Source: Caldimonas brevitalea (GTDB lineage Bacteria; Pseudomonadota; Gammaproteobacteria; Burkholderiales; Burkholderiaceae_C). From it: a stretch of DNA of 64,000 nucleotides. This document shows, piece by piece, positions 1 through 64,000 of the stretch (within the stretch, counting starts at the first letter, position 1; each line of letters begins with the position of its first letter). The stretch lies in assembly GCF_001017435.1 (NCBI RefSeq), contig NZ_CP011371.1:5642001-5706000 (forward strand), written 5' to 3'. Position numbers and translations under genes: made by a program. The notes below the pieces were generated by a model, which saw only the letters and a list, made by a program, of their open reading frames with translations, was not told the DNA's origin and made no database searches.

Positions 1-1218
1 GTCTACCGCACCGGCGCCTATGCGCCCAACGGCGTGCCCTGGGCCAACGGCTATCTCGACTACCTGAAGCTGGTGAACGCGCAAGGCGGCTTGAACGGCG
101 TCAAGCTCACCTACGAGGAGTGCGAGACGGGCTATGCGACCGACCGTGGTGTCGAATGTTATGAGCGACTGAAGGGCAAGGGGGCCACGCTGTTCCAGCC
201 GTTGTCCACCGGCATCACCTTCGCGCTGACCGAAAAGGCGCCGCAGGACAAGGTGCCCTTGATCACCGCCGGCTACGGGCGCTCGGAGTCGGCCGACGGT
301 GGTGTCTTCAAATGGAACTTCCCGCTGCTGGGCACCTACTGGGTCAATGCCGACGTGCTGGTGCAGCACATCGGCAAGAAGGAAGGCGGGCTGAACAAGC
401 TGCGCGGCAAGAAGATCGCCCTGGTCTACCACGACTCGCCCTTCGGCAAGGAGCCCATCCCGCTGCTGCAGGAGCGCGCCAAGATGCACGGCTTCGAGCT
501 GCAGATGCTGCCGGTGACCGCCCCCGGCGTCGAACAGAAATCGACCTGGCTGCAAGTGCGCCAGGCCCGGCCCGACTATGTGTTGCTGTGGGGTTGGGGC
601 GTGATGAACTCGACCGCGCTGAAGGAGGCCCAGGCCACCGGCTACCCGCGCGAGAAGATGTACGGCGTGTGGTGGGCCGGCGCCGAGCCGGACGTCAAGG
701 ACGTCGGCGAAGGCGCGCGCGGCTACAGCGCCGCGGCCATGCAGCACGGCGTGCACCCCGATGCCAAGGTGGTACAAAACATCCTGAACTTGGTTCACGC
801 CAAGGGCCAGGGCACCGGCCCCCGGGAAGAGGTGGGCACGGTGCTCTACATGCGCGGCATGCTGTCGGCGATGCTGGGCGTCGAGGGGGTCAAGCGCGCG
901 CAGGAGCGCTTCGGCAAAGGCAAGGTGATGACCGCCGAGCAGGTGCGCTGGGGCCTGGAGAATCTTTCGCTCGACCAGGCCAAGCTGGACGCCCTCGGCT
1001 TTGCTGGCGTGATGCGACCGGTCAGCACCTCTTGCGTCGACCACATGGGCTCGAGCTGGGTGCGGGTGCACAGCTGGGACGGCAAGAAGTGGAGCTTCAG
1101 CTCCGACTGGTACCAGGCCGACGAGCAGATCCTGAAGCCGATGGTCAAGAGCGCCGCCGACCGTTATGCCGCCGAGAAGAAGCTCGAGCGGCGTCCTCCG
1201 GCCGACTGCCAGTCCTGA
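1..1218 (+). CDS. ABC transporter substrate-binding protein, branched-chain amino acid type (5' truncated)
   Basis: Periplasmic solute receptor of the LivK/Peripla_BP_6 family, delivering ligand to a Liv-type ABC importer. The frame is open from base 1, so the start and signal peptide lie left of the window; 405 residues are visible. Typical features are the early NGYLDYLKLVNAQGGLNG stretch, the central KIALVYHDSPFGKEP segment and a WWAGAEPD segment near the ligand cleft. A LivF-type ATPase starts 4 bases after the stop, so the two are co-transcribed. The ligand is unknown; the PaaK-like ligase downstream makes an aromatic or other organic acid as plausible as an amino acid. Confidence 0.9.
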   Translation, partial: VYRTGAYAPNGVPWANGYLDYLKLVNAQGGLNGVKLTYEECETGYATDRGVECYERLKGKGATLFQPLSTGITFALTEKAPQDKVPLITAGYGRSESADGGVFKWNFPLLGTYWVNADVLVQHIGKKEGGLNKLRGKKIALVYHDSPFGKEPIPLLQERAKMHGFELQMLPVTAPGVEQKSTWLQVRQARPDYVLLWGWGVMNSTALKEAQATGYPREKMYGVWWAGAEPDVKDVGEGARGYSAAAMQHGVHPDAKVVQNILNLVHAKGQGTGPREEVGTVLYMRGMLSAMLGVEGVKRAQERFGKGKVMTAEQVRWGLENLSLDQAKLDALGFAGVMRPVSTSCVDHMGSSWVRVHSWDGKKWSFSSDWYQADEQILKPMVKSAADRYAAEKKLERRPPADCQS

Positions 1219-1222
1219 CGCC

Positions 1223-2065
1223 ATGCAGCTCGACGATCGCAACCTGACCGCGGCAAAGCCGCCGCCGAGTCTGTTGAACGTCAATGGCATCGAGGTGATC
1301 TACCACCATGTGATCCTGGTGCTCAAGGGCGTGTCGCTGCAGGTGCCCGAAGGCCGCATCGTCGCGCTGCTGGGCGGCAACGGTGCCGGCAAGACGACCA
1401 CCTTGCGCGCGGTCAGCAATCTGCTGGGCGGCGAGCGGGGGGAGGTCACCAAGGGGTCGATCGAGCTGCGCGGCGAGCGCATCGAAGCCTTGAGCCCGGC
1501 CCAGCTGGTGCACCGCGGTGTGGTGCAGGTGATGGAAGGCCGCCACTGTTTCGCGCATCTGAGCATCGAGGACAACCTGCTGACCGGCGCCTACACCCGC
1601 CGCGACGGCAAGGCCGCGATCGCCGAGACGCTCGAGAAGGTCTATCAATATTTCCCACGCTTGAAGGCGCGCCGGCAGTCGCAGGCCGCCTACACCTCGG
1701 GCGGCGAGCAGCAGATGTGCGCGATCGGCCGCGCGTTGATGGCCAACCCGAAGATGGTGCTGCTCGACGAGCCGTCGATGGGGCTGGCGCCGCAGATCGT
1801 CGACGAGGTGTTCGGCATCGTGCGCGACCTCAACACGCGCGAAGGTGTCACCTTCCTGTTGGCCGAACAGAACACGGCGATGGCCTTGCGTTATGCCGAC
1901 CATGGCTACATCCTCGAGAACGGGCGCGTGGTGATGGAGGGCGAAGCGAAGGCGCTGGCCGAGAACGAGGACGTCAAGGAGTTCTACCTCGGCATGGGCG
2001 GCGGCGACCGCCGCAGCTTTCGCGACGTCAAGAGCTACCGGCGCCGCAAGCGTTGGCTGGCCTGA
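1223..2065 (+). CDS. ABC transporter ATP-binding protein, LivF type
   Basis: Cytoplasmic ATPase of a branched-chain amino acid type importer, 280 residues. Walker A GGNGAGKTT is near residue 51, the signature TSGGEQQ near 157 and Walker B MVLLDEP near 177; the short Q-loop/GVVQVMEGRHCF region is typical of LivF rather than LivG. The ATG at 1223 follows the receptor stop by 4 bases and gives the usual LivF N-terminus. The C-terminus carries an extra basic tail (residues about 262-280). The permeases and LivG must lie left of the window or elsewhere. Confidence 0.93.
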   Translation: MQLDDRNLTAAKPPPSLLNVNGIEVIYHHVILVLKGVSLQVPEGRIVALLGGNGAGKTTTLRAVSNLLGGERGEVTKGSIELRGERIEALSPAQLVHRGVVQVMEGRHCFAHLSIEDNLLTGAYTRRDGKAAIAETLEKVYQYFPRLKARRQSQAAYTSGGEQQMCAIGRALMANPKMVLLDEPSMGLAPQIVDEVFGIVRDLNTREGVTFLLAEQNTAMALRYADHGYILENGRVVMEGEAKALAENEDVKEFYLGMGGGDRRSFRDVKSYRRRKRWLA

Positions 2066-2098
2066 TGCCGCCGGCCGCGTGACCTGCAAGGAGTGCGC

Positions 2099-2386
2099 AT
2101 GGACGATTTTTTCACCCCCCCGCCCTTCAAGCCAGCCGAGGCGCTGGTGCAGCTCAAGCGCAGCCTGCGCGAGACGCGGCCGTTGGCCGAGCGCGGCGAG
2201 GGCTTCGACTTCCAGGGGCAGCGGGTCATCGAGCTGGCGCTCGACGGCGCCGTGTTGAGCGCCAAGCTCGCCAAGCGCCCGGCCCGCTCCCCCGACTGGG
2301 AGACCCGCGCCTTGACGACCGCGGCGCAGGTGCGCCAGTTCGTCGACGAGGTCAAGCGCCGGGTCGAACGTTGGGGCGACGAATGA
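2099..2386 (+). CDS. Small hypothetical protein between livF and the acyl-CoA ligase
   Basis: A 95-residue protein with no family I recognise and no signal peptide or membrane helix. It begins MDDFFTPPPFKPAEALVQL and ends in a basic/acidic helix. AAGGAG at 2088-2093 sits 5 bases before the ATG at 2099, which is why I prefer it to the GTG at 2093. Codon use is GC-rich in third positions like its neighbours. It lies 33 bases after livF and 40 bases before the ligase, so it is probably translated from the same mRNA and may serve the same uptake/activation pathway; that role is inference from position only. Confidence 0.75.
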   Translation: MDDFFTPPPFKPAEALVQLKRSLRETRPLAERGEGFDFQGQRVIELALDGAVLSAKLAKRPARSPDWETRALTTAAQVRQFVDEVKRRVERWGDE

Positions 2387-2426
2387 CCGGGCTGCACCCG
2401 CCCCCACCCCGGCAGGAGGCCCGCTG

Positions 2427-3734
2427 ATGGACATTGCCGACCGCTCGCACCGCGACGCCCCCTACGACCGGCTCGAAACCCGCGACCCGGCCGAACGTGA
2501 AGCCACGCTGATGCAAGCGCTGGCCGCGCAGGTGGCCCATGCGCAACGCACCACCGCGGCGTATGCCGAGCTGTTGCGGGAGGTCGACGCGAGCGCCGTC
2601 GTGTCACGCGCCGCGCTGGCCCGCTTGCCGCTGACCCGCAAGGCCGACCTGATGGAGCGGCAACGGCAGCAGCAACAGCGCGAGCACGATGTGTTCGGGG
2701 GCCACAGCGCGATCGGCTGGCGGCGCCGGCAAGGGGCCGGCGGAGCGGTCAAGGTCTACCAGTCGCCCGGGCCGCTCTACGAGCCGGAAGGGCCGGGGCC
2801 TGACTATTGGCGCATGGCGCGGGCCTTGTGGGCCGCCGGCGTGCGGGCCGGCGATCTGGTGCACAACAGCTTCAGCTACCACCTCACGCCGGCCGGGGCG
2901 ATGATGGACAGCGGCGCCCGCGCGCTCGGCTGCACCGTGTTCCCGGGCGGCGTCGGCAACACCGAACTGCAGCTGCAGGCCATGCACGACCTGCACCCCG
3001 ATGCCTATGCCGGCACCCCCGGCTTTTTGAAGATCGTGCTCGACAAGGCGGCAGAACAACAGCAGACGCTGCCGGCCAGCCTGTGCAAGGCGCTGGTCTC
3101 GGGCGAAGCGTGCCCGCCGTCGCTGCGGCAGGCCTTCGCGGAAAGCGGCATCGAGGCCTACCAGTGTTATGCCACGGCCGAACTCGGATTGATCGCCTAC
3201 GAGACCGCCGCCCGTGCCGGGCTGGTGGTCGACGAACAGGTGATCGTCGAGATCGTGCGGCCGGGCACCGGGGAGCCGGTGCCCGAGGGCGACGTCGGCG
3301 AGGTGGTGGTCACCACCCTCAACCCCGACCATCCGTTGATCCGCTTCGCGACCGGCGACCTGTCGGCGCTGCTGCCGGGGCGCTGTCCCAGTGGGCGCAC
3401 CAACATCCGCCTGCGCGGTTGGCTCGGACGCGCCGACCAGTCGACCAAGGTGCGCGGCATGTTCGTGACGCCGACCCAGGTGGCCGACATCGTGCGGCGC
3501 CACCCGGAGGTGCGGCGCGCCCGCCTGGTGGTCAGCGGGTCGCCCGCGCAAGACCAGCTGAGCCTGCGCGTCGAACTGACGCCCGACGCCGGCGCCGCCC
3601 CCGCGGGGTTGGCCGAGCGGCTGACCGAGAGCCTGCGCGACCTGACCAAGCTGCGCGGTGAGGTGGAGCTGCTGGCGCCGGGCACCTTGCCCAACGACGG
3701 CAAGGTGATCGAGGACCTGCGGCGTCAGGATTGA
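2427..3734 (+). CDS. PaaK-like AMP-dependent acyl-CoA ligase
   Basis: Member of the phenylacetate-CoA ligase branch of adenylate-forming enzymes (435 residues), expected to activate an organic acid to its CoA thioester with ATP. Visible landmarks are YQSPGPLYEPEGP (about 111-123), where a canonical S-T-G-T-T-G P-loop is absent, VSGEACPPSL (about 224-233), the adenylate-binding segment CYATAELGLIAYE (about 247-259) and a C-terminal lid with GRADQSTKVRGMFVTP. AGGAGG at 2414-2419, 7 bases before the ATG, fixes the start. Its linkage to a Liv-type importer suggests it activates the imported substrate; the substrate is not readable from sequence. Confidence 0.85.
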   Translation: MDIADRSHRDAPYDRLETRDPAEREATLMQALAAQVAHAQRTTAAYAELLREVDASAVVSRAALARLPLTRKADLMERQRQQQQREHDVFGGHSAIGWRRRQGAGGAVKVYQSPGPLYEPEGPGPDYWRMARALWAAGVRAGDLVHNSFSYHLTPAGAMMDSGARALGCTVFPGGVGNTELQLQAMHDLHPDAYAGTPGFLKIVLDKAAEQQQTLPASLCKALVSGEACPPSLRQAFAESGIEAYQCYATAELGLIAYETAARAGLVVDEQVIVEIVRPGTGEPVPEGDVGEVVVTTLNPDHPLIRFATGDLSALLPGRCPSGRTNIRLRGWLGRADQSTKVRGMFVTPTQVADIVRRHPEVRRARLVVSGSPAQDQLSLRVELTPDAGAAPAGLAERLTESLRDLTKLRGEVELLAPGTLPNDGKVIEDLRRQD

Positions 3735-3812
3735 GGGGGTTGCGGCGCAGGGAGGCGCTCGCTGCCGGCGGCAGCGCCTGTGCAGGGCGCTTGCGACACT
3801 TTTTTACGTAGT

Positions 3813-3827
3813 TTCCGTGATGCGGAA
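3813..3827. promoter_or_regulatory. Operator-like palindrome upstream of the Bug receptor
   Basis: TTCCG-TGATG-CGGAA, a perfect 5-bp dyad about 60 bases before the Bug receptor start, directly after a T-rich stretch (3800-3806). Short TTCCG/CGGAA dyads resemble operators of IclR-family repressors; the regulator assignment is inference. Confidence 0.35.
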
Positions 3828-3885
3828 TCGCAGGCCCCGGCCTAGCATTCGGGCGTTCTGAACACCGCAACCCGGAGACCCCTCC

Positions 3886-4860
3886 ATGAAACGCTTCCTG
3901 ATGGCGGCTGCGGCCGCGGCACTCACCACCACCGGTGCGCTCGCCCAAGACTACCCCGCCAAGCCGGTCACCTTCGTCGTCCCGTTCGCGGCCGGCGGCC
4001 CCACCGACAAGGTGGCGCGCGACCTCGCCGAGGCGATGCGCAAGCCGCTGGGGGGCCAGATCATCATCGAGAACGTCGGCGGCGCCGGCGGCACGCTGGG
4101 GCAGACCAAGGTCGCCAAGGCGGCCAACGACGGCTACACGCTGCTGCTGGCCCACATCGCGATGGCCACCGCCCCCTCGCTCTACCGCAACCTGCAGTAC
4201 AAGACGCTGGAGGACTTCGAGTACCTGGGCCTGGTCAACGAAGTGCCGATGATGTTGATCGCCCGTCCGACACTGCCGGCGAACAACTACGCCGAGCTGA
4301 ACAAGTGGATCCAGGACAACAAGGGCAAGATCAACCTGGCCAACGCCGGCCTCGGTTCGGCCTCGCACCTGTGCGGCCTGATCTACATGTCGACCGTGAA
4401 GATCGACATGGTGACGGTGCCGTACAAGGGCACCGGCCCGGCCATGACCGATCTGATCGGCGGCCAGGTCGACCTGATGTGCGACCAGAGCACCAACACC
4501 ACCGCGCAGATCGAAGGCGGCAAGGTCAAGGCCTACGCGGTGACGACACCCAAGCGTCTGACCACCCCGGCGCTCAAGAACCTGCCCACGCTCGACGAGT
4601 CGGGCCTGAAGAACTTCCAGGTCTCGATCTGGCACGGCCTGTATGCGCCCAAGGGCACGCCCAAGCCGGTGCTCGACAAGCTGAACGCGGCCCTGAAGGC
4701 GGCGCTGAAAGACCCCGAGTTCATCAAGCGCCAGGAAGCGCTGGGCGCGGTGCTCGTCACCGACGGGCGCGTCAACCCGGCCGAGCACAAGAAGTTTGTC
4801 GAGGCCGAGATCAACAAGTGGGGCCCGATCATCAAGGCCGCCGGTCAGTACGCCGACTGA
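3886..4860 (+). CDS. Bug-family tripartite tricarboxylate transporter substrate-binding protein
   Basis: Periplasmic receptor of the TctC/Bug family (324 residues), which binds carboxylates for a TctAB-type or orphan uptake system; such genes are strongly expanded in Burkholderiales. A signal peptide occupies residues 1-20 (MKRFLMAAAAAALTTTGALA, cleavage before QDYP). Family hallmarks are YPAKPVTFVVPFAAGGPTD at the N-terminus, the GGAGGTLGQTKVAKAANDGYT segment and VPYKGTGPAMTDLIGGQVD in the middle. GGAG lies about 8 bases upstream of the ATG. No tctA or tctB is adjacent, as is common for Bug genes. It is monocistronic, ending at a strong terminator. Confidence 0.93.
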   Translation: MKRFLMAAAAAALTTTGALAQDYPAKPVTFVVPFAAGGPTDKVARDLAEAMRKPLGGQIIIENVGGAGGTLGQTKVAKAANDGYTLLLAHIAMATAPSLYRNLQYKTLEDFEYLGLVNEVPMMLIARPTLPANNYAELNKWIQDNKGKINLANAGLGSASHLCGLIYMSTVKIDMVTVPYKGTGPAMTDLIGGQVDLMCDQSTNTTAQIEGGKVKAYAVTTPKRLTTPALKNLPTLDESGLKNFQVSIWHGLYAPKGTPKPVLDKLNAALKAALKDPEFIKRQEALGAVLVTDGRVNPAEHKKFVEAEINKWGPIIKAAGQYAD

Positions 4861-4907
4861 GTGAGCCCGCCGGGGCGGCCGATGGCAGCCCCGGACCTAT
4901 CGCAAAC

Positions 4908-4935
4908 AGCCGCCCATCCGGGCGGCTTTGTTTTT
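4908..4935 (+). terminator. Intrinsic terminator after the Bug receptor
   Basis: Perfect 8-bp stem AGCCGCCC/GGGCGGCT (4908-4915 and 4920-4927) with a 4-base loop, followed by TTGTTTTT. It also lies downstream of the convergent dtd gene. Confidence 0.85.
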
Positions 4936-4955
4936 GAGGGCCGAGGGGCGGCCCA

Positions 4956-5402
4956 TCACCCCGGCGCGATGCGCAGCGGGATCGTCACCGGCCCGTCGTT
5001 GACGAGGTGCACCTGCATGTCGGCGCCGAACGAGCCGGTCGCGACCCGCGGATGCTGCGCGCGGGCCTGGGCCACCACGTGCTCGTAGAGCCGGCGGCCC
5101 TCGTCGGGCGGCGCGGCCTGGGTGAAGCTCGGTCGATTGCCGCCCGAGACGTCGGCCGCGAGGGTGAACTGCGAGACGATCAGCAGCCCGCCGGCCGCGT
5201 CGCGCACGCTGCGGTTCATCTTGCCGGCCTCGTCGCTGAACACGCGCAGCTTCAGCAGCTTGTCGACCAGCCGGTCGGCCTGCACCGTGGTGTCGCCGCG
5301 CTCGGCGCACACCAGCACCAGCAGGCCTTGCTCGATCGAGCCGACCACCTCGGCGTCGATCACCACCTGCGCCCGCGTCACGCGCTGTATCACCGCCAGC
5401 AT
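4956..5402 (-). CDS. dtd: D-aminoacyl-tRNA deacylase
   Basis: Cytoplasmic proofreading enzyme that hydrolyses D-aminoacyl-tRNA (and glycyl-tRNA-Ala), 148 residues, the normal length. It starts [16 protein letters not shown] and carries the SQFTLAAD segment (about 78-84), GGNRPSF (about 87-93) and the C-terminal NDGPVT motif that enters the partner's active site in the dimer. It begins 5 bases after the stop of the CDF transporter, so the two are co-transcribed leftward, probably with tyrS upstream; tyrS and dtd both guard tRNA aminoacylation. Confidence 0.96.
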
Positions 5403-5407
5403 CGTCT

Positions 5408-6337
5408 TCAGCCCTTCTGTTGCGGCACCGGCCGCGCTCCTGGTTCGGTACCCTGACGCTCGCCCTGCTGGCCCAGCGGTTCGACATGGGTGGGCAGCAG
5501 TTCGATGGTCACCTTCAGCCCGCGCACGCACTGCATCAGGGCCCGCTCGACGTCTTCGCGCCGGCGCGCCGCCGCGTCGAGCCGCCAGGCGCCGGGCACG
5601 TGCATGTGCAGCTGGCAGAACTTGGCGCCGCCGGCGCGGCGCGTGCGCATGTCGTCGAACCGCACCTCGGGCGTCGCCAGCGTGGCCAGCGCGGCCTGGA
5701 TGCGCGCCTGGTCCTCGTCGCTGAGGGCCCGGTCCATCAGGCCGTCGATCGAGCGGCGCATCAAGCTCCAGGCTTCGCGGGCGATGTTGAGGGCCACGGC
5801 GATGGCCAGCAGCGGGTCGAGCCACAGCGCGCCGGTGACCGGCACCAGCAACAGGCCGAGCACGACGCCCACCGAGGTCCAGACGTCGGTCATCAGGTGC
5901 CGGCCGTCGGCCTCGAGCGCGATCGAGTCGTAGCTGCGGGCGGCCCGCAGCAGCAGCCAGGCCACCACGCCGTTGATCACCGAGCTGAGCAGCGACAGCG
6001 TCACGCCCAGCCCCAGGTCGCCCAGCGGTTGCGGCGTGATCAGGCGCTGCACGGCGGCCCAGATGATGGCCAGCGAGGCGCCGAAGATCAGCAGCCCTTC
6101 GAAACCGCTCGAAAAGTATTCGGCCTTGCTGTGGCCGAAATGGTGGTCGAGATCGGCCGGGGCGCGGGCGATGGTCACCATGGCCAGCGCGAACACGGCC
6201 GCCGCGAGGTTGACGAAGGACTCCATCGCGTCCGACAGCAGGCCGACCGAGTCGGTCAGCCACCAGGCGCCGGTCTTCAACGCGATGGTCGCGATCGCCG
6301 CGGCGATCGACAGTTTCAGATAGGCCGTGACCGACAT
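5408..6337 (-). CDS. Cation diffusion facilitator family transporter
   Basis: Inner-membrane divalent metal/proton antiporter of the CDF family (309 residues), exporting Zn, Fe, Co or similar ions. About six membrane helices fill residues 8-200; metal-site acidic residues appear in [12 protein letters not shown] (helix 2) and in [14 protein letters not shown] (helix 5), and a cytoplasmic domain with HMHVPG follows. [19 protein letters not shown] in loop 2-3 is typical of FieF-like members. The C-terminus ends in a low-complexity polar tail after the domain. The ATG at 6337 begins [17 protein letters not shown], the normal family start; upstream codons look non-coding. The metal cannot be assigned. 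Confidence 0.93.
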
Positions 6338-6449
6338 GGGGCGTAGGGGTGGGCAAAGCGTCGGCCAGCCGCTGACGGCAGCGCCGATCGCGCCGCCGCC
6401 CACGAGTGCCGGCCGGCGTTGGCGCTGTCGTCCATCGGCCGGGGCCCGG

Positions 6450-7724
6450 TCAGCCCAGCGTGACCCGCGCGAATTTGCGCTTGCCGACCTGCACCACAAA
6501 ACTGCCCGCAGCCAACTTCAGCGCCTTGTCGCTGACGGTGGCGCCGTCGATTTTCACGCCGCCCTGCTCGATCATCCGCATCGCTTCGCTCGACGACGGG
6601 ACCAGCCCGGCCTGCTTGAGCAAGGCGCCGATGCCCAGCGGCGCGCCGCTGAGCGTCACCTCGGGGATGTCGTCGGGGATGCCGCCCTTGGCCCGGTTGT
6701 TGAAGTCGACCAGCGCCTCCTCGGCCGCCCGCGTGTCGTGGAAGCGCGCGACGATCTCCTGGGCCAGCATCACCTTCGCATCGCGCGGGTTGCGGCCGGC
6801 CTGGCATTCGGCTTTCAGGCGTTCGATCTCGTCTTCCGGACGGAAGCTCAACAGCGTGAAATAGCGCCACATCAAATCGTCGGAGATGCTCATCAGCTTG
6901 CCAAACATCTCGTTCGGCGCCTCGCTGATGCCGACGTAATTGCCCTTGGACTTGGACATCTTCTCGACGCCGTCCAGGCCCTCGAGCAGCGGCATGGTGA
7001 GGATGCACTGCGGCTCCTGGCCGTACTCCTGCTGCAGATGGCGCCCCATCAGCAGGTTGAACTTCTGGTCGGTGCCGCCGAGCTCGAGATCGCTCTTCAG
7101 CGCCACCGAGTCGTAGCCCTGCATCAGCGGATAGAGGAACTCGTGCACGGAAATCGGCGTGCCGGCCTTGTAGCGCTTCGTGAAATCGTCGCGTTCCATC
7201 ATGCGGGCGACGGTGTATTTGGCCGCCAGCTGGATCAGGCCGCGCGCGCCCAGCGGGTCGCTCCATTCGGAGTTGTAGCGAATCTCGGTGCGGTCCGGGT
7301 CGAGCACCAGGCTCGCCTGGCGGTAGTAAGTCTCGGCGTTGGCCTTGATCTGCTCGGGCGTCAGCGGCGGGCGGGTGGTGTTGCGGCCCGAGGGGTCGCC
7401 GATGGTGGACGTGAAGTCGCCGATGAGAAATATCACCGTATGCCCCAGGTCCTGCAGCTGGCGCATCTTGTTCAGCACCACGGTATGGCCGATATGGATG
7501 TCAGGAGCGGTCGGGTCGAGACCGAGTTTGATGCGCAGTGGCACGCCCGTTGCTTCTGACCTCGCCAGCTTCGTGATCCATTCCTCCTGGGGCAGCAATT
7601 CGTCGCAACCCCGTAAAGAAACTGTCATCGCCGCCCGAACTTTGTCGTTGATCGGGAATCTGGTGACAGGGGTCGACGCTCCGGCGTTAGGAGTGGCGAC
7701 CGAGGTAACAGGATTAGAAGGCAT
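6450..7724 (-). CDS. tyrS: Tyrosyl-tRNA synthetase
   Basis: Class I aminoacyl-tRNA synthetase that charges tRNA-Tyr (424 residues). The ATP signature HIGH is at about 77-80, and the second signature is a genuine KMSKS (about 255-259), so this is the TyrZ-like subclass rather than the KFGKT type of E. coli. An S4 RNA-binding domain occupies roughly residues 355-424. The ATG at 7724 gives the length usual in related bacteria; a TTG at 7748 and an ATG at 7628 are alternatives, and none has a strong ribosome site. It is divergent from the M23 peptidase, with only about 70-190 bases between them. Confidence 0.96.
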
Positions 7725-7918
7725 ACGGTTGTAGGCAGTAGGGGACAAAAAAGCGCGTTGCTATACTGTGCCGCGGTTTCAGCCCCCAGTTTTTGGTGCC
7801 CCGGCATTTTAGAGGACGGCCTCGTGGCTGCCCTCCCCGGCCGGGATCGATTGACACTGTGGGTGCGCTGGCGCCGGGTTCACGACCCGCACGGCCGCTT
7901 CAAAAAAGACTGATCAAA

Positions 7919-9295
7919 TTGAAAGCGTTGGAGACTTTTGAGCGTGGCTTCGGTCGCGCCACCGGTTGGTCGCACCGCCACCACAAGGGCATCGCCGCGG
8001 CCGTCGTCACCCTGCTGCTCGGGACCGGCATCACCGCCTTCGGTGTGGCGCCGCTGACCGCGCCGGACGTGTCGAAGATGCCCCAGCGCCTGATCGCCGA
8101 AGAGGTGCAGCCGGCCGAACTCGACGCGCAGGTCGAAGCGCTCGGCGAGTACCTGCTCGAGCTGACCCGCAGCGACCTGACCCGCAGCAGCGACACCGTC
8201 GACTCGCTGCTGAGCCGGCTCAATGTCACCGACGCCGAGGCCGCTGCCTTCCTGCGCAACGACATTGTCGGGCGCAAGCTGTTGGCCGGCCGGTCGGGCA
8301 AGATGGTCCAGGTCGTCACCGGCGACATGGGCGAGTTGCGCCAGTTGATCGCGCGCTACCCGGTTGAAGACGCCGGCCGCTACAACACCCATTTCAACCG
8401 CCTCACGATCACGCGCGACCCGGTGGGTTTCCGCGCCAAGGTCGAGCAGGCGCCGCTGAATTCGCAGGTCCGGCTCGGCAGCGGCACCATCCGCACCACC
8501 TTGTTCGCCGCCACCGACGAAGCCCGTTTGCCCGACACCGTCGCGAGCCAGCTGGCCGAAATCTTCGCGAATGAGATCGATTTCGGCGTCGACCTGCGCC
8601 GCGGTGACCGGTTCACCGTGCTGTACGAGGCGCTGGAGGCCGACGGCGAGCCGATCACCTGGAACCAGGCAGCAGGGCGTGTGCTGGCGGCGCAGTTCGA
8701 GAACAAAGGCAAGCAGCACGAGGCCGTGTGGTACCAGGAGCCGGGCCACAAGGGCGCTTATTTCGATTTCAAAGGCCAGAGCATGCGCCGGGCCTTTTTG
8801 GCGTCGCCGATGGAGTTCTCGCGCGTCACGTCGGGTTTCGCGATGCGCTTCCATCCGGTGCTCAAGACCTGGCGCCGTCATCTGGGCGTCGACTACGGCG
8901 CGCCCACCGGCACGGCCGTGCGCACGGTCGGCGAAGGGGTGGTCGAGTTCGCCGGGGTGCAGAACGGCTACGGCAACGTGGTCTACATCAAGCATGCGGG
9001 CGAGCGCGTCACGGTCTATGCGCACTTGAGCCGGGTCAGCGTTCGCAAGGGCCAACGGGTCGAGCAAGGCCAGTACATCGGTGCGGTTGGCGCGACCGGC
9101 TGGGCCACCGGGCCGCATTTGCACTTCGAATTCCGCCAGGGTGGCGCGCAGGTCGACCCGCTGCAAGTGGCCCGAGCGTCCGAAGCCGTGACGATTTCGC
9201 CCACGGCGCGCCCCAAGTTCCTGGCCCAGGCCGCAGCGATGAAAACGCAGCTGGCAGCCGCGAGCGCGAGCACGACGGTGGCCAGCGCCGAGTGA
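7919..9295 (+). CDS. M23-family peptidoglycan endopeptidase
   Basis: Zinc metallopeptidase of the LytM/M23 type with an N-terminal membrane anchor, acting on peptidoglycan cross-links in the periplasm. A single helix (VVTLLLGTGITAFGVA) follows a short basic cytoplasmic segment; a LysM-like/OapA-like region lies mid-protein; the catalytic domain has H and D in RRHLGVDYGAPTGT (about 319-332) and the HLHFEFR motif near residue 400. Start choice is uncertain: the frame is open back to a GTG at 7793, but TTG at 7919 gives MKALETFERGFGRATG, which I consider the natural N-terminus. A terminator follows 70 bases after the stop. Confidence 0.9.
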   Translation: MKALETFERGFGRATGWSHRHHKGIAAAVVTLLLGTGITAFGVAPLTAPDVSKMPQRLIAEEVQPAELDAQVEALGEYLLELTRSDLTRSSDTVDSLLSRLNVTDAEAAAFLRNDIVGRKLLAGRSGKMVQVVTGDMGELRQLIARYPVEDAGRYNTHFNRLTITRDPVGFRAKVEQAPLNSQVRLGSGTIRTTLFAATDEARLPDTVASQLAEIFANEIDFGVDLRRGDRFTVLYEALEADGEPITWNQAAGRVLAAQFENKGKQHEAVWYQEPGHKGAYFDFKGQSMRRAFLASPMEFSRVTSGFAMRFHPVLKTWRRHLGVDYGAPTGTAVRTVGEGVVEFAGVQNGYGNVVYIKHAGERVTVYAHLSRVSVRKGQRVEQGQYIGAVGATGWATGPHLHFEFRQGGAQVDPLQVARASEAVTISPTARPKFLAQAAAMKTQLAAASASTTVASAE

Positions 9296-9366
9296 CGGCG
9301 GCACCGGGGCGGTTCGCGGCGTCGCCGCCGGAACGTGTCGCCCCCCATACCGCGGTCCTCTGCCCC

Positions 9367-9390
9367 AAGCCCGCCCCTGGCGGGCTTTTT
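9367..9390 (+). terminator. Intrinsic terminator after the M23 peptidase
   Basis: 9-bp perfect stem AAGCCCGCC/GGCGGGCTT (9367-9375 and 9379-9387), 3-base loop, then TTT continuing the run of five T. It ends only about 30 bases before the anmK start. Confidence 0.8.
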
Positions 9391-9418
9391 CACGTCAGCC
9401 CCGGCACAATGCCCTGAT

Positions 9419-10531
9419 ATGACACCGCTCTACATCGGTCTGATGTCCGGCACCTCGCTCGACGGCGTCGACGGCGTGCTGGCCGATTTCGACAGCGCCG
9501 GCGGCGCACTGCGCGTGCTGCACCATGTGGCCCGCCCGTTCGACGAGCCGTTGCGCCAGGAGCTGATGGCCCTGAACAGCCCCGGCGACAACGAATTGCA
9601 CCGTGCGGCACTGGCCGCCAACCGCCTGGCGCGCGAATACGCGCAGGTCAGCCTGGCCTTGCTGGAGCAGGCGGGCGCCGACCGCTCGCAGGTGGTTGCC
9701 ATCGGCGCCCACGGGCAGACTGTGCGGCATCGGCCGCTGGAGTTCGACGGGACCGGCTACACGCTGCAGCTGCACAACCCGTCGCTGCTGGCCGAGCTGA
9801 CCGGCATCGCCATCGTGAGCGATTTCCGCAGCCGCGACGTCGCCGCCGGCGGCCATGGCGCCCCGCTCGCGCCCGCCTTTCACCAGGCCGTGTTCGCCGA
9901 CCCTGACCATGAAGTGGCGGTGCTCAACGTCGGCGGCATCGCCAACCTCACCTTGCTCGCCCCCGGGCGCGACGCCCTCGGCTTCGACTGCGGCCCCGGC
10001 AACGCCTTGATGGACTTGTGGTGCCAGCGCCACCTGGGCCGGCCTTACGACGCCGAGGGCGCCTGGGCCGCCCAGGGGCGGGTGCTGCCCGAGCTGCTCT
10101 CGTCCTTGCTCGCCGAACCCTGGTTGGCCAGCGCGCCGCCCAAGAGCACCGGGCGCGATCTGTTCAACCCCGGCTGGCTCGATGCCCGCCTGAGCGACAC
10201 GACGCTGCGACCGGAAGACGTGCAGGCCACGCTGTGCGAATTCACCGCCAGCGCCGCAGCCCAGCACCTGCGCATGCTCCAGGCGGCCGCCTCGACGCTG
10301 ATCGTCTGCGGCGGCGGCGCCTACAACACCCAGCTGATGGGCCGGCTCGCCGCGCTGCTGCCCGGCACCGAGGTCATCGACAGCGGGCAGCGCGGCCTCC
10401 CCCCGCTGCAGGTCGAGGCGGCCGCCTTCGCCTGGTTGGCGCGCCAAAGGGTGTTGGAGGCGCCCGGCAACCTGCCGAGCGTCACCGGCGCCCAGGGGCC
10501 CCGGGTCCTGGGCGGCTGGTTCGCTGCCTGA
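9419..10531 (+). CDS. anmK: Anhydro-N-acetylmuramic acid kinase
   Basis: Cytoplasmic kinase that hydrolyses and phosphorylates 1,6-anhydroMurNAc to MurNAc-6-phosphate in peptidoglycan recycling (370 residues, family length). ATP-site motif GLMSGTSLDGVDG lies at the N-terminus, with IGAHGQTVRH and VLNVGGIANLT in the middle and VCGGGAYN near residue 300, the ASKHA-fold nucleotide clamps. The ATG at 9419 is chosen because MTPLYIGLMSGTSLDG is the conserved start. The neighbouring M23 endopeptidase releases wall fragments, so the pair fits wall turnover, but the terminator between them means anmK is probably transcribed separately or by read-through. Confidence 0.95.
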   Translation: MTPLYIGLMSGTSLDGVDGVLADFDSAGGALRVLHHVARPFDEPLRQELMALNSPGDNELHRAALAANRLAREYAQVSLALLEQAGADRSQVVAIGAHGQTVRHRPLEFDGTGYTLQLHNPSLLAELTGIAIVSDFRSRDVAAGGHGAPLAPAFHQAVFADPDHEVAVLNVGGIANLTLLAPGRDALGFDCGPGNALMDLWCQRHLGRPYDAEGAWAAQGRVLPELLSSLLAEPWLASAPPKSTGRDLFNPGWLDARLSDTTLRPEDVQATLCEFTASAAAQHLRMLQAAASTLIVCGGGAYNTQLMGRLAALLPGTEVIDSGQRGLPPLQVEAAAFAWLARQRVLEAPGNLPSVTGAQGPRVLGGWFAA

Positions 10532-10562
10532 ACTTGTCGCCGGTGGCTCGCGAACTGTCGCC

Positions 10563-10592
10563 CGAAAACAACAAAGCCGCCCGAAGGCGGCT
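10563..10592 (-). terminator. Intrinsic terminator of erpA
   Basis: Read on the minus strand: stem AGCCGCC-TTCG-GGCGGCT (10592-10575) followed by TTGTTGTTTT. It lies 47 bases past the erpA stop and downstream of the convergent anmK. Confidence 0.8.
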
Positions 10593-10639
10593 GGACGGTG
10601 GGTGCAACGGCGAGCACACGGCCCGCGCTGCGATCGGCG

Positions 10640-11008
10640 TCAGACCGAGAAACTCGAACCGCAACCGCAGGTGGTCTGCGCGTTGGGGTTCTTGATCACG
10701 AACTGTGCGCCTTCGAGGTCTTCCTTGTAGTCGATCTCGGCGCCGGTCAGGTACTGCAGGCTCATCGCGTCGATCAGCAGCGTGACGCCGTTCTTGCTCA
10801 TCTGCGTGTCGTCGTCGTTGACGATTTCGTCGAAGGTGAAGCCGTACTGGAAGCCGGAACACCCGCCGCCCTGCACGAACACGCGCAGCTTCAGGTCGGG
10901 GTTGCCCTCTTCGTCGACCAGTTCCTTCACCTTGGAGGCGGCACTGTCGGTGAAGACGATGGGGGCGGGCATGTCGGTGACGGGCAGGCTTTCGGCGACG
11001 GCGGTCAT
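10640..11008 (-). CDS. erpA: Iron-sulfur cluster insertion protein ErpA
   Basis: A-type Fe-S carrier (122 residues) that hands clusters to apo-enzymes such as isoprenoid synthesis proteins and respiratory enzymes. The three cluster ligands are visible: Cys50 in [11 protein letters not shown] and Cys114/Cys116 in [11 protein letters not shown]. The [13 protein letters not shown] opening helix and [15 protein letters not shown] segment are typical. It is transcribed leftward in the burkholderialean block with bactofilin, DUF6776, argC and rpsI-rplM, but 38 bases separate it from bactofilin, so it may have its own promoter. Confidence 0.96.
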
Positions 11009-11046
11009 GTAGGCAACTCCAGGGGCGATCGATCCAACAGCGGCGA

Positions 11047-11448
11047 TTATGCGTTGCTGGTCGCCAGCTTCAGCGAATTAGATGAGGACAGGGCGTCGGT
11101 CTTCAAGGGATGCACCTCACCCTCGATCGTGGCACCTTGGTGCATTTCGAGGGAGTGGTAGCGCACGTCGCCGAAGATGCGGGCCTTGGGCTGCAACTCC
11201 AGCAAGTCGTCCGACTCGACCGGGCCTTCGACAGTGCCGTTGATGATGACATGCCCGGCTTTCACCTTGCCCGTGACCCTGGCTTTTTCACTGATCACCA
11301 GCATGCTGCTGCCCTCGCCGCTGGCGATCACGTCGCCGGCCACTTCACCATCGATGCGCAAACCGTCGCTGAATGCGAGGCGGCCTTCGATGCGGGTGCC
11401 CTCACCGATCAGGGTGCGGATGGGCGGCTGCTTTTTCTTGCCGAACAT
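11047..11448 (-). CDS. Bactofilin (polymer-forming cytoskeletal protein)
   Basis: Small cytoskeletal protein (133 residues) of the bactofilin/DUF583 family that self-polymerises into beta-helical filaments beneath the membrane and organises wall or polar structures. It begins [22 protein letters not shown]; the core has regularly spaced glycine/valine turns ([19 protein letters not shown]) of a right-handed beta-helix from about 15 to 110, then a disordered Ser/Asn tail. There is no signal peptide. The same order with DUF6776 just upstream recurs in Burkholderiales from general knowledge, suggesting joint envelope work. Confidence 0.93.
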
Positions 11449-11527
11449 GAAATAACTCCAACGATTGAGGCGGCTTGGCGCAGGGCGGGCCGCTCTTGGG
11501 ACGGTGCTCGCGCACCCGGGGAACGGG

Positions 11528-12235
11528 CTAGAGCTTGATGGTTTGTTGGGCGCGCACTGCGCCGGACGCGTCGGTCACACGTACGTGAACCTGTTTTACC
11601 ATGGCCTGCTCAGGGAAGTCGATGACGCCTTCCACACGCTCGTACTGTTTCACCTGCAAAGGACGCGGGCCGCCGGGCGTCGACAGCGACCAGGTGCGCC
11701 CGCCGAGCGTGCCTGTCAGCGTCACCTCGTAGCTGCCGCTGAACTGGGGCTGCGCCTTGCCCTGCTGCGACACCAACATGCGGTAGCGCAACTGCCCGGC
11801 CTTCGTCTCGGCTTGCAGCGAGCGGACCGTGACGCCGTGCGCCCCGGCCGAGGGCAGCAAGCGCTCGAAAAATCCCAGATCGCCCTTCAAGGCCTGGTTT
11901 TCGCCTTCCAGTTCTTTCACCTGCGCCGCCAGCCGGTCCTGCGCCGCCTGCTTGGCAGTCAACAGGCTCTCGGCGGTGTTGGCAATCCGCTGCGCCTTGT
12001 CGCGTTCCTCGCGCAACTGCTCCACCTCGGCCCGCAGGCGGTGCAACTCCTCGGGGTTGCCGCGGTCGAGGCCCGCCAGCGACTTGCCGAGTTCGAAGGC
12101 CCACAGCGCGAGCGCCGCCGAGAACCCGAAGGTCAGCGCCAGCACCACCCAGCGCAGCGGCCATGGCAGGTGACTGCGCACCGTCATGCGGGGTGCACTG
12201 ATCGACAGGCGACGGCGGATCAGCTTCCAGCGCAT
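11528..12235 (-). CDS. DUF6776-type membrane protein with coiled coil
   Basis: A 235-residue inner-membrane protein: basic N-terminus, one membrane helix at about 28-48, a coiled coil at about 61-125 (PEELHRLRAEVEQLREE and onward), and a beta-rich periplasmic domain to the C-terminus ending AQQTIKL. I match it by layout and by position to DUF6776, whose function is unknown. The architecture resembles envelope assembly or septal proteins. It ends 79 bases before the bactofilin start, so the two may act together, for example with the membrane protein positioning the filament; that is inference. Confidence 0.75.
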   Translation of the reverse strand: MRWKLIRRRLSISAPRMTVRSHLPWPLRWVVLALTFGFSAALALWAFELGKSLAGLDRGNPEELHRLRAEVEQLREERDKAQRIANTAESLLTAKQAAQDRLAAQVKELEGENQALKGDLGFFERLLPSAGAHGVTVRSLQAETKAGQLRYRMLVSQQGKAQPQFSGSYEVTLTGTLGGRTWSLSTPGGPRPLQVKQYERVEGVIDFPEQAMVKQVHVRVTDASGAVRAQQTIKL

Positions 12236-12269
12236 GGAAACACAACGTTCGAGATCACCACGATAGCGC

Positions 12270-13322
12270 TCAGGGCAGCACCGGGACGTGCATCAGGCCC
12301 AGGGTTTCGTCGAGGCCGCACATCAGGTTCATGCACTGCACTGCCTGGCCGGACGCCCCCTTGGTGAGGTTGTCCTCGACCACCAGCACCATGGCGAGGT
12401 CGGGTTGCGGGCGGTGCACGGCGATGCGCACGAAGTTCGAAGCGCGCACGGAGCGGGTCTCGGGCGCCGAGCCGGGCGGCATCACGTCGATGAAGGGCTC
12501 GTCGCGGTAGAAGTCTTCGAACAGCTGCTGCAGGTCGACGCTGCGGCCGGCCGCGGTCAGGCGCGCATACAGCGTCGAGTGGATGCCACGAATGGTCGGC
12601 AGCAGGTGCGGGACGAACAAGCAGTTCACCTCGCCGGAGCCGGCCGGCACACCAGCCACCATGCGCAGCTGCTGGTTGATCTCGGGGCCGTGGCGGTGGC
12701 CTTTCACGCCATAGGCCTTGAAGTTGTCGCTCGATTCGGCCAACAGGGTGTGCACCTCGGCCTTGCGCCCGGCGCCCGACGCGCCGGAGGCGCAGTTGGC
12801 GATCAGCTGTGAGGCCTCGATCAGGCCACGGGTCTTGAGCAGCGGCGCGAAGCCGAGCTGCACGGTGGTCGGATAGCAGCCAGGATTGCCGACCACGCGA
12901 GCGCGCTTGATGGCTTCACGGTTCAGCTCCGGCAGGCCATAGACGGCTTCGCCGAGGATGTCCGGGCAGGTGTGCGGCATGCCGTACCACTGCTCGAATT
13001 CGGCGACGTCCTTGAGGCGGAAGTCGGCTGCCAGGTCGATGATCTTGACGCCGGCGTCGACGAGTTCACGCGCCTGCGACATCGCCACGCCATGGGGCGT
13101 CGCGAAAAACACCACGTCGCACTGCGTGAGCTTGGCGTCGTCGGGGGTCACGAAGGCCAGGTCGACACGGCGGCGCAGCGACGGGTACATCTCGGCGACC
13201 GGGGTGCCCGCTTCCTTGCGCGAGGTGATGGCCGTGATCTGCACCTGCGGGTGCTGGGACAGGATGCGCAACAACTCCACACCGGTGTAGCCCGTGCCAC
13301 CGACGATACCGACCTTGAGCAT
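12270..13322 (-). CDS. argC: N-acetyl-gamma-glutamyl-phosphate reductase
   Basis: NADPH-dependent enzyme of arginine biosynthesis (350 residues), reducing N-acetylglutamyl-phosphate to the semialdehyde. The Rossmann motif [14 protein letters not shown] is at the N-terminus and the catalytic Cys149 is in [17 protein letters not shown], with the base histidine, lies near 217. The ATG at 13322 is preceded by a strong GGAGGTT site, which decides the start. It follows the terminator of rplM-rpsI, so it is a separate unit. Confidence 0.97.
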
Positions 13323-13406
13323 GACAACCTCCGAACGACGGGCGGCGGCGTGCTTGCACCGCGGCCTCGGGCCACCTACCTGTAAGAGCCCGGATTGTAG
13401 AAGCAC

Positions 13407-13430
13407 AAAGGCCGCCCGAAGGCGGCCTTT
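13407..13430 (-). terminator. Terminator of the rplM-rpsI operon
   Basis: Perfect 10-bp inverted repeat AAAGGCCGCC-CGAA-GGCGGCCTTT, 28 bases beyond the rpsI stop. The stem is symmetrical, with T on both ends. Confidence 0.75.
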
Positions 13431-13457
13431 GTTGGGTAACAAAAAGGCAGAATCGAA

Positions 13458-13850
13458 TCAGCGCTTGCTGAACTGCTTGCGGCGACGGGCGCCGTGCAGA
13501 CCGACCTTCTTACGCTCGACTTCACGCGCGTCACGCGTGACGAAGCCGGCTTGGCTAAGCTGGGGCTTGAGGCCCGCGTCGTAGTCGATCAGCGCGCGGG
13601 TGATGCCGTGACGCACAGCGCCCGCCTGACCCGATTCGCCACCGCCATGGACGTTGACCTTGATATCGAAGGCCTCGACGTTGCTCGTCAGCGCCAGGGG
13701 CTGGCGGACGATCATGATCGAGGTCTGGCGACCGAAGTACTGGTCGACGGGCTTGCCGTTGACCGTGATCTGGCCGCTGCCCTTCTTGATGAAGACGCGG
13801 GCCACCGAAGATTTGCGGCGGCCGGTGCCGTAATTCCAATTGCCGATCAT
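13458..13850 (-). CDS. rpsI: 30S ribosomal protein S9
   Basis: Ribosomal protein S9 (130 residues), whose C-terminal tail reaches the P-site tRNA. It begins [20 protein letters not shown] and ends with the conserved [14 protein letters not shown] tail. It starts 9 bases after the rplM stop in the near-universal rplM-rpsI operon; regulation is probably by L13 binding its own leader, as described for other bacteria. Confidence 0.98.
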
Positions 13851-13859
13851 CGCCGCTCC

Positions 13860-14288
13860 TTAGATTTCCAGCGCCTTGGGCTGCTGTGCGGTGTGCGGGT
13901 GGGTGGCACCGGCATACACCTTCAGCTTCTTGATCATCGCGTAGCCCAGAGGACCCTTCGGGAGCATGCCTTTGACGGCCTTCTCCAGCGCGCGGCCGGG
14001 GTGCTTGGCCTGCATGTCCTTGAACTTGGTGCCATAGATGCCGCCCGGGAAGCCGGAGTGGCGGTAGTACACCTTTTGTTCGGCTTTATTGCCGGTGACA
14101 CGGATCTTGTCGGCGTTCACGATGACGATGAAGTCACCGGTGTCGACGTGAGGCGTGTAGATGGCTTTGTGTTTGCCGCGCAAGCGGAGAGCGACTTCGC
14201 TGGCCACTCGTCCGAGCACCTTATCGGTGGCGTCAATCACAAACCACTCGTGCTTCACCTCGGCCGGCTTGGCGCTGAAGGTTTTCAT
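13860..14288 (-). CDS. rplM: 50S ribosomal protein L13
   Basis: Ribosomal protein L13 (142 residues, standard length), an early large-subunit assembly protein. It begins [20 protein letters not shown] and contains [18 protein letters not shown] and [20 protein letters not shown]. The ATG at 14288 is the conserved start; the open frame upstream is not conserved-looking. First gene of the leftward rplM-rpsI operon, so its promoter lies in the 520-base gap to the right. Confidence 0.98.
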
Positions 14289-14808
14289 GAGCTGTTCCAG
14301 AGTTGGTTTGTTCAACCCGTCTGGCCTGACGCCGGCGCGGTCGGTGCTGCTTCTGAGCCCTCTGGCACCCCCACATGTCATGCACATGTTCGGATGCACC
14401 AGACAGCATGCTGGCAGCCTCTTAGGCGCTCGGTAAGCCGGCCGTCGGGCCCACTGCGGGCCCGCCGCCTCGACCGACCCGCGATGCGGAGCCGGCCGTG
14501 AACGCTGCGCTTCCTGATTTCTCGGGCACCGCGCCAGCCCGGAGGGCCAGGCGCGTTGCAGCGTTCAGACGGATTTCCCCGGGGTTGAAGACGGGAAAGC
14601 CGAGCAGTATAGCCGCAACCAACCCCGTTGACCAGATCCGTTTGACCCGGCCCAAACACGTCGCGCGCCACGGCGGCCAGGGCCGTCGCGGCCTCGCACG
14701 TGAACGCGCCCTAACTCACTGTTGCTTTGTGCGCAATCGTGCCGCCCGGAGAGGGCACAACTGTCATATGATTCAGACCTAGGGAAAACCCTAGGCCAGG
14801 AGAACACC
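14289..14808. other. 520-bp intergenic region between rplM and the GNAT gene
   Basis: Divergent promoter region for rplM (leftward) and the GNAT gene (rightward). No tRNA is seen. A 77-codon leftward frame (14422-14655, TTG start) would encode a short protein with a hydrophobic leader (STGLVAAILLGFPVF), but it lacks a ribosome site and I leave it as unproven. The right end holds a palindrome, described separately. Confidence 0.5.
14766..14802 (+). promoter_or_regulatory. Promoter-proximal palindrome before the GNAT gene
   Basis: A -10-like TATGAT (14767-14772) is followed by a perfect 7-bp dyad CCTAGGG-AAAA-CCCTAGG at 14778-14795 and then the ribosome site AGGAGA (14798-14803). The dyad would sit at or just after the transcription start, suiting a repressor site or a short 5' hairpin in the mRNA. 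Confidence 0.4.
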
Positions 14809-15537
14809 ATGAACTACAGCGGCAATGCAGCACTGAGTGTCACGTCATTGGGAACGGAAGGCTACGAGCGTCCGGGCCAGGGCGAGCCCAAGGCACGGCC
14901 CTATTCATGGGTTCCCATCCGTTCGCTGGCTCCGCGACATCGGGGCCGTATTCTGACGCATCTGTTGTCGCTCTCGCCCGAGGATCGCTACCTGCGCTTC
15001 GGCTACACCGCGCGCGACGAACAGGTCGAGAAATACGTGCAGTCGCTCGACTTCGAGCGCGACGAGGTGTTCGGCGTGTTCAATCGCCGCCTGCAGTTGA
15101 TCGCTGTGGCGCACCTGGCCTACGACGCGCCGCAGCAGATCGTCGGTCGCCCGGCGATGGTGGAGTTCGGTGTCTCGGTGTCGCCTTGCGCACGCGGGCG
15201 CGGCCTGGGGGCGCGGCTGTTCGACCGGGCCGTGATGCACGCCCGCAACCGCCGCATCGACACCCTCTATATACATGCGCTCAGCGAGAACACTGCGATG
15301 CTGAAGATCGCACGCAACGCTGGCGCGAAGGTGCAACGTGATGGCAGCGAGAGCGAGGCCTATCTGCAGTTGCCGCCCGACACGCTCGCCACCCATCTCG
15401 AACAGATGTTCGAGCACCAGGCGGCCGAAGTCGACTATCGGCTGAAGGTCAACGCACGGCGTTTCAACGCCCTGCTGGAGGGCTTTGCCGAGATCAAGGC
15501 CGGCATCGGGGCGCGCCGCCGCAGCTCGATCGAATAG
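14809..15537 (+). CDS. GNAT-family N-acetyltransferase
   Basis: A 242-residue acetyltransferase of the GNAT superfamily, substrate unknown. The acetyl-CoA pyrophosphate loop is VSPCARGRGLGARLF (about 124-138), preceded by the beta-4 strand PAMVEFGVSV and followed by HALSENTAMLKIARNAGA, the beta-5/alpha-4 signature. About 55 N-terminal residues before the core and a 50-residue helical C-terminal extension are additions to the minimal domain. The ATG at 14809 follows an AGGAGA site. Single gene with a palindromic leader. Confidence 0.88.
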   Translation: MNYSGNAALSVTSLGTEGYERPGQGEPKARPYSWVPIRSLAPRHRGRILTHLLSLSPEDRYLRFGYTARDEQVEKYVQSLDFERDEVFGVFNRRLQLIAVAHLAYDAPQQIVGRPAMVEFGVSVSPCARGRGLGARLFDRAVMHARNRRIDTLYIHALSENTAMLKIARNAGAKVQRDGSESEAYLQLPPDTLATHLEQMFEHQAAEVDYRLKVNARRFNALLEGFAEIKAGIGARRRSSIE

Positions 15538-15775
15538 CGCACTTAGTGGGCAGGGGCGGGTGGAGGCCCGGGCGCGACGTCCGCCCCATATCAGCGCCTG
15601 CCACACCCTTTCTGCACGCGGCCTCGCCGCCTGAGCAGCGGAACGGCCCGCACGTCGGCCTCCCCCGGAAATGGGCGGTGCCCCTCGGGTAACCCCGGTC
15701 CTATGATCCTGCATCGAGTCTGCGCCCAATGCAGAAGATGTGAGACAAATCAAGGCGGGCGCCCCGGGTGAGGCT

Positions 15776-16822
15776 ATGCAAACCAACTTAATGATCGCCG
15801 CCCTGACCGGCGCGGCCGGCGCCACTGCCCTGTTATGGATGTGGCGGCTACTCGCACGCCGCCGTCAGGTGCAACTCCCCGACGAGTGGCATTTGATGCT
15901 GCGGCCGGTGTTCACCGCGGACGAGCGCCGCATGCACCGGCAACTGAAAGAGGCATTCCCGCAGCACATCGTGCTCGCGAAACTGCCGCTGACGCGCTTC
16001 ACGCAACCCACTGAACCGAGCCGGGTCGCGTTCTGGCACGGCCTGATCGGCTCATTACACGTGACCTTCGCGCTGTGCCTGCCCAACGGCCGGGTGGTTG
16101 CCGCCATCGACGTCGAGGGCCGCCAGCCCCGATCCCGACGCGCCGCGGCCATCAAGACCGGCGTGCTCGATGCGTGCCGCGTTCGCTACCTGCGGCTGTT
16201 CTCGGACGAACTGCCCTCGCTGCAGGAAGTGCAACAACTGGTCGGGGCCGCCACCGCGGCGGTGGGCACCGAGCCGGTCCGTCCTGCGGGCTTCGACAAG
16301 GCGCGCGAGACGCTCGCCACCACGGTTCGCAAGCGCCGCGCCCAACGCACCGGCGCCGGCTGGCAAGACTCGAGCTTCTCGCAAGACTCCTTCTTCGCAC
16401 CCGACAGCCGCCTCGACAATCTCGTGGAAAGCGGGTTCATGGACCTGTCCGCACAGTCCAGCGGCGCCCCGGCGGCAACCTCCGTCTCGCGCGCGGCCTC
16501 GGGCGCTGCGGCTGCCACGCCCCCTGCTGCCCCCACCACCGTTGGCACCCCGCCCGACGCAGCCCCGGCCATCGACGCCAACGGCAAGACCGGGCCCAGT
16601 GCAGCTGCGAGTTCTACTGTCGCGACCGGGCCTACGGCGGCTGCAGCCACCGCCGCACCCGCCACCGCTGCACCTGACGAAGGCCCGAGCGCGGCCAACG
16701 ACGCCGGCGCGGTAGGCGACGACGCGGCAACGGCGACGGCAAGCAGCGCCCGCGACAACAACACAAACGAGGGTGTCACGGCGAGTCCGATGACACCACC
16801 CACGGCAGACCGAAGCGCCTGA
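15776..16822 (+). CDS. DUF2726-domain membrane protein with Ala/Thr/Pro-rich tail
   Basis: A 348-residue protein with one N-terminal membrane helix (about 5-24, followed by RRRQ), a globular domain (about 40-160, LRPVFTADERRMHRQLKEAFPQ... and CLPNGRVVAAIDVEG) that I recognise as DUF2726, a nuclease-like fold in some annotations, and a long disordered tail (about 225-348) made almost only of Ala, Thr, Pro, Gly and Ser. The SSFSQDSFFAPDSRLDN segment joins them. Start ATG at 15776 after a weak GAGG. Function unknown; the tail is presumably cytoplasmic or linker-like. Confidence 0.75.
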   Translation: MQTNLMIAALTGAAGATALLWMWRLLARRRQVQLPDEWHLMLRPVFTADERRMHRQLKEAFPQHIVLAKLPLTRFTQPTEPSRVAFWHGLIGSLHVTFALCLPNGRVVAAIDVEGRQPRSRRAAAIKTGVLDACRVRYLRLFSDELPSLQEVQQLVGAATAAVGTEPVRPAGFDKARETLATTVRKRRAQRTGAGWQDSSFSQDSFFAPDSRLDNLVESGFMDLSAQSSGAPAATSVSRAASGAAAATPPAAPTTVGTPPDAAPAIDANGKTGPSAAASSTVATGPTAAAATAAPATAAPDEGPSAANDAGAVGDDAATATASSARDNNTNEGVTASPMTPPTADRSA

Positions 16823-16850
16823 GCGGAGCACAGGTAGGTAGGATGGCGCG

Positions 16851-17873
16851 ATGCCCCCATCCGAATCCCTCGACGATACCTGTCTCCACCCCTACTCGGC
16901 CCTGACCCCCGACCTCGTGCTCGACGCCCTGGAGCACGCCGGCCTGCGCGGCGATGGTCGCCTGATGCAGCTGAACTCCTACGAGAACCGCGTCTTCCAG
17001 GTGTTCCTCGAAGACGGCAGGCCGGTCATCGCAAAGTTCTACCGACCCGACCGCTGGTCGGATGCCCAGATCGACGAAGAGCACGCGTTCGCGCGGCAGC
17101 TGGCCGACGCCGAGATCCCGGTGGTCGCGCCCATGGACCTGCCGTCACCCGAGGCCAGCACCAACCCCTGCCTCGGCCGCCATGCCGGCTTTCGTTTCGC
17201 CGTCTACCCGCGCCGCGGTGGCCGCGGGCCCGAACTGGACGACCCGGCCACGCTGCAGTGGCTGGGGCGGTTTCTCGGCCGCATCCATGCCGTCGGCGCG
17301 CAGCAGCCTTTCAGGCACCGGCCGGCGATCGATCTCGGAAGCTTCGGCTACGACACCCGTGACTGGCTGCTGCAGCACGACGCGGTGCCGCCCGACGTGC
17401 TGCCGGCTTGGCGCGACACGCTGGACCGCGCGCTGGACGCCGTGGCGCAGTCTTATGCCAAGGCCGGCGACGTGCGGCAACTGCGCTTGCATGGCGACTG
17501 CCATGTGGGCAACATCCTCTGGACCCCCGAAGGACCCCACTTCGTCGACCTGGACGACGCCCGCACCGGCCCAGCGATCCAAGACCTCTGGATGCTGTTG
17601 TCTGGCGACAACTCTTCGATGCGCGAGCAGCTCGAGAGTGTGTTGAAGGGTTACGAGGATTTCTCACATTTTGATCGGCGCGAGTTACACCTGATTGAGG
17701 CGTTGCGAACCTTGCGGCTTGTGCACCACAGTGCCTGGTTGGCACGTCGATGGGAAGATCCCGCATTCCCGCTGGCCTTCCCGTGGTTCGGTAGCTCCTC
17801 CTATTGGTCGGAGCAGGTGGTCCGGATGCGTGAGCAGTTGCAAGCAATGCAAGAACCCCCGTTGCAGGTGTAA
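16851..17873 (+). CDS. srkA: Stress response Ser/Thr protein kinase SrkA (YihE)
   Basis: RIO/choline-kinase-fold protein kinase (340 residues) that counters the MazEF-linked and envelope-stress death pathway in E. coli. The N-lobe shows LNSYENRVFQVFLEDG and the ATP lysine in VIAKFYRPDRWS; the catalytic loop is LHGDCHVGNILW (about 212-223) and the metal-binding DLDDA follows near 232. Length and order match SrkA throughout, including the C-terminal SAWLARRWEDPAFPLAFPWF. It begins 28 bases after the DUF2726 gene and may share its mRNA. Confidence 0.95.
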   Translation: MPPSESLDDTCLHPYSALTPDLVLDALEHAGLRGDGRLMQLNSYENRVFQVFLEDGRPVIAKFYRPDRWSDAQIDEEHAFARQLADAEIPVVAPMDLPSPEASTNPCLGRHAGFRFAVYPRRGGRGPELDDPATLQWLGRFLGRIHAVGAQQPFRHRPAIDLGSFGYDTRDWLLQHDAVPPDVLPAWRDTLDRALDAVAQSYAKAGDVRQLRLHGDCHVGNILWTPEGPHFVDLDDARTGPAIQDLWMLLSGDNSSMREQLESVLKGYEDFSHFDRRELHLIEALRTLRLVHHSAWLARRWEDPAFPLAFPWFGSSSYWSEQVVRMREQLQAMQEPPLQV

Positions 17874-18020
17874 AACCAAGGGCGAACGGCGTGCCCGCGA
17901 ATTCCCCCGCGGGACCCTCAAGTAGGGGCTGAATCTTCTAGCAGCTCACCCTACTCTCCTGAGTGCCCCATGCGTTATCGCCCGTATTGGGCTTTTACCC
18001 CCCTCAGGAGGACTTAAAGA

Positions 18021-18629
18021 ATGAAACGCAAACTGCTCGCGCTTGGTCTCGCGCTGGCTGCCGGTACTGCAAGCGCGCAGCTGGCCGTCGAAGGCTCGGA
18101 AATCTCTTTCTCGGGCTACAACGGCACGCCGACCAGCTTCACTGGCACGCTGAACAGCGGCTTCCTCAATGGCCTGGTCGACGCTGGCCTCGGTGGCAAG
18201 CTGACGGTCACCTTCCTCGGCAAGGACGATGCGTGGCACACCAACACGCTGTCCTTCGGCGACACGGTGATCAACAACTTCACGACCACCGTCGGTAGCA
18301 GCCTGTCGTTCGACGTCGGTGCTGGCAACCTGAACTTCTCGTACGCCGACACCGTGGACGGTGACACCATCGCCAACGGTGGCACGCCCTCGCGCTATGG
18401 CAGCTATGTTGTCGTCGACGCCTCCAAGCTCGACGCCAGCTCGCCCGCTTATGGCAAGTACGACTTCATCCTGGGCTTCAACGACGGCGCCCGCCACGAT
18501 GCTGACTACGACGACCTGGTCGTCGGCATCAGCCTGGCTCCCGTTCCCGAGCCCGAGACCTATGCTCTGATGCTCGCGGGCCTGGGCGCCCTGGGCTTCA
18601 TGGCTCGTCGCCGCCAGCGTCAGGAGTGA
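18021..18629 (+). CDS. PEP-CTERM sorted exported protein
   Basis: A 202-residue secreted protein. Signal peptide at 1-19 (MKRKLLALGLALAAGTASA), a beta-rich body containing YGKYDFILGFNDG and DADYDDLVVGISL, similar to DUF4114-type modules, and a C-terminal sorting signal at about 175-202: VPEPETYALML, a hydrophobic helix, then MARRRQRQE. Such proteins are processed by an exosortase of the EpsH type encoded elsewhere and usually end up in exopolysaccharide or the cell surface. A good AGGAGG site precedes the ATG. It is monocistronic with its own strong terminator. Confidence 0.93.
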   Translation: MKRKLLALGLALAAGTASAQLAVEGSEISFSGYNGTPTSFTGTLNSGFLNGLVDAGLGGKLTVTFLGKDDAWHTNTLSFGDTVINNFTTTVGSSLSFDVGAGNLNFSYADTVDGDTIANGGTPSRYGSYVVVDASKLDASSPAYGKYDFILGFNDGARHDADYDDLVVGISLAPVPEPETYALMLAGLGALGFMARRRQRQE

Positions 18630-18655
18630 GCCAGCCGCAAGGCTAGCCACCCATG

Positions 18656-18681
18656 AAAAAGCCGCCCTCGGGCGGCTTTTT
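18656..18681 (+). terminator. Intrinsic terminator of the PEP-CTERM gene
   Basis: 11-bp perfect stem AAAAAGCCGCC/GGCGGCTTTTT (18656-18666, 18671-18681) with a 4-base loop and T-rich continuation TCTTTGG. Confidence 0.9.
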
Positions 18682-18846
18682 CTTTGGTCGTTGCCGTTGT
18701 GCTTGTGTCGTCGGCGGCGGATCTGCTCGGCCGACGGGCCGTTGGGCGGCCTTGCCCCGCCGTTCGTTCGAGGCCCTACCCCGGGCAGCGCCTGGGGCCG
18801 CTGCGGCGGTGCCCTGCTGGCACGCGCCGAAGCGGCAGGAGCAGGC

Positions 18847-20715
18847 TCAGGCCGTTAGCAAGGCGTTGACGCGGCGCACGTAGGCCGCCGGATCTTCAAG
18901 CTGGCCTCCCTCGGCCAGCAAGGCCTGGTCGAACAGGATGTGGGCCAGCTCGTCGAACCGTTCGCTGTCCTGCAGCCGCTGCACCAGCGCATGCTCGGCG
19001 TTGATCTCGAGCACCGGCTTGGTCTCGGGCGCCGACTGGCCGGCCTGCTTCAGCAAACGGGCCAGATGGCCGCTCATCTCACCTTCCTCGGTCACCAGGC
19101 AGGCCGGCGAATCGACCAGTCGCGTGGTCACCCGCACATCCTTGGCCTTGTCCTTCAGCGATTCCTTCAGGCGGTCGAGCAGCGGCTTGAACGCCGTGGC
19201 GGCTTCCTCGGCCTTTTTCTTTTCCTCTTCGTCCTGCAGCTTGCCCAGGTCGACGGCGCCCTTGGCGACGCTCTGCAGCGGTTTGCCGTCGAATTCGTAG
19301 AGGTAGTTCAGCATCCACTCGTCGACACGGTCGGTCAGCAGCAGCACCTCGAGGTCTTTCTTGCGGAAGATCTCCAGCTGCGGGCTGTTCTTGGCCGCCG
19401 CCAGCGTGTCGGCGGTGATGTAGTAGATCGCTTCCTGTCCTTCCTTCATCCGCCCCACGTAGTCGGCGAACGACACGCCCTCGTCGGCCCGGGTCGAGGC
19501 GAAGCGCAGCAGCTTGGCCAGGCGCTCGCGGTTGGCGTTGTCTTCGCCGACGCCCTCCTTGAGCACCGCACCGAACTCCTTCCAGAAGCTGGCGTACTTC
19601 TCCTGCTGGTTCTCGGCCAGGTCTTCCAGCATCGACAGCACGCGCTTGGTCGAGCCCTCACGGATCGCCTTGACGTCGCGGCTTTCCTGCAGCAACTCGC
19701 GCGAAACGTTGAGCGGCAGGTCGGCACTGTCGATCACGCCTTTGACGAACCGCAGGTAGACCGGCAGCAGCGCCTCCGCGTCGTCCATGATGAAGACACG
19801 CTTGACGTACAGCTTCATGCCGCCGCGCTTGTCGCGGTTCCACAGGTCGAACGGCGCTTTGGCGGGGATGTAGAGCAGCTGGGTGTACTCGCTGCGGCCT
19901 TCGACGCGGTTGTGCGTGTAGGCCAGCGGCGCCTGGCTGTCGTAGCTGATCTGCTTGTAGAACTCCTGGTACTGCTCTTCGGTGATGTCGCCCTTCGAGC
20001 GGGTCCACAGCGCGGCCGCCTGGTTGACGGTTTCCCACTCGTCTTGCTGGACGTACTCGCCCTTGTCCTTGTCCCACTCCTCCTTGCGCATCAGGATCGG
20101 CAGCGAGATGTGGTCGGAATACTTGCTGATGATGGACTTCAGCTTCCAGGTGCTGGCGTATTCGTCCTCGCCTTCGCGCAGGTGCAGGATCACGTCGGTG
20201 CCGCGCCGCTCGCGCGTGAGGGTCTCGACCTCGAAGTCGCCGGTGCCCTGGCTGCTCCAGCGCACGCCCTCTTCGGGCCGGGCGCCGGCGCGGCGCGACT
20301 CGACCGTGATGCGGTCGGCCACGATGAACCCGCTGTAGAAACCGACGCCGAACTGGCCGATCAGCTGGGCATCCTTTTGCTGGTCGCCCGACAGCTTGTC
20401 CATGAACTCGCGGGTGCCGCTCTTGGCGATCGTACCCAGGTTGGCGATCGCCTCTTCGCTCGACAAGCCGATGCCGTTGTCGCTGATCGTGATGGTGCGC
20501 GCGGCCTTGTCGAAGCTCACCCGCACTTCGAGGTTGGGCTGGTCTTCGTACAGCGAGTTCTGGTTCAGCGCCTCGAAGCGCAGCTTGTCGCAGGCGTCGG
20601 ACGCGTTGGAGATCAACTCGCGCAGGAAGATCTCTTTGTTCGAATACAGCGAATGCGCGACGAGGTGCAGGAGTTGTTTGACTTCCGCTTGAAACGACAG
20701 GGTCTGTTTTTCCAT
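18847..20715 (-). CDS. htpG: Molecular chaperone HtpG (Hsp90)
   Basis: Bacterial Hsp90 homologue (622 residues), an ATP-driven dimeric chaperone in the cytoplasm. The GHKL ATPase domain shows [12 protein letters not shown] near residue 33, DNGIGL near 84 and [15 protein letters not shown] near 121; the middle domain has the conserved [14 protein letters not shown], and a dimerisation domain ends the chain. The ATG at 20715 gives the invariant [16 protein letters not shown] start. Single leftward gene; a terminator for the neighbouring permease lies just upstream. Confidence 0.98.
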
Positions 20716-20793
20716 GGCGTGCGTGTCCGTAGGTGTTTGTGACTGCGGCGCAAGAATAGGGGCGACCGGCCGGCTTTCAAGGGGTGCCAAGAA

Positions 20794-20818
20794 AAAACGC
20801 CGGCGGCGCCGGCGTTTT
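20794..20818 (-). terminator. Intrinsic terminator of the amino-acid ABC operon
   Basis: 11-bp perfect inverted repeat AAAACGCCGGC/GCCGGCGTTTT (20794-20804, 20808-20818); read leftward it ends in six T. It separates the permease gene from htpG. Confidence 0.85.
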
Positions 20819-20836
20819 CGGGGGTCGCGATGCGCG

Positions 20837-21589
20837 TCAGCGCCCTCGCAGATGGGCTGGCGCTTCCAGCCGCCGGGCCAGCAGCGACAGCACCAGGGTC
20901 AGCACCAGATACATCGCCGAAATCGCCAGATAGGGCTCCCAGTAGCGGGAATAGGCCCCGGCGACGGTGCGGGCGGCCAGCGCCAGCTCGGCGAGGCCGA
21001 TCGCCGACACCAGCGACGAATCTTTCACCAACGTCACCGCCTCGTTGACCAGCGGCGGCACCATGCGGCGCACCGCCTGCGGCAGGATCACGAAGCGCAT
21101 GCTCTGCCCGTGCGTCAGCCCCAGGCTGTAGGCGGCCTGGGTCTGCCCGGTGTGGATCGACAAGATGCCGGCGCGGAAGATCTCGGAGATGTAGGCGCCG
21201 GCGTTCAGCGTCAACGCCAGCGCGCCCGAGAAGAACGCGCCATGCTCCTGCCGGAAGCTGATGGCCGCTTCACCGCTCAGCAGCAGACCGTGCTCGGGCT
21301 GGATCAGCGTGGGCATCAACGCGAAATGCACCAGCAGGATCTGCACGAACAGCGGCGTGCCGCGGAAGAAGGTGACATAGGCCAGCGTCAGCCATTGCAG
21401 CGGCTTGACCAGCGCCGCGCCCAGCACCGACTTGGGCGCCGGCGCGTTGCGCGAACTGCTGACCAGCCCGAGCAGCAGGCCGAGCGCCAGGCCCCCGGTG
21501 ATCGCCACGATGGTGAGCTTGACGGTCATCCACAAGCCGGCGGTGAACAACGGCACGTAGCCGGACAGGATTTCCCAGCGCAGGTCCAC
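20837..21589 (-). CDS. Amino acid ABC transporter permease (His/Glu/Gln/opine family)
   Basis: Inner-membrane permease of a polar amino acid ABC importer (250 residues) with about five helices. The family opening [13 protein letters not shown], the conserved [17 protein letters not shown] segment and the EAA loop [21 protein letters not shown] that docks the ATPase are all present. It begins 28 bases after the binding-protein stop, so the pair forms one operon. The usual third gene, an ATPase, is missing: a terminator and htpG follow instead, so the ATPase must be borrowed from another locus. Confidence 0.94.
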
Positions 21590-21617
21590 GACGTGGCATC
21601 CCTCTCAGTTCAGCGCT

Positions 21618-22502
21618 TCAGTTCGACGCAGCGGCCGAGGCGGGTGCCGCCGCGGCGTCGCCCTTCTTGGCGCCGAAATACTTGGCGTAGATCTGGTCGT
21701 AGGTGCCGTCGGCCTTGATGTCGGCGAGGCCCTTGTTGAGCTTCTCCATCAGCTCGGTGTTGCCCTTGCGCACGGCCAGGCCGTACTGCTCGGGCGTGAA
21801 ACCGGGGTCGCTGACAGTCTTGAACTTGGCGGTCGGGTTGTTGGCGACGTAGTTCTCGACCACACCGTTGTCGGCCACCACGGCGTCGACGCCGCCGGCT
21901 TCCAGCTCCTTCAGCGCCAGCGGCGTGGACTCGAAGCGCTTCACGTTGGGGCTGTTCTTGCCCAGCAGCTTGCTGGTCACTTCGTCACCGGTGGTGCCGG
22001 TCTGCACGCCGACCTTCAGCTTCTTCAGGTCGTCGAACTTGGCCACCTTGGAGTTGTCGCGCACCGCGATCAGCTGGCGGGCGTCGAAATACGGCTGCGA
22101 GAAGTCCATCGACTGCTTGCGCTCGTCGGTGATGGTGATGGCCGAGACCAGGAAGTCACGGTCGCCCTGCGTCAGCGTGTTGAAGATGCCTTCCCACGGC
22201 GTGTTGACGAACTTCACCTCGAACCCGGCCTTGGCCGCCACTGCCTTCACGACGTCGATGTCGAAGCCGACGATCTCGCCGGTCTCGTTCTGCGACTCGA
22301 ACGGCGCATACGCCGCATCGGTCCCGACCACGTACACCTTGGCCGGCGCCGGCGCGGGTGCGGCAGCAGAAGCCTCGGTCCCCGGTGTCGGCGTCGGGGC
22401 GGGCGCCTCGGCTTGTTTGCCACAGGCCGACAGCAGCAGGCCGGCCAGCAGCATCGAGGCGCGCTGCCACAGCGGAGTCAAAGAGATGTTCAAGGTGTGC
22501 AT
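21618..22502 (-). CDS. Amino acid ABC transporter substrate-binding lipoprotein
   Basis: Extracytoplasmic receptor of the SBP_bac_3 family (294 residues). It is a lipoprotein: LLLSAC places the lipidated cysteine at 27, followed by an Ala/Pro/Thr linker to about 53. The binding fold shows VGTDAAYAPFESQNETGEIVGFDID and, in the middle, the GVQTGTTGDE segment; FDIDVVKAVAAKAG is the family signature. The ATG at 22502 follows an AGGG site. First gene of the two-gene importer operon; ligand is probably a polar amino acid. Confidence 0.94.
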   Translation of the reverse strand: MHTLNISLTPLWQRASMLLAGLLLSACGKQAEAPAPTPTPGTEASAAAPAPAPAKVYVVGTDAAYAPFESQNETGEIVGFDIDVVKAVAAKAGFEVKFVNTPWEGIFNTLTQGDRDFLVSAITITDERKQSMDFSQPYFDARQLIAVRDNSKVAKFDDLKKLKVGVQTGTTGDEVTSKLLGKNSPNVKRFESTPLALKELEAGGVDAVVADNGVVENYVANNPTAKFKTVSDPGFTPEQYGLAVRKGNTELMEKLNKGLADIKADGTYDQIYAKYFGAKKGDAAAAPASAAASN

Positions 22503-22561
22503 GAAACCCTCATGAAGAATCGTTAAACCCACATTTTGACCGCAACGGACGCAAAGAAAGA

Positions 22562-22581
22562 CCGCCGGTCGGGGCCGGCGG
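22562..22581 (-). terminator. Possible terminator hairpin after pulA
   Basis: Stem CCGCCGG/CCGGCGG (22562-22568, 22575-22581); read leftward it is followed by TCTTTCTTTG. A second hairpin directly at the pulA stop (22652-22679: GGTTTG/CAAACC plus CCCC/GGGG) has no T-tail. Either may end the pulA mRNA ahead of the binding-protein gene. Confidence 0.45.
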
Positions 22582-22687
22582 CAGGGCAAAACCGATGCCA
22601 GGCTGCGGCAAAACAACGGATTCTGCCGTGTCTCCGTGCGGCCGCAGCCCTGGTTTGCCCCCAGGAAAGGGGACAAACCGGCCGCTG

Positions 22688-25600
22688 TCAGGGCTCTACG
22701 AAGACCGCAACGGTGCGCGCGGGCACCGTGAAAGTGCCGCCCGCCGCGTTGAAGGCAGCCGTCTTCACGCGGGCGTCGCTGCCGCTGGCGAGCACCGGGT
22801 GCAGTTGCACCGTCTTGCCGGCGTAGCCGGGCACCGCATAGGTGTACGAGCCGCCGGCGGCGTTGACGAACACCAGCACGCTGCGGTACTTCGCGTCGCC
22901 GCAGGCGCCGCCGTCACCGCGGCGCCCGGCGATGCGCATCACGATCAACCCGTCCTTCTGCTCGGCCGCGTCGGGGAAGCTGACGCAGCCCTTGACCTCG
23001 GCGCCGGTGCGCAGGCGGAACAGCGTCGTGTCCTTGCGCACCCGCAGCAGGTCCTTCACCGCGTCGCGGGTGGCCGCGATCTGCGCCGTGGTGGGCTTGA
23101 CGTTGGCGTTCGCCAGCAACGGCTGCATCAGCGCCCAGCCCTCCTCGTTCTTCTCGGCCGGCGGCAGCCCCATTTCCCCGAAGTAGTTGGTGCTGGCGGT
23201 CCAGTCGATGCGGTTGAACCAGTCGCCCGAGTTGTAGCTGTCGCGGTCGAACGACTTGGAGCGCAGCAGTTCGTCACCCGCATGCAGGAAGGGAACGCCC
23301 TGCCCCATCAACACCGCACCGAGCGCGACCACCTGGGCGCGCGCGCGTTCGGCCGCCGGCGTCGCCAGCGGGTGCTTGTACTGGCTGATGTCGAACAGCG
23401 TCTCGCCGTCGTGCACGCCGGCGTAGTTGATCACCTCCTGCGGGTCGTCGGTGTAGCCGGCCGGCTGGCCGCCGTAGTCGTACTCGGAGCCCGGCTTGCC
23501 GTTGAGCACATAGTCGCGGAGGTTGCCGGCCATGCCGAGGCGGATCAGCTGCTGCTGCGCCTGCAGCGCGGCACGCTGGGCGGCCGTGCAGCTGCCCTCG
23601 TTCAACTCGTTGTTGGCGTAGCACAGCCCGGTCGCATACCCCTGGTGTTTCATCATGTCGACGCCGACATCGAACGGGCCGCCGCCGCGCAGCGAATCTC
23701 GGATGCGGTCGCTGAACGATCCGATCCCGCTGCCGGCCAACTGCGCCTGGCGGGCCTGGACGAACAGCCGGTCGTTGACCACCTCACCGAAGTTCCAGGC
23801 TTCGCCGTAGTAGTACAGCGAACGACCGGCAGCGGCATCGGCCGCCGCCTTGGCCTTGAGCATCGAGCGCTTGGGGAGGTGCCCCATGATGTCGAAGCGG
23901 AACCCGTCGATCGCATAGTGCCGCGCCCACACCTGCAGCGTGTCGAGCATCAGCTTTTCCATCATCGCGAACTCGGGCGCGGTGTTGTCGCAGCAGGTGC
24001 TGCGCTCGATCACGCCGTCCGTGTTGAGCCGGTAGTAATAGCCCGGGACGATCTTGTCGAGGAAGTTGCCGCTGGTGTGGTTGTAGACCACGTCCATCAC
24101 GACGCGCAGGCCGGCGTCGTGCAGCGACTTGACCATCTGGCGGAACTCGCGCACCCGCACGCGGCCGTCGGCGGCGTCGCTGGCATAGCTGCCCTCGGGC
24201 GCCGCATAGTGGCGCGGGTCATAACCCCAGTTGAAGCAGTCGGTCTCCTTGGTGGCCGTGACGGTCTTCTGCGGCGCCTCGCTCACCGGGCTGGTCGGCG
24301 TGGCGATCTGCGGCGTCGAGCAACCGTCTTCCTTCACCGTGTTGACGTCGAACACTGGCAGCAGGTGGACGTGCGTGAGACCGGCGCCCGCCAGCGCCTT
24401 CAAATGGGTCATGCCCTGTGAGCCGCTGGCAGCGAACGCCTTGTACTTGCCGCGATCGGCGGCCGGCACGCTCGGGTCGTTGACCGAGAAGTCGCGCATG
24501 TGCAGCTCGTACAGCACGCTGTCTTCCGGCGCGTCGAGCGGCGGCACGGCATGGCCGTCCCAGCCGGCAGGTTTCAGCTCGGGTGCCGCGAGGTCCGCCA
24601 CCAGCGCCGCCTGCCCGTTGGTGTTCAGCGTCACCGCATACGGGTCGGTCACCTCATGGGTTACCACCGCGCCCTCGGTACGCGAATAGACCGTCACGGC
24701 GTAGGTGTAGTAGGCGTTGCCGGTCCAGGCCTTGTCGCCGGTGGCCTGCCAGACGCCGCTGGCCGGGTCCGGCTGCATCGCCAGCGTCGGCCCGCCCTGG
24801 ACCTTGAGCGTCACCTCCCACGCGGTGGGCGCCCACAGTCGGAAGGTCGGCGCGCCATCGCCGGCGAAGCTGACGCCCAGCACCTGTGGCGCCGCCGTGG
24901 CGGCGTAAACGTCGTCGAGCACACCCTGGATCTGCACCTGGGTCGCACCCACCACCTTGCCGTCCTGTTCGCGCGTCAGCACCAGCTGGCCTTTCAGCAG
25001 CGACGGGACTTGGCTGTGCACACCTGCCGGGAGGGCGAATGCCGGCGCATCGGCCAGATGGCCAAAGCGCGTGCGCAAGGCCTCGGACAGGCTGGCCGGG
25101 GCCAGCTCGATGCTGCCGTCCGCTCCGCTGACACCCTGCGCCGACACCTGCATGCCGCCCGCGGCCGCATGATGGAGCCGGAAGCTGCCGGATAGCGCCG
25201 CCCCGGGCCACACCAGCGTGCCGCGCGCCAGCCACAAAGCCTTCGCGGTGCCGAGGCTCAGACCGCTGGCGGCATTGGCGTCGGCGTAGACCGCGCAATC
25301 GCCCTGCTTGAGCCAGACCTGCTGGCCGCGGGTGGCGATGTCTTGCGCGAACGCGACCGAGCGGTCGCAATCGCCGTCCTTGTCGGCGCCGCCGGCACCG
25401 TTCGGCTTGTTCAGCAGGAACTCGATCTTGCCGGCCGCGATGTCGAGCGGCACGTCCACGTAACGCCCGTAGTCGTTCGTGGTGGCGAACAGGTGGCGCG
25501 GCTCGCCGGGCCAGCCTTCGGACTTCTGCTTCACGCCGGTCCAGGCGTACACACCCCAGCCGCTGTAGTCGCCGTCCTGGCGCTGATAGTGGATGCGCAG

Positions 25601-25792
25601 CGTGGCGGCGGCCGGTGCCACGACGACGGGCGCGCCGTCGCCGCCGCCCGGCGAACCAGGGCCCGCCGGGCTGCCGCCCGCCTCATCGTCCTCGCTGCTG
25701 CTGCCACCACCGCAGGCGGTCAGCCATACGCTCGCCAGACAGGCGAACACCGACAAGGTCCGGCGCCAGCCCGACCTGTAGGAAGCTTGCAT
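22688..25792 (-). CDS. pulA: Pullulanase-type alpha-1,6-glucosidase lipoprotein
   Basis: Secreted debranching enzyme of GH13 (1034 residues) cutting alpha-1,6 bonds in pullulan or branched maltodextrins. The lipobox LTAC puts the lipid cysteine at 27, then an acidic/Gly linker. Domains in order: CBM41-like (about 66-165, IHYQRQDGDYSGWGVYAWTG), a PulA N2-like domain, CBM48 (about 290-390, FRLWAPTAWEVTLKV), the GH13 barrel (conserved regions DVVYNHT near 567, nucleophile GFRFDIMGH near 633, acid/base EAWNFGE near 664, HDGET near 793) and a C-terminal beta domain. The ATG at 25792 is preceded by TTGGAGAC; a TTG 12 bases upstream is weaker. Probably surface-exposed, as for Klebsiella PulA. Confidence 0.95.
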   Translation of the reverse strand: MQASYRSGWRRTLSVFACLASVWLTACGGGSSSEDDEAGGSPAGPGSPGGGDGAPVVVAPAAATLRIHYQRQDGDYSGWGVYAWTGVKQKSEGWPGEPRHLFATTNDYGRYVDVPLDIAAGKIEFLLNKPNGAGGADKDGDCDRSVAFAQDIATRGQQVWLKQGDCAVYADANAASGLSLGTAKALWLARGTLVWPGAALSGSFRLHHAAAGGMQVSAQGVSGADGSIELAPASLSEALRTRFGHLADAPAFALPAGVHSQVPSLLKGQLVLTREQDGKVVGATQVQIQGVLDDVYAATAAPQVLGVSFAGDGAPTFRLWAPTAWEVTLKVQGGPTLAMQPDPASGVWQATGDKAWTGNAYYTYAVTVYSRTEGAVVTHEVTDPYAVTLNTNGQAALVADLAAPELKPAGWDGHAVPPLDAPEDSVLYELHMRDFSVNDPSVPAADRGKYKAFAASGSQGMTHLKALAGAGLTHVHLLPVFDVNTVKEDGCSTPQIATPTSPVSEAPQKTVTATKETDCFNWGYDPRHYAAPEGSYASDAADGRVRVREFRQMVKSLHDAGLRVVMDVVYNHTSGNFLDKIVPGYYYRLNTDGVIERSTCCDNTAPEFAMMEKLMLDTLQVWARHYAIDGFRFDIMGHLPKRSMLKAKAAADAAAGRSLYYYGEAWNFGEVVNDRLFVQARQAQLAGSGIGSFSDRIRDSLRGGGPFDVGVDMMKHQGYATGLCYANNELNEGSCTAAQRAALQAQQQLIRLGMAGNLRDYVLNGKPGSEYDYGGQPAGYTDDPQEVINYAGVHDGETLFDISQYKHPLATPAAERARAQVVALGAVLMGQGVPFLHAGDELLRSKSFDRDSYNSGDWFNRIDWTASTNYFGEMGLPPAEKNEEGWALMQPLLANANVKPTTAQIAATRDAVKDLLRVRKDTTLFRLRTGAEVKGCVSFPDAAEQKDGLIVMRIAGRRGDGGACGDAKYRSVLVFVNAAGGSYTYAVPGYAGKTVQLHPVLASGSDARVKTAAFNAAGGTFTVPARTVAVFVEP

Positions 25793-25822
25793 CTTTGTCT
25801 CCAAGGCCCGGCACGACGATAT

Positions 25823-25835
25823 GTAGTTGTATTAC
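25823..25835. promoter_or_regulatory. Operator-like palindrome in the pulA promoter region
   Basis: GTAGT-TGT-ATTAC, a 13-mer with one mismatch to GTAGT-nnn-ACTAC, about 31 bases upstream of the pulA start codon and inside the likely promoter. A second, perfect copy lies 115 bp away (25938-25950). Confidence 0.5.
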
Positions 25836-25937
25836 GTGCAAGAGAGCGAGAAGCTGTCGAGACGCCGGGTGCACGCGATTCTGGTGAGAGGTATGAGCGG
25901 GGTCAAGCTGGCGCAGAAGCCCCTGGATGTAGTCGAT

Positions 25938-25950
25938 GTAGTACGACTAC
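25938..25950. promoter_or_regulatory. Upstream copy of the pulA operator-like palindrome
   Basis: GTAGT-ACG-ACTAC, perfect dyad overlapping the stop codon of the VOC gene, also flanked by a GTAGTCG repeat (25929-25935) that makes a longer inverted repeat. Centre-to-centre distance to the promoter copy is 115 bp, close to eleven helical turns. Confidence 0.5.
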
Positions 25951-26339
25951 TTCACGACCTCGTAAAACTCGATCGGCAGCCCGTCCGGGTCGGCGCAGAA
26001 GAAGAAGCGCCGCCCGGTGTACTCGTCGACCCGCACTTCCTCGCAGGCCACACGATGCGCCTCCAGCCGCACCCGGCAGGCTTCGACATTGGGCGTCGCA
26101 AAGGCGAGATGCCGCAGGCCCTGGGCTTCGGGCCGGCTGGGCCGCGGCGGTGCGCCGGGAAAGGTGAACAGCTCCAGCTGCATCCCGCCCGGCCCCTGCA
26201 GGTCGACCTTCCAGGAGTCGCGCGCCGGCCGGTGGTGCTCGGCCACCACCCGGAAGCCGAGCACCTCGACATAGAAGTGCTTGGACCTCTCGAGGTCGGC
26301 GCCGATCAGCGCCACATGGTGGATGCCGAGCAGCTGCAT
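25947..26339 (-). CDS. VOC-family (glyoxalase I-like) metalloprotein
   Basis: A 130-residue vicinal-oxygen-chelate protein of the YaeR/GloA2 type. Two beta-alpha-beta-beta-beta modules are visible: GIHHVALIGADLERSKHFY at the start and LRHLAFATPNVEACRVRLE in the second half; probable metal ligands are His in HHVAL, Glu in MQLELF, His in RHLAF and Glu in IEFYEVV. GTG at 26342 and ATG at 26339 are adjacent in-frame starts. It lies 4 bases past the YbdK stop, so translation is coupled. Substrate not known; a glutathione or other thiol adduct of an aldehyde is a fair guess from context. Confidence 0.9.
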   Translation of the reverse strand: MQLLGIHHVALIGADLERSKHFYVEVLGFRVVAEHHRPARDSWKVDLQGPGGMQLELFTFPGAPPRPSRPEAQGLRHLAFATPNVEACRVRLEAHRVACEEVRVDEYTGRRFFFCADPDGLPIEFYEVVK

Positions 26340-26343
26340 CACG

Positions 26344-27471
26344 TCACACCACCAGTTCGCCGCTCCAGCGCAAACACTGTTGGCGCACCACCTCGGCCAG
26401 CAGGTGTTCCTGGGCCTGGGTCTGGCGCGCCCAGGTGGCGTCGTTGCCGAAACGCTGCAGCTCGCTGCGCAGGTAGCGCATCGCCGTATCGGCGTTCAGG
26501 TCGATAGCGTGCTGTTCGATCTCGCCCATGGTGAACAGGATGTCCTCGCGCAAGGTGCGGTGCTCGCCGGTCTTGGGGTCGACGAAGGTGCCGTCGGGCC
26601 CGAAGCGGCAGGCCTGGAACCGATTGAAGGTATAGACCAGGTAATCGTCCTCGGCCAGCTCGAACGGCTTCTGCTTGCTCAGCCAGCTCGCCACACACTG
26701 AATGTAGGCCGCCAGCGCTGCCGCCTTCTCGATCGTCAGCGGCGTGTCGAGCACCCGCACTTCGATGGTCCCGAACTCGGGCTTGGGGCGGATGTCCCAA
26801 TAGAAGTCCTTCATGCTCTTGACCACGCCGGTGCGCGTCATCTTGGCGAAGAAGGTGCCGAAGTCGTCCCAGGTGGTCACGAAGGGCGCACGCCCCGACA
26901 GCGGAAAGGCGAACACCGAGTTCAAACGGGCCGAATGAAAGCCCGTGTCGGTGCCCTGCACATAGGGCGACGACGCCGACATCGCGATGAAGTGCGGAAT
27001 GAAGCGCGACATGCCATGCAGCAGCACCAGCGCGTCGTCGGCGCTGGGGCAGCCGACGTGCACGTGCTGGCCGAAGATGGTGAACTGCTTCGACAGATAG
27101 CCGTACAGCTCCGACAGCATGTGAAAGCGCGGCGTGTTGAAGATGCGCCGCTCGCTCCAGTCCTGGAACGGATGGGTGCCGCCGCCGCACAGGCCGACGT
27201 TGAGCTTGCGGGCGCAATCGACCAGCGCGCCGCGGATCTCGGTCAGCTGGCTGAGGGCGTCGGCGTGGCTGTGGCACACGCCGGTCGACAGCTCGATCAT
27301 GCTGTCCGTCATCTCGGGCTTCACGTCGCCCGGGATCTTGCGCTTGTTCATCAGCCGCAGCAGGTCGACCGCGCTGGGCGACAGGTCGTAGTCGTGCGTG
27401 TTCACGATGCCCAGCTCGAGTTCCACCCCGAGCGTCAGCGGCTTCGAAGCGGCAAAGGCTTCCAAGGTCAT
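26344..27471 (-). CDS. ybdK: YbdK-type carboxylate-amine ligase (glutamate-cysteine ligase family 2)
   Basis: ATP-dependent ligase of the GCS2 family (375 residues); E. coli YbdK has weak glutamate-cysteine ligase activity. Hallmarks are [13 protein letters not shown] (glutamate/metal site near residue 14), [11 protein letters not shown] near 92, [15 protein letters not shown] near 134 and the ATP-binding [12 protein letters not shown] segment near 233. ATG at 27471 is preceded by GGAGACGA. It lies between an antiporter (16-base gap) and a VOC protein (4 bases), an arrangement that suggests thiol-linked electrophile defence. Confidence 0.92.
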
Positions 27472-27487
27472 GTGTGTCGTCTCCGTC

Positions 27488-28717
27488 TCAAACCCGGCGG
27501 GCGGCGATTTCGTGCGCACTGCGCAGCGCGGCGAGCACCGCCAGCGCGCCCAGCAGTTCCATCACGGCGATCGAGCTCAGCGCGATGGGCGACAGCTGCG
27601 CCGCGAAGCCTGCGTGCGAGCCCTGCAAATCGGAATACATCACCAAGGCGGTGGCCGACAGCGGTGTCAAGGCCAGGCTGACGCCGATGCTCTGGCGCAG
27701 CGACTGCCCGCTGAACCAGCCGAGCGTCAGCACCGCGGCCGACTTGGCGGCGGCGCGGGCGGCCATCGCGGCCAGCGCGATCATGCCGCCGGTGGCCAGC
27801 GCCGAGAACGACCACGAGGTGCCGACGATCACGAACAGCATCAGCACCAGCACGCCCCCGGCCGTGCCGAAGTGGCGCGGCCAGACCCACGGACGTTCGG
27901 TCGAGTTGCGCAGCCACAGCCCGGCCATCAGCGGCATCATCAGCGTCGACAGGCCGAACGCCTTGGTCAGCGCCAGTGCCAGCGTCACCAGCCCCAGCAG
28001 CAGCAGCACCGAGTTTTCGTTGCGCAGGTCGAGCCGGCGGGCGACACGGGCGACCGCGATGCCGAGCAGGCCGGCGATGAAGAAGGAGCCGACGAACACA
28101 TACAGCGGGTGGACGATCGCCTGCACCGGGTTCTGCCCCGTGTCCAGGTCGAGCCAGGCCTGCAACAGCCGGCTGGCGAAGACGCCGTACAGCGTGTTGA
28201 GCGCCGCCATCATCGTGACGCGCTCGGTCACCTGACCTTCAGCGCCGAATTCGGACGCCACGCGGGCGATCACCGCCGGGGAGGCCGGCACCGCCAGCAC
28301 CGCGACGGCGGCCGAAGACGACATGTCGAGCCCCAGGTAGCGCATCACCAGGTAGACCACCACGAAGGTCAGGATGGCCTCGGCGAGGCTGGTGACGAGC
28401 AGAAAAGGATTGGTCCGCAGCCAGCGCAGCTGCACGCGTGCGCCCAACTCGAACAGCAGCAGCGCCAGCGCCAGGTCGACCACCAGCCGCACGGTGCCGG
28501 AGATGTCGCCGCTCGCGACACCATAGCCGGCCGCACCGACGAACATGCCGACCAGCGAGTAGCCGACGATCCGCGGCAGGCCCAGCCGGCGGAACACGAC
28601 TTCACCGATCAGCGCGCCGGCAATCAGCACCAGCGACGTGCCGACCAGCGCGTCAGGACCAGCCCAGGAAAAGGCAGCACCGAGAAAGGACAGGGCTTGG
28701 TTCAGCTCGTCCACCAT
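27488..28717 (-). CDS. Kef/CPA2-type cation:proton antiporter (no RCK domain)
   Basis: Inner-membrane monovalent cation/proton antiporter, 409 residues with about 12 helices ([39 protein letters not shown] opens the Na_H_Exchanger fold, given here in two overlapping parts by eye; [10 protein letters not shown] and the [13 protein letters not shown] acidic/Ser segment follow). It resembles KefB/KefC over the membrane domain but lacks their C-terminal nucleotide-binding RCK region, so glutathione-adduct gating would have to come from another protein. GGAGGTG lies 8 bases before the ATG at 28717. First gene of a leftward three-gene operon with ybdK and a VOC protein. Confidence 0.9.
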
Positions 28718-29391
28718 GTCGTTCACCTCCGTGTATAGGCTCAGCTCGGCCCCGCGGGCGCGGCGCCTTGTTGTGTGTATCGGAGACCACGGGCCGTTGG
28801 TCTTTCTGCAGGGCCGCCGGGGCGTTCCCGCACGGCTCGCCGGCGCCGGGCACCAGGCCCGGATCGGACAGCGATCCCTCCCTTGGCAATCCGGATGCCT
28901 TGCGCTGCAGCGGCGCCGCACCCTCGGGTCCACCTGCCAGCGGCGACGACCGGCCCATCCATCCGATGGCCCGCCAGCAGGCGCTCGCCTCTCCGAGGAC
29001 CGGCGGCCTGCTGCCCGGTCGCCGCGGCATTCTGCCCTATCCGGGGGCCCTCCCCGCAGGCATGCAAACGTCGGCGCCGCCACCGCGGAGGCAAAAAAAA
29101 GCCCCCGCAACGCGGGGGCAATGCTTCTTGGCCGCTGCGCAACGCTCGATCGCCCCGAGCGCTACGTGGCGAGGCCATCCTAGCCTGAAACATTTGTATT
29201 GATCTATTAACCGCACCGCCGGGTCGGGATGCAAAAGCCCCTGCTGTCCAGTGCCCTAAGCCCCAAGGCGCGCTGGTGCTAGGTAGACGTACCGCCCCTG
29301 TGGTTTTCACCCCCGCAACTCGGTGGCGCGCGTCTCAGGCGGCAGGGGAGCGGGCACAATCGCTTCCTCACATCAGGGAAGGAATGCGCCT
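28718..29391. other. 670-bp intergenic region with a small RNA candidate
   Basis: Between the antiporter (leftward) and a 66-residue protein (rightward). Bases 28740-29085 hold only GC-rich sequence with overlapping open frames on both strands and no convincing ribosome site. Bases 29093-29190 hold a probable small RNA gene (separate entry). The remaining part to 29391 is probably the promoter of the small protein, with AAGGAA just upstream of its start. Confidence 0.5.
29093..29170 (-). ncRNA. Candidate small RNA with its own terminator
   Basis: An intrinsic terminator reads leftward: stem GCCCCCGC/GCGGGGGC (29119-29112, 29108-29101) with a 3-base loop and eight T (29100-29093). No leftward gene lies upstream of it; the next gene to the right is divergent. 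About 10 bases before the presumed 5' end is TAGGAT (29182-29177), a -10-like element in an AT-rich stretch (29185-29210). The predicted transcript of about 78 nt has a second hairpin, GCTCG/CGAGC, near its 5' end. I recognise no Rfam family. An unlisted peptide gene is the alternative. Confidence 0.4.
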
Positions 29392-29592
29392 ATGAGCGAC
29401 AGAATGAGCCGCAACGAGTGGATCGAGCGCTGTGCCGCACGAATGCTCGCCCAGCAGGTGGCAATGCAGAGCCACGAAGCCTTGGACCTGGCCTTGCAGG
29501 TGTGGTCCGAGGTGCAAGGCGGGGTAGATCCCGAGCAAGCCGCCGACCGACAGTTGGCTCCGCGTGCCGCCGAGGCCTTCGCACCGGCCTGA
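29392..29592 (+). CDS. Small hypothetical protein, 66 residues (paralogue of the one at 40972)
   Basis: Acidic/helical cytoplasmic protein of 66 residues, no signal peptide or metal motif. SRNEWIERCAARMLAQQ at the N-terminus and ALDLALQVWSEVQ in the middle line up with DWVERAARRYQTR and AVELANELWRDRQ in the equally long protein at 40972-41172. The start is fixed by a GGGAAGGAA stretch 10 bases upstream. Function unknown; the two form a small helical family that I cannot name. Confidence 0.75.
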   Translation: MSDRMSRNEWIERCAARMLAQQVAMQSHEALDLALQVWSEVQGGVDPEQAADRQLAPRAAEAFAPA

Positions 29593-29854
29593 CGGCACGG
29601 ACCAGCGCCTTACAACCGACACAAAGCAACACCCCTGCTGTCACGCGATTGACTTGCACCATCCGGCACGGCCGGAGGTCTCGTCTGCAAGCCCTCTTGC
29701 CGTACCGGCGAGCGCCTGCGCCGTGTGACGGCCCCCTGGCCACGTGACGACGCCGTGCGTCACGCCGGTGCCAGGGCCTCTCACCTCTGCCACCACCGTC
29801 TGAGCCCGCCCCGACCCGGGCAGCCACGCGACGCCGCTGTGCGACGCGCCCGTT

Positions 29855-32800
29855 TCACAGCCCTGCCATGCGGGGTGGCATCCTCGAACTTCGCAACTGC
29901 CAAGCCGCCCCGCCCAGCACCAGCGCTGCGACCGCGGCGGCGAGCCAGGCCTGTGCCAGTCGCTGCACCACCGCGTTGGCGCGCGGAGCAGGCATCACGG
30001 GCCGCAGCCGGATGCCGCGTGGCTCGGGAGCTGCCACCACAGGCGCGGGCGGCGAGACGTCCCTCCGAACACGGGGCACCGCCTCGGCCTCTCGTGCCGC
30101 GGCGGCCGCCGGCCTCGCAGGCGTTTGCAGCGCGGTCGCGGTCCATCGCTGCACCTCGACCGAGGCGTCCGGCCGCGGCGCCTGTCCCGACAGCGTCTGC
30201 AACAGTGCGGCCAACGTACGCCGTACCGTCGGATCGGGACGCCAGTACCCCTGGCGTTCGGCCTGCGCCAGCCGCTCCAGCGCCTGCGCATAGGCTTGCG
30301 GGTGGGCCCGCAGCCACTCGGGCACGCCGAGCCCGTGGCGGTCACGCACCAGGACGTCGTAAAACCCCTGCCAGTGGTCGTCGCGCACGCTGCCCGCATC
30401 GACCTGCTGCCAGCCCCAGGCGAACTGCACCGCCTTCACCACCTGCAAGCTGCCGGCATAACCTTCGGCGCGCTGGGCCGCCAGCCAGCCGGGGTGCAGG
30501 TAGCGGCTCTGCATCTCTAGCGCGATGCCGCGCGCTGCGCTCTGCGTGTGCGGCTCGCCGCTGTCCTCGATCTGGTTCACGTACAGCGCCAGGCCCTCGC
30601 GACGGCCGGCGCTGCGCGCGGCGGCGGCCAGGCCCCCGAGGTACTGGAACGGGTCGTCCGAGGTCAGCATGCCGTAGAGGTGGGAACTGCGCGACAGCAG
30701 CGCCGCATCAGTGCGACGCAGGTGGGCCGCCAACACGTCCGGACGGGCCACCGGGTCCGCCCCCGCCTCGCCCACCGGGTTGCCGTCGAGAAACGGCTGG
30801 CTCATCCGCTGTAGGAACAACCCGCCCAGGCGCGCGTCCTGGCGGGCCACACCGTCGGACTGCACCGCCTCGGCGATGCCGGTGCCGTAGTCGCCCGGCG
30901 TGTTGCCGAACACGCGCACCCGGCCCAGCCGTTCGGCCGCGTCAGCGGCGACGCCGTTGCGGGCCAGCTCGCGCGCCACCGCCCGGCTGGCCTCGGCCAC
31001 CACACCCTCGGGCTCGGCCGTGCTGACCGCCGCCACCGCCTTGTCGACCAAGGCCATCAAGGCCGGGAACTGGTCGCGGTAGGAGCCGCTGATCGACAGC
31101 AGCACGTCCACCCGCGGGCGCTTCAACTCGGCCTGCGGAATCACCCGCAGCCCCGTGGGTCGGCCGCTGTGGTCCCACACGGGTTCGACGCCGAGGGCGG
31201 CGAGGGCCTGGGCCTCCTGCACGCCTTGGTGGCGCAAGGTCTCGCCGGCCCACAGCGACAGTGCGATGCGTTGCGGCACCACATCGCCGTGCTCGCGTCG
31301 CCAGGCCGCCAACCAGTCGTCGAACAAGCGCTGCGCCGTCTGCCAGGCATGGCGGGTGGGCAAGCGGCTCGGGTCCAGCCCGGTCAGGTTGCGGCCGGTG
31401 GGCAGGCTGTCGGGGTTGCGGATCGGGTCGCCGCCGTAGGCGGCCGGCAGAAAGCGCCCTTCCAGCGCGCGCAGCAGCCCCGGCAGCTCGTTTTCGGTCG
31501 CGAGCAGCCGTTCGAGGGCCTGGGCGCGCAGCGCGAGGTCGCGCAAGGCTGCTGTGTCGATCGGCCGGCGCGCGGCGCGGTTGGGCACCGGGCCCTGCGG
31601 TTCGGGCGGGCGCAGGTCGAGCTGAGCGGCGGCCTCCGCGTCTTGCAGGGCGACGTCGAGCCAGCGCGCGGGCCGTGAGTCGGCGACACCGCGGTGGTCG
31701 ATCAGAAACGCCTCGTCGATGTCCTCGCCCAGCGCCTCGATCAACGGCTGGCGCAGCGCCTGCAAGATCGTCGTGCGGCGCGCAGACGGCTCGGGCACCC
31801 GGCCGAACACCGCCAGCCCCTGCGGCTGCGACGACTGCGCCAGCCGGTCCAGCCAGGGATGCAGCTGCTCGATGAAGCCGGCGAAGTCGTGGCCGATGCG
31901 CTCGGCGCTCCAGCCCAGGTCGCGGTGCAGCTGCTGCTCGACGAACTGGGCCAGCAGCGCGGCTTCGAGGGCGGCCTTGGTGGGGCCGTCGCCGGCCGTC
32001 TCCCACTCGTGCATCAGCTCGTGCAGGTGCGCCATGCGGGCGTTGAAGCCGGCCGGGGCGAACGAGGGCGTGCGGTGGCTGACCAGCGTGGCCCGGCCGC
32101 GACGCTTGGCGGTCAGCGCTTCGCCGAGGTTGTCGACGATGTAGGGGTAGACGACCGGCACATCGGCCAGCGGCAACAACGCATCGTCGTGCACGTCCAG
32201 GCCGCGCAGCTTGCCATCGGCCCACTCCTGCGTGCCGTGGGTGCCGAAGTGCACCAGGGCATGCGATTGGCGCGCCCACAGGTAGACGGCCAGGTAGTGG
32301 TGCGACAGGGCCACCCGGTTGCGGTGCGAGAACGGCTGCTGGCGGTACTTCAGCGTCTCCTCGCGCGGCGGCTGCGGCATCACGGTCAGGTGCCCGATCT
32401 GCAGGCGCGGGATCACGAACACTGGCTGCCCGCCCTGCTGCACCACATAGCGGCTGCGCTCGGGCGGGCCCCATTGCGCTTCGATGCGCTCGCGCACGCG
32501 CGGCGGCAGCCGGTCGAACCAGGCGCGGTAGTCGGCCAGCGGCAGCGCGGCGGCGGCATCCTGCGCCAGCAAGGCATGCAGGTCTGCACCCTCGTAGTAG
32601 GCCGCCAGCAAAGGTTTGAGTCGCTCGATCCAGACGGCCTCCGGCACCGCCTGCGTGCGATACCCGGCCTGCGCCAAGGCGCCGCTCACCACTTCCAGGC
32701 TGCGCGGCACGTTGAGGAAGGAGGCGCCGAAGTTGGTGGCGCCGGCCGGGTAGTTGTAGACCATCGCAACCAGCCGCTTGTCGGCATTGGGCGTGTCGCG

Positions 32801-33886
32801 CAGCGCCAGCCAGCGGGCCGCCTTGGCCACCACCGCGCGCGCCTGGGGCTCGATCAGCGACAGCCCCTCGCGCGGGTGGCCTTGCGCCGCGACCAGCAGC
32901 GGGTCAACGGCGCCGGCGGCCTCGGGCTGTGCCAGGTAGAACGGCACGTCGGTGGTGGCGAGCCCGCCGCTGTCGGCCTGCCAGGCGGCGATCGACCCGC
33001 TGCGGTAAGGCAGCGTCGCGAGCACCGGCACGTCCCAGCGCTGGAACAGCGGTTGCAGCGCGGCGCCGGGGGTCAGCAACTGGTGCGTCACCACCACACG
33101 CGCATGCAGCCGCCCGTCGACCTCCAGCAAAGCGCTCAAAGCCGGCGCGTCGAGCGACTGGCTGTAGGCCGCATAGGGCGCGAAGCCGGCTGCTTCGAAC
33201 CACTGCAGCCAGCGGTCCAGCCAGCCGGTGCTGCCGTCGACGAAATGGTGCCGGTGCACCAGCAGCACGACCGGCGCGCCGCGTGCCCTGCCCTCGCCGG
33301 CCTGCCAGCGGGCCAGTGCGCCGGCATCCGAAAACAGCCCCGGCGCACGCGGGTGGTACAGCGCCCGTGCTGGCAAGGGTTGCGGCGGCGGCAACACCGG
33401 CAACGCCCCGCCCTGCAAGGCGGCCTTTGCCAGCGTGAAGGCGTGTGCCGACTGGCGGGCGCCACCGGCTCGCAAATAGGCCGCGATACGCCCGGCCGGC
33501 GTGTCGCCGTCGGCCGTGTCGGTGTACAGCAGGCGGTCGGGGCGCCGCGCCTCGAAGCGTGCCACCTGCTCGGGCCCCAGCAGCGCCTCGAGGCGCGCCC
33601 GCACCGTCGCATGCGGCACGTCGACCCACACCCACTCGGCCTCGTCGAGGCCCGCCTGCAGCGCCTGCCGGGCGGCCCGGTCGTCACCCGGGCGCAGGCC
33701 GAACTCGACATGCCGCCACTCGAAGCCCGCGTCGGCCGCGGCGCTGGCCAGCAAGGCGCTGCGGGTGGTCGGCGTCACGTCGCTCGTCACCCACAGCAGC
33801 AGCGGTCGCGCCAACAGGGCCGGGGCGACGCACAGCAGCAGCGCCGTCAGCAGCAGCAGCGCGCAAGCGCGCCGCCAGGCGCTCAA
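29855..33886 (-). CDS. Exported, membrane-anchored CobN-type chelatase subunit
   Basis: A 1343-residue homologue of the large cobaltochelatase subunit CobN / magnesium chelatase H. Unusually, it has a signal peptide (about 1-26, ALLLLTALLLCVAPALLARP), and a C-terminal membrane helix (about 1311-1332, WLAAAVAALVLGGAAWQL) after an Ala/Pro/Arg-rich linker, so the body should face the periplasm. The CobN hallmark HFGTHGTQEWADGK lies near residue 545, with LSHHYLAVYLWARQSHALV before it. The TTG start overlaps the DUF2149 stop (TTGA), so translation is coupled. No CobS/CobT partners are present; the operon instead supplies ExbB/ExbD-like proteins behind a cobalamin riboswitch. A role in corrinoid or cobalt handling is inferred; chelatase activity is untested. 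Confidence 0.92.
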   Translation of the reverse strand: MSAWRRACALLLLTALLLCVAPALLARPLLLWVTSDVTPTTRSALLASAAADAGFEWRHVEFGLRPGDDRAARQALQAGLDEAEWVWVDVPHATVRARLEALLGPEQVARFEARRPDRLLYTDTADGDTPAGRIAAYLRAGGARQSAHAFTLAKAALQGGALPVLPPPQPLPARALYHPRAPGLFSDAGALARWQAGEGRARGAPVVLLVHRHHFVDGSTGWLDRWLQWFEAAGFAPYAAYSQSLDAPALSALLEVDGRLHARVVVTHQLLTPGAALQPLFQRWDVPVLATLPYRSGSIAAWQADSGGLATTDVPFYLAQPEAAGAVDPLLVAAQGHPREGLSLIEPQARAVVAKAARWLALRDTPNADKRLVAMVYNYPAGATNFGASFLNVPRSLEVVSGALAQAGYRTQAVPEAVWIERLKPLLAAYYEGADLHALLAQDAAAALPLADYRAWFDRLPPRVRERIEAQWGPPERSRYVVQQGGQPVFVIPRLQIGHLTVMPQPPREETLKYRQQPFSHRNRVALSHHYLAVYLWARQSHALVHFGTHGTQEWADGKLRGLDVHDDALLPLADVPVVYPYIVDNLGEALTAKRRGRATLVSHRTPSFAPAGFNARMAHLHELMHEWETAGDGPTKAALEAALLAQFVEQQLHRDLGWSAERIGHDFAGFIEQLHPWLDRLAQSSQPQGLAVFGRVPEPSARRTTILQALRQPLIEALGEDIDEAFLIDHRGVADSRPARWLDVALQDAEAAAQLDLRPPEPQGPVPNRAARRPIDTAALRDLALRAQALERLLATENELPGLLRALEGRFLPAAYGGDPIRNPDSLPTGRNLTGLDPSRLPTRHAWQTAQRLFDDWLAAWRREHGDVVPQRIALSLWAGETLRHQGVQEAQALAALGVEPVWDHSGRPTGLRVIPQAELKRPRVDVLLSISGSYRDQFPALMALVDKAVAAVSTAEPEGVVAEASRAVARELARNGVAADAAERLGRVRVFGNTPGDYGTGIAEAVQSDGVARQDARLGGLFLQRMSQPFLDGNPVGEAGADPVARPDVLAAHLRRTDAALLSRSSHLYGMLTSDDPFQYLGGLAAAARSAGRREGLALYVNQIEDSGEPHTQSAARGIALEMQSRYLHPGWLAAQRAEGYAGSLQVVKAVQFAWGWQQVDAGSVRDDHWQGFYDVLVRDRHGLGVPEWLRAHPQAYAQALERLAQAERQGYWRPDPTVRRTLAALLQTLSGQAPRPDASVEVQRWTATALQTPARPAAAAAREAEAVPRVRRDVSPPAPVVAAPEPRGIRLRPVMPAPRANAVVQRLAQAWLAAAVAALVLGGAAWQLRSSRMPPRMAGL

Positions 33887-34233
33887 GGGGTGGACCCGGC
33901 AGGCGACGACGAGGCCGCCGGCTCGGGTACGTAGATGACACTGCCATCGTCGAGCTTGTAGGCCACGCCCGCGCGCACGCCATTGCCCGCGCCGGCCGTG
34001 CCATCACCGCGCAAGCGCACCTCGCGGCCGTTCTCGCGCGTGACGATCTCCATGTCGGGCCGGCCGGCGTTGCGGATCACCGTGACGGTCGAGCCGGCCT
34101 CACGCTCGGCGCGCAAGGTCAGGGCCACCAGCAGGGCCGCGACGACGATCAGGAACACGTCGACCAGGTTGACGGCCGACAGCATCGGGTCGTCGTCCTC
34201 GTCGGCGAGCGGATGCAGGCTGTGGCGTCGCAT
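33883..34233 (-). CDS. DUF2149 protein, ExbD/TolR-like
   Basis: A 116-residue protein: acidic N-terminus (LADEDDDP), one membrane helix (about 24-42) and a small periplasmic domain ending in a Ser/Pro tail. The segment MLSAVNLVDVFLIVVAALL is strikingly like the N-terminal helix of ExbD/TolR, with Asp25 at the position of the proton-carrying aspartate in that family. DUF2149 is known from methanogens and some bacteria next to CobN and MotA/TolQ/ExbB genes; the ExbD analogy is my reading. It starts 10 bases after the channel gene and overlaps the CobN start. Confidence 0.85.
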   Translation of the reverse strand: MRRHSLHPLADEDDDPMLSAVNLVDVFLIVVAALLVALTLRAEREAGSTVTVIRNAGRPDMEIVTRENGREVRLRGDGTAGAGNGVRAGVAYKLDDGSVIYVPEPAASSSPAGSTP

Positions 34234-34243
34234 CGTCGCCCCC

Positions 34244-34711
34244 TCACTGCGCCAGGCCGCGGGCCAGCCGCACCGCGTGCAACTCGCTCAACAGCCAGCG
34301 GCGGCGCAGCGAATGCACCGCCAACGCGATGGCGGCGGCGGCCAGCGCCAGCACCACGCCCGAGAAGGCATTGCCGAAGCCGAGCAAGGTGCTGCCGCCG
34401 TCGCCCGAGGCCACGCCGGCGAGCGCCGGCCCGAGTGGGATCATCGTGGCGATCAGCCCCAGCAAGGGGGCCATGCGGGCCAGCAGCCGCATCGGCTCCA
34501 ACTGCCGCATCGCGGCCAGCTCGAGCGCATCGAGCGAGACTTCGTCGCCTTGCGGCAAACAGCGCCAGCGCGGGTCGCGCCAGCGTTGCCACGCTTCGGC
34601 CAGCGTGCGGCCGAGTGCCCACAACGCCGCCGCGAAGCACGCCAGCACCCCCAGCGAGACCGGCCACAACAGCCATTGCGCCACTTGCGCCATGCCGGCT
34701 TCGAGCATCAT
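34244..34711 (-). CDS. MotA/TolQ/ExbB-like proton channel protein
   Basis: A short (155-residue) inner-membrane protein with three helices: about 11-33, and two in the ExbB-like core MAPLLGLIATMIPLGPAL (about 79-96) and AFSGVVLALAAAAIALAV (about 115-132). The spacing and the GLIATMIP...AL pattern match MotA/TolQ/ExbB channels, which are usually over 220 residues; here the cytoplasmic loop is cut to about 40 residues. Two adjacent ATGs (34711, 34708) follow a GGAG site. It is the first large gene after the cobalamin riboswitch and is expected to form a proton-driven stator with the DUF2149 protein. Confidence 0.85.
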   Translation of the reverse strand: MMLEAGMAQVAQWLLWPVSLGVLACFAAALWALGRTLAEAWQRWRDPRWRCLPQGDEVSLDALELAAMRQLEPMRLLARMAPLLGLIATMIPLGPALAGVASGDGGSTLLGFGNAFSGVVLALAAAAIALAVHSLRRRWLLSELHAVRLARGLAQ

Positions 34712-34809
34712 CGCCACGCTCCGGTGAGATGGGACGGCAACCGGCAGGCAAGGCAGGCCCAGGCGGTCGGCAGCAGGCCGGCCTGGCAGCAGGAAGGTCG
34801 TTCGGACAT
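34708..34809 (-). CDS. Candidate cysteine-rich micro-ORF in the riboswitch leader
   Basis: A 33-codon frame (MSERPSCCQAGLL...; Cys at 7, 8, 19 and 22) in the leader between riboswitch and channel gene. Its TGA overlaps the first ATG of the channel gene (ATGA), the arrangement of coupled operon genes. The same frame extends in-phase to an ATG at 34863 (51 codons, one further Cys). No good ribosome site precedes either ATG, so it may be chance. If real, paired cysteines would suit metal binding. Confidence 0.2.
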   Translation of the reverse strand: MSERPSCCQAGLLPTAWACLACRLPSHLTGAWR

Positions 34810-34903
34810 GGCGGAACTCGTGATGGCAACCCGCCCGGCCGCTTCCCCGCAGCCCAGGCGCATGCAGCCACGCAGCAGCATCAGTCGCAGCGCGTGGCCC
34901 CCT

Positions 34904-35126
34904 GTTGGCCGGTCTCCGGGCTGGCGGACATGTGCCCGAGTCCTTCCCGGGCCACGCTCGGCCCAGTGGACGTCGTACAGGCACCGAGCGCGAGACCCTG
35001 AGGGTCGACCCGCTCGTCCGCATACCGTTGCGGGGGCAGCTCGGCTTGGAGGCTGCGCAGCATCGCGCGGCGCCCTGCCGATTCCCGTTTCACGGTGCCG
35101 GCAGAGCCGCCGGCACGCGCACCAAC
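34904..35126 (-). promoter_or_regulatory. Cobalamin riboswitch
   Basis: Read leftward, all consensus blocks occur in order: closing stem GTTGG (35126-35122) paired with CCAAC (34908-34904); GTGCCGGC/GCCGGCAC hairpin; GGGAATCGG; GCCCCCGCAAC (35037-35027); CCACTGG (34969-34963); GGGAAGG (34948-34942); and the B12 box AGCCCGGAGACCGGCC (34922-34907). It would repress the channel-DUF2149-CobN operon when adenosylcobalamin is abundant. The 190-base stretch to the first gene must hold the expression platform; a classic T-tailed terminator is not seen, so control of translation or Rho-type termination is more likely. Confidence 0.93.
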
Positions 35127-35283
35127 GACCGCGAATGTACCGCAGCCGCCCGGTCCGGCCGAGTGCCGACGGCCATGACAACCTGGCCCTCACCCCGTTA
35201 CAGTGCGTGCGAGGCACCGGTGCCCCCAGGGCCAGGCGGCTCGCAGGGGCTCGCACCGGGGTGCCGAGCACGAAGGTTATCCA

Positions 35284-37596
35284 ATGAGCGATCCCAAGAT
35301 CGAGTTCTATCCCTACCCGGCCGGCGGCTGGGGCGCGCTGCGCAGTGCCGCGCGCCAGCTGGTGCAGCACCGCATCGCCGCCAAGGGCACGCGCACGCTG
35401 TTGTCGGCCAACCAGCCCGACGGCTTCGACTGCCCCGGCTGCGCCTGGCCCGACCGCCAGCACACCTCGACCTTCGAGTTTTGCGAAAACGGCGTCAAAG
35501 CCGTCGCCGCAGAGGCCACGTCGCGCCGCGCGACGCCCGAACTGATCGGGCAGCACCGCGTCGCCGAACTGGCCGCCTGGTCCGACCACGACCTCGAAGC
35601 GCTGGGCCGCCTGACCGAGCCGATGGCCTATGACGCCGCCACCGACCGCTACCACGCGGTCAGCTGGGACAGCGCCTTCGAGCGTATCGCCGCGCACCTG
35701 CGGGCGCTGCCGCACCCCGACCAGGCGATCTTCTACACCTCGGGGCGCACCAGCAACGAGGCGGCCTTCCTGTACCAGCTGTTGGTGCGCGAGTACGGCA
35801 CCAACAACTTCCCCGACTGCTCCAACATGTGTCACGAGCCGAGCGGCACCGGCTTGAAGCAAAGCATCGGCGTCGGCAAGGGCAGCGTCACGCTGGCCGA
35901 CTTCGAACAGGCCGATGCGATCCTGATCTTTGGCCAGAACCCCGGCACCAACCACCCCCGCATGCTCGGCGAGCTGCGCGCCGCGTCGCGCCGGGGCGCC
36001 CGCATCTTGAGCTTCAACCCGCTGCGTGAACGCGGGCTGGAGCGCTTCGCCGACCCGCAGAACGCCCTCGAGATGGCCACGCTCGGCTCAACGCCGATCA
36101 GCAGCGACTACTTCCAGCTGCGCATCGGCGGTGACCTCGCGGCCGTCAAGGGCCTGTGCAAGGCGCTGTTCGAACTCGACGACGCCGCGCGCGCCGCAGG
36201 GCGGCCCCGGTTGCTCGACGTCGACTTCATCGCCGAGCACACCCACGGCCTCGATGCCTTCGAAGCCGACGTGCGGGCCGAGTCGTGGGACGCACTGACC
36301 GAAGCCTCGGGCCTGAGCCTCGACCAACTGCGCGCCGCCGCGCTCACGTACGCACGGGCCGCGCGGGTCATCGCCTGCTGGGGCATGGGCATCACGCAGC
36401 ACCGCCATGCGGTGGCGACGGTGCAGATGATCACCAATCTGTTGCTGCTGCGCGGCAACCTGGGCCGACCCGGCGCCGGCGTCTGCCCGGTGCGCGGCCA
36501 CAGCAACGTGCAGGGCGACCGCACCATGGGCATCCACGAGAAGCCGTCGGCGCAGTTCCTCGACCGGTTGGGCGCCGTGTTCGGCTTCGAGCCGCCCCGC
36601 GCGCCCGGCCACGACACGATTGCGGCCATCGAGGCCATGCAGCGAGGCGACGCGCGCGTGTTTTTCGCGCTGGGCGGCAATTTCGCTGTGGCGACACCCG
36701 ACACCACCCTCACCCAGGCCGCGCTGCGCCGCTGCGACCTGACGGTGCATGTGTCGACCAAGCTCAACCGCAGCCACCTGGTGCACGGCCGGGAAGCGCT
36801 GGTGCTGCCCTGCCTCGGCCGCACCGAACTCGACCTGCAGAACGGCACGCCGCAAGCCATCACGGTCGAAGACTCGATGAGCATGGTGCACCTGTCGAGC
36901 GGGCGCAATCCGCCGGCGTCGCCGCACCTGCTGTCCGAGCCGATGATCGTGGCCCGCCTGGCCAGCGCCGTGCTGCCACACAGCAAGACGCCGTGGCGCT
37001 GGCTGGTGGAAGACTACGACCGCATCCGCGACAAGATCGCCGAGGTCTTCGACGACTTCGCCGACTTCAACCGCCGGGTGCGCACGCCCGGCGGCTTCCG
37101 GCTGCGCAACACCGCGTCGGAGCGGGTCTGGCTGACCGGCTCGGGCAAGGCGCACTTCATGGCCCATGCCCTGCCGCGGCAGACCACGCCGGCTGAGGCC
37201 GCTGGCCAGCGCGTCTTCACGCTCGCCACCGTGCGGGCGCACGACCAGTACAACACCACGGTCTATGGCCTGGACGACCGCTACCGCGGCGTCTTCGGCC
37301 ACCGGCGTGTCGTGTTCATCCACCGCGACGACCTGCAGGCACTGGGCCTGGCGCCCGGCGAATGGGTCGACCTGACCAGCGTGTTCGGCGATGGTGTCGA
37401 GCGGCGCGCCGAGCGTTTCCTGCTGGTCGAGTACGACATCCCGCGCGGCTGTTTGGCCAGCTACTACCCCGAAACCAACACGCTGGTGCCGCTGGCGAGC
37501 CACGCCGAAGGCGCGCGCACGCCGGCGTCCAAGTCGATCCCGGTGGTGCTGACCCGGCATGTCGGCCAGGCCGAACCGGGAGCGCCGGCGTCTTGA
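35284..37596 (+). CDS. FdhF/YdeP-family molybdopterin oxidoreductase
   Basis: A 770-residue molybdopterin enzyme of the YdeP branch of formate dehydrogenase-like proteins. CPGCAWPDRQH sits at about 50-60; the active-site region is YTSGRTSNEAAFLYQ and NMCHEPSGTGLKQS (about 181-194) with a cysteine; GMGITQHRHA and RGHSNVQGDRTMGI bind the pterin, and the C-terminal domain has VRAHDQYNTTVYGLDDRYRG. There is no N-terminal ferredoxin-like cysteine cluster and no in-frame TGA. The physiological substrate is not established; formate or an acid-stress redox role is possible. FdhD is coupled directly downstream. A GAAGG site lies about 9 bases before the ATG. Confidence 0.93.
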   Translation: MSDPKIEFYPYPAGGWGALRSAARQLVQHRIAAKGTRTLLSANQPDGFDCPGCAWPDRQHTSTFEFCENGVKAVAAEATSRRATPELIGQHRVAELAAWSDHDLEALGRLTEPMAYDAATDRYHAVSWDSAFERIAAHLRALPHPDQAIFYTSGRTSNEAAFLYQLLVREYGTNNFPDCSNMCHEPSGTGLKQSIGVGKGSVTLADFEQADAILIFGQNPGTNHPRMLGELRAASRRGARILSFNPLRERGLERFADPQNALEMATLGSTPISSDYFQLRIGGDLAAVKGLCKALFELDDAARAAGRPRLLDVDFIAEHTHGLDAFEADVRAESWDALTEASGLSLDQLRAAALTYARAARVIACWGMGITQHRHAVATVQMITNLLLLRGNLGRPGAGVCPVRGHSNVQGDRTMGIHEKPSAQFLDRLGAVFGFEPPRAPGHDTIAAIEAMQRGDARVFFALGGNFAVATPDTTLTQAALRRCDLTVHVSTKLNRSHLVHGREALVLPCLGRTELDLQNGTPQAITVEDSMSMVHLSSGRNPPASPHLLSEPMIVARLASAVLPHSKTPWRWLVEDYDRIRDKIAEVFDDFADFNRRVRTPGGFRLRNTASERVWLTGSGKAHFMAHALPRQTTPAEAAGQRVFTLATVRAHDQYNTTVYGLDDRYRGVFGHRRVVFIHRDDLQALGLAPGEWVDLTSVFGDGVERRAERFLLVEYDIPRGCLASYYPETNTLVPLASHAEGARTPASKSIPVVLTRHVGQAEPGAPAS

Positions 37597-37607
37597 AGCC
37601 CGACGAC

Positions 37608-38423
37608 ATGCCCGAGACGCCCGACGCCTTGTGCACGGTGCCGGTGGTCCGCAGCCAGCGCGGCGACCGCTGCGCGGCCAGCGATACGGTGCTGGCGGAA
37701 GTGCCGGTCGCGCTGTCGTTCAACGGCGTCGCCCATGCGGTGATGATGGCGACCCCGACCGACCTCGAGGCCTTCGCGCTCGGCTTCGCGCTGTCCGAAG
37801 GTGTGATCGAAACGCCGGCGCAGTGTTATGGCATCGACGTCCAGGCGCACCCGCGCGGTGTCGACGTGCAGCTGCAGGTCGCCACCCGCGCCTTCGAGCG
37901 CCTGAAGCACCAGCGCCGCACGATGGAAGGCCGCAGCGGTTGTGGTGTGTGTGGTGTGGAAAGCCTGGCCGCACTCGACCTCGATCCCACCCCGGTGCCC
38001 GCCGAGCGCCGGCTCGATGGGCTGCAGGCCGAGCAGGTGCTGCAGGCCTTTGCGCAACTCGCCGAACGCCAACCGCTGAACGCCGCCACCGGCGCCTGCC
38101 ATGCTGCCGGCTGGTCGCTTCCCGACGGCAGCCTGGTCGACGTGCTCGAAGACGTGGGCCGCCACAACGCCCTCGACAAATTGATCGGCCGGCTGGCGCA
38201 CGGCCCGGCGCTGCAGAGGCCCGGCTTCGTCATCGTCAGCAGCCGCGCCAGCTACGAGCTGGTGCGCAAATGCGCGCGGTTGGGTCTGCCGGCGCTGGCG
38301 GCGATCTCGGCGCCGACCTCGCTGGCGGTCGACCTGGCAACGCGCTGCGGTCTGCGCCTGTTCGGTTTCTGTCGGGACGAGGGCGCGGTGGAGTACACCG
38401 GCACCGCCGCTGCCCTGCGTTAA
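37608..38423 (+). CDS. fdhD: Formate dehydrogenase accessory sulfurtransferase FdhD
   Basis: Sulfurtransferase (271 residues) that passes sulfur from a cysteine desulfurase to the molybdenum cofactor of formate dehydrogenase-type enzymes. The catalytic cysteine loop is RSGCGVCGVE (about 103-112), and the nucleotide/cofactor-binding DVGRHNALDKLIG and VSSRASYELVRKCA segments follow. ATG at 37608 is listed; a TTG at 37593 that overlaps the stop of the upstream gene (TTGA) would add five residues. Its coupling to the YdeP-like enzyme shows that the latter needs a sulfurated cofactor. Confidence 0.95.
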   Translation: MPETPDALCTVPVVRSQRGDRCAASDTVLAEVPVALSFNGVAHAVMMATPTDLEAFALGFALSEGVIETPAQCYGIDVQAHPRGVDVQLQVATRAFERLKHQRRTMEGRSGCGVCGVESLAALDLDPTPVPAERRLDGLQAEQVLQAFAQLAERQPLNAATGACHAAGWSLPDGSLVDVLEDVGRHNALDKLIGRLAHGPALQRPGFVIVSSRASYELVRKCARLGLPALAAISAPTSLAVDLATRCGLRLFGFCRDEGAVEYTGTAAALR

Positions 38424-38549
38424 CCGGCCGGCGGCCCCGGCGTCGACGTGGGTGCCATGGCAACATACGCGCCTCGCGCGGCCACCGGGTGCGCATCCCG
38501 TCGCGGCGCCGCATGCCTCACCAGTCGATCCGCCCCCCACATCCGTTCC

Positions 38550-39275
38550 ATGTCCCTCCCCGCTCCCAAAACAGACGCCCCTCCCGCAGCCGGGCTGTCG
38601 ACGCTCTCGCTGTCGGTTCCCGTCGCGATGGGCTACGTTCCGCTCGGCGCCGTGTTCGGCTACCTGCTGGTGCAGGCCGGCGCCGTCTGGTGGATGGCGC
38701 CCCTGACCAGCCTGCTGGTGTTTGCCGGTGCAGCACAGTTCATGGCCATCCCGATGCTGGCCGCCGGCGCCCCGCTCGGCTCCATCGTGCTGGCCACGCT
38801 GATCGTGAACCTGCGGCATGTGTTCTACGGCCTGTCGCTGCTTGACAAGCTGCCGCAGCGCAAGCTGGCGCGCTGGTACCTGATCTGGGCGCTCACTGAC
38901 GAGAACTACTCGGTCATCACCACGCTGCCGGCCGGCACCTCGTCGACCCGCATGGTCGCGGTGGCGATGCTCAACCACGGCTGGTGGGTGCTGGGCACCT
39001 TGCTGGGCGCAGCCATCGGCCTGCAAGCACCGACCGCGCTGACCGGCATCGATTTCAGCCTGGCCGCGCTGTTTGCCGTGCTCACGGCCGAACAGTGGCG
39101 CGCGACCCGCAGGCCCGCGCCCATCCTGCTGGCACTCGCGTCCTATGGTGTCGCACGGTGGGTCGCCCCGTCGCAGGCACTGGCCGTGGCGATCGGCCTT
39201 TGTGTCGTGCTCTCGGCCATCCTGTCCCGCAGCAGCAGCAGCAACAACAACAAGTCCATGGAGGCCAGCACATGA
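38550..39275 (+). CDS. azlC: AzlC-family branched-chain amino acid exporter, large subunit
   Basis: Inner-membrane permease subunit of the AzlCD/YgaZH family (241 residues), exporting branched-chain amino acids or toxic analogues. About seven helices; the conserved MGYVPLGAVFGYL, FAGAAQFMAIPML and NLRHVFYGLSLL segments are present. The extreme C-terminus is a short repeat of Ser and Asn encoded by AGC and AAC triplets (39231-39253). The stop overlaps azlD by 4 bases. An in-frame GTG at 38448 is a less likely start. It lies 126 bases after fdhD. Confidence 0.93.
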   Translation: MSLPAPKTDAPPAAGLSTLSLSVPVAMGYVPLGAVFGYLLVQAGAVWWMAPLTSLLVFAGAAQFMAIPMLAAGAPLGSIVLATLIVNLRHVFYGLSLLDKLPQRKLARWYLIWALTDENYSVITTLPAGTSSTRMVAVAMLNHGWWVLGTLLGAAIGLQAPTALTGIDFSLAALFAVLTAEQWRATRRPAPILLALASYGVARWVAPSQALAVAIGLCVVLSAILSRSSSSNNNKSMEAST

Positions 39276-39604
39276 TCGACAGCGAATACGCCGCCCTGGC
39301 GGTGTGCGGGATGGCCGGCGTGACCGTGCTGTTGCGCGCGGTGCCGTTCATCGGCGCGAACTTGCTCAAGCGGTTTCCGCTGGTCGAGCGCCTGGGCCGC
39401 TTCCTTCCGCCCGCCATCATGTCGCTGCTCCTGGTGCACACGCTCCATGGCAGCGCCAGTGCCAATCCGGCCGGCCCCTGGCCCGAACTGATCGCCGCGT
39501 CCGCCGTGATCGTGCTGCAGCTGTGGCTGCGCCAGGCACTCGCCAGCATCCTCTTCGGCACCGCCTTGTACGTGGTGCTCAGAAACGTTCCGGTGTTCGG
39601 CTGA
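39272..39604 (+). CDS. azlD: AzlD-family exporter small subunit
   Basis: Small partner of AzlC (110 residues, four helices: CGMAGVTVLLRAVPFIG, FLPPAIMSLLLVHTL, LIAASAVIVLQLWL and ILFGTALYVVLRNVPV). The overlap ATGA with azlC implies coupled translation and equal stoichiometry. It ends 17 bases before the convergent Na/Pi cotransporter. Confidence 0.93.
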   Translation: MIDSEYAALAVCGMAGVTVLLRAVPFIGANLLKRFPLVERLGRFLPPAIMSLLLVHTLHGSASANPAGPWPELIAASAVIVLQLWLRQALASILFGTALYVVLRNVPVFG

Positions 39605-39621
39605 AGGCTCGGCGCAAGCCA

Positions 39622-40719
39622 CTAAACGTCGGCGGCCGGCCGCAAGCGCTCCGCAGGCGCCCGGCGCTCGGGGACCCATCGTTCCAACCAGCGCGCGGCC
39701 GTGCCGGTAAAGCCGATGAACAACAGCGCGCCGATCACGTTGAACGCGACGTGCGCGTTGGCGATCTGGTGCGCCACGTCGCTGGACGACCAGCGCGCCA
39801 GCTGCGTCAAGGGTGCCAGCAAGGCCACCCCGAGCGCCGCGGTGACGATGTTGAAGCCGACGTGGAACGCCGCCGCGCGCAAGGCCGCGGCCGAGCGCCC
39901 GATGGCCGCGACCAGGGTGTCGGCGCAGGTCCCGATTTCGGCGCCCAACATCAAGGCCAGCCCGGCGTCCAGGCCGATCAGCTGTTGGCTGGCCAACGCA
40001 ATCACGATGGCCATCATGGCCGACGACGATTGGATCGCCACGGTGCCGGCGGCACCGGCCAGGATGCCGGTGGCCGGATGGGCGAAGCTGAGCAGCCAGG
40101 CCTTCACGCCGTCATGGTCGGCGAGCGGTGCCATCGCGTCGCCCAGGGTGCCGAGCGCGAACAGGATCAGGCCGATCAAAAACACCACTTCGCCCCAGCG
40201 TTTGGCCTTGTCGGCGCGGGCCAGCACCAGCGTCAGCAGGCCGGCGAGCAGCAGCGCGGGCGCGTAGAGGTCGTTGTTGACGGCGAACACCTGACTCGAG
40301 AACGTGGTGCCGATGTTGCTGCCGAGGATCACCGGCAGGCTGGCGCCAAAACCGATCAAGCGCGCATCGACCAAAGCGATCAACAAGATGATGGTGGCGG
40401 ACGACGAATCGAGCACGACGGTCACCGCAGTGCCCGACAGCAAGCCTTTCAGCCGGTTGCCGGCGCTCTTGTGCAACACCGCCTTGACGCGCTCGCTCGC
40501 GACGTCCCGCAAGCACATCGCCAGGGCACGCACGCTCCACAGAAACACCGCGAGGCCGGCGGCGAAGGTGGCGCCCATGCCCAGCCAGTCGACCTCGGTG
40601 TCGCCGTTGCCCCCCGGCGCGGCCAGGGCCACGGGGCTCGAGAGCAAGACGAGGGCCTGCACGAACAGCGTGCGGGGGCTGGAAACAACGGCCCGTGTGG
40701 GTGTCGAGCTCATCCTCAT
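39622..40719 (-). CDS. Na/Pi cotransporter family protein
   Basis: Inner-membrane sodium-phosphate symporter-like protein of the NptA/YjbB family (365 residues). Two inverted repeats each carry the QSSS-type motif: VVLDSSSATIILLIAL in the first and VAIQSSSAMMAIVIAL in the second; GSNIGTTFSS and GAEIGTCADT are the paired GTT/GTC segments. The PhoU-like C-terminal domain found in many homologues is absent. AAGGAGG 7 bases before ATG 40719 sets the start. An N-terminal hydrophobic segment (TLFVQALVLLSSPVALAAPG) looks like a cleavable signal or extra helix. Confidence 0.92.
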   Translation of the reverse strand: MRMSSTPTRAVVSSPRTLFVQALVLLSSPVALAAPGGNGDTEVDWLGMGATFAAGLAVFLWSVRALAMCLRDVASERVKAVLHKSAGNRLKGLLSGTAVTVVLDSSSATIILLIALVDARLIGFGASLPVILGSNIGTTFSSQVFAVNNDLYAPALLLAGLLTLVLARADKAKRWGEVVFLIGLILFALGTLGDAMAPLADHDGVKAWLLSFAHPATGILAGAAGTVAIQSSSAMMAIVIALASQQLIGLDAGLALMLGAEIGTCADTLVAAIGRSAAALRAAAFHVGFNIVTAALGVALLAPLTQLARWSSSDVAHQIANAHVAFNVIGALLFIGFTGTAARWLERWVPERRAPAERLRPAADV

Positions 40720-40971
40720 GGTCCGGCCTCCTTGCCAAGCTTCGGGCCACCGTAGTGGCGCCAGATGACAGCTGGAAGACACCCGCGCATGCGGTGCGGT
40801 CGGCGCGACGGCGCATGACTGAGCAAGGTGTGGGGTCGTTCCCCCCGGGCGTCCAGCCTGTCATTACAACGTCATACCCCGTGCCGACAGTTCGATCTGG
40901 CGATAGCTTGACCGGCCTCTGGCCGCTGGGTGAGCCCGCCGAGGCCCGACGACAACTCGACAGGACCGCCA

Positions 40972-41172
40972 ATGAACGCGATACCCCGATTGGACTGGGT
41001 GGAACGCGCGGCACGCCGCTACCAAACCCGATGCCCCGACGTCGACCGCCTCGATGCCGTGGAACTGGCCAACGAGTTGTGGCGCGACCGCCAGAACCGT
41101 GACGAACCCGAGGACGCGGTCGACGACGAGATCCAGAATTCCGGCCAGTTGTACGACTCTTCGCTCGACTGA
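40972..41172 (+). CDS. Small hypothetical protein, 66 residues (paralogue of the one at 29392)
   Basis: Acidic 66-residue protein: IPRLDWVERAARRYQTRCP, then DAVELANELWRDRQNRDEP, then a very acidic tail (EDAVDDEIQNSG). It matches the protein at 29392 in length and in the W-(I/V)-E-R-x-A and A-x-E-L-A/L-x-x-W positions. Start at 40972 fits because the family alignment begins here; the upstream ribosome site is weak (AGGACC). No nearby partner gene; both copies are single units. Function unknown. Confidence 0.72.
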   Translation: MNAIPRLDWVERAARRYQTRCPDVDRLDAVELANELWRDRQNRDEPEDAVDDEIQNSGQLYDSSLD

Positions 41173-41436
41173 GGTTGGGCCTCCTCCCGGATCGGAGGCC
41201 GTCGCCGGCCCATGACGGGCCCGGTTCCCGCCCCGTCATCTTCTTGACGCACGCCTGCGGCACGCTCCCCGCGGCACCGCGTGACCCCCGCCTCGACGAC
41301 ACGACTCGTGACGTCTGTGCAGCCTCGATGCACCGGGTGCCGGCCGCGCACCCCGCATCGCCAGGCATAGTGCGGCGGCAAGCAGCGCAACCAGATCCAC
41401 AACCATCCCCTCGACGGGGAACACAGGGAGATGCAG

Positions 41437-44052
41437 ATGCTCGAAGTCCGGCCGATGGCGGCCGCCCTCGCCCTCGCCTGCCTGGCCTTGCCAGCGGCAC
41501 GCGCCGACGTGGTGATCAGCCAGGTCTACGGTGGTGGCGGCAATGCCGGCGCCACCCTCACCCACGATTTCGTCGAACTCTTCAACAGCGGCACCGCGCC
41601 GGCCTCGCTGCGCGGATGGTCGCTGCAGTACGCCTCGAGCACGGGCACCCAGTGGGGCAACAGCGTGGCCTTGCCGGACGTCAGCCTGCAGCCCGGGCAG
41701 TATTTCCTGGTGCAGCTGGCCCAGGGCAGCGGCGGCACACAGGCCTTGCCGGCGCCCGACCTCGAAGCCGGCCTCGCGCTGTCGGCCAGCGCCGGCAAGC
41801 TGGCGCTGGTGCGCAACACCACCGCGTTGAGTGGCGCCTGCCCGAACGGCGGCGCGAGCGTCGCCGACTTCGTCGGCTTCGGTAGCGCCGATTGCGCCGA
41901 AGGCCGCGCGACCGCCGCCTTGAGCAGCACCACCGCGGCGTTGCGCGGTGCCGACGGGTGCACCGACGCCGGCGACAACAGCGCGGACTTCAGCGTCGCG
42001 GTGCCCACGCCGCGCAACACCCGCGCTCCGGTCAAGACCTGCGGCAGCGCGGTCAACCAGCCCATCGCCGTGAACTGCCCCGCCCTCAGCGTGCGCACCG
42101 GCGCGGGCGGCTCGGTGTCGGTGTCGGCCTCCGACCCCGACAGCATCGTCAACGCCATCCGCCTCGAATCGGGCGCCCGTGCCGGCATCGCGCTGGTCGA
42201 CGTGAGCCCGGCAACCGGCGACGGCGGCACCGCCGGCGCCGTGCTGGAGGTCGCGCGCAGCGTGCCGGCCGGCGCCTACGCGGTGCAGCTGCGGTTCGGC
42301 AACAACGAAGCCCAGACGGCCTCCTGCACCGTCAACGTGCAGATCGGCCGCTCGGCCGTGACGCCCATTCCGCAGATCCAGGGCACCGGCGACGCCAGCC
42401 CGCTGCTCGGGCAGCGCGTCACGACCGCGGGTGTCGTGACCGCCGTGTTCCCCGGCCTGAAGGGGTTTTACCTGCAGGACGAACGGGGTGACGGCGACGG
42501 ACGCAGCTCCGACGGCGTGTTCGTCTACGTGCCCGCCGGCGCCAGCGTCTCGCCCGGTCAGCGGGTGCAGCTGAGTGCCGAGGTCGACGAGTTCCACACC
42601 GTCACCCAGCTCAAGAACGTGACCGACCTGACCGTGCTGGGCCGCGGCCGCACGCCAGTGCCGACCCCGGTGCAACTGCCGGAAAAGGTCGACGGCGAGC
42701 TGGAACAACATGAAGGCATGTTGGTCAGTCTGGCGGTGCCGATGACCGTGTCGCAGAACTACTTTCTCGGCCGCTATGGTCAGCTGACCCTGTCGGCCCA
42801 GGGCCGCCTCGAGAAGGCCACCAACCGCTTCCGGCCCGGCTCCGCGGCCGCGCGCCGCGTCGACGAGGCGAACGCACGGCGGCGCTTGCTGCTCGACGAC
42901 GGCAGCGCGGCCCAGAACCCGACGCCGATGCCCTATCTGGGACGCGACCAGACCGTGCGCGCCGGCGACCGGCTGCACCGTCTGACCGGTGTGATCGACC
43001 ACGGCCCGGCGACCGCCGATGCAGCCGGTCCGCGCGACTACAAGCTGCACCCGACGCAGCCGCCGGTGATCGAACGTGTCAACGACCGCACTGCCGCGCC
43101 GCCCGCGGTGGGCGGCAAGCTGAGGGTGGCCAGCTTCAACGTGCTCAACTACTTCGTGACCGTCGATCAGCCCGGCGCCGCCTGTTTGCCGAGCGGCACC
43201 CGCAGCGATTGCCGCGGCGCCGACAGCGCGCTGGAGTTCACCCGCCAGCGCGACAAAATCCTCGCCGCGCTGACCGCCCTCGACGCCGACGTGGTGGGCT
43301 TGATCGAGATGCAGCGCGACCAGGGCGCCGCGCTGCAAGACCTGGTCGACGGGCTGAACGCGCGCCTGGGCGCCGGCACCTATGCCGTGGTCCCCGACCC
43401 GGCCGAAGGTGTCGGCACCGATGCGATCCGCGTCGCGATGATCTACAAGCCGGTCAAGGTCTCGCGCGTGGGTGCAGCGCTGTCGGACCCGCACCCGGTG
43501 CACAACCGCCCGCCGCTGGCGCAGGCGTTCGTCACGCCGCAGGGCCAGACCTTCTCGGTGGTCGTCAACCATTTCAAGTCCAAGGGTTGCGGGGGCGCCA
43601 GCGGGCCCGACGCCGATGCCGGCGACGGCCAGGGCTGCTTCAACGCACGGCGTGTCGGGCAGGCGCAGCAACTGCTGCGCTTCATCGACAGCGTGAAGGC
43701 ACAGGCACGCGACGAGGACGTGCTGGTGCTGGGCGACCTGAACGCCTACGGCCGCGAAGACCCGATCGAAACGCTGCGCCAGGGCGGCCTGGTCGACCAG
43801 ATTGCCCGCTTCAACAGCCTGGGCTATTCCTATGTCTTCGACGGTGAGGCCGGCTATCTCGACCATGCCCTCGCGACGGCCTCGCTGTCGGCGCAGGTGA
43901 GCCGTGCGGTGGAGTGGCACATCAATGCCGACGAGCCGGTGGTGATCGACTACAACACCGAGTTCAAGCCGCAAGACCTGTACGCGCCGACGCCGTACCG
44001 CTCGTCGGACCACGACCCGGTGCTGTTGGGCCTGGAACTGGGCGGTCGCTGA
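41437..44052 (+). CDS. ExeM/NucH-family extracellular endonuclease
   Basis: Secreted DNase of 871 residues. Signal peptide about 1-20 (MAAALALACLALPAARA); an N-terminal lamin-tail domain (DVVISQVYGGGGNAGATLTHDFVELFN, read in two parts); an OB-fold ExeM-type domain with PIPQIQGTGDASPLLGQRV; and a C-terminal endonuclease/exonuclease/phosphatase fold with ASFNVLNYFVT, VVGLIEMQRD, VVNHFKSKGCGG, LGDLNAYGREDP and SSDHDPVLL. No GlyGly-CTERM anchor, so release into the medium (probably type II secretion) is likely. GGGAG ends one base before ATG 41431, making ATG 41437 the better start. A 13-bp hairpin covers its stop. Confidence 0.93.
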   Translation: MLEVRPMAAALALACLALPAARADVVISQVYGGGGNAGATLTHDFVELFNSGTAPASLRGWSLQYASSTGTQWGNSVALPDVSLQPGQYFLVQLAQGSGGTQALPAPDLEAGLALSASAGKLALVRNTTALSGACPNGGASVADFVGFGSADCAEGRATAALSSTTAALRGADGCTDAGDNSADFSVAVPTPRNTRAPVKTCGSAVNQPIAVNCPALSVRTGAGGSVSVSASDPDSIVNAIRLESGARAGIALVDVSPATGDGGTAGAVLEVARSVPAGAYAVQLRFGNNEAQTASCTVNVQIGRSAVTPIPQIQGTGDASPLLGQRVTTAGVVTAVFPGLKGFYLQDERGDGDGRSSDGVFVYVPAGASVSPGQRVQLSAEVDEFHTVTQLKNVTDLTVLGRGRTPVPTPVQLPEKVDGELEQHEGMLVSLAVPMTVSQNYFLGRYGQLTLSAQGRLEKATNRFRPGSAAARRVDEANARRRLLLDDGSAAQNPTPMPYLGRDQTVRAGDRLHRLTGVIDHGPATADAAGPRDYKLHPTQPPVIERVNDRTAAPPAVGGKLRVASFNVLNYFVTVDQPGAACLPSGTRSDCRGADSALEFTRQRDKILAALTALDADVVGLIEMQRDQGAALQDLVDGLNARLGAGTYAVVPDPAEGVGTDAIRVAMIYKPVKVSRVGAALSDPHPVHNRPPLAQAFVTPQGQTFSVVVNHFKSKGCGGASGPDADAGDGQGCFNARRVGQAQQLLRFIDSVKAQARDEDVLVLGDLNAYGREDPIETLRQGGLVDQIARFNSLGYSYVFDGEAGYLDHALATASLSAQVSRAVEWHINADEPVVIDYNTEFKPQDLYAPTPYRSSDHDPVLLGLELGGR

Positions 44053-44077
44053 CCGCGCAGCGGTGCGGTCAGCGACC
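44044..44077. repeat. Perfect 13-bp inverted repeat across the nuclease stop codon
   Basis: GGTCGCTGACCGC (44044-44056) and GCGGTCAGCGACC (44065-44077) with an 8-base loop; the TGA of the nuclease gene is inside the left arm. A competing stem, GGTGCGGTC/GACCGCACC (44062-44070, 44074-44082), overlaps. There is no T-tail, so it is more likely a 3'-end stabiliser or Rho-linked end than an intrinsic terminator. Confidence 0.6.
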
Positions 44078-44346
44078 GCACCGCCTGTGGCCGGGCCGCC
44101 GCCTGCCTGCCGGCCGACCGGCAAGCCAAGCCCAGCTGGCAACAGCCGCCGCAGCGGCGCAACCGTCCGACTGCACCCGCCTCCGCCCAAGGGGGCGGCA
44201 CAATCTCGGCCGCCGCCGCTTTCGCCATCCCCCCACGACCGCTGGACCGCCACTTGCTTGCCCGTGTCCGCAGCAGCCCGCGTCTGATGACCGGTGCCCA
44301 TCCGAACGGGTCGGACGAAGACGGCTGTACAACGGGAGTGGACACC

Positions 44347-45843
44347 ATGGATGAACTCGAACTGAAATTCGAGGTGCCGGCCGAGCGCCGGGACCGGGTG
44401 ATCGCGGCGGTGCGCCGGGGCGAAGCCCCCCGCGTGCGCCTGCAGGCCACCTACTACGACACGCCGGACGCCCGGCTCGCCCGCCAGGGCCTGGCCCTGC
44501 GCCTGCGCAAGGAAGGCCGGGTCTGGAAACAAACCTTGAAAGGCACGGGCGACCACGCGCTGCACCGCCTGGAACACGAGGTGGACCTGCCGACACCGCC
44601 GCGCGCCGGCATCCCCGACATCGATATCGCACGCCATGACGGCACCCCGGCCGGAGAGCGGCTGCGGCTGGCGCTGCAAACGGCGCCCGACGAACCGCCG
44701 GTGGCCCTGCAACCGCTCTACACCACTGACGTGTGGCGCGAGACGCGGTTGTTGCGGGTGCCCGGCGGCACGCTGGTCGAGCTGGCCTTCGACGAAGGCC
44801 GCATCGTCGCCTCCGACCGCGAAGTGCCGATCCGCGAGCTGGAACTGGAGCTGAAGAAGGGCAGCCCGGCGGCGCTGATCAAGCTGGCGCGGCGCTGGGC
44901 GCTGCAGCACGGCCTGTGGCTCAGCACCATCAGCAAGGCGCAGCGCGGCGAGCAGCTGGCGCGGGGGGAGGCGCACGGCCCGGCGGTGAAAGCCCATCCG
45001 CCGCGCGAGCGGGCGCCGCGTTCACGTGTCGCCGAACTGCGCGCCGTGATCGGCGCCTGCCTCGAGCAGATCCTGCCGAATGCGAGCGAGGTGGCAGCGG
45101 GTGGCGCGTCCGACGAGCATGTGCACCAGTTGCGCGTCGGCATCCGTCGGCTGCGCACCGCGCTGCGCGAACTCGGCGGCTTGTCGCCGCAGGTCAACCC
45201 CGCCTGGGAAGGCCCGTTGGTGCAGGCCTTCCGCAACCTCGGCGCGGTGCGCGACCGCGAGACGGTGCTGCAGGCGGTGCGGCCGCAACTGCAGGCTGCC
45301 GGCGCCCCGGCGATCGAGCTGCCGCCCCCGACCGAGGCCCTGCCCGAGCCGACGCAGGTGGTGCGGGCCAGCGAATTCCAGCAGGTGCTGCTCGAACTGA
45401 TCGAATTCAGCCTGGGTGAAGACGCGCCGGACGCGCAGGTCGAGCCGCCCAAGGCAACCCGGCAGGACGCGGCCGATCGCATCAAAAAGCTGCACCGCGA
45501 CGTGGTACGCGACGGCCGGCGCTTCGAGCGCCTGGACGTGCCGAGCCAGCACCGGGTGCGCAAGCGTTTGAAGCGCTTGCGCTACCTGGCCGAATTCGTG
45601 GCGCCGTTGTTCGGCGAGAAGGCGGTCGAAAACTATCTGTCGCAGCTGCGCCCGGCGCAGGACGCGCTGGGCCTGCACAACGACGACGCGGTGGCGCTCG
45701 AGAAATACCACGAGGCGGCGCCGCAGGACCCGCGCTTGTGGTTTGCGGTGGGCTGGCTCACCGCACGCCGGGAGGTGACGGCCCGGCAATGCCGCAAGGC
45801 GCTCGCCAAACTGGACGACGCGCCGCGCTTCTGGAAGAAGTGA
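44347..45843 (+). CDS. CYTH-CHAD domain protein (inorganic triphosphatase)
   Basis: A 498-residue two-domain protein. The N-terminal CYTH tunnel domain (about 1-200) opens MDELELKFEVPAERRDRV, with the ExExK-type motif ELELKFE and the LRLRKEGRVWKQTLKG basic strand; it hydrolyses tripolyphosphate like E. coli YgiF. The C-terminal CHAD domain (about 225-498) is helical, with VHQLRVGIRRLRTALRE and VRKRLKRLRYLAEFV, and binds polyphosphate. GGGAG lies 9 bases before the ATG. Predicted role: turnover or sensing of inorganic (tri/poly)phosphate in the cytoplasm. Single gene. Confidence 0.94.
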   Translation: MDELELKFEVPAERRDRVIAAVRRGEAPRVRLQATYYDTPDARLARQGLALRLRKEGRVWKQTLKGTGDHALHRLEHEVDLPTPPRAGIPDIDIARHDGTPAGERLRLALQTAPDEPPVALQPLYTTDVWRETRLLRVPGGTLVELAFDEGRIVASDREVPIRELELELKKGSPAALIKLARRWALQHGLWLSTISKAQRGEQLARGEAHGPAVKAHPPRERAPRSRVAELRAVIGACLEQILPNASEVAAGGASDEHVHQLRVGIRRLRTALRELGGLSPQVNPAWEGPLVQAFRNLGAVRDRETVLQAVRPQLQAAGAPAIELPPPTEALPEPTQVVRASEFQQVLLELIEFSLGEDAPDAQVEPPKATRQDAADRIKKLHRDVVRDGRRFERLDVPSQHRVRKRLKRLRYLAEFVAPLFGEKAVENYLSQLRPAQDALGLHNDDAVALEKYHEAAPQDPRLWFAVGWLTARREVTARQCRKALAKLDDAPRFWKK

Positions 45844-46027
45844 CGGGCGCCCGAACCCGAGGCACCGCATCGCGCCGGGCGATGTGGTGCCTGACGGTCG
45901 GACACCACGGCGCCGGTTTATCCCCACGGAGGCCACACAACCGCATCGCTGTCGCGCTGGCGTAACTTTCAGTTTCTATCGTCGCGGTTTTGTCGAGAGC
46001 CTGCGGCAGCGCCGCACGTCACCTGAG

Positions 46028-46552
46028 ATGAGCGATCCCCTCCACTGGTCCCTGGTGTATGCCAAAACCGAAGCCGGCCGCCGCGCCTTCGAGCAACGCA
46101 GTTTTGCCGGCAACCGCGCCCAGCGCTCGCTGTTCATCCTGCTCGACGGCCGGCAGCCCTTGAAGCGCTTGCTCGCTGCACTGCGCTCGTTGGGCCTGAC
46201 CGGGGCGGATGTCGAGGCCCTGCAACGGTGGGGCTACATCGAGCCGGTGTCCGGGGCAGAGCCTCCGGCCGCGGGGCCCGAGGCGCCGAAGTCGGCCTCG
46301 GTCCGCACGCCCCAGCGCTCGCTGGCGGCGGCGAAGTTTTATGCGCTGGAACAGATCGGCCTGCTGCTGGGCCATGCTGACGCCCCGCTGCGCGATGCCG
46401 CGCGCCAGGTCGCCGATCGGGAGGCCTTGCTGGCCTGGCTGCAGGACTGCCGGGCCCGCATTGCCGCCGCCGGCGGAGACGAACGGGCGCGGCTGTTCTT
46501 CGAGCGATGCGTCGAGCTGCTGCCCGAGGCACGGGCCATGGCGGCCGCTTGA
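46028..46552 (+). CDS. Hypothetical protein with a repeated winged-helix-like module
   Basis: A 174-residue cytoplasmic protein I cannot name. The N-terminal 75 residues (KTEAGRRAFEQRSFAGNRAQ, then LFILLDGRQPLKRLLAALR and DVEALQRWGYIEPV) line up with the whole of the next gene's product. A Pro/Ala linker (about 78-95) leads to a helical domain (SLAAAKFYALEQIGLLLGH, then RLFFERCVELLPEA). Start ATG 46028 has only a weak GAG upstream. The pattern LDG-x(6)-L-x(5)-L-x(10)-GYI suggests a small winged helix, as in DNA-binding or PilZ-linked regulators; function is unknown. Confidence 0.7.
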   Translation: MSDPLHWSLVYAKTEAGRRAFEQRSFAGNRAQRSLFILLDGRQPLKRLLAALRSLGLTGADVEALQRWGYIEPVSGAEPPAAGPEAPKSASVRTPQRSLAAAKFYALEQIGLLLGHADAPLRDAARQVADREALLAWLQDCRARIAAAGGDERARLFFERCVELLPEARAMAAA

Positions 46553-46647
46553 GCGGCGCCGATGCCCCTCAAGTGGCCACGACCGCAAGACCGGTAAGTC
46601 GGGCGTCAAGGCGGGTTTGGTAAGCTCCCCGTCTTCGTGACGCTTTG

Positions 46648-46944
46648 ATGAATGTTCCGTTCCGTATGCAAGCAGATCTTGCCGTGATGTACGCTGACGA
46701 GGCCGTGTTTCGCCGCACCGCCGCCGGGCAGCGCGAGATGTTGATCCAGTCCGCCCCCCTGAGCCCGCACGCACGCCGCTTCCTGGCGGTCGTCAACGGT
46801 CATACCGCGCTGCGCCCCTTGCTCGACCTGGGTTTCGGCAGCGAGCCGATGCGCCAGCACATCGAGCAGTTGGTCGAGCGCGGCTTGATCGCGCTGTGCA
46901 CCGAAGACGACCTGGTCAGCGTGTTCCCGTCCTCTCGCTTTTGA
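46648..46944 (+). CDS. Hypothetical small protein related to the upstream gene
   Basis: A 98-residue protein: YADEAVFRRTAAGQREMLIQ, then RRFLAVVNGHTALRPLLDL, then HIEQLVERGLIAL, the same order of motifs as the N-terminal module of the gene 95 bases upstream. TTG 46645, ATG 46648 and ATG 46666 are possible starts with no clear ribosome site. Tandem duplication followed by loss or gain of the C-terminal domain is the simplest history. Function unknown. Confidence 0.7.
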   Translation: MNVPFRMQADLAVMYADEAVFRRTAAGQREMLIQSAPLSPHARRFLAVVNGHTALRPLLDLGFGSEPMRQHIEQLVERGLIALCTEDDLVSVFPSSRF

Positions 46945-46949
46945 AAGCA

Positions 46950-46978
46950 GCCGTCGGCGGTGCCACACCGCCGGCGGC
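46950..46978. terminator. GC-rich hairpin between convergent genes
   Basis: 13-bp stem (one G-U) with core CGGCGGTG-CCA-CACCGCCG at 46955-46973, placed exactly between the stop of the hypothetical gene (46944) and that of the SDR gene (46990). No T-tail on either strand; probably bidirectional. Confidence 0.5.
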
Positions 46979-46989
46979 CCCTCCCTCGA

Positions 46990-47757
46990 TCACACCGCTG
47001 TCAGGCCGCCGTCCACCGCGAGCTGGTGGCCGGTCACGAAGCTGGCCGCATCCGAGGCCAGCCACAGCACCGCCGCGGCGATTTCACCCGGTTCACCGAC
47101 ACGGCCCATGGGTTGCGCGCGTTCGATCGCCGGCGCGCGCTGGGGCGCGCGTTCGAGCGCCCGCTCCAGCATCGCGGTGCGGGTGATGCCGGGGCACACG
47201 CTGTTGATGCGGATGCCGCGCCGCGCATATTCGGCCGCAGCGCTCTTGGTCATGCCCACCACCGCATGCTTGCTGCCGGCATAGACGCTTTGCAGCGGCG
47301 CACCGACCAGCCCGGCGACCGAGGCGATGTTGACGATCGAGCCACCGCCTTGCTTCAACATCGCTTGGATCTGGTGTTTCATGCAGAGCCAAACGCCTTT
47401 GACGTTGACGCGCAGGATGCGGTCGAACAGCACCTCGTCGACGTCGGCCAGTTTGGTGTGCTCTTCTTCGATGCCGGCGTTGTTCACCGCGATGTCGAGG
47501 CGGCCGTGTTCGGCCACGATGCGGGCCACCGCCGCCGCCACCGAGGCGGTGTCGCCGACGTCGGCCTGCAGGGTCGACAGCGCCAGGCCCTGCTCGCGCA
47601 GCGACGCGGCGCTGGCTTGCAAAGCGGCTTCGGAAAGGTCGAGCCCCACGACGGTGGCGCCAGCGGCCGCCAAGGCGCGGGCGATTTCGCGTCCGATACC
47701 GCCGCCGGCCCCGGTGACCATGGCGACCCGACCGGTGAGGACAACGGGCGTCTGCAT
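46990..47757 (-). CDS. SDR-family oxidoreductase
   Basis: Short-chain dehydrogenase/reductase of the classical type, 255 residues. The cofactor motif TGAGGGIG lies near residue 14, NNAGI near 89, the catalytic Ser is in IVNIASVAG and the YxxxK pair in VYAGSKHAVV, with CPGITRTAM and the C-terminal ASFVTGHQLAVDGGL completing the FabG-like pattern. The acidic residue in VGLDLSEAA after beta-2 favours NAD over [10 protein letters not shown] site precedes ATG 47757. The substrate, probably a secondary alcohol or 3-hydroxyacyl compound, is unknown. It is divergent from the FRG gene. Confidence 0.92.
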   Translation of the reverse strand: MQTPVVLTGRVAMVTGAGGGIGREIARALAAAGATVVGLDLSEAALQASAASLREQGLALSTLQADVGDTASVAAAVARIVAEHGRLDIAVNNAGIEEEHTKLADVDEVLFDRILRVNVKGVWLCMKHQIQAMLKQGGGSIVNIASVAGLVGAPLQSVYAGSKHAVVGMTKSAAAEYARRGIRINSVCPGITRTAMLERALERAPQRAPAIERAQPMGRVGEPGEIAAAVLWLASDAASFVTGHQLAVDGGLTAV

Positions 47758-47970
47758 TGAAATTCTCCTGTGTTGGCAGTGCGGCCCGCCCGGCGCCGGA
47801 TCGGCGCGCGAAACGACTGGGCCCAGGCGGCGCATCGTGCCGGGGCCCTTCGGGCTGCGCAGTCACTCTCGCGACGCGGCCGCGCGGCGCCGTCTGGCGT
47901 CATGGGCCCGGCACCGGCGCAGGTTAAGCTGCCACTCCCGCTCGCGCAGCGTCACCGGACGGATCTCTCG

Positions 47971-48792
47971 ATGGACGTGCTCACCGCCCGAGACTGGCCC
48001 CAGTTCATCGCCTTGGCCGATGAACTCGACGGCTGGGCGTTCCGCGGCCAACAGGTCGCGTCCTGGCCCTTGCTCAGCTCGCTGTCGCGCCGGCTGGCGC
48101 AGTTCTGCCCCGACGCGGCCGGCTGGCCGGAGCGGGAACGGCGGGCGATGCGCATCTTCCGTCGCAAGGCGCACATCTACCTGGAAGACCGCGCCGCACT
48201 CGACGAAGACCTGCGCTGCCTGGCGATGATGCAGCACCATGGCGCGCCGACCCGCTTGCTCGACTTCACCAAGTCGCCCTTCGTCGCGGCCTTCTTCGCG
48301 CTCGAACGTGCGGTGGGCGATGCAGCCGTCTACGCGTTGAACACGCCGGCCTTGTGGCAGGCCACGCCGCGCTTCGACGCCACGTTGACGCGCGACCGCA
48401 TCGACCCGCGCCACCCGGGCCACTTCGAACGCTATTTCATCGACAACCAGCACCCGCTGCTGTGGTTCGGCGAGCCCTCGCGGATGGACCGGCGGCTGGT
48501 GGCCCAATCGGGCTTGTTCGTGGTGCCGGGGCAGTTGCAGCAGCCGCTGGCCGAGATCCTGGACCACTATGCGTCGGACGCGCCGCTGCTGAAGAAGATC
48601 GTCTTGCCGGCCGCCTTGCGCGACCAGGCCATGCATGCGCTGTACCGCATGAACGTCACCCACGCCACGCTGTTCCCCGACCTCGACGGGCTGGCCCGCT
48701 CGATCGCCTACGAGCTGGAGGTGGTGTGGCCGGGCCCGCCGGCACACCGCGCCGAGGCGGGGGCCGGCGAGGACGGGCTCAGCGCGGCTTGA
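47971..48792 (+). CDS. FRG-domain protein
   Basis: A 273-residue cytoplasmic protein whose whole length is an FRG domain. The signature is visible: GWAFRGQQVASWPL at the N-terminus (the F-R-G triplet), then AMMQHHGAPTRLLDFTKSPFVAAFFAL near residue 88 (read in two parts), the most conserved block of the family. Biochemistry of FRG domains is not settled; several lie in phage-defence or toxin loci. Here there is no obvious toxin or defence partner. Its last 14 bases overlap the end of the convergent phosphodiesterase gene. An ATG at 47901 is an alternative, longer start. Confidence 0.88.
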   Translation: MDVLTARDWPQFIALADELDGWAFRGQQVASWPLLSSLSRRLAQFCPDAAGWPERERRAMRIFRRKAHIYLEDRAALDEDLRCLAMMQHHGAPTRLLDFTKSPFVAAFFALERAVGDAAVYALNTPALWQATPRFDATLTRDRIDPRHPGHFERYFIDNQHPLLWFGEPSRMDRRLVAQSGLFVVPGQLQQPLAEILDHYASDAPLLKKIVLPAALRDQAMHALYRMNVTHATLFPDLDGLARSIAYELEVVWPGPPAHRAEAGAGEDGLSAA

Positions 48793-49960
48793 ACGCGTCG
48801 CGTGCCTTCACGCCCTCGTGGGGATGGTCGGTGAAGAAGCCGTCCAGCCCGAGTTGCAGAAAGGCCTTGACCTGCCCGGCCATGTTGCCGAGCGCGGCGG
48901 GGTCGATGCCGGCGTCGAACTCGTCGGGCAGAAAGGCGTTTTCGGCCCGGAACGTCCAGCCATGCACGATCAGCCCGGCGGCATGTGCGTCGGACACCAG
49001 CGTGGTGGGGCTGCCGAGGCGGCCGGCGACCAGCGGGATCATCAGCTGGGTGTTGGCGCCGATGCCGTCGGCATAGGTGGCGATCTCGGCCAGCCCGGCG
49101 GGGCGCGCGAGGTCGGCATAGCTACGCGGGTCGCCGCTCTGCACGAAGTCCCAAGGACGGCCGGAGCCGTTGAGCAGTTGCACCAGCGGCAACCGGGTCA
49201 GGCGGCGCAGCTTGCGCAGGTTCTGCGTCTCGAACGACTGGATGAACACCGGCGCGTGGCGCCCGACATAACCATGGCGGTGCAGCGTGCGCACCAACCG
49301 TTCTTCGAGCGGCAGCCGGATGCCCTGGAAATAGCTCGGGTGTTTGGTCTCGGGGTACACACCGATCGGCCGCCAGCTCGAGGGCCGGCCGTGGTGCCGT
49401 GCCTCGTCGCGGCGGCGCTCGTTGGCCTGCCGCACCAGGTCCAGCACCTCGTCGAGCGTGGGCACCTCGAACATCCGGTCGAAACGGCTGTTGGCCGGCC
49501 GCAGCTGCGGCAGCCGTTCCCGGGCACGCAGCGTCTTCAGCTCGGCCAGCGTGAAGTCTTCGGTGAACCAACCGGTGACGGCATTGCCGTCGATGGTCTT
49601 GGTGGTCTTGCGCGACGCGAACTCGGGCCGCTCGGCGACATCGGTGGTGGCCTCCTTGAGGCTGCCGTCGGCATCGAGGATGGCGATGGCATTCTCGTGG
49701 CGGGCGACCAGCACGCCGTCCTTGGTGCTGACCAGGTCGGGCTCGATGTAGTCGGCGCCCTGCTCGATCGCGAGCCAATAGGCGGCCAGCGTGTGCTCGG
49801 GCAGATAACCGCTGGCGCCGCGGTGAGCGATCACCAACGGCGCCCGTTCGCCACGCAGCGCGGCGGGCGGGTTGGGCTCGGCCAGCACGCCGGAAGTGGT
49901 CAACAGGCCAGCCAGGGCGGCGGCGGCACAAGCGGTGAGCAAACGGATACGGGACGACAT
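48779..49960 (-). CDS. Glycerophosphodiester phosphodiesterase (periplasmic)
   Basis: GlpQ-like enzyme (393 residues) hydrolysing glycerophosphodiesters to glycerol-3-phosphate and an alcohol. Signal peptide about 1-27 (cleavage after SGVLA). The catalytic HRGASGYLPEHTLAAY near residue 45 has both histidines, and IEPDLVSTKDGVLVARHEN gives the metal-binding E-x-D and second His; GVYPETKHPSYFQ and WTFRAENAFLP follow. AGGAGC lies 8 bases before ATG 49960. It is divergent from the phospholipid synthase gene across 235 bases, so lipid turnover may be locally linked. Confidence 0.94.
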   Translation of the reverse strand: MSSRIRLLTACAAAALAGLLTTSGVLAEPNPPAALRGERAPLVIAHRGASGYLPEHTLAAYWLAIEQGADYIEPDLVSTKDGVLVARHENAIAILDADGSLKEATTDVAERPEFASRKTTKTIDGNAVTGWFTEDFTLAELKTLRARERLPQLRPANSRFDRMFEVPTLDEVLDLVRQANERRRDEARHHGRPSSWRPIGVYPETKHPSYFQGIRLPLEERLVRTLHRHGYVGRHAPVFIQSFETQNLRKLRRLTRLPLVQLLNGSGRPWDFVQSGDPRSYADLARPAGLAEIATYADGIGANTQLMIPLVAGRLGSPTTLVSDAHAAGLIVHGWTFRAENAFLPDEFDAGIDPAALGNMAGQVKAFLQLGLDGFFTDHPHEGVKARDAFKPR

Positions 49961-50195
49961 CGGATCGGGCTCCTGAGGTGTAGTGCTGGCGGCACGCGGC
50001 GCGCCGCGCTGCACGGTAAGGCCGGCGGGTGACACCGGCGTGACGCCGACGTCACCCATCTTGCGGCCCCTCGCAGCCGCACCCTGCTGCCCGATGTAAC
50101 GAGGCGCTAGCGGCGCACCGCTGCGGGCCGGACCCGAGGGCCCGGAGCGGTCGAAGCTGCTATCGTCGCGCACAAACTTCACAACAAAGACAACG

Positions 50196-51458
50196 ATGTG
50201 GACTGTAGTCGTGAGCGTGGGTGTCACCCTGCTGGTGGTGCTGCTCGTTGCGAACCTGGGCGCCAGTGAAAAGAAGATCGAACGGCAGATCGATCGCCAG
50301 TACGACACGCAGGACCCGCAGTTCCGGCGTGCGCTCGACGTGCTGCTCGGGCCGCCGGTGCTCGAAGGCAACCACGTCGAGGCCCTGATCAACGGCGAAC
50401 GGATCTACCCCGCGATGCTGCAGGCGATCCGCGAGGCGCGCCACACCATCACCTTCGAGACCTTCATCTACTGGGCCGGCTGCGTCGGGCGCGAGTTCAG
50501 CGACGCGCTGATCGAGCGGGCCCGCGCCGGCGTGAAGGTGCACCTGCTGCTCGACTGGGGCGGCAGCCTCAAGATGGACGGCCACTACCTGCGCGAGATG
50601 CAGGCCGGCGGCGTCGAGGTCGAGCGTTACCACAAGCCGCATTGGAGCCATTTGCCACGGCTGAACAATCGCACCCACCGCAAGGTGCTGGTGGTCGACG
50701 GGCGGCTCGGCTTCACCGGTGGCGTCGGCATTGCCGACCAATGGCAGGGCCATGCGCAAGACGCCGACCACTGGCGCGACACGCACTTCCGCGTCGCGGG
50801 CCCGGTGGTGGCCCAGATGCAGGCGGTGTTCATCGACAACTGGATGAAAGCCACCGGCCGGGTGCTGCATGGCGACGCCTACTTCCCGGCGCTGGAGGGT
50901 GCCGGCGACATGCCGGCGCAGATGTTCAGCAGCTCGCCCACCGGCGGCAGCGAGAGCATGCATTTGATGTATCTGATGGCGATCACCTCGGCGCGCCACT
51001 CGCTGCACCTGTCCAGCTCCTACTTCGTGCCCGACACGCTGGCGGTGCAGGCGCTCGTCGATGCGGCGCGGCGCGGCGTCAAGGTGCGCATCATCGTGCC
51101 CGGCTGCCACATCGACTCCCCGCTGGTGCGGCGTGCGTCGCGGTCGCTGTGGGGCGAGCTGCTGGCAGCGGGCGTCGAGATCGCCGAATACCAGCCCACC
51201 ATGTTCCATTGCAAGGTGCTGGTGGTCGATGCGCTGCTGGTCTCGGTCGGCTCGACCAACTTCGACAACCGCTCGTTCCGCCTGAACGACGAAGCCAACC
51301 TGAACGTGCTGGACCGCCGCGTCGCTCAGGAACAGCTGCAGGTGTTCGAGCAGGACTGGCAGCGCGCCCGGCCGGTCGAACTGGCGGCGTGGCAGCGACG
51401 GCCGCTGCACGAAAAGGCGGTCGAGCGCCTGGCGGCCTTGCTGCGCACCCAGCTGTGA
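50196..51458 (+). CDS. Cardiolipin synthase-like phospholipase D family protein
   Basis: Membrane-associated phosphatidyltransferase of the ClsA/ClsB type (420 residues). One N-terminal helix (about 3-22) anchors it; two HKD motifs are present, NNRTHRKVLVVDGRLGFTGG (about 158-177) and MFHCKVLVVDALLVSVGSTN (about 343-362), both complete with His-x-Lys. The C-terminal NFDNRSFRLNDEANL is typical of bacterial cardiolipin synthases. The start lacks a clear ribosome site. Predicted to condense phosphatidylglycerol (or PG and PE) to cardiolipin. Confidence 0.93.
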   Translation: MWTVVVSVGVTLLVVLLVANLGASEKKIERQIDRQYDTQDPQFRRALDVLLGPPVLEGNHVEALINGERIYPAMLQAIREARHTITFETFIYWAGCVGREFSDALIERARAGVKVHLLLDWGGSLKMDGHYLREMQAGGVEVERYHKPHWSHLPRLNNRTHRKVLVVDGRLGFTGGVGIADQWQGHAQDADHWRDTHFRVAGPVVAQMQAVFIDNWMKATGRVLHGDAYFPALEGAGDMPAQMFSSSPTGGSESMHLMYLMAITSARHSLHLSSSYFVPDTLAVQALVDAARRGVKVRIIVPGCHIDSPLVRRASRSLWGELLAAGVEIAEYQPTMFHCKVLVVDALLVSVGSTNFDNRSFRLNDEANLNVLDRRVAQEQLQVFEQDWQRARPVELAAWQRRPLHEKAVERLAALLRTQL

Positions 51459-51583
51459 GCTTCTTGTAGGCCGGCGCCGACAGCGGCGCTGCCGCCCGGC
51501 CTGCGCCTGCAACATGTGGCGGCCGCTAAGCTGGTGTCCCACGTGCCCGATGGGGAGCACGCATTGCCACAGGAGAATCCGCC

Positions 51584-51703
51584 ATGTTCATACGCAAGCT
51601 GCTCGTGTTCGCCGTGACCTCAGGCCTCGCCGGCAAGCTGTGGAAGGTCTACCGCCAGAAGCACGCCACCGCCGGCATGGCCAGGGCCGGACGCGCGCGG
51701 TAA
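51584..51703 (+). CDS. Small membrane protein, 39 residues
   Basis: A short gene with an excellent ribosome site, AGGAG at 51571-51575, 8 bases before the ATG. The product opens MFIRKLLVFAVTSGLAGKLW, an amphipathic or membrane-inserting helix, then a very basic end (YRQKHATAGMARAGRAR). It stands alone between the cardiolipin synthase-like gene and the nucleotidase lipoprotein gene, 125 bases from the first. Function unknown; its form resembles small stress-induced inner-membrane peptides. Confidence 0.6.
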   Translation: MFIRKLLVFAVTSGLAGKLWKVYRQKHATAGMARAGRAR

Positions 51704-51971
51704 ACCCTCCGCCCGGTCCTGACGACGCCCGCCCCGCACGGCCGGGGCCGGTGCACGCTGAGCAGGAAGTTCATCCTGCGCCGCCCTTCCCGCCGCCCTC
51801 GATGTGTTGCACGAACCGCTGGCTGACGCACCGTCAGCGGCCGTCTCCCACCGCAACGGCGCGACCACCGCCGCCACGGCCCCCTTGACGGCAGCCGTCC
51901 TGAGACGCATCGTCACCGCAAATTCATGCGGGTCCACTAGCCTCCTGATCTTTGGATGCGGAGACTAGGCG

Positions 51972-53741
51972 ATGCACCTGACACCCCGGCGGCAACAACT
52001 CATGATGTGGACCCCTCTGGCGCTGGCGGTCGCGGCGCTGATTGCCTGCGGCGGCGGCGATGACGATGACGACACACCGTCGCCACCGGCGGCGGTCGAA
52101 GTGCGCCTGCTCGCCTTCAACGACTTCCACGGCGCGCTCGAGCACCACAACCTGGCGCTGACACTGCCCGACCCGGCCGACGCGACCAAGACCGTGCGTG
52201 TCAACACCGGCGGTGCCGCCTACCTCGCCACCCAGCTCGACACGCTGCGCGCGGGCAAGCCGCACAGCGTGACGATCTCCAGCGGCGATCTGGTCGGTGC
52301 CTCGCCGCTGGTGTCCGCCTTCTTCCGGGACGAACCCACCGTCGAGGTGATGAACCTGATGAAGGTCGATCTCAACGCGGTCGGCAATCACGAGTTCGAC
52401 AAAGGCGTGACCGAACTGAAGCGCATCGCGGCCGGCGGCTGCAACACCGACACCAGCAACCCCGACCTGTCGTCTTGCGCCGGCCCGACCCGGCCCTATG
52501 CCGGCGCGAAGTTCGACTTTCTCGCGGCCAACGTGATCGACTCCGCCAACAAGGCGCCGCTGTTCAAGCCCTACGTGGTCAAGGAATTCGACGGCGTGAA
52601 GGTCGGCTTCGTCGGCGCGGTCACGCGCACCACGCCCACCATCGTGTCGCCGGCCGGCGTGGCGGGCGTGCAGTTCCTCGACGAGGCCGAAACGCTCAAC
52701 CGCTATGCCGACGAACTCGACGCCCAGGGCGTCAAGGCGATCGTCGCGGTGATCCACGAAGGCGGCCAGACCGACTCGACCTGGAACGACCGCAGCTGCG
52801 CCAATGCCAGAGGGGAAGCGTTCGCGATTGCGGCCAAGCTGAGCCCGAAGATCGACGTGCTGTTCAACGGCCACACCCATACGGGCTACAACTGCCTGGT
52901 CAACGGCGTGCCGGTGATCCAGGCCTATTCGTCGGGCCGCGGCATCAGCCAGGTCGACGTGGTGCTCGATCGCGCGAGCCGTGACGTCGAACGCAGCAAA
53001 ACAGTGGCGCTCAACGTGCCGGTGGTGAACGACACCAACACCGCCGAGGTGGCGGCGAAGTTCCCGCCGGTGGCGGCCCACGCGGGCGTGCAGGGTCTGG
53101 TACAGACCTATGCGAGCCTCGCCGAGCCGCGAGCCAACCGGGTGGTCGGCCGCATCACCGCCACCATCGACCGCACCGCCAGCCCTGGCGGCGATTCGGC
53201 GGCGGGGCGTTTGATCGCCGATGCCCAATTGGCCGCCACAGCGGCCGCCGACCAGGGCAGCGCGCAGATCGCCTTCATGAACCCCGGCGGCGTGCGTGCG
53301 GACTTCGTCTGCGCCGCCGGCCCCTGCGACCTGAGCTTCGGCCAGGCCTTCACGGTGCAGCCCTTCGGCAACAGCCTGGTGGTGATGACGCTCACCGGCC
53401 AGCAGCTCAAGGACCTGCTCGAGCAGCAGGCCACTGGCGTCAACGCGACCTTCCCGCGCATGCTGCAGCCGAGCCGCGGCTTCAGCTACACCTGGACGCC
53501 GACGCAGCCCAACCAGCAACGTGTCAGCGACATGCGGCTCGGCGGCGCGCCGATCGTTGCGACGCAGCGCTACCGCGTCACCGTCAACTCCTTCCTGGCC
53601 GATGGCGGCGACGGCTTCACGGTGCTCAAGTCGGGCACCGACCGGCTGGGCGGCGCGCAGGACATCGACACCTTGCTCGACTTCTTCTCGAAGCACAGCC
53701 CGGTCGCGCCCACCACCGAAGCGCGCATCACGAAGGGGTGA
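51972..53741 (+). CDS. 5'-nucleotidase/UshA-like metallophosphatase lipoprotein
   Basis: Bifunctional metallophosphatase of the 5'-nucleotidase family (589 residues), dephosphorylating nucleotides or nucleotide sugars outside the cytoplasm. The lipobox ALIAC puts the lipid cysteine near 26, then an aspartate run. Metal-site motifs are LLAFNDFHGALEHH, SSGDLVGASP, GNHEFDKG, VIHEGG and FNGHTHTGYNC; the C-terminal substrate domain has MNPGGVRAD, TVQPFGNSLVVM and VNSFLADGGDGF. Full-length; likely surface or periplasm-facing. Confidence 0.95.
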   Translation: MHLTPRRQQLMMWTPLALAVAALIACGGGDDDDDTPSPPAAVEVRLLAFNDFHGALEHHNLALTLPDPADATKTVRVNTGGAAYLATQLDTLRAGKPHSVTISSGDLVGASPLVSAFFRDEPTVEVMNLMKVDLNAVGNHEFDKGVTELKRIAAGGCNTDTSNPDLSSCAGPTRPYAGAKFDFLAANVIDSANKAPLFKPYVVKEFDGVKVGFVGAVTRTTPTIVSPAGVAGVQFLDEAETLNRYADELDAQGVKAIVAVIHEGGQTDSTWNDRSCANARGEAFAIAAKLSPKIDVLFNGHTHTGYNCLVNGVPVIQAYSSGRGISQVDVVLDRASRDVERSKTVALNVPVVNDTNTAEVAAKFPPVAAHAGVQGLVQTYASLAEPRANRVVGRITATIDRTASPGGDSAAGRLIADAQLAATAAADQGSAQIAFMNPGGVRADFVCAAGPCDLSFGQAFTVQPFGNSLVVMTLTGQQLKDLLEQQATGVNATFPRMLQPSRGFSYTWTPTQPNQQRVSDMRLGGAPIVATQRYRVTVNSFLADGGDGFTVLKSGTDRLGGAQDIDTLLDFFSKHSPVAPTTEARITKG

Positions 53742-53887
53742 GCCGCACCACCACGGGGTGATGCCGCAGGGCCACGGCGACTTTTGCACGTCGCGGTGGC
53801 CCGCTCCGCGCACCGAAGCCTCAAGACATGGCAGCATGCAGTCTGGGCAGCACCTGTTGCTGTCCTTCTGCATGGATTGCCGTCGAG

Positions 53888-54172
53888 ATGATCGAAAAAC
53901 TGTTGGCCTGGGGCGTGCTCGCCGTCTGCGTCGTCTTGCTCGTGCGCCTGATGCTGGGCGCGGCGCGCCGGGCGCGTTTCGATGCCGCCGTGCGCTCGGG
54001 CGCCGACGCCGGCCGTCGCTGGCTGCGCTCGCTGCGCCGGCCGGGCGAGCGCCGGCGCTCGCGGGCCGAGGCGGAGCGGATCGCCGAGGAAGCCATCCGT
54101 CGCGCCCGCGGCGAATGGGACGGCAACGTCTACCGGCCCAAGTCCTTCAAGCGTCCTCGCAAGCCGCACTGA
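53888..54172 (+). CDS. Small membrane-anchored hypothetical protein
   Basis: A 94-residue protein with one N-terminal helix (LLAWGVLAVCVVLLVRLML, about 5-23) and a strongly basic cytoplasmic tail (RRWLRSLRRPGERRRSRAEAE), ending EWDGNVYRPKSFKRPRKPH. ATG 53888 follows a short GAG. The pattern of helix plus Arg-rich tail with a conserved-looking ending occurs as an unnamed protein in related bacteria; I assign no function. Confidence 0.7.
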   Translation: MIEKLLAWGVLAVCVVLLVRLMLGAARRARFDAAVRSGADAGRRWLRSLRRPGERRRSRAEAERIAEEAIRRARGEWDGNVYRPKSFKRPRKPH

Positions 54173-54278
54173 CGCGGCCACCGACCCCGCGCAGTGGCCG
54201 GCACACCGCGCCGGGACAGGCTGGGCGCGGCTGGGTACGCAGCGTGCTTGGGCTGCGTCAGACCTGGAGGGCAATGCC

Positions 54279-54914
54279 ATGCTTGAAAAGCTTCCCGACG
54301 CCGTGGGCCACGCCTTGCGCCATCAGCGCGCCGGACTGGAAAAGCTCGCTTACAGCAAGGTCGACCTGCGCGCCGGCATGGCCGCGATCGAAGTGACCAG
54401 TCTGGCCTTCGCCGACCATGCCCCCATCCCGCCCCCGTACACCGCCGACGGCCGTGGCCTCTCGCCTCCGCTGCAGTGGGCCGGCGTGCCTGCCACAGCC
54501 GGCTCGCTCGTGCTGATCGTCGAAGACGCCGATGCGCCGACGCCCCAGCCGCTGGTGCATGCGATCGCGGTCGAACTGCCGCCGGAAGACGGCTCCTTGC
54601 CCGAAGGCGCACTGCAGAGTTCGGACGACGACGCCGCCGACCTGAAGATCGGCCGCAACTCCTACCTGCAGTCGCGCTGGCTGCCGCCCGACCCGCCACC
54701 CGGGCACGGTGTGCACCGTTATGCCTTCCAGATCTTTGCGCTGGCGCCCGGCGCCCGCTTTTCGGGCACACCCGGCCGCGACGAAGTGTTGGAAGTGCTG
54801 GCCGAACATGCCGTGGCCAGCGGTTGCCTGATCGGCACCTACGAGCGGCCCGACGGCTCGGAGAAAGCGGGCACGGGGCAGCCGGATACAGGGCTGCAGG
54901 GACAGGTGCTCTGA
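54279..54914 (+). CDS. YbhB/YbcL-family (PEBP-like) protein
   Basis: Phosphatidylethanolamine-binding-protein homologue (211 residues). The PEBP core shows LSPPLQWAGVPATAGSLVLI with the following EDADAP, then the VHRYAFQIFAL strand; the ligand-pocket DxDxP/GxHR elements are VEDADAP and GHGVHRY. A 50-residue N-terminal extension (MLEKLPDAVGHALRHQRAGL) precedes the fold, and there is no signal peptide, unlike E. coli YbcL. GGAGG sits 8 bases before the ATG. Its partner and ligand are unknown. Confidence 0.92.
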   Translation: MLEKLPDAVGHALRHQRAGLEKLAYSKVDLRAGMAAIEVTSLAFADHAPIPPPYTADGRGLSPPLQWAGVPATAGSLVLIVEDADAPTPQPLVHAIAVELPPEDGSLPEGALQSSDDDAADLKIGRNSYLQSRWLPPDPPPGHGVHRYAFQIFALAPGARFSGTPGRDEVLEVLAEHAVASGCLIGTYERPDGSEKAGTGQPDTGLQGQVL

Positions 54915-54935
54915 ACGTCGATCGCGGTCAACGCC

Positions 54936-55490
54936 ATGTCGACCCGCAAGATCTTGCTGATCCGCCATGCCGAGAAGCCCGATGCCAGCCTGGGCCTGCA
55001 GGGTGTGGACGAGCGCGGCAACGCAAACCCGCACGGCCTGAGCGTGCGGGGCTGGCAGCGCGCCGGTGCCCTGGTGCGCTTTTTCGCACCGCTCGACGGC
55101 CACGTTCGTGACCGGCGCATCGACACGCCGGCCACCATCTTCGCGGCCGCCACCTCGGCGGCACACCCCAGCCCGCGACCGCTGTGGACCGTCGAGCCGC
55201 TGGCGCGCGCGCTGCGGGTCGAGGTGCGCCAGGACCTGACGGCGGAAGCCCGGCCGGACCAGCTGGTGGCCGCCGTCGAGGCGGCTGACGGCCCGGTCTT
55301 GCTGAGCTGGCGACATGCGTCGATGGCCGCCTTCGCAGCGGCCCTCACAGAAGGCGGTGATGTACCGGCCGCCTGGCCGGAAGACCGCTACGACATGGTG
55401 TGGGTGTTCCAACGCGACCAGGACCGCTGGTCGTTTGCGCAGGTGCCCCAGTTGCTGCTGCCGAGGGACAGCCCCGAGCCGATCCGGTGA
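54936..55490 (+). CDS. Histidine phosphatase-fold protein
   Basis: A 184-residue protein that begins [15 protein letters not shown], the phosphoglycerate-mutase/histidine-phosphatase signature with the catalytic RHxE. The second catalytic histidine is probably in [12 protein letters not shown], where the family usually has G-H. The remainder ([26 protein letters not shown]) fits the fold. Small and without a signal peptide, so cytoplasmic. It begins 21 bases after the PEBP-like gene and ends 41 bases before the hybrid kinase start, so the three may form one transcript. Confidence 0.85.
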
Positions 55491-55531
55491 CGCCCCGGCG
55501 GTCGTACCGGGCCGACACGCTCCACCCCGTC

Positions 55532-57799
55532 ATGCCGCGCCCGCAACGTCCGCTACAAGCCAGCCAAGCCGCCACGGTGATCGGCCTGCTGTTGGTGCTG
55601 GCCATCCTCGTCACCGCCGGCTACGGCGCTTGGCGGATGCAGGTCAGCGCGGCGGCGCAGTGGCGCGTCAACACCGAGCACCACGCACTGGCCTTGGCCG
55701 AACACGCACGCCAAGCCATCAGGACCGCGGAGTTCGTGCTGGAAGGCGTGGCCCAGGCGGTCGACGAGGCCGGCATCCGCACCGCCAGCCAGTTGAACGA
55801 GCAGGTACGCACTCCCCAGTGGCACCAGGCCTTGCGGGCTCGCTCGCGTGGATCGCAGGTGATCGACGTGGTGGGCGTGTTTTCGAACACCGGCGAACTG
55901 GTCAGCTTCTCGCGCACGTTTCCCGTGCCCAAGATCAGCATCGCCGACCGCGACTACTTCATCGCCCAGAGGCAAGGAGACGAAGGCCAGGCGTACCTCA
56001 GCGAGAGTTACCCCAACCGGGCCAACGGCGAATGGGATTTCTATCTCAGCCGGCGCCTGAACGGCGCCGACGGCGAGTTCATCGGCCTGGTGGTGATCGG
56101 GCTGGCGACCCAGTTTTTCGTCGACGCCTACCAGTCGCTGTCGCTGGTGCCGAAAGAGCAGGCCGCCGGGCGGGTGTCGACCAAGTTGCTGCGCGACGAC
56201 CTGAGCGTGCTGGTGCACGCGCCACCCGTCGAAGACGGCCTCGGCAGGCGCGTCACGAGGACCGGCCCCTATGCCAAGCTGCCCACGCGCTCGCTCCCGG
56301 GGCGCGCGCCGCTGTACACGCCGTGGGACGCCGACCCGCAGGTCTGCCGGCGTTGTTTGTTCGCGTCGCATGCGGTCGAAGGTGTCCCGGCGCTGGTGTC
56401 GATCACGGTCCACCCCGACGTCTACCTGGCCGACTGGTACGAGGAAGCCACCGCGATCGCGCTCAGTGCGCTGGCCGGCACGCTGGTGGTGGCGGCCACC
56501 TTCGTCTCGCTGGTGCGGCTGCTGCGCAATCGTGAGCGCGAGCTCGACGAAAACCGGCGCCTGCGTGCCGAGGCCGAGGCCGCCAACCAGGCGAAATCGG
56601 AGTTCCTGGCGACGATGAGCCACGAGATCCGCACGCCCCTCAACGGCATCCTCGGCACCGCCGAACTGTTGTTGCGCGCGCCGCTGGCACCGCACGACCG
56701 CAAGCTCGCCGACACCCTGCTGCGCTCGGCGCAGAGCCTGCTCGGGCTGATCAGCGACATCCTGGACTTCTCGAAGATCGAAGCCGACCGGCTGCAGCTC
56801 GAATACCGCCCTTTCGACCCGGCGGCGGTGCTGCGCGAAACCGCCACCCTGTTCGAAAGCAGCGCCCACGCGAAGGGCCTGGCACTGCACTGCGAGGTCG
56901 ACCCGCAGCTGCCGCCCGGGCTGCTGGGCGACCGAACACGGCTGCAACAGGTGTTGATCAACCTGACCAGCAACGCCGTGAAGTTCACCGACCGGGGCCA
57001 GATCGTGTTGCGCGTGCGTGTCGCGGCACGGCGCGAGGCGCAGGAGGCGGTCAAGCTGCGCTTCGAGGTGGAGGACACCGGCGTGGGGGTCAGCCCGGAA
57101 GCGGCACAGCGCATCTTTGCGCCCTTCGCGCAGGCCGACAACTCCGTGGCGCGCCGCTTCGGCGGCACCGGCCTCGGCTTGTCGATCTCGCAGAAGCTGG
57201 TGCAACTGATGGGCGGCACCATCTCCTTCGACAGCACGCCCGGGGCCGGCACGACGTTTTGGTTCGAGGTGCAGTTCCAGCTGACCCGGCCGGCGGTGCC
57301 GGACCCGGAGCATCGCGAGCAGGACCCGCGTGTGCGCTTCGCCCACAGCGGCGCGATGCCGCTCGGCGACGAGGTCGACAGCGAACCACAGGCGGTGCGC
57401 GCGACGGCCGGCCGGCACGTGCTGGTGGTCGAGGACAACCCGGTGAACAGCATGGTGGTCGAATCGCAGCTGACGGCCCTGGGCTGCACCTGCGACGTTG
57501 CGATCGATGGCGACGAGGCGTTGGGCGCGCTGGAACGCGGCCACTATCAACTGGTCCTGATGGATTGCATGCTGCCGGGCATGTCGGGCTACGACGCGAC
57601 ACGCGAATGGCGCGTGCGTGAGCGCGCCCAAGGCCGGCACCGGGTGCCCATCGTCGCGTTGACCGCCAACGTGCTCGAAAGCAACCTCGAACAGTGCCAG
57701 GCGGCCGGCATGGATGACTTTCTCGCCAAACCCTGCACGGTCGAGACGCTGCGCGCGGCCTTGGAGCGCTGGACTGCAGAGTCCGTCCCGGCCCCTTGA
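55532..57799 (+). CDS. Hybrid sensor histidine kinase/response regulator with periplasmic Cache-like sensor
   Basis: A 755-residue membrane-bound hybrid kinase. First helix about 14-34; a periplasmic double-Cache-like sensor (about 35-300, [18 protein letters not shown] and [20 protein letters not shown] beta sheet region); second helix about 303-325; HisKA with the phospho-accepting His near 364 in [13 protein letters not shown]; HATPase with [21 protein letters not shown] and [12 protein letters not shown]; and a receiver domain whose Asp near 678 is in [15 protein letters not shown]. No output domain, so phosphate must pass on to an unlinked Hpt or regulator. Start ATG 55532 lacks a strong ribosome site. 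Confidence 0.95.
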
Positions 57800-58258
57800 C
57801 GCTTGCAGCCCACACGGCCGTCGCCGCTGTACGCGAGGGGTGCGGGCCGCGTGATCGGCTCTGCGCGCGAGCGGAACCGCGCCCACGGCGGCCACCCTTG
57901 CCGGCAAGGCGTGCAAAACCTGCGCAATGCCCGGCTGCCGGCAGCCGGCAGCGCGCCACCCGAGGACTTGGAACCCTGCTGCTTTTATGGGAATATCGCG
58001 ATGTGAGTCTCCACCTGCCCGCCCTCCTCCACCTCGCCGCCGGGCCTGCCCACGGCGCGGGGGCCTTGGCGTTGGGGCGGTGCATGACGGGCGGCGCTGG
58101 TGCCGCCCGCTTGGGCCTTCAAACCCTTCAGTCGCTTCAGTCTCTTCGAATTAGCCGGGGTCGCTGAGCTGCAGCCTGGGGCTGGTGCTCGGCGATCCCG
58201 ATTGGGGCGCGCATCGTTGCGATGCGCATGAACATCGCCTTACCTTCGAAGAGACCTC
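57800..58258. other. 459-bp intergenic region upstream of the dehydratase
   Basis: No convincing gene on either strand. It holds an 8-bp hairpin CGGGCGGC/GCCGCCCG (58088-58109) of unknown role and, close to the dehydratase start, a perfect hairpin listed separately. Remaining sequence is GC-rich with no tRNA signatures. Confidence 0.5.
58209..58227 (+). promoter_or_regulatory. Perfect hairpin/dyad before the dehydratase gene
   Basis: GCGCATCG-TTG-CGATGCGC, 8-bp arms with a 3-base centre, 31 bases upstream of the start codon. It may be an operator or a leader hairpin in the mRNA. Confidence 0.4.
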
Positions 58259-59302
58259 ATGTCATTCCCGACTTCAGACGACGCAGCGGCGTCGCATTAC
58301 CCGTCCCTGCCCGACATCCGACGAACCGCTGAACGCCTCGCAGGTCGCGTCTTGCGCACGCCAGTGTGGCGCTGGCAAACCGGCATTGTCGAGACCCTGC
58401 ACCCCGACACCGAGGTGTGGCTGAAGCTGGAGCTGTTCCAGAAGACCGGCAGCTTCAAGGTGCGCGGGGCGCTCAACTGCGTGCTCGCGCTCGACGAGGC
58501 GGCCCGCCGCCGCGGCATCGTCGCTGCCAGTGCCGGCAATCACGCCATCGCCGTCGCCTACGCGGCCCGCGTGGCCGGCCTGCACGCGAAAGTTGTGATG
58601 CCGCGACATGCCAGCCCCGCCCGTGTTGCCGCCTGCCGCGGCTTCGGCGCCGAGGTATTGCTGACCGACGACGTGCACAGCGCGTTCGCACTGGCCCAGC
58701 AACTCGTCGACGACGAGAGACGCACGATGGTGCATCCTTTCGACGGCCCATTGACGGCGCTGGGCACCGCCACCATCGGCCTCGAATTGCTGGAACAGCT
58801 GCCCCAGCTCGAGGCCGTGGTGGTGCCGGTGGGCGGTGGCGGGTTGTGCGCGGGGATCGCGGCCGCGGTGAAACAGCTCAATCCGGCATGCCGTGTTTAT
58901 GGCGTCGAGCCCACCGGCGCGGATGCCACCTGGCGCAGCTTCCAATCGGGCCGCCCCGAGACCCTGGAGCGTGTGCAGACCGTGGCCGACAGCCTCGGCG
59001 CCCCGTACGCCCTGCCTTACAGCTTCAGTGTCAACCAGCGCTTCCTGGACGACATCGTGCGGCTGCCGGACGACGCACTCTGCGAGGCGATGTACTACCT
59101 GTTCCGGGACGTCAAACTGGTGGCCGAACCGGCCGCCGCGACAGCGGCGGCCGCACTGCTCGGGCCGCTGCGGCAGCGGCTGGAGGGACGCAAGGTGGGG
59201 GTGATCGTGTGCGGGTCCAACCTCGACCCGGCGCGTTTTGCGGAATTGCTCGCGCTCGGCGAGGCGGCCGCACGCCAGCGGGAAACGGCGCAGGCCCGCT
59301 AA
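58259..59302 (+). CDS. PLP-dependent threonine/serine dehydratase
   Basis: Fold-type II PLP enzyme (347 residues) converting threonine or serine to 2-oxoacid and ammonia. The PLP lysine near 67 is in KTGSFKVRGALN, SAGNHAIAVAYAA follows near 93, and the phosphate-binding VGGGGLCAGIA near 195. No C-terminal ACT regulatory domain is present, so it resembles catabolic (TdcB) or serine racemase-like enzymes rather than feedback-controlled IlvA. Substrate preference cannot be read. A weak ribosome site (GAAGAG) lies before ATG 58259. Confidence 0.93.
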   Translation: MSFPTSDDAAASHYPSLPDIRRTAERLAGRVLRTPVWRWQTGIVETLHPDTEVWLKLELFQKTGSFKVRGALNCVLALDEAARRRGIVAASAGNHAIAVAYAARVAGLHAKVVMPRHASPARVAACRGFGAEVLLTDDVHSAFALAQQLVDDERRTMVHPFDGPLTALGTATIGLELLEQLPQLEAVVVPVGGGGLCAGIAAAVKQLNPACRVYGVEPTGADATWRSFQSGRPETLERVQTVADSLGAPYALPYSFSVNQRFLDDIVRLPDDALCEAMYYLFRDVKLVAEPAAATAAAALLGPLRQRLEGRKVGVIVCGSNLDPARFAELLALGEAAARQRETAQAR

Positions 59303-59762
59303 CCGTCCTTCTGCAGAGACCCGGCACACCGGGACCGGCGGTGGTCCTCACTGGCGCACGGCCGGTGGGGGACCGCGCCGCGCCGGGCATTTGCACATCC
59401 GGCTGGTTTCGCCAGGCCCTTCGTGTCCGCGACGTGAATGGACACTGACGCCGCGCGCCAGTTCTGATAAATATAGTTACAATCTGGTTTGCAGGGCGAA
59501 ACAAATTTATCACGCTCACACCGGTACCGTGTCGTACCCCTGCCCGTCAGGACATGTCACGCCGCGCAGAATGGCACCAGCGACGGGACCACACGTGCTT
59601 GGGAACACGCCCGTCGCCGGCGCACCGCAAATTTGGGAAAACCTCCCGATTCGAACTCCAGGCAAGCGTTCGGCCTCCGGCTCGAGCGTGTAAATCGTCG
59701 GGGTTCCAGGCGCGCCCGCGAATAAAAGGCTCATCGCCGATAACGATATGGAGAGTACCGCC
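59303..59762. other. 460-bp leader/intergenic region with AT-rich inverted repeat
   Basis: No gene found. The striking part is an AT-rich island (59460-59512) in an otherwise GC-rich region, containing the separated inverted repeat TGATAAAT (59465-59472) and ATTTATCA (59505-59512) and a -10-like TACAAT (59478-59483). If that is the promoter, the rhodanese fusion has a 5' leader of about 270 bases. Confidence 0.5.
59465..59512 (+). promoter_or_regulatory. AT-rich inverted repeat and putative promoter
   Basis: Perfect 8-bp arms TGATAAAT/ATTTATCA, centre-to-centre 40 bp (about four helical turns), with TACAAT between them. Suits a dimeric regulator binding two half-sites around a promoter; the regulator is unknown. 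Confidence 0.4.
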
Positions 59763-60923
59763 GTGAACAAGATCCGCCACGCCTTCTACGCCGGCCTCGG
59801 CGCCGGCCTTTTTGCCGTTTCCAGTACCGCGCAGGCCGAGTTGTCGGCGATGGTCGCGGTGGAACCGACCTCCCGCCAGGACGCTTTCATGCTGTCGCGG
59901 GCGACGATGGAATCGGGTCTCGGCAAAGCGCTGGGACAGCAGATCACCGTCAGCAAAAGCGAGGAACTGGCCGATGTGATGCGGGCCACCCGCAGCGCCG
60001 AATACGATGTGTTCATCGCGCCCGCCCAGGTCGCAGCGTCCGCGCTGATGCGGGGCTACGAGCTGATCGGTTCGACCGACCCGGCCGAGCAATACGTGCT
60101 GGTGGGCCGTCAGCAGGTGCCCACCACACGGGACATGAAGGGCGGGCGGCTCTACCTGCCTCAGCAGGACTCGATCTACACCTACATGGCGCGCGGCATG
60201 CTGAACGCCAGCGGTTTGTCTTTCAAGGACCTGCGCGCCGTGCAGCACGAACGCTATCCGCAAGCCGGCCTGACGGCGCTGATGCTGGGCGCGACCGACG
60301 CCACGGTGGTACGGCGCAGCGACTGGGAAGCCTGGGACAAGGCCTACCCCGGCGTCGGCAAGGTGCTGGCGACTTCGGGCCAAGTGCCCGGCGGATTCTC
60401 GGTGGTGATGAAAAAGGATTTGGCAGCGGACCTGCGCGCCAAGGTCGCCAATTGGTTCGCCAACTCGGCGATCACCTGCGGCCTGAAACCGATCGCGGCA
60501 CGCGCGGAGGTGGCGGAATACAAGGCGGTGGCCGAATTGGGTCTGTTCACGCCGACGCATTTGCCGGGTGCGAAGGTGGTGAAAGCTGCCGACGTGCAAC
60601 AGTTGATCGCGAATGGCACGGTATTCGTCGATACCCGCAGCGAAAAGGAATACAAAGCCAAACGCGTGCCGCAAGCGATTTTCATTCCCTATCACGAAAA
60701 GAGTTTGAAAGACGTGGCATTCGACAGCACGCAGGACGATTTCAAAGGCCTGGCCCAGCTCGACAAAAACAAGCCGGTCATATTCTCCTGTAACGGCGCC
60801 GAATGCTGGAAGTCGTACAAGGCCAGCCGTACGGCCCTCGGCCAGGGTTTCAAGCAGGTGTATTGGTTCCGCGGCGGTTTGCCCGAATGGGAGGCCGCGG
60901 GCCTGAGCCTGGCCAAAAACTAG
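59763..60923 (+). CDS. Exported PhnD-like binding domain fused to rhodanese
   Basis: A 386-residue exported protein. GTG 59763 is chosen because GGAGAG lies 7 bases upstream and it gives a clean signal peptide (VNKIRHAFYAGLGAGLFAVS, cut after AQA); ATG 59748 is the alternative. The first part (about 27-255) reads as a type 2 periplasmic binding fold of the PhnD class (AAEYDVFIAPAQ-like strand, GGRLYLPQQDSIYTYMARGM, GATDATVVRRSDWEAW). The last 110 residues form a rhodanese domain with FVDTRSEKEYKAKRVPQA and the active-site loop SCNGAECWKS (Cys342 or Cys347). A periplasmic sulfur-transfer role is inferred; ligand unknown. Confidence 0.85.
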   Translation: MNKIRHAFYAGLGAGLFAVSSTAQAELSAMVAVEPTSRQDAFMLSRATMESGLGKALGQQITVSKSEELADVMRATRSAEYDVFIAPAQVAASALMRGYELIGSTDPAEQYVLVGRQQVPTTRDMKGGRLYLPQQDSIYTYMARGMLNASGLSFKDLRAVQHERYPQAGLTALMLGATDATVVRRSDWEAWDKAYPGVGKVLATSGQVPGGFSVVMKKDLAADLRAKVANWFANSAITCGLKPIAARAEVAEYKAVAELGLFTPTHLPGAKVVKAADVQQLIANGTVFVDTRSEKEYKAKRVPQAIFIPYHEKSLKDVAFDSTQDDFKGLAQLDKNKPVIFSCNGAECWKSYKASRTALGQGFKQVYWFRGGLPEWEAAGLSLAKN

Positions 60924-60960
60924 GTCGCTGGCGGTACCGCGATGCGGTAAAAACCGGGAG

Positions 60961-62118
60961 ATGACCTGGGTCGATTGGATGTCCCTGGCGGTGCTGGCGC
61001 TGTGCGCCGCCACGCTCTTCGAAGTGCATCTCGGCGCCAGGCGATTGCGCTACCTGCGTGATCTGGAAGCACCTGGCGCCGATACGACCCCGCTCCGGGT
61101 GTCGGTGGTGGTGCCGGCACTGAACGAGGCCGACACGCTGGAACCGGCGCTGCGGTCGCTGCTCGCCTCCGAGGCCCGGCCCGAGGTGGTGGTGGTCGAC
61201 GATCGATCGACCGACGCCACACCCCAGGTGCTGGCCCGGCTGCAGGCCGAGCAGCCGCGGCTGCGGGTGCTGCGCGTCGACCGCCTGCCGGAGGGCTGGC
61301 TCGGCAAGAACCACGCGCTGCAGCAAGGCGCGGCGCACGCCAGCGGCGAGTGGCTGCTGTTCACCGACGCCGACGTGGTGTTCGAGCCCAGCGCCATCGC
61401 CCGCGCCGCCCACCATTGCCGCCACGCGGGTCTCGACCATTTGGCGGTGCTGCCCGACGTGCCGGTGCGCGACCCGCTGCTGGCGTCGCTGATGCTTGGC
61501 TTCCAGACGCTGTTCCTGGCCCGTTTCCGGCCTTGGCGGGTGGGCGGGTCGGCGCGCCAGGCGCCGGTGGGCGTCGGCGCCTTCAACATGGTGCGCGCCA
61601 GCACGTATCGCGCGGCGGGCGGGCACGCGGCGCTGCCGCTGGCAGTGATCGACGACATGGCCCTGGCCTGCGTGCTGCACGATCACGGCGCCCGCTCGGG
61701 GGTGATGGCCGGTGCCGAGATGGTCCGGGTGGCGTGGTATGCCGATGCCGGGGCGATGTTTCGAGGGCTGGAGAAGAACCTGTTCGCCGCCTTCGACTAC
61801 CAGTGGTGGCGGGCACTGTCGGCGGGGGCGCTGGTGCTGATGTTGCAGGCCTGGCCCTACCTCGGCGTGCTGGTCACGAACGGTCCGGCGCGCGTGTTCA
61901 ACCTCGTGTCGGTGCTGCTGTGGGTCGCCGCCTCGGCCGAAATGGTGCGTGAAACGGGTTATCCGCGGCGCTGCCTGCTGTATTTGCCGCTGAGCGGCCT
62001 GATGACGGTGGCGATGTGGTGGCGCGCCTGCTGGCTGACCTGGCGGCGCGGCGGCGTGGTGTGGCGGGGCACCCACTATCCGTTGGACACCTTGCGGCGC
62101 GGCCACCGTCCGTTGTGA
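60961..62118 (+). CDS. Family 2 glycosyltransferase, membrane-bound
   Basis: Inner-membrane GT2 enzyme (385 residues) resembling hopene-associated HpnB transferases. One N-terminal helix (about 5-22), then the GT-A domain with VSVVVPALNEADTLEPALR, VVVDDRSTDATP (about 76-87) and the metal-binding FTDADVVFEP (about 134-143); acceptor-side IDDMALACVLHDHG follows near 225; the C-terminus has three to four helices. It begins 37 bases after the rhodanese gene. Donor and acceptor are not determined; polyprenyl or hopanoid lipid acceptors are likely from the membrane layout. Confidence 0.9.
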   Translation: MTWVDWMSLAVLALCAATLFEVHLGARRLRYLRDLEAPGADTTPLRVSVVVPALNEADTLEPALRSLLASEARPEVVVVDDRSTDATPQVLARLQAEQPRLRVLRVDRLPEGWLGKNHALQQGAAHASGEWLLFTDADVVFEPSAIARAAHHCRHAGLDHLAVLPDVPVRDPLLASLMLGFQTLFLARFRPWRVGGSARQAPVGVGAFNMVRASTYRAAGGHAALPLAVIDDMALACVLHDHGARSGVMAGAEMVRVAWYADAGAMFRGLEKNLFAAFDYQWWRALSAGALVLMLQAWPYLGVLVTNGPARVFNLVSVLLWVAASAEMVRETGYPRRCLLYLPLSGLMTVAMWWRACWLTWRRGGVVWRGTHYPLDTLRRGHRPL

Positions 62119-62222
62119 AGCGCGCGGTCGCCGCCGCTAGGCCGCTGTAGGCGCACGCCGACGCCGCGATGCGCCTCTGCCTGAACGACGCCGCGCCGTG
62201 CTGATCGCACGATGTCCTGGAA

Positions 62223-62241
62223 CGCCACGCCCCGCGTGGCG
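62223..62241 (+). promoter_or_regulatory. Perfect hairpin before the hypothetical gene at 62267
   Basis: CGCCACGC-CCC-GCGTGGCG, 8-bp arms, ending 14 bases before the AGGAG ribosome site. Confidence 0.35.
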
Positions 62242-62266
62242 CCGTCAGTCAGTTCAGGAGATCGTG

Positions 62267-62746
62267 ATGGAGAAGAGCAATCCGCCGGAGGCACTCGGCG
62301 CCTTCAAGCCCGTCGGACACGTGGTGGTGTCCTTCCCTTCGGAGCGAGACCTGGAAGACGCCGTGCAGGCGCTGGGTCAGGCGGGCTTCAGCCCGGCCGC
62401 CCGCTACACGCCGGAACAGATGCGGGCCCAGGTCGACAGCGAGGTGGCCAACGCCAGCGTGCTGGCCAATTTCGGGCAGGAGCTGAACCTGGCCAAAGCC
62501 CATGGGGAACTGGCCGACCAGGGCTACAGCTTTTTGGTGGTGGAGGCGCGCCGCGACGAGCAGGCGCGCGAGGTGGCCGCGATCGTGCAGCGTTTCCATG
62601 CGGCACGGGCTCAGAAATACGGTCGTTTCCTGATCGAGGAGCTGATCGACGTGGGCTCCAACGACCACCAGGTGTTCGAATCGCCAGACCGGGGGCTGGA
62701 CGCACAAACGCGCTCGGGTCGCGAGGGCGCTGCGCCGCCGCGGTGA
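62267..62746 (+). CDS. Hypothetical protein with ferredoxin-like fold pattern
   Basis: A 159-residue cytoplasmic protein. GHVVVSFPSERDLEDAVQAL followed by AGFSPAARYTPEQM gives a beta-alpha-beta pattern as in small signal-binding or 'general stress 17M'-like domains, and GYSFLVVEARRDEQAREVAA gives the second half, suggesting a ferredoxin-like fold. The C-terminal 40 residues are polar. AGGAG at 62256-62260, 6 bases before the ATG, fixes the start. I recognise no named family; stress-linked function is a guess from the fold. Confidence 0.72.
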   Translation: MEKSNPPEALGAFKPVGHVVVSFPSERDLEDAVQALGQAGFSPAARYTPEQMRAQVDSEVANASVLANFGQELNLAKAHGELADQGYSFLVVEARRDEQAREVAAIVQRFHAARAQKYGRFLIEELIDVGSNDHQVFESPDRGLDAQTRSGREGAAPPR

Positions 62747-62777
62747 GGACCTGCCGGTCGCGTCCCGGCGCCCGTGC

Positions 62778-63029
62778 TCAGTATGCGCGCCGCGGGGCGG
62801 GGCCGCGCTGCTCGAGGTGCCGGAAGGTGATGCGGCCCTTGCTGAGGTCGTAGGGCGAGAGTTCGAGCGACACCTTGTCGCCGGCCAGGATGCGGATGTG
62901 GTGCTTGCGCATCTTGCCGGAGGTGTAGGCCACCAGCTGGTGACCGTTGTCCAGCGTGACGCGGTAACGAGAATCGGGCAGCACTTCGTCCACCATGCCG
63001 TGCATCTCGATCAATTCTTCTTTGGCCAT
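62778..63029 (-). CDS. infA: Translation initiation factor IF-1 (ectopic copy)
   Basis: OB-fold factor IF-1 (83 residues, about 11 longer than the E. coli protein). [22 protein letters not shown] is the conserved start (read in two parts), with [19 protein letters not shown] and [14 protein letters not shown] in the fold; the basic tail GPAPRRAY is the extension. GGAG-type sequence (AGGAGATCAGG) lies upstream of the ATG. Burkholderiales commonly carry a second infA away from the ribosomal operon, and this is probably that copy. The next gene on the left is convergent. Confidence 0.95.
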
Positions 63030-63652
63030 AACCTGATCTCCTAAAAACTCGATGGCGCAAAACGGCTCGAGCCCACTGCCGCTTCACCGAGCGAAGCGAT
63101 AGGAGCGAGCAGGCGCAGGCGCGGCCGGCAAAGCGTTCAGACGCTGCCAGACCGCTATGGGCCGCTCGGCTTACAGGGGTCGAACCGCGTCGGCCTCGCC
63201 GCAAGGCGCAACCGACGAACTCGAAGTCAAGACCGGCGCCGCTGGGACGACAACCTGCCAAGACAGACCGGTGGACGGACATCGCGGCACCGCGGACACC
63301 TCGTGCGAGATGCCCCGCGCGGCGCAACTGCCAAGGTGCAGAGCCACCGGATCGGAAGACAAGGTGCGGGACATTGCCAGCACCTCAAGCGAAGGTCGAA
63401 TGTACCACGGCAGGCGTGGCCCTGCAGGCCCACCAGCCCTTGGCCCAGGCGGCTGCGGCGGTGATGCCGGGGTGTTTTGCGCAGGGCGGCGGACGGCGTT
63501 GCAGGACCCTCGGAACCGAAGAGGTGGTGTGCCACGCGCGGTGCGGCAGTGCAGATGAAAAAAGGAGAGCCGGACCGGCTCTCCTTACCCGTCTGCGCGC
63601 GACGGGGCGCCCGCGGCAGCGACCGTGTCACGGCCGCGCGGCAGCGCGAACG
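63030..63652. other. 620-bp intergenic region right of infA
   Basis: Probably the infA promoter on the left and the terminator of the right-edge gene on the right. Overlapping frames on the plus strand (63157-63558) lack a ribosome site and codon-like composition, so I do not call them. No RNA gene seen. Confidence 0.4.
63558..63586 (-). terminator. Intrinsic terminator of the right-edge gene
   Basis: Stem AAGGAGAGCCGG/CCGGCTCTCCTT (63562-63573 and 63575-63586), followed leftward by a T run (63563-63558). It lies 67 bases beyond the stop of the Gly/Thr-rich protein. Confidence 0.75.
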
Positions 63653-64000
63653 TCAGGGCTTGGTGCCACCGGTCGTGCCGCCGGTGCCGCTGCCACCGGT
63701 CCCTCCGGTGGTGCCGCCCGTGGCGCCGCCGGTGCCGCCGCTGCCGGACGACGCGTCGTCCATCTTGTGTTGATCCTTGTGCTGTTGCTTCTTTTTCTTC
63801 TGGTCCTGCTTGCTGTCGCTGGTGGCGCCCGACGTCGTGCCGGTGCCCCCGCCGGAGGCCGTGGTGCCCGTCTGGGAGCCGCCACCTTGCTGACCCGCCG
63901 AGCCCGACGGCGTCGCGCCGGTGCCGGCCCCGGCGCCCGTGCCGGTGCCGGTACCGGTCTGGGCGCCGACAGCGGCGCCGACCAAGGCGGCAAACACGGC
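63653..64000 (-). CDS. Gly/Thr-rich exported protein, 3' part
   Basis: The visible 115 residues are open to the window edge, so the start is outside. It opens in a hydrophobic stretch (AALVGAAVGAQTG) that looks like the end of a signal peptide, then low-complexity Gly/Thr/Ser/Ala (TGTGAGAGTGATPSG), a Lys/Gln-rich basic patch (KQDQKKKKQQHKDQHKMDD) and a second Gly/Thr repeat ending GGTTGGTKP. No recognised domain. Such repeat-rich exported proteins often vary in length between strains. Confidence is for a gene being present, not for function. Confidence 0.6.
   Translation of the reverse strand, partial: AVFAALVGAAVGAQTGTGTGTGAGAGTGATPSGSAGQQGGGSQTGTTASGGGTGTTSGATSDSKQDQKKKKQQHKDQHKMDDASSGSGGTGGATGGTTGGTGGSGTGGTTGGTKP

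Follow-up and report, generated by a model that had tools for sequence, protein, structure and literature searches.

Three described systems come close to the locus treated here. The first is the hmu operon, hmuYRSTUV, of Bacteroides and Porphyromonas, which contains the same protein families as the ExbB'-DUF2149-CobN trio discussed below (PMC10434189, PMC13227078). HmuS has been described as a heme de-chelatase, and the purified recombinant protein yields PPIX (PMC12583661), which suggests that a stator may be unnecessary for that chemistry. An earlier note on the present DNA had stated that no mechanism has been shown for such gene neighbourhoods; with heme de-chelation demonstrated for the relative HmuS (PMC12583661), this statement has to be amended as far as the reaction is concerned. 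A figure legend presents HmuU and HmuV as the power source of the receptor HmuR (PMC12583661), and another group depicts HmuTUV as an inner-membrane heme transporter (PMC13227078). The claim that a stator drives CobN or HmuS was not found in the open-access literature that we searched, in which five papers mention DUF2149; the nearest printed idea is that HmuT/U/V might influence the activity of HmuS (PMC13227078).

The second system is PA1922-PA1925 of Pseudomonas aeruginosa, which belongs to the Zur-regulated zinc response (PMC9431628, PMC4542158; also PMC13083405) and of which PA1924 has been assigned to TonB-dependent transport (PMC8456098, PMC4542158). The third is the BtuS family, which dates from Rodionov et al. 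2003 (as cited in PMC6460266) and of which the members BtuS1/2 of B. fragilis were predicted to be exported and anchored (PMC6460266).

The locus of Caldimonas brevitalea

The genome of C. brevitalea consists of one contig of 6.48 Mb. Positions given below refer to the window, i.e. the whole stretch of 64 kb that was analysed. The trio ExbB' - DUF2149 - CobN and the riboswitch are all located on the minus strand and comprise the following features:

34890..35141, minus strand: cobalamin riboswitch aptamer RF00174 (cmscan, 47.4 bits, E 9.5e-9)
34244..34711, minus strand: ExbB'/TolQ-like channel protein, 155 aa (family hhalign to ExbB; PF01618 sub-threshold)
33883..34233, minus strand: DUF2149 protein of 116 aa with a single TM helix and a small beta domain (PF09919, 72.9 bits)
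34159..34161, minus strand: Asp25 of DUF2149, matching the proton-carrying Asp of ExbD/TolR in position (invariance and hhalign)
29855..33886, minus strand: apparently exported CobN homologue of the BtuS type, 1343 aa (PF02514, 857.5 bits; NF004644, 1414.8 bits)
33809..33886, minus strand: signal-peptide-like N-terminus of CobN (sequence, rule-based tally)
32234..32251, minus strand: HFGTHG motif of CobN, residues 546-551 (alignment)
30632..30661, minus strand: SDDPFQYLGG motif of CobN, residues 1076-1085 (alignment)
29894..29950, minus strand: putative membrane anchor at the C-terminus of CobN, followed by basic residues (hydropathy)

The RF00174 match at 35141-34890 covers the full aptamer (model 1-189), scores well above the gathering threshold (47.4 versus 31.5 bits) and is the sole match at that threshold within the window. 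The cobalamin riboswitch that the earlier note had placed ahead of the trio is thereby borne out, its end being the part that did not stand: the aptamer reaches 35141 and not 35126. A search of the trio leader for an expression platform or terminator gave none that could be recognised. The tight coupling described before proved exact on both counts, with a gap of 10 bases between ExbB' and DUF2149 (34234-34243) and a TTGA start/stop overlap between DUF2149 and CobN (33883-33886). Likewise, the identification of the three proteins was upheld, by the family hhalign to canonical ExbB (P 3e-9) for the 155-residue MotA/TolQ/ExbB-like protein, by the PF09919 score for DUF2149, and by sequence rules for a CobN homologue with signal peptide and C-terminal anchor. 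The flanking genes that were scanned are unrelated to the trio and none is a receptor; they include a divergent molybdopterin oxidoreductase at 35284 and a sodium/proton exchanger within 28771-27488. The nearest named DUF2149 proteins are those of Aquabacterium sp. A7-Y and Eleftheria terrae.

The trio CobN is the only PF02514 place in the genome, which in addition contains seven PF02472 (ExbD/TolR) places. CobT (PF06213), noted before as absent, was searched for in the whole genome without a match. Three cobalamin riboswitches were found in the genome, that of the trio included. The second leads a corrin operon with a CbiM-like permease, a CobM-like frame (by eye), a CbiX family gene, CobH and, among the further genes, CbiE-CbiT, CobI and CbiG-CobJ. 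The third leads BtuB-like, FecCD, ABC and CobB genes, near which a periplasmic binding protein, CobD and CobQ are encoded. C. brevitalea thus looks like an organism that makes corrins with an apparent early, CbiX-family chelatase, and given this operon the trio should be dispensable to it at that step.

Family spread and gene neighbourhoods

A sample of 299 genomes from the phylum yielded PF09919 in 11, and one of 200 from the family yielded it in 28; among 14 control genomes only Methanosarcina acetivorans contained it. Gene neighbourhoods were read for all ten phylum hits in other genomes and for 31 of the 32 family hits, the remaining one (G314) lying at a contig end. Two layouts prevail within the family. 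In type 1 (15 loci) a TonB-receptor-like gene and CobN precede ExbB' - DUF2149, and CobN is 38-42% identical to that of C. brevitalea. In type 2 (14 loci, including C. brevitalea) the order is ExbB' - DUF2149 - CobN, and the identity to the C. brevitalea protein is 45-70%. Leaving aside C. brevitalea itself and L083 (contig ends), and with stretches that end ~8 kb away, the 12 other type 2 loci have BtuF, BtuD and CobB beside the trio in every case, FecCD and BtuB in 11, CobD in eight and CobQ in two. Further B12 genes that could be typed are CobU (L075), BluB and CobO (L077, L029) and again CobO (L085); the CobC-type decarboxylase stayed below its cut-off in the typed examples.

A tree of CobN was made from 64 hand-chosen rows with a quick search. 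The 11 of 14 type 2 carriers placed in it (the rows of L080, L081 and L085 were left out) form one clade with an SH-aLRT of 100. At the deepest split, three exported rows on long branches (L028, L029 and L196) group with the cytosolic proteins, and the exported CobN group is therefore not cleanly one clade. The C. brevitalea trio is one member of a widespread family that combines an exported CobN with ExbB'-DUF2149.

Regulation and corrinoid metabolism

All type 2 loci that reach the operon start (10/10) carry RF00174 ahead of BtuB, and none of the 18 sister-type (type 1 or type-1-like) loci scanned for it does (0/18), with the proviso that one of these, L064, offers only ~0.3 kb beyond its receptor match. 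For the Burkholderiales sister type a Zur box was sought in 18 loci on the basis of a consensus, and nothing clearly better than in shuffled sequences was obtained; on the strength of these 18 loci Zur control of this group was rejected as a candidate. In three loci of other groups (L024, L025 and L026) sites with 3, 2 and 3 mismatches were observed, versus 4-5 in shuffles.

From the 65 bacterial loci described below, 19 distant ones were chosen by length and scanned for the riboswitch. It was present in 13, in 12 of them upstream of the trio and on the same strand, and absent from the scanned L126, L142, L163, L165, L172 and L176. In L125, L127, L131 and L140 it directly precedes DUF2162-ExbB'-DUF2149, which is near the C. 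brevitalea arrangement. RF00174 was also found in L020 (Mariprofundaceae, on the same contig as L117) and in L029, where the CobN lies outside the type 2 clade and the trio sits between CobB and CobO. This layout and the position in the tree suggest that the trio and B12 salvage genes met more than once.

CobH is needed by both corrin routes. Of the 14 type 2 genomes, 12 are without it (PF02570), which implies that in these the trio serves corrinoid salvage and not de novo synthesis; G282, the genome of L029, lacks it too. The presence of CobB had been considered as an argument for metal-free corrin substrates, and this argument was weakened by our own control: among 200 family genomes CobB was above cut-off in 103 versus 34 for CobH, so that CobB without CobH is usual in the family and no proof of such substrates. 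Taken together, corrinoid salvage is quite likely the role of the trio. The handling of corrinoids proposed in the earlier note is supported by the riboswitch and by the operon context in relatives; the supply of cobalt for de novo synthesis runs counter to the lack of CobH in 12 of the 14 genomes.

Export and active site of CobN

The CobN of C. brevitalea has a signal-peptide-like start and, at its C-terminus, a hydrophobic helix followed by basic residues. The signal-peptide rule fired for 12 of the 14 type 2 proteins, and also for 4 of 18 cytosolic relatives. The hydropathy-based anchor was recovered in 14/14 type 2 proteins and in 0/18 cytosolic relatives; for the whole set of stator-linked CobN frames, counting those of more than 1100 aa, it was 73/75 versus 0/18 cytosolic frames. 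The protein thus appears, from its sequence features, to be exported and membrane-anchored.

The CobN fold and the active-site motifs of the cobaltochelatase are present. In the alignment, which begins only at residue 298 (the head-neck heme site of HmuS is Met79/His254), His550 within the HFGTHG motif is the counterpart of the catalytic His538 of HmuS, in keeping with the pattern HFG(T/A)HG, and both His residues of the motif are invariant in 41 rows. The SDDPFQYLGG motif has Asp-Asp where HmuS has Asp-His; the HmuS site LSLDHxxEFMGG, with a second axial His and a Glu, was not found, and CobN has LTSDDPFQYLGG instead. The DDPFQYLGG sequence resembles SDDYFQYHGG and SDDYYQFEGG of cobaltochelatases, and together with H(F/V)GTHG it is present in 14/14 type 2 proteins. 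Judged from these motifs, the active site is CobN-like, not HmuS-like.

These observations bear on the possibility that CobN is a periplasmic de-chelatase like HmuS that takes iron out of heme, or cobalt or zinc out of complexes, to feed metal uptake, stator-driven or not. HmuS does so with heme (PMC12583661), the sister type matches the Zur-regulated PA1922-PA1925 in its genes, and a CbiM-like cobalt permease is under the control of another riboswitch in the C. brevitalea genome. Nevertheless, the second axial His of HmuS is an Asp in CobN, cobalt acquired under B12 control would be of little use to a cell without corrin synthesis, and the destruction of B12 during B12 scarcity would be self-defeating. 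We therefore regard this possibility as rather unlikely. HmuS-type de-chelation of heme in particular is disfavoured for CobN by the missing second His.

ExbB' and DUF2149 as a putative stator pair

In ExbB' three hydrophobic stretches were recognised by eye. As a single sequence, it reached 15.9 bits against PF01618, which is below the cut-off of 22.9 (E 0.011), and its matches in the PDB were irrelevant. In its family 14 columns are invariant over 18 rows, and the family alignment matched canonical ExbB over 147 columns with an hhalign probability of 96%. Against the PDB, the ExbB' profile recovered MotA and ExbB chains with E values no better than 0.024-0.064.

In the DUF2149 helix an aspartate had been noted at the place of the proton-carrying residue of ExbD/TolR. 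This is residue 25, which is invariant in 81 aligned sequences and pairs with the Asp of ExbD in hhalign. The similarity to ExbD as such was retained in part: it holds for the single transmembrane helix that bears this Asp (P 3.5e-5 and 1.3e-4, with hhalign probabilities of only 72% and 54%, versus P 0.013-0.68 in control comparisons), to which it is restricted, and the soluble part gave no ExbD match. An hmmscan at E up to 10 yielded DUF2149 only and no PF02472, and a comparison of the DUF2149 profile to the PDB, also at E up to 10, yielded no ExbD/TolR chain. The same profile reached the designed helical protein 8qag (E 1.2e-4), which was taken for a hydrophobic chance match and which serves as a warning that helix composition can mislead comparisons of DUF2149. 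The AF2 model, comprising a helix (16-46) and five short strands, is of low confidence (pLDDT 67.8), and with this low-confidence model no match in the PDB was obtained at E 0.001. An ExbD-like soluble domain in DUF2149 is thus supported neither by the model nor by the PDB comparison.

Linkage of ExbB'-DUF2149 to CobN

The connection between the pair and CobN was evaluated for the named loci, which are the best 80 of 107 confirmed ones and comprise 65 bacterial and 15 archaeal loci, the archaea having been picked by record titles. In 78 of these best 80 of 107 (63/65 bacterial and 15/15 archaeal) ExbB' adjoins DUF2149, and the two loci without it both start at a contig end. CobN lies within 54 of the 65 bacterial loci of this best-80 set, and in the 11 others a contig end is close by on one side or both. 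At the genome level CobN was recovered in 35 of 37 DUF2149 genomes and in 15/15 archaeal DUF2149 genomes; it is located inside the locus in 4 of the 15 archaeal loci (among the best 80 of 107). A match to canonical ExbD and/or to TonB, for the latter with one query sequence only, was observed in 13 of the 65 bacterial loci, and ExbD occurs together with CobN in seven (best 80 of 107). The clearest example is L020, with the order receptor - DUF2162 - ExbB' - DUF2149 - binding protein/CbiZ fusion - CobN - CbiK, followed by a separate set binding protein - ExbB - ExbD - TonB. CbiZ, a corrinoid-remodelling amidohydrolase, was found by tblastn in 20 of the best 80 of 107.

An outer membrane is lacking in archaea. 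A hydrophobic anchor closes the C-terminus of four archaeal CobN frames (L206-L209), two of which show, by eye, a propeller-like stretch ahead of it; three archaeal genomes contain CobN of the cytosolic type only. In five archaeal loci ExbB'-DUF2149 lies behind a giant surface protein that has a C-terminal helix of its own and CARDB/PQQ domains (checked in three of the five). In L073 and L079 the pair is located beside a histidine kinase, and neither genome has a PF02514 match. The latter two arrangements imply that CobN is not the sole possible client of the stator. ExbB'-DUF2149 thus looks like a stator that serves large extracytoplasmic proteins with a C-terminal anchor, among which CobN is the chief one. 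The archaeal occurrence without an outer membrane and the operons with a separate ExbB-ExbD-TonB argue for a stator that acts for CobN itself, and together with the gene adjacency they support the link between a stator-like pair and CobN that had been suggested before. We conclude that the stator probably belongs to CobN.

The alternative is that the pair serves transport, either by powering TonB and a receptor such as BtuB or as part of an inner-membrane importer, and that CobN is merely encoded in the same operon. Such genes have indeed been assigned to TonB-dependent uptake in print (PMC12583661, PMC8456098, PMC4542158), and a TonB-dependent receptor is a common neighbour of the trio. Yet the pair has been kept in archaea and in operons that possess their own ExbB-ExbD-TonB, and in C. 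brevitalea there is no receptor among the scanned neighbours and the genome has other ExbD copies. These points concern the TonB version and have no bearing on the inner-membrane importer version. Overall, we consider a transport function of the pair unlikely.

Proposed mechanism

On balance we lean towards the view that the trio is a B12-repressed, proton-driven, extracytoplasmic corrinoid chelatase for salvage. At low adenosylcobalamin the riboswitch would be expected to permit expression. In the inner membrane ExbB' and DUF2149 would then make up an ion-driven stator, with proton flow via the invariant Asp of DUF2149, and this stator would act on the anchored, extracytoplasmic CobN, as the CobST ATPases do on cytosolic CobN. 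CobN could bind corrins that enter via BtuB and insert, exchange or otherwise process the central metal, after which BtuFCD would import them. The favoured reaction would be the insertion of cobalt into, or its exchange in, scavenged corrins that are metal-free or wrongly metallated; that metal insertion or exchange is the actual chemistry of CobN is put forward as a tentative suggestion. The proton coupling, CobN as the client of the stator, and the reaction and its direction are what we infer, as is the stator in place of an AAA+ motor, which the earlier note had already put forward. A point against this preferred reading is that CobB and CobO are cytoplasmic, whereas CobN appears to be exported. 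Also against it speak the restriction of the DUF2149-ExbD similarity to one helix, the pairs located beside a histidine kinase or a giant surface protein, the archaeal loci, of which only 4 of 15 include CobN, the three archaeal genomes with cytosolic-type CobN only, and the formation of PPIX by purified HmuS (PMC12583661).

Alternatively, CobN could be an energised binding protein that hands corrinoids over from BtuB to BtuF with the metal unchanged. The position of the trio between genes for outer- and inner-membrane B12 transport fits such a role, and so does L024, which has receptor, stator and CobN together and lacks either active-site motif, so that the chelatase site may be dispensable there. 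As both catalytic motifs have been kept in 14/14 type 2 carriers, we think a mere hand-over improbable. Finally, late cobalt insertion in de novo B12 synthesis, with the stator replacing CobST, would match the absence of CobT in C. brevitalea and the order CobB - ExbB' - DUF2149 - CobN - BluB - CobO in L077, which mirrors the late pathway, but it is hardly credible considering the apparent export of CobN, the CbiX-family early chelatase in the C. brevitalea corrin operon and the ordinary cytosolic CobN that carrier G415 also has, and as the main role it was rejected in view of the 12 of 14 carriers without CobH.

A more general form of the chelatase reading holds that ExbB'-DUF2149 represents a class of stators that drive metal-tetrapyrrole chelatases and not TonB, TolA or a flagellar rotor, with heme, zinc-responsive and corrinoid variants. 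We give it somewhat less than even weight. In this general form, proton flow would drive exported CobN-family enzymes outside the cytoplasm and stand in for the AAA+ ATPases that serve cytosolic CobN and ChlH. It would apply to bacteria and archaea, and C. brevitalea would have the corrinoid variant, acting on scavenged corrins before their entry. Should this hold, the ExbB/MotA motor family would be put to a new use in the stator-driven chelatase, the activity of CobN relatives in places without ATP would be accounted for, and heme, zinc-responsive and corrinoid operons would share one mechanism. For HmuU/HmuV and PA1924 the printed link to TonB would then need correction, and a route of corrin salvage would be marked in bacteria that are unable to build the ring.

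Comparison with known systems

With the ExbB-ExbD-TonB and TolQRA stators the trio shares the homology of ExbB' to ExbB and a transmembrane helix with an Asp; it differs in having DUF2149 for ExbD, in the absence of TonB/TolA from the module and in the archaeal occurrence. From the cobaltochelatase CobNST it differs in that the C. brevitalea CobN appears to be exported and anchored, in the stator genes and in the lack of CobT. For the BtuS family no stator mechanism is stated in the passages on it in PMC6460266, and the type 2 loci are tied to corrinoid genes. PA1922-PA1925 (receptor, CobN-like, ExbB/D-like and DUF2149) contains the same families, and the sister clade is alike by gene set; the differences are the control by Zur and zinc and the absence of a riboswitch from 18/18 sister-type loci. 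HmuS-HmuU-HmuV, in turn, resembles the trio in the exported and anchored CobN homologue, the MotA/TolQ/ExbB protein, DUF2149 and the His of HFGTHG. It differs in its regulation by heme/iron, in its partners HmuY, HmuR and HmuT, and in the LSLDHxxEFMGG site of HmuS, as opposed to SDDPFQYLGG in the CobN of C. brevitalea.

CobN variants and riboswitch-led operons

The exported CobN of the window (29855-33886, minus strand) scored 1414.8 bits against NF004644, an NCBI equivalog model named 'cobaltochelatase subunit CobN', and since the model accepts this protein, annotation by NF004644 masks the exported type under the name of the cytosolic enzyme. The CobN relative encoded within a receptor-ExbB'-DUF2149 operon of another genome (L024:10219-14169) lacks both active-site motifs in the alignment and is possibly a non-catalytic member.

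Closely spaced cobalamin riboswitches precede the module in two other DUF2149 loci, three in L131 (5617-7473) and two in L155 (942-1579). The window's own genome contains a riboswitch-led corrin operon that starts with a CbiM-like permease (L007:2811-3440; genome positions 597810-598439), and no CbiN, CbiQ or CbiO was found among the scanned neighbours of this permease. A single operon at L020:505-14095 combines a riboswitch, a receptor, DUF2162, the DUF2149 stator, a periplasmic-binding-protein-CbiZ fusion, CobN and CbiK, and additionally a separate ExbB-ExbD-TonB set; the CbiZ fusion is a hint that corrinoids are remodelled in an extracytoplasmic location.

Other neighbours of the stator

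In two family genomes a histidine kinase lies directly 3' of ExbB'-DUF2149 (L073:6375-8729 and L079:6459-8684), and neither genome yielded a PF02514 match. In five loci of Methanosarcinales-type archaea (L177, L183, L190, L192 and L195), CobN is absent near ExbB'-DUF2149, and giant surface proteins with a C-terminal helix precede the pair (upstream of position ~8400). These proteins, which carry CARDB and PQQ domains in the three loci checked, are possible other clients of the stator.

The predicted transporter family DUF2162 is a repeated stator neighbour in Desulfobacterota and archaea, and is encoded just upstream of ExbB' in many of the loci L117-L191. As a guess, it may correspond to HmuT of the hmu operons.
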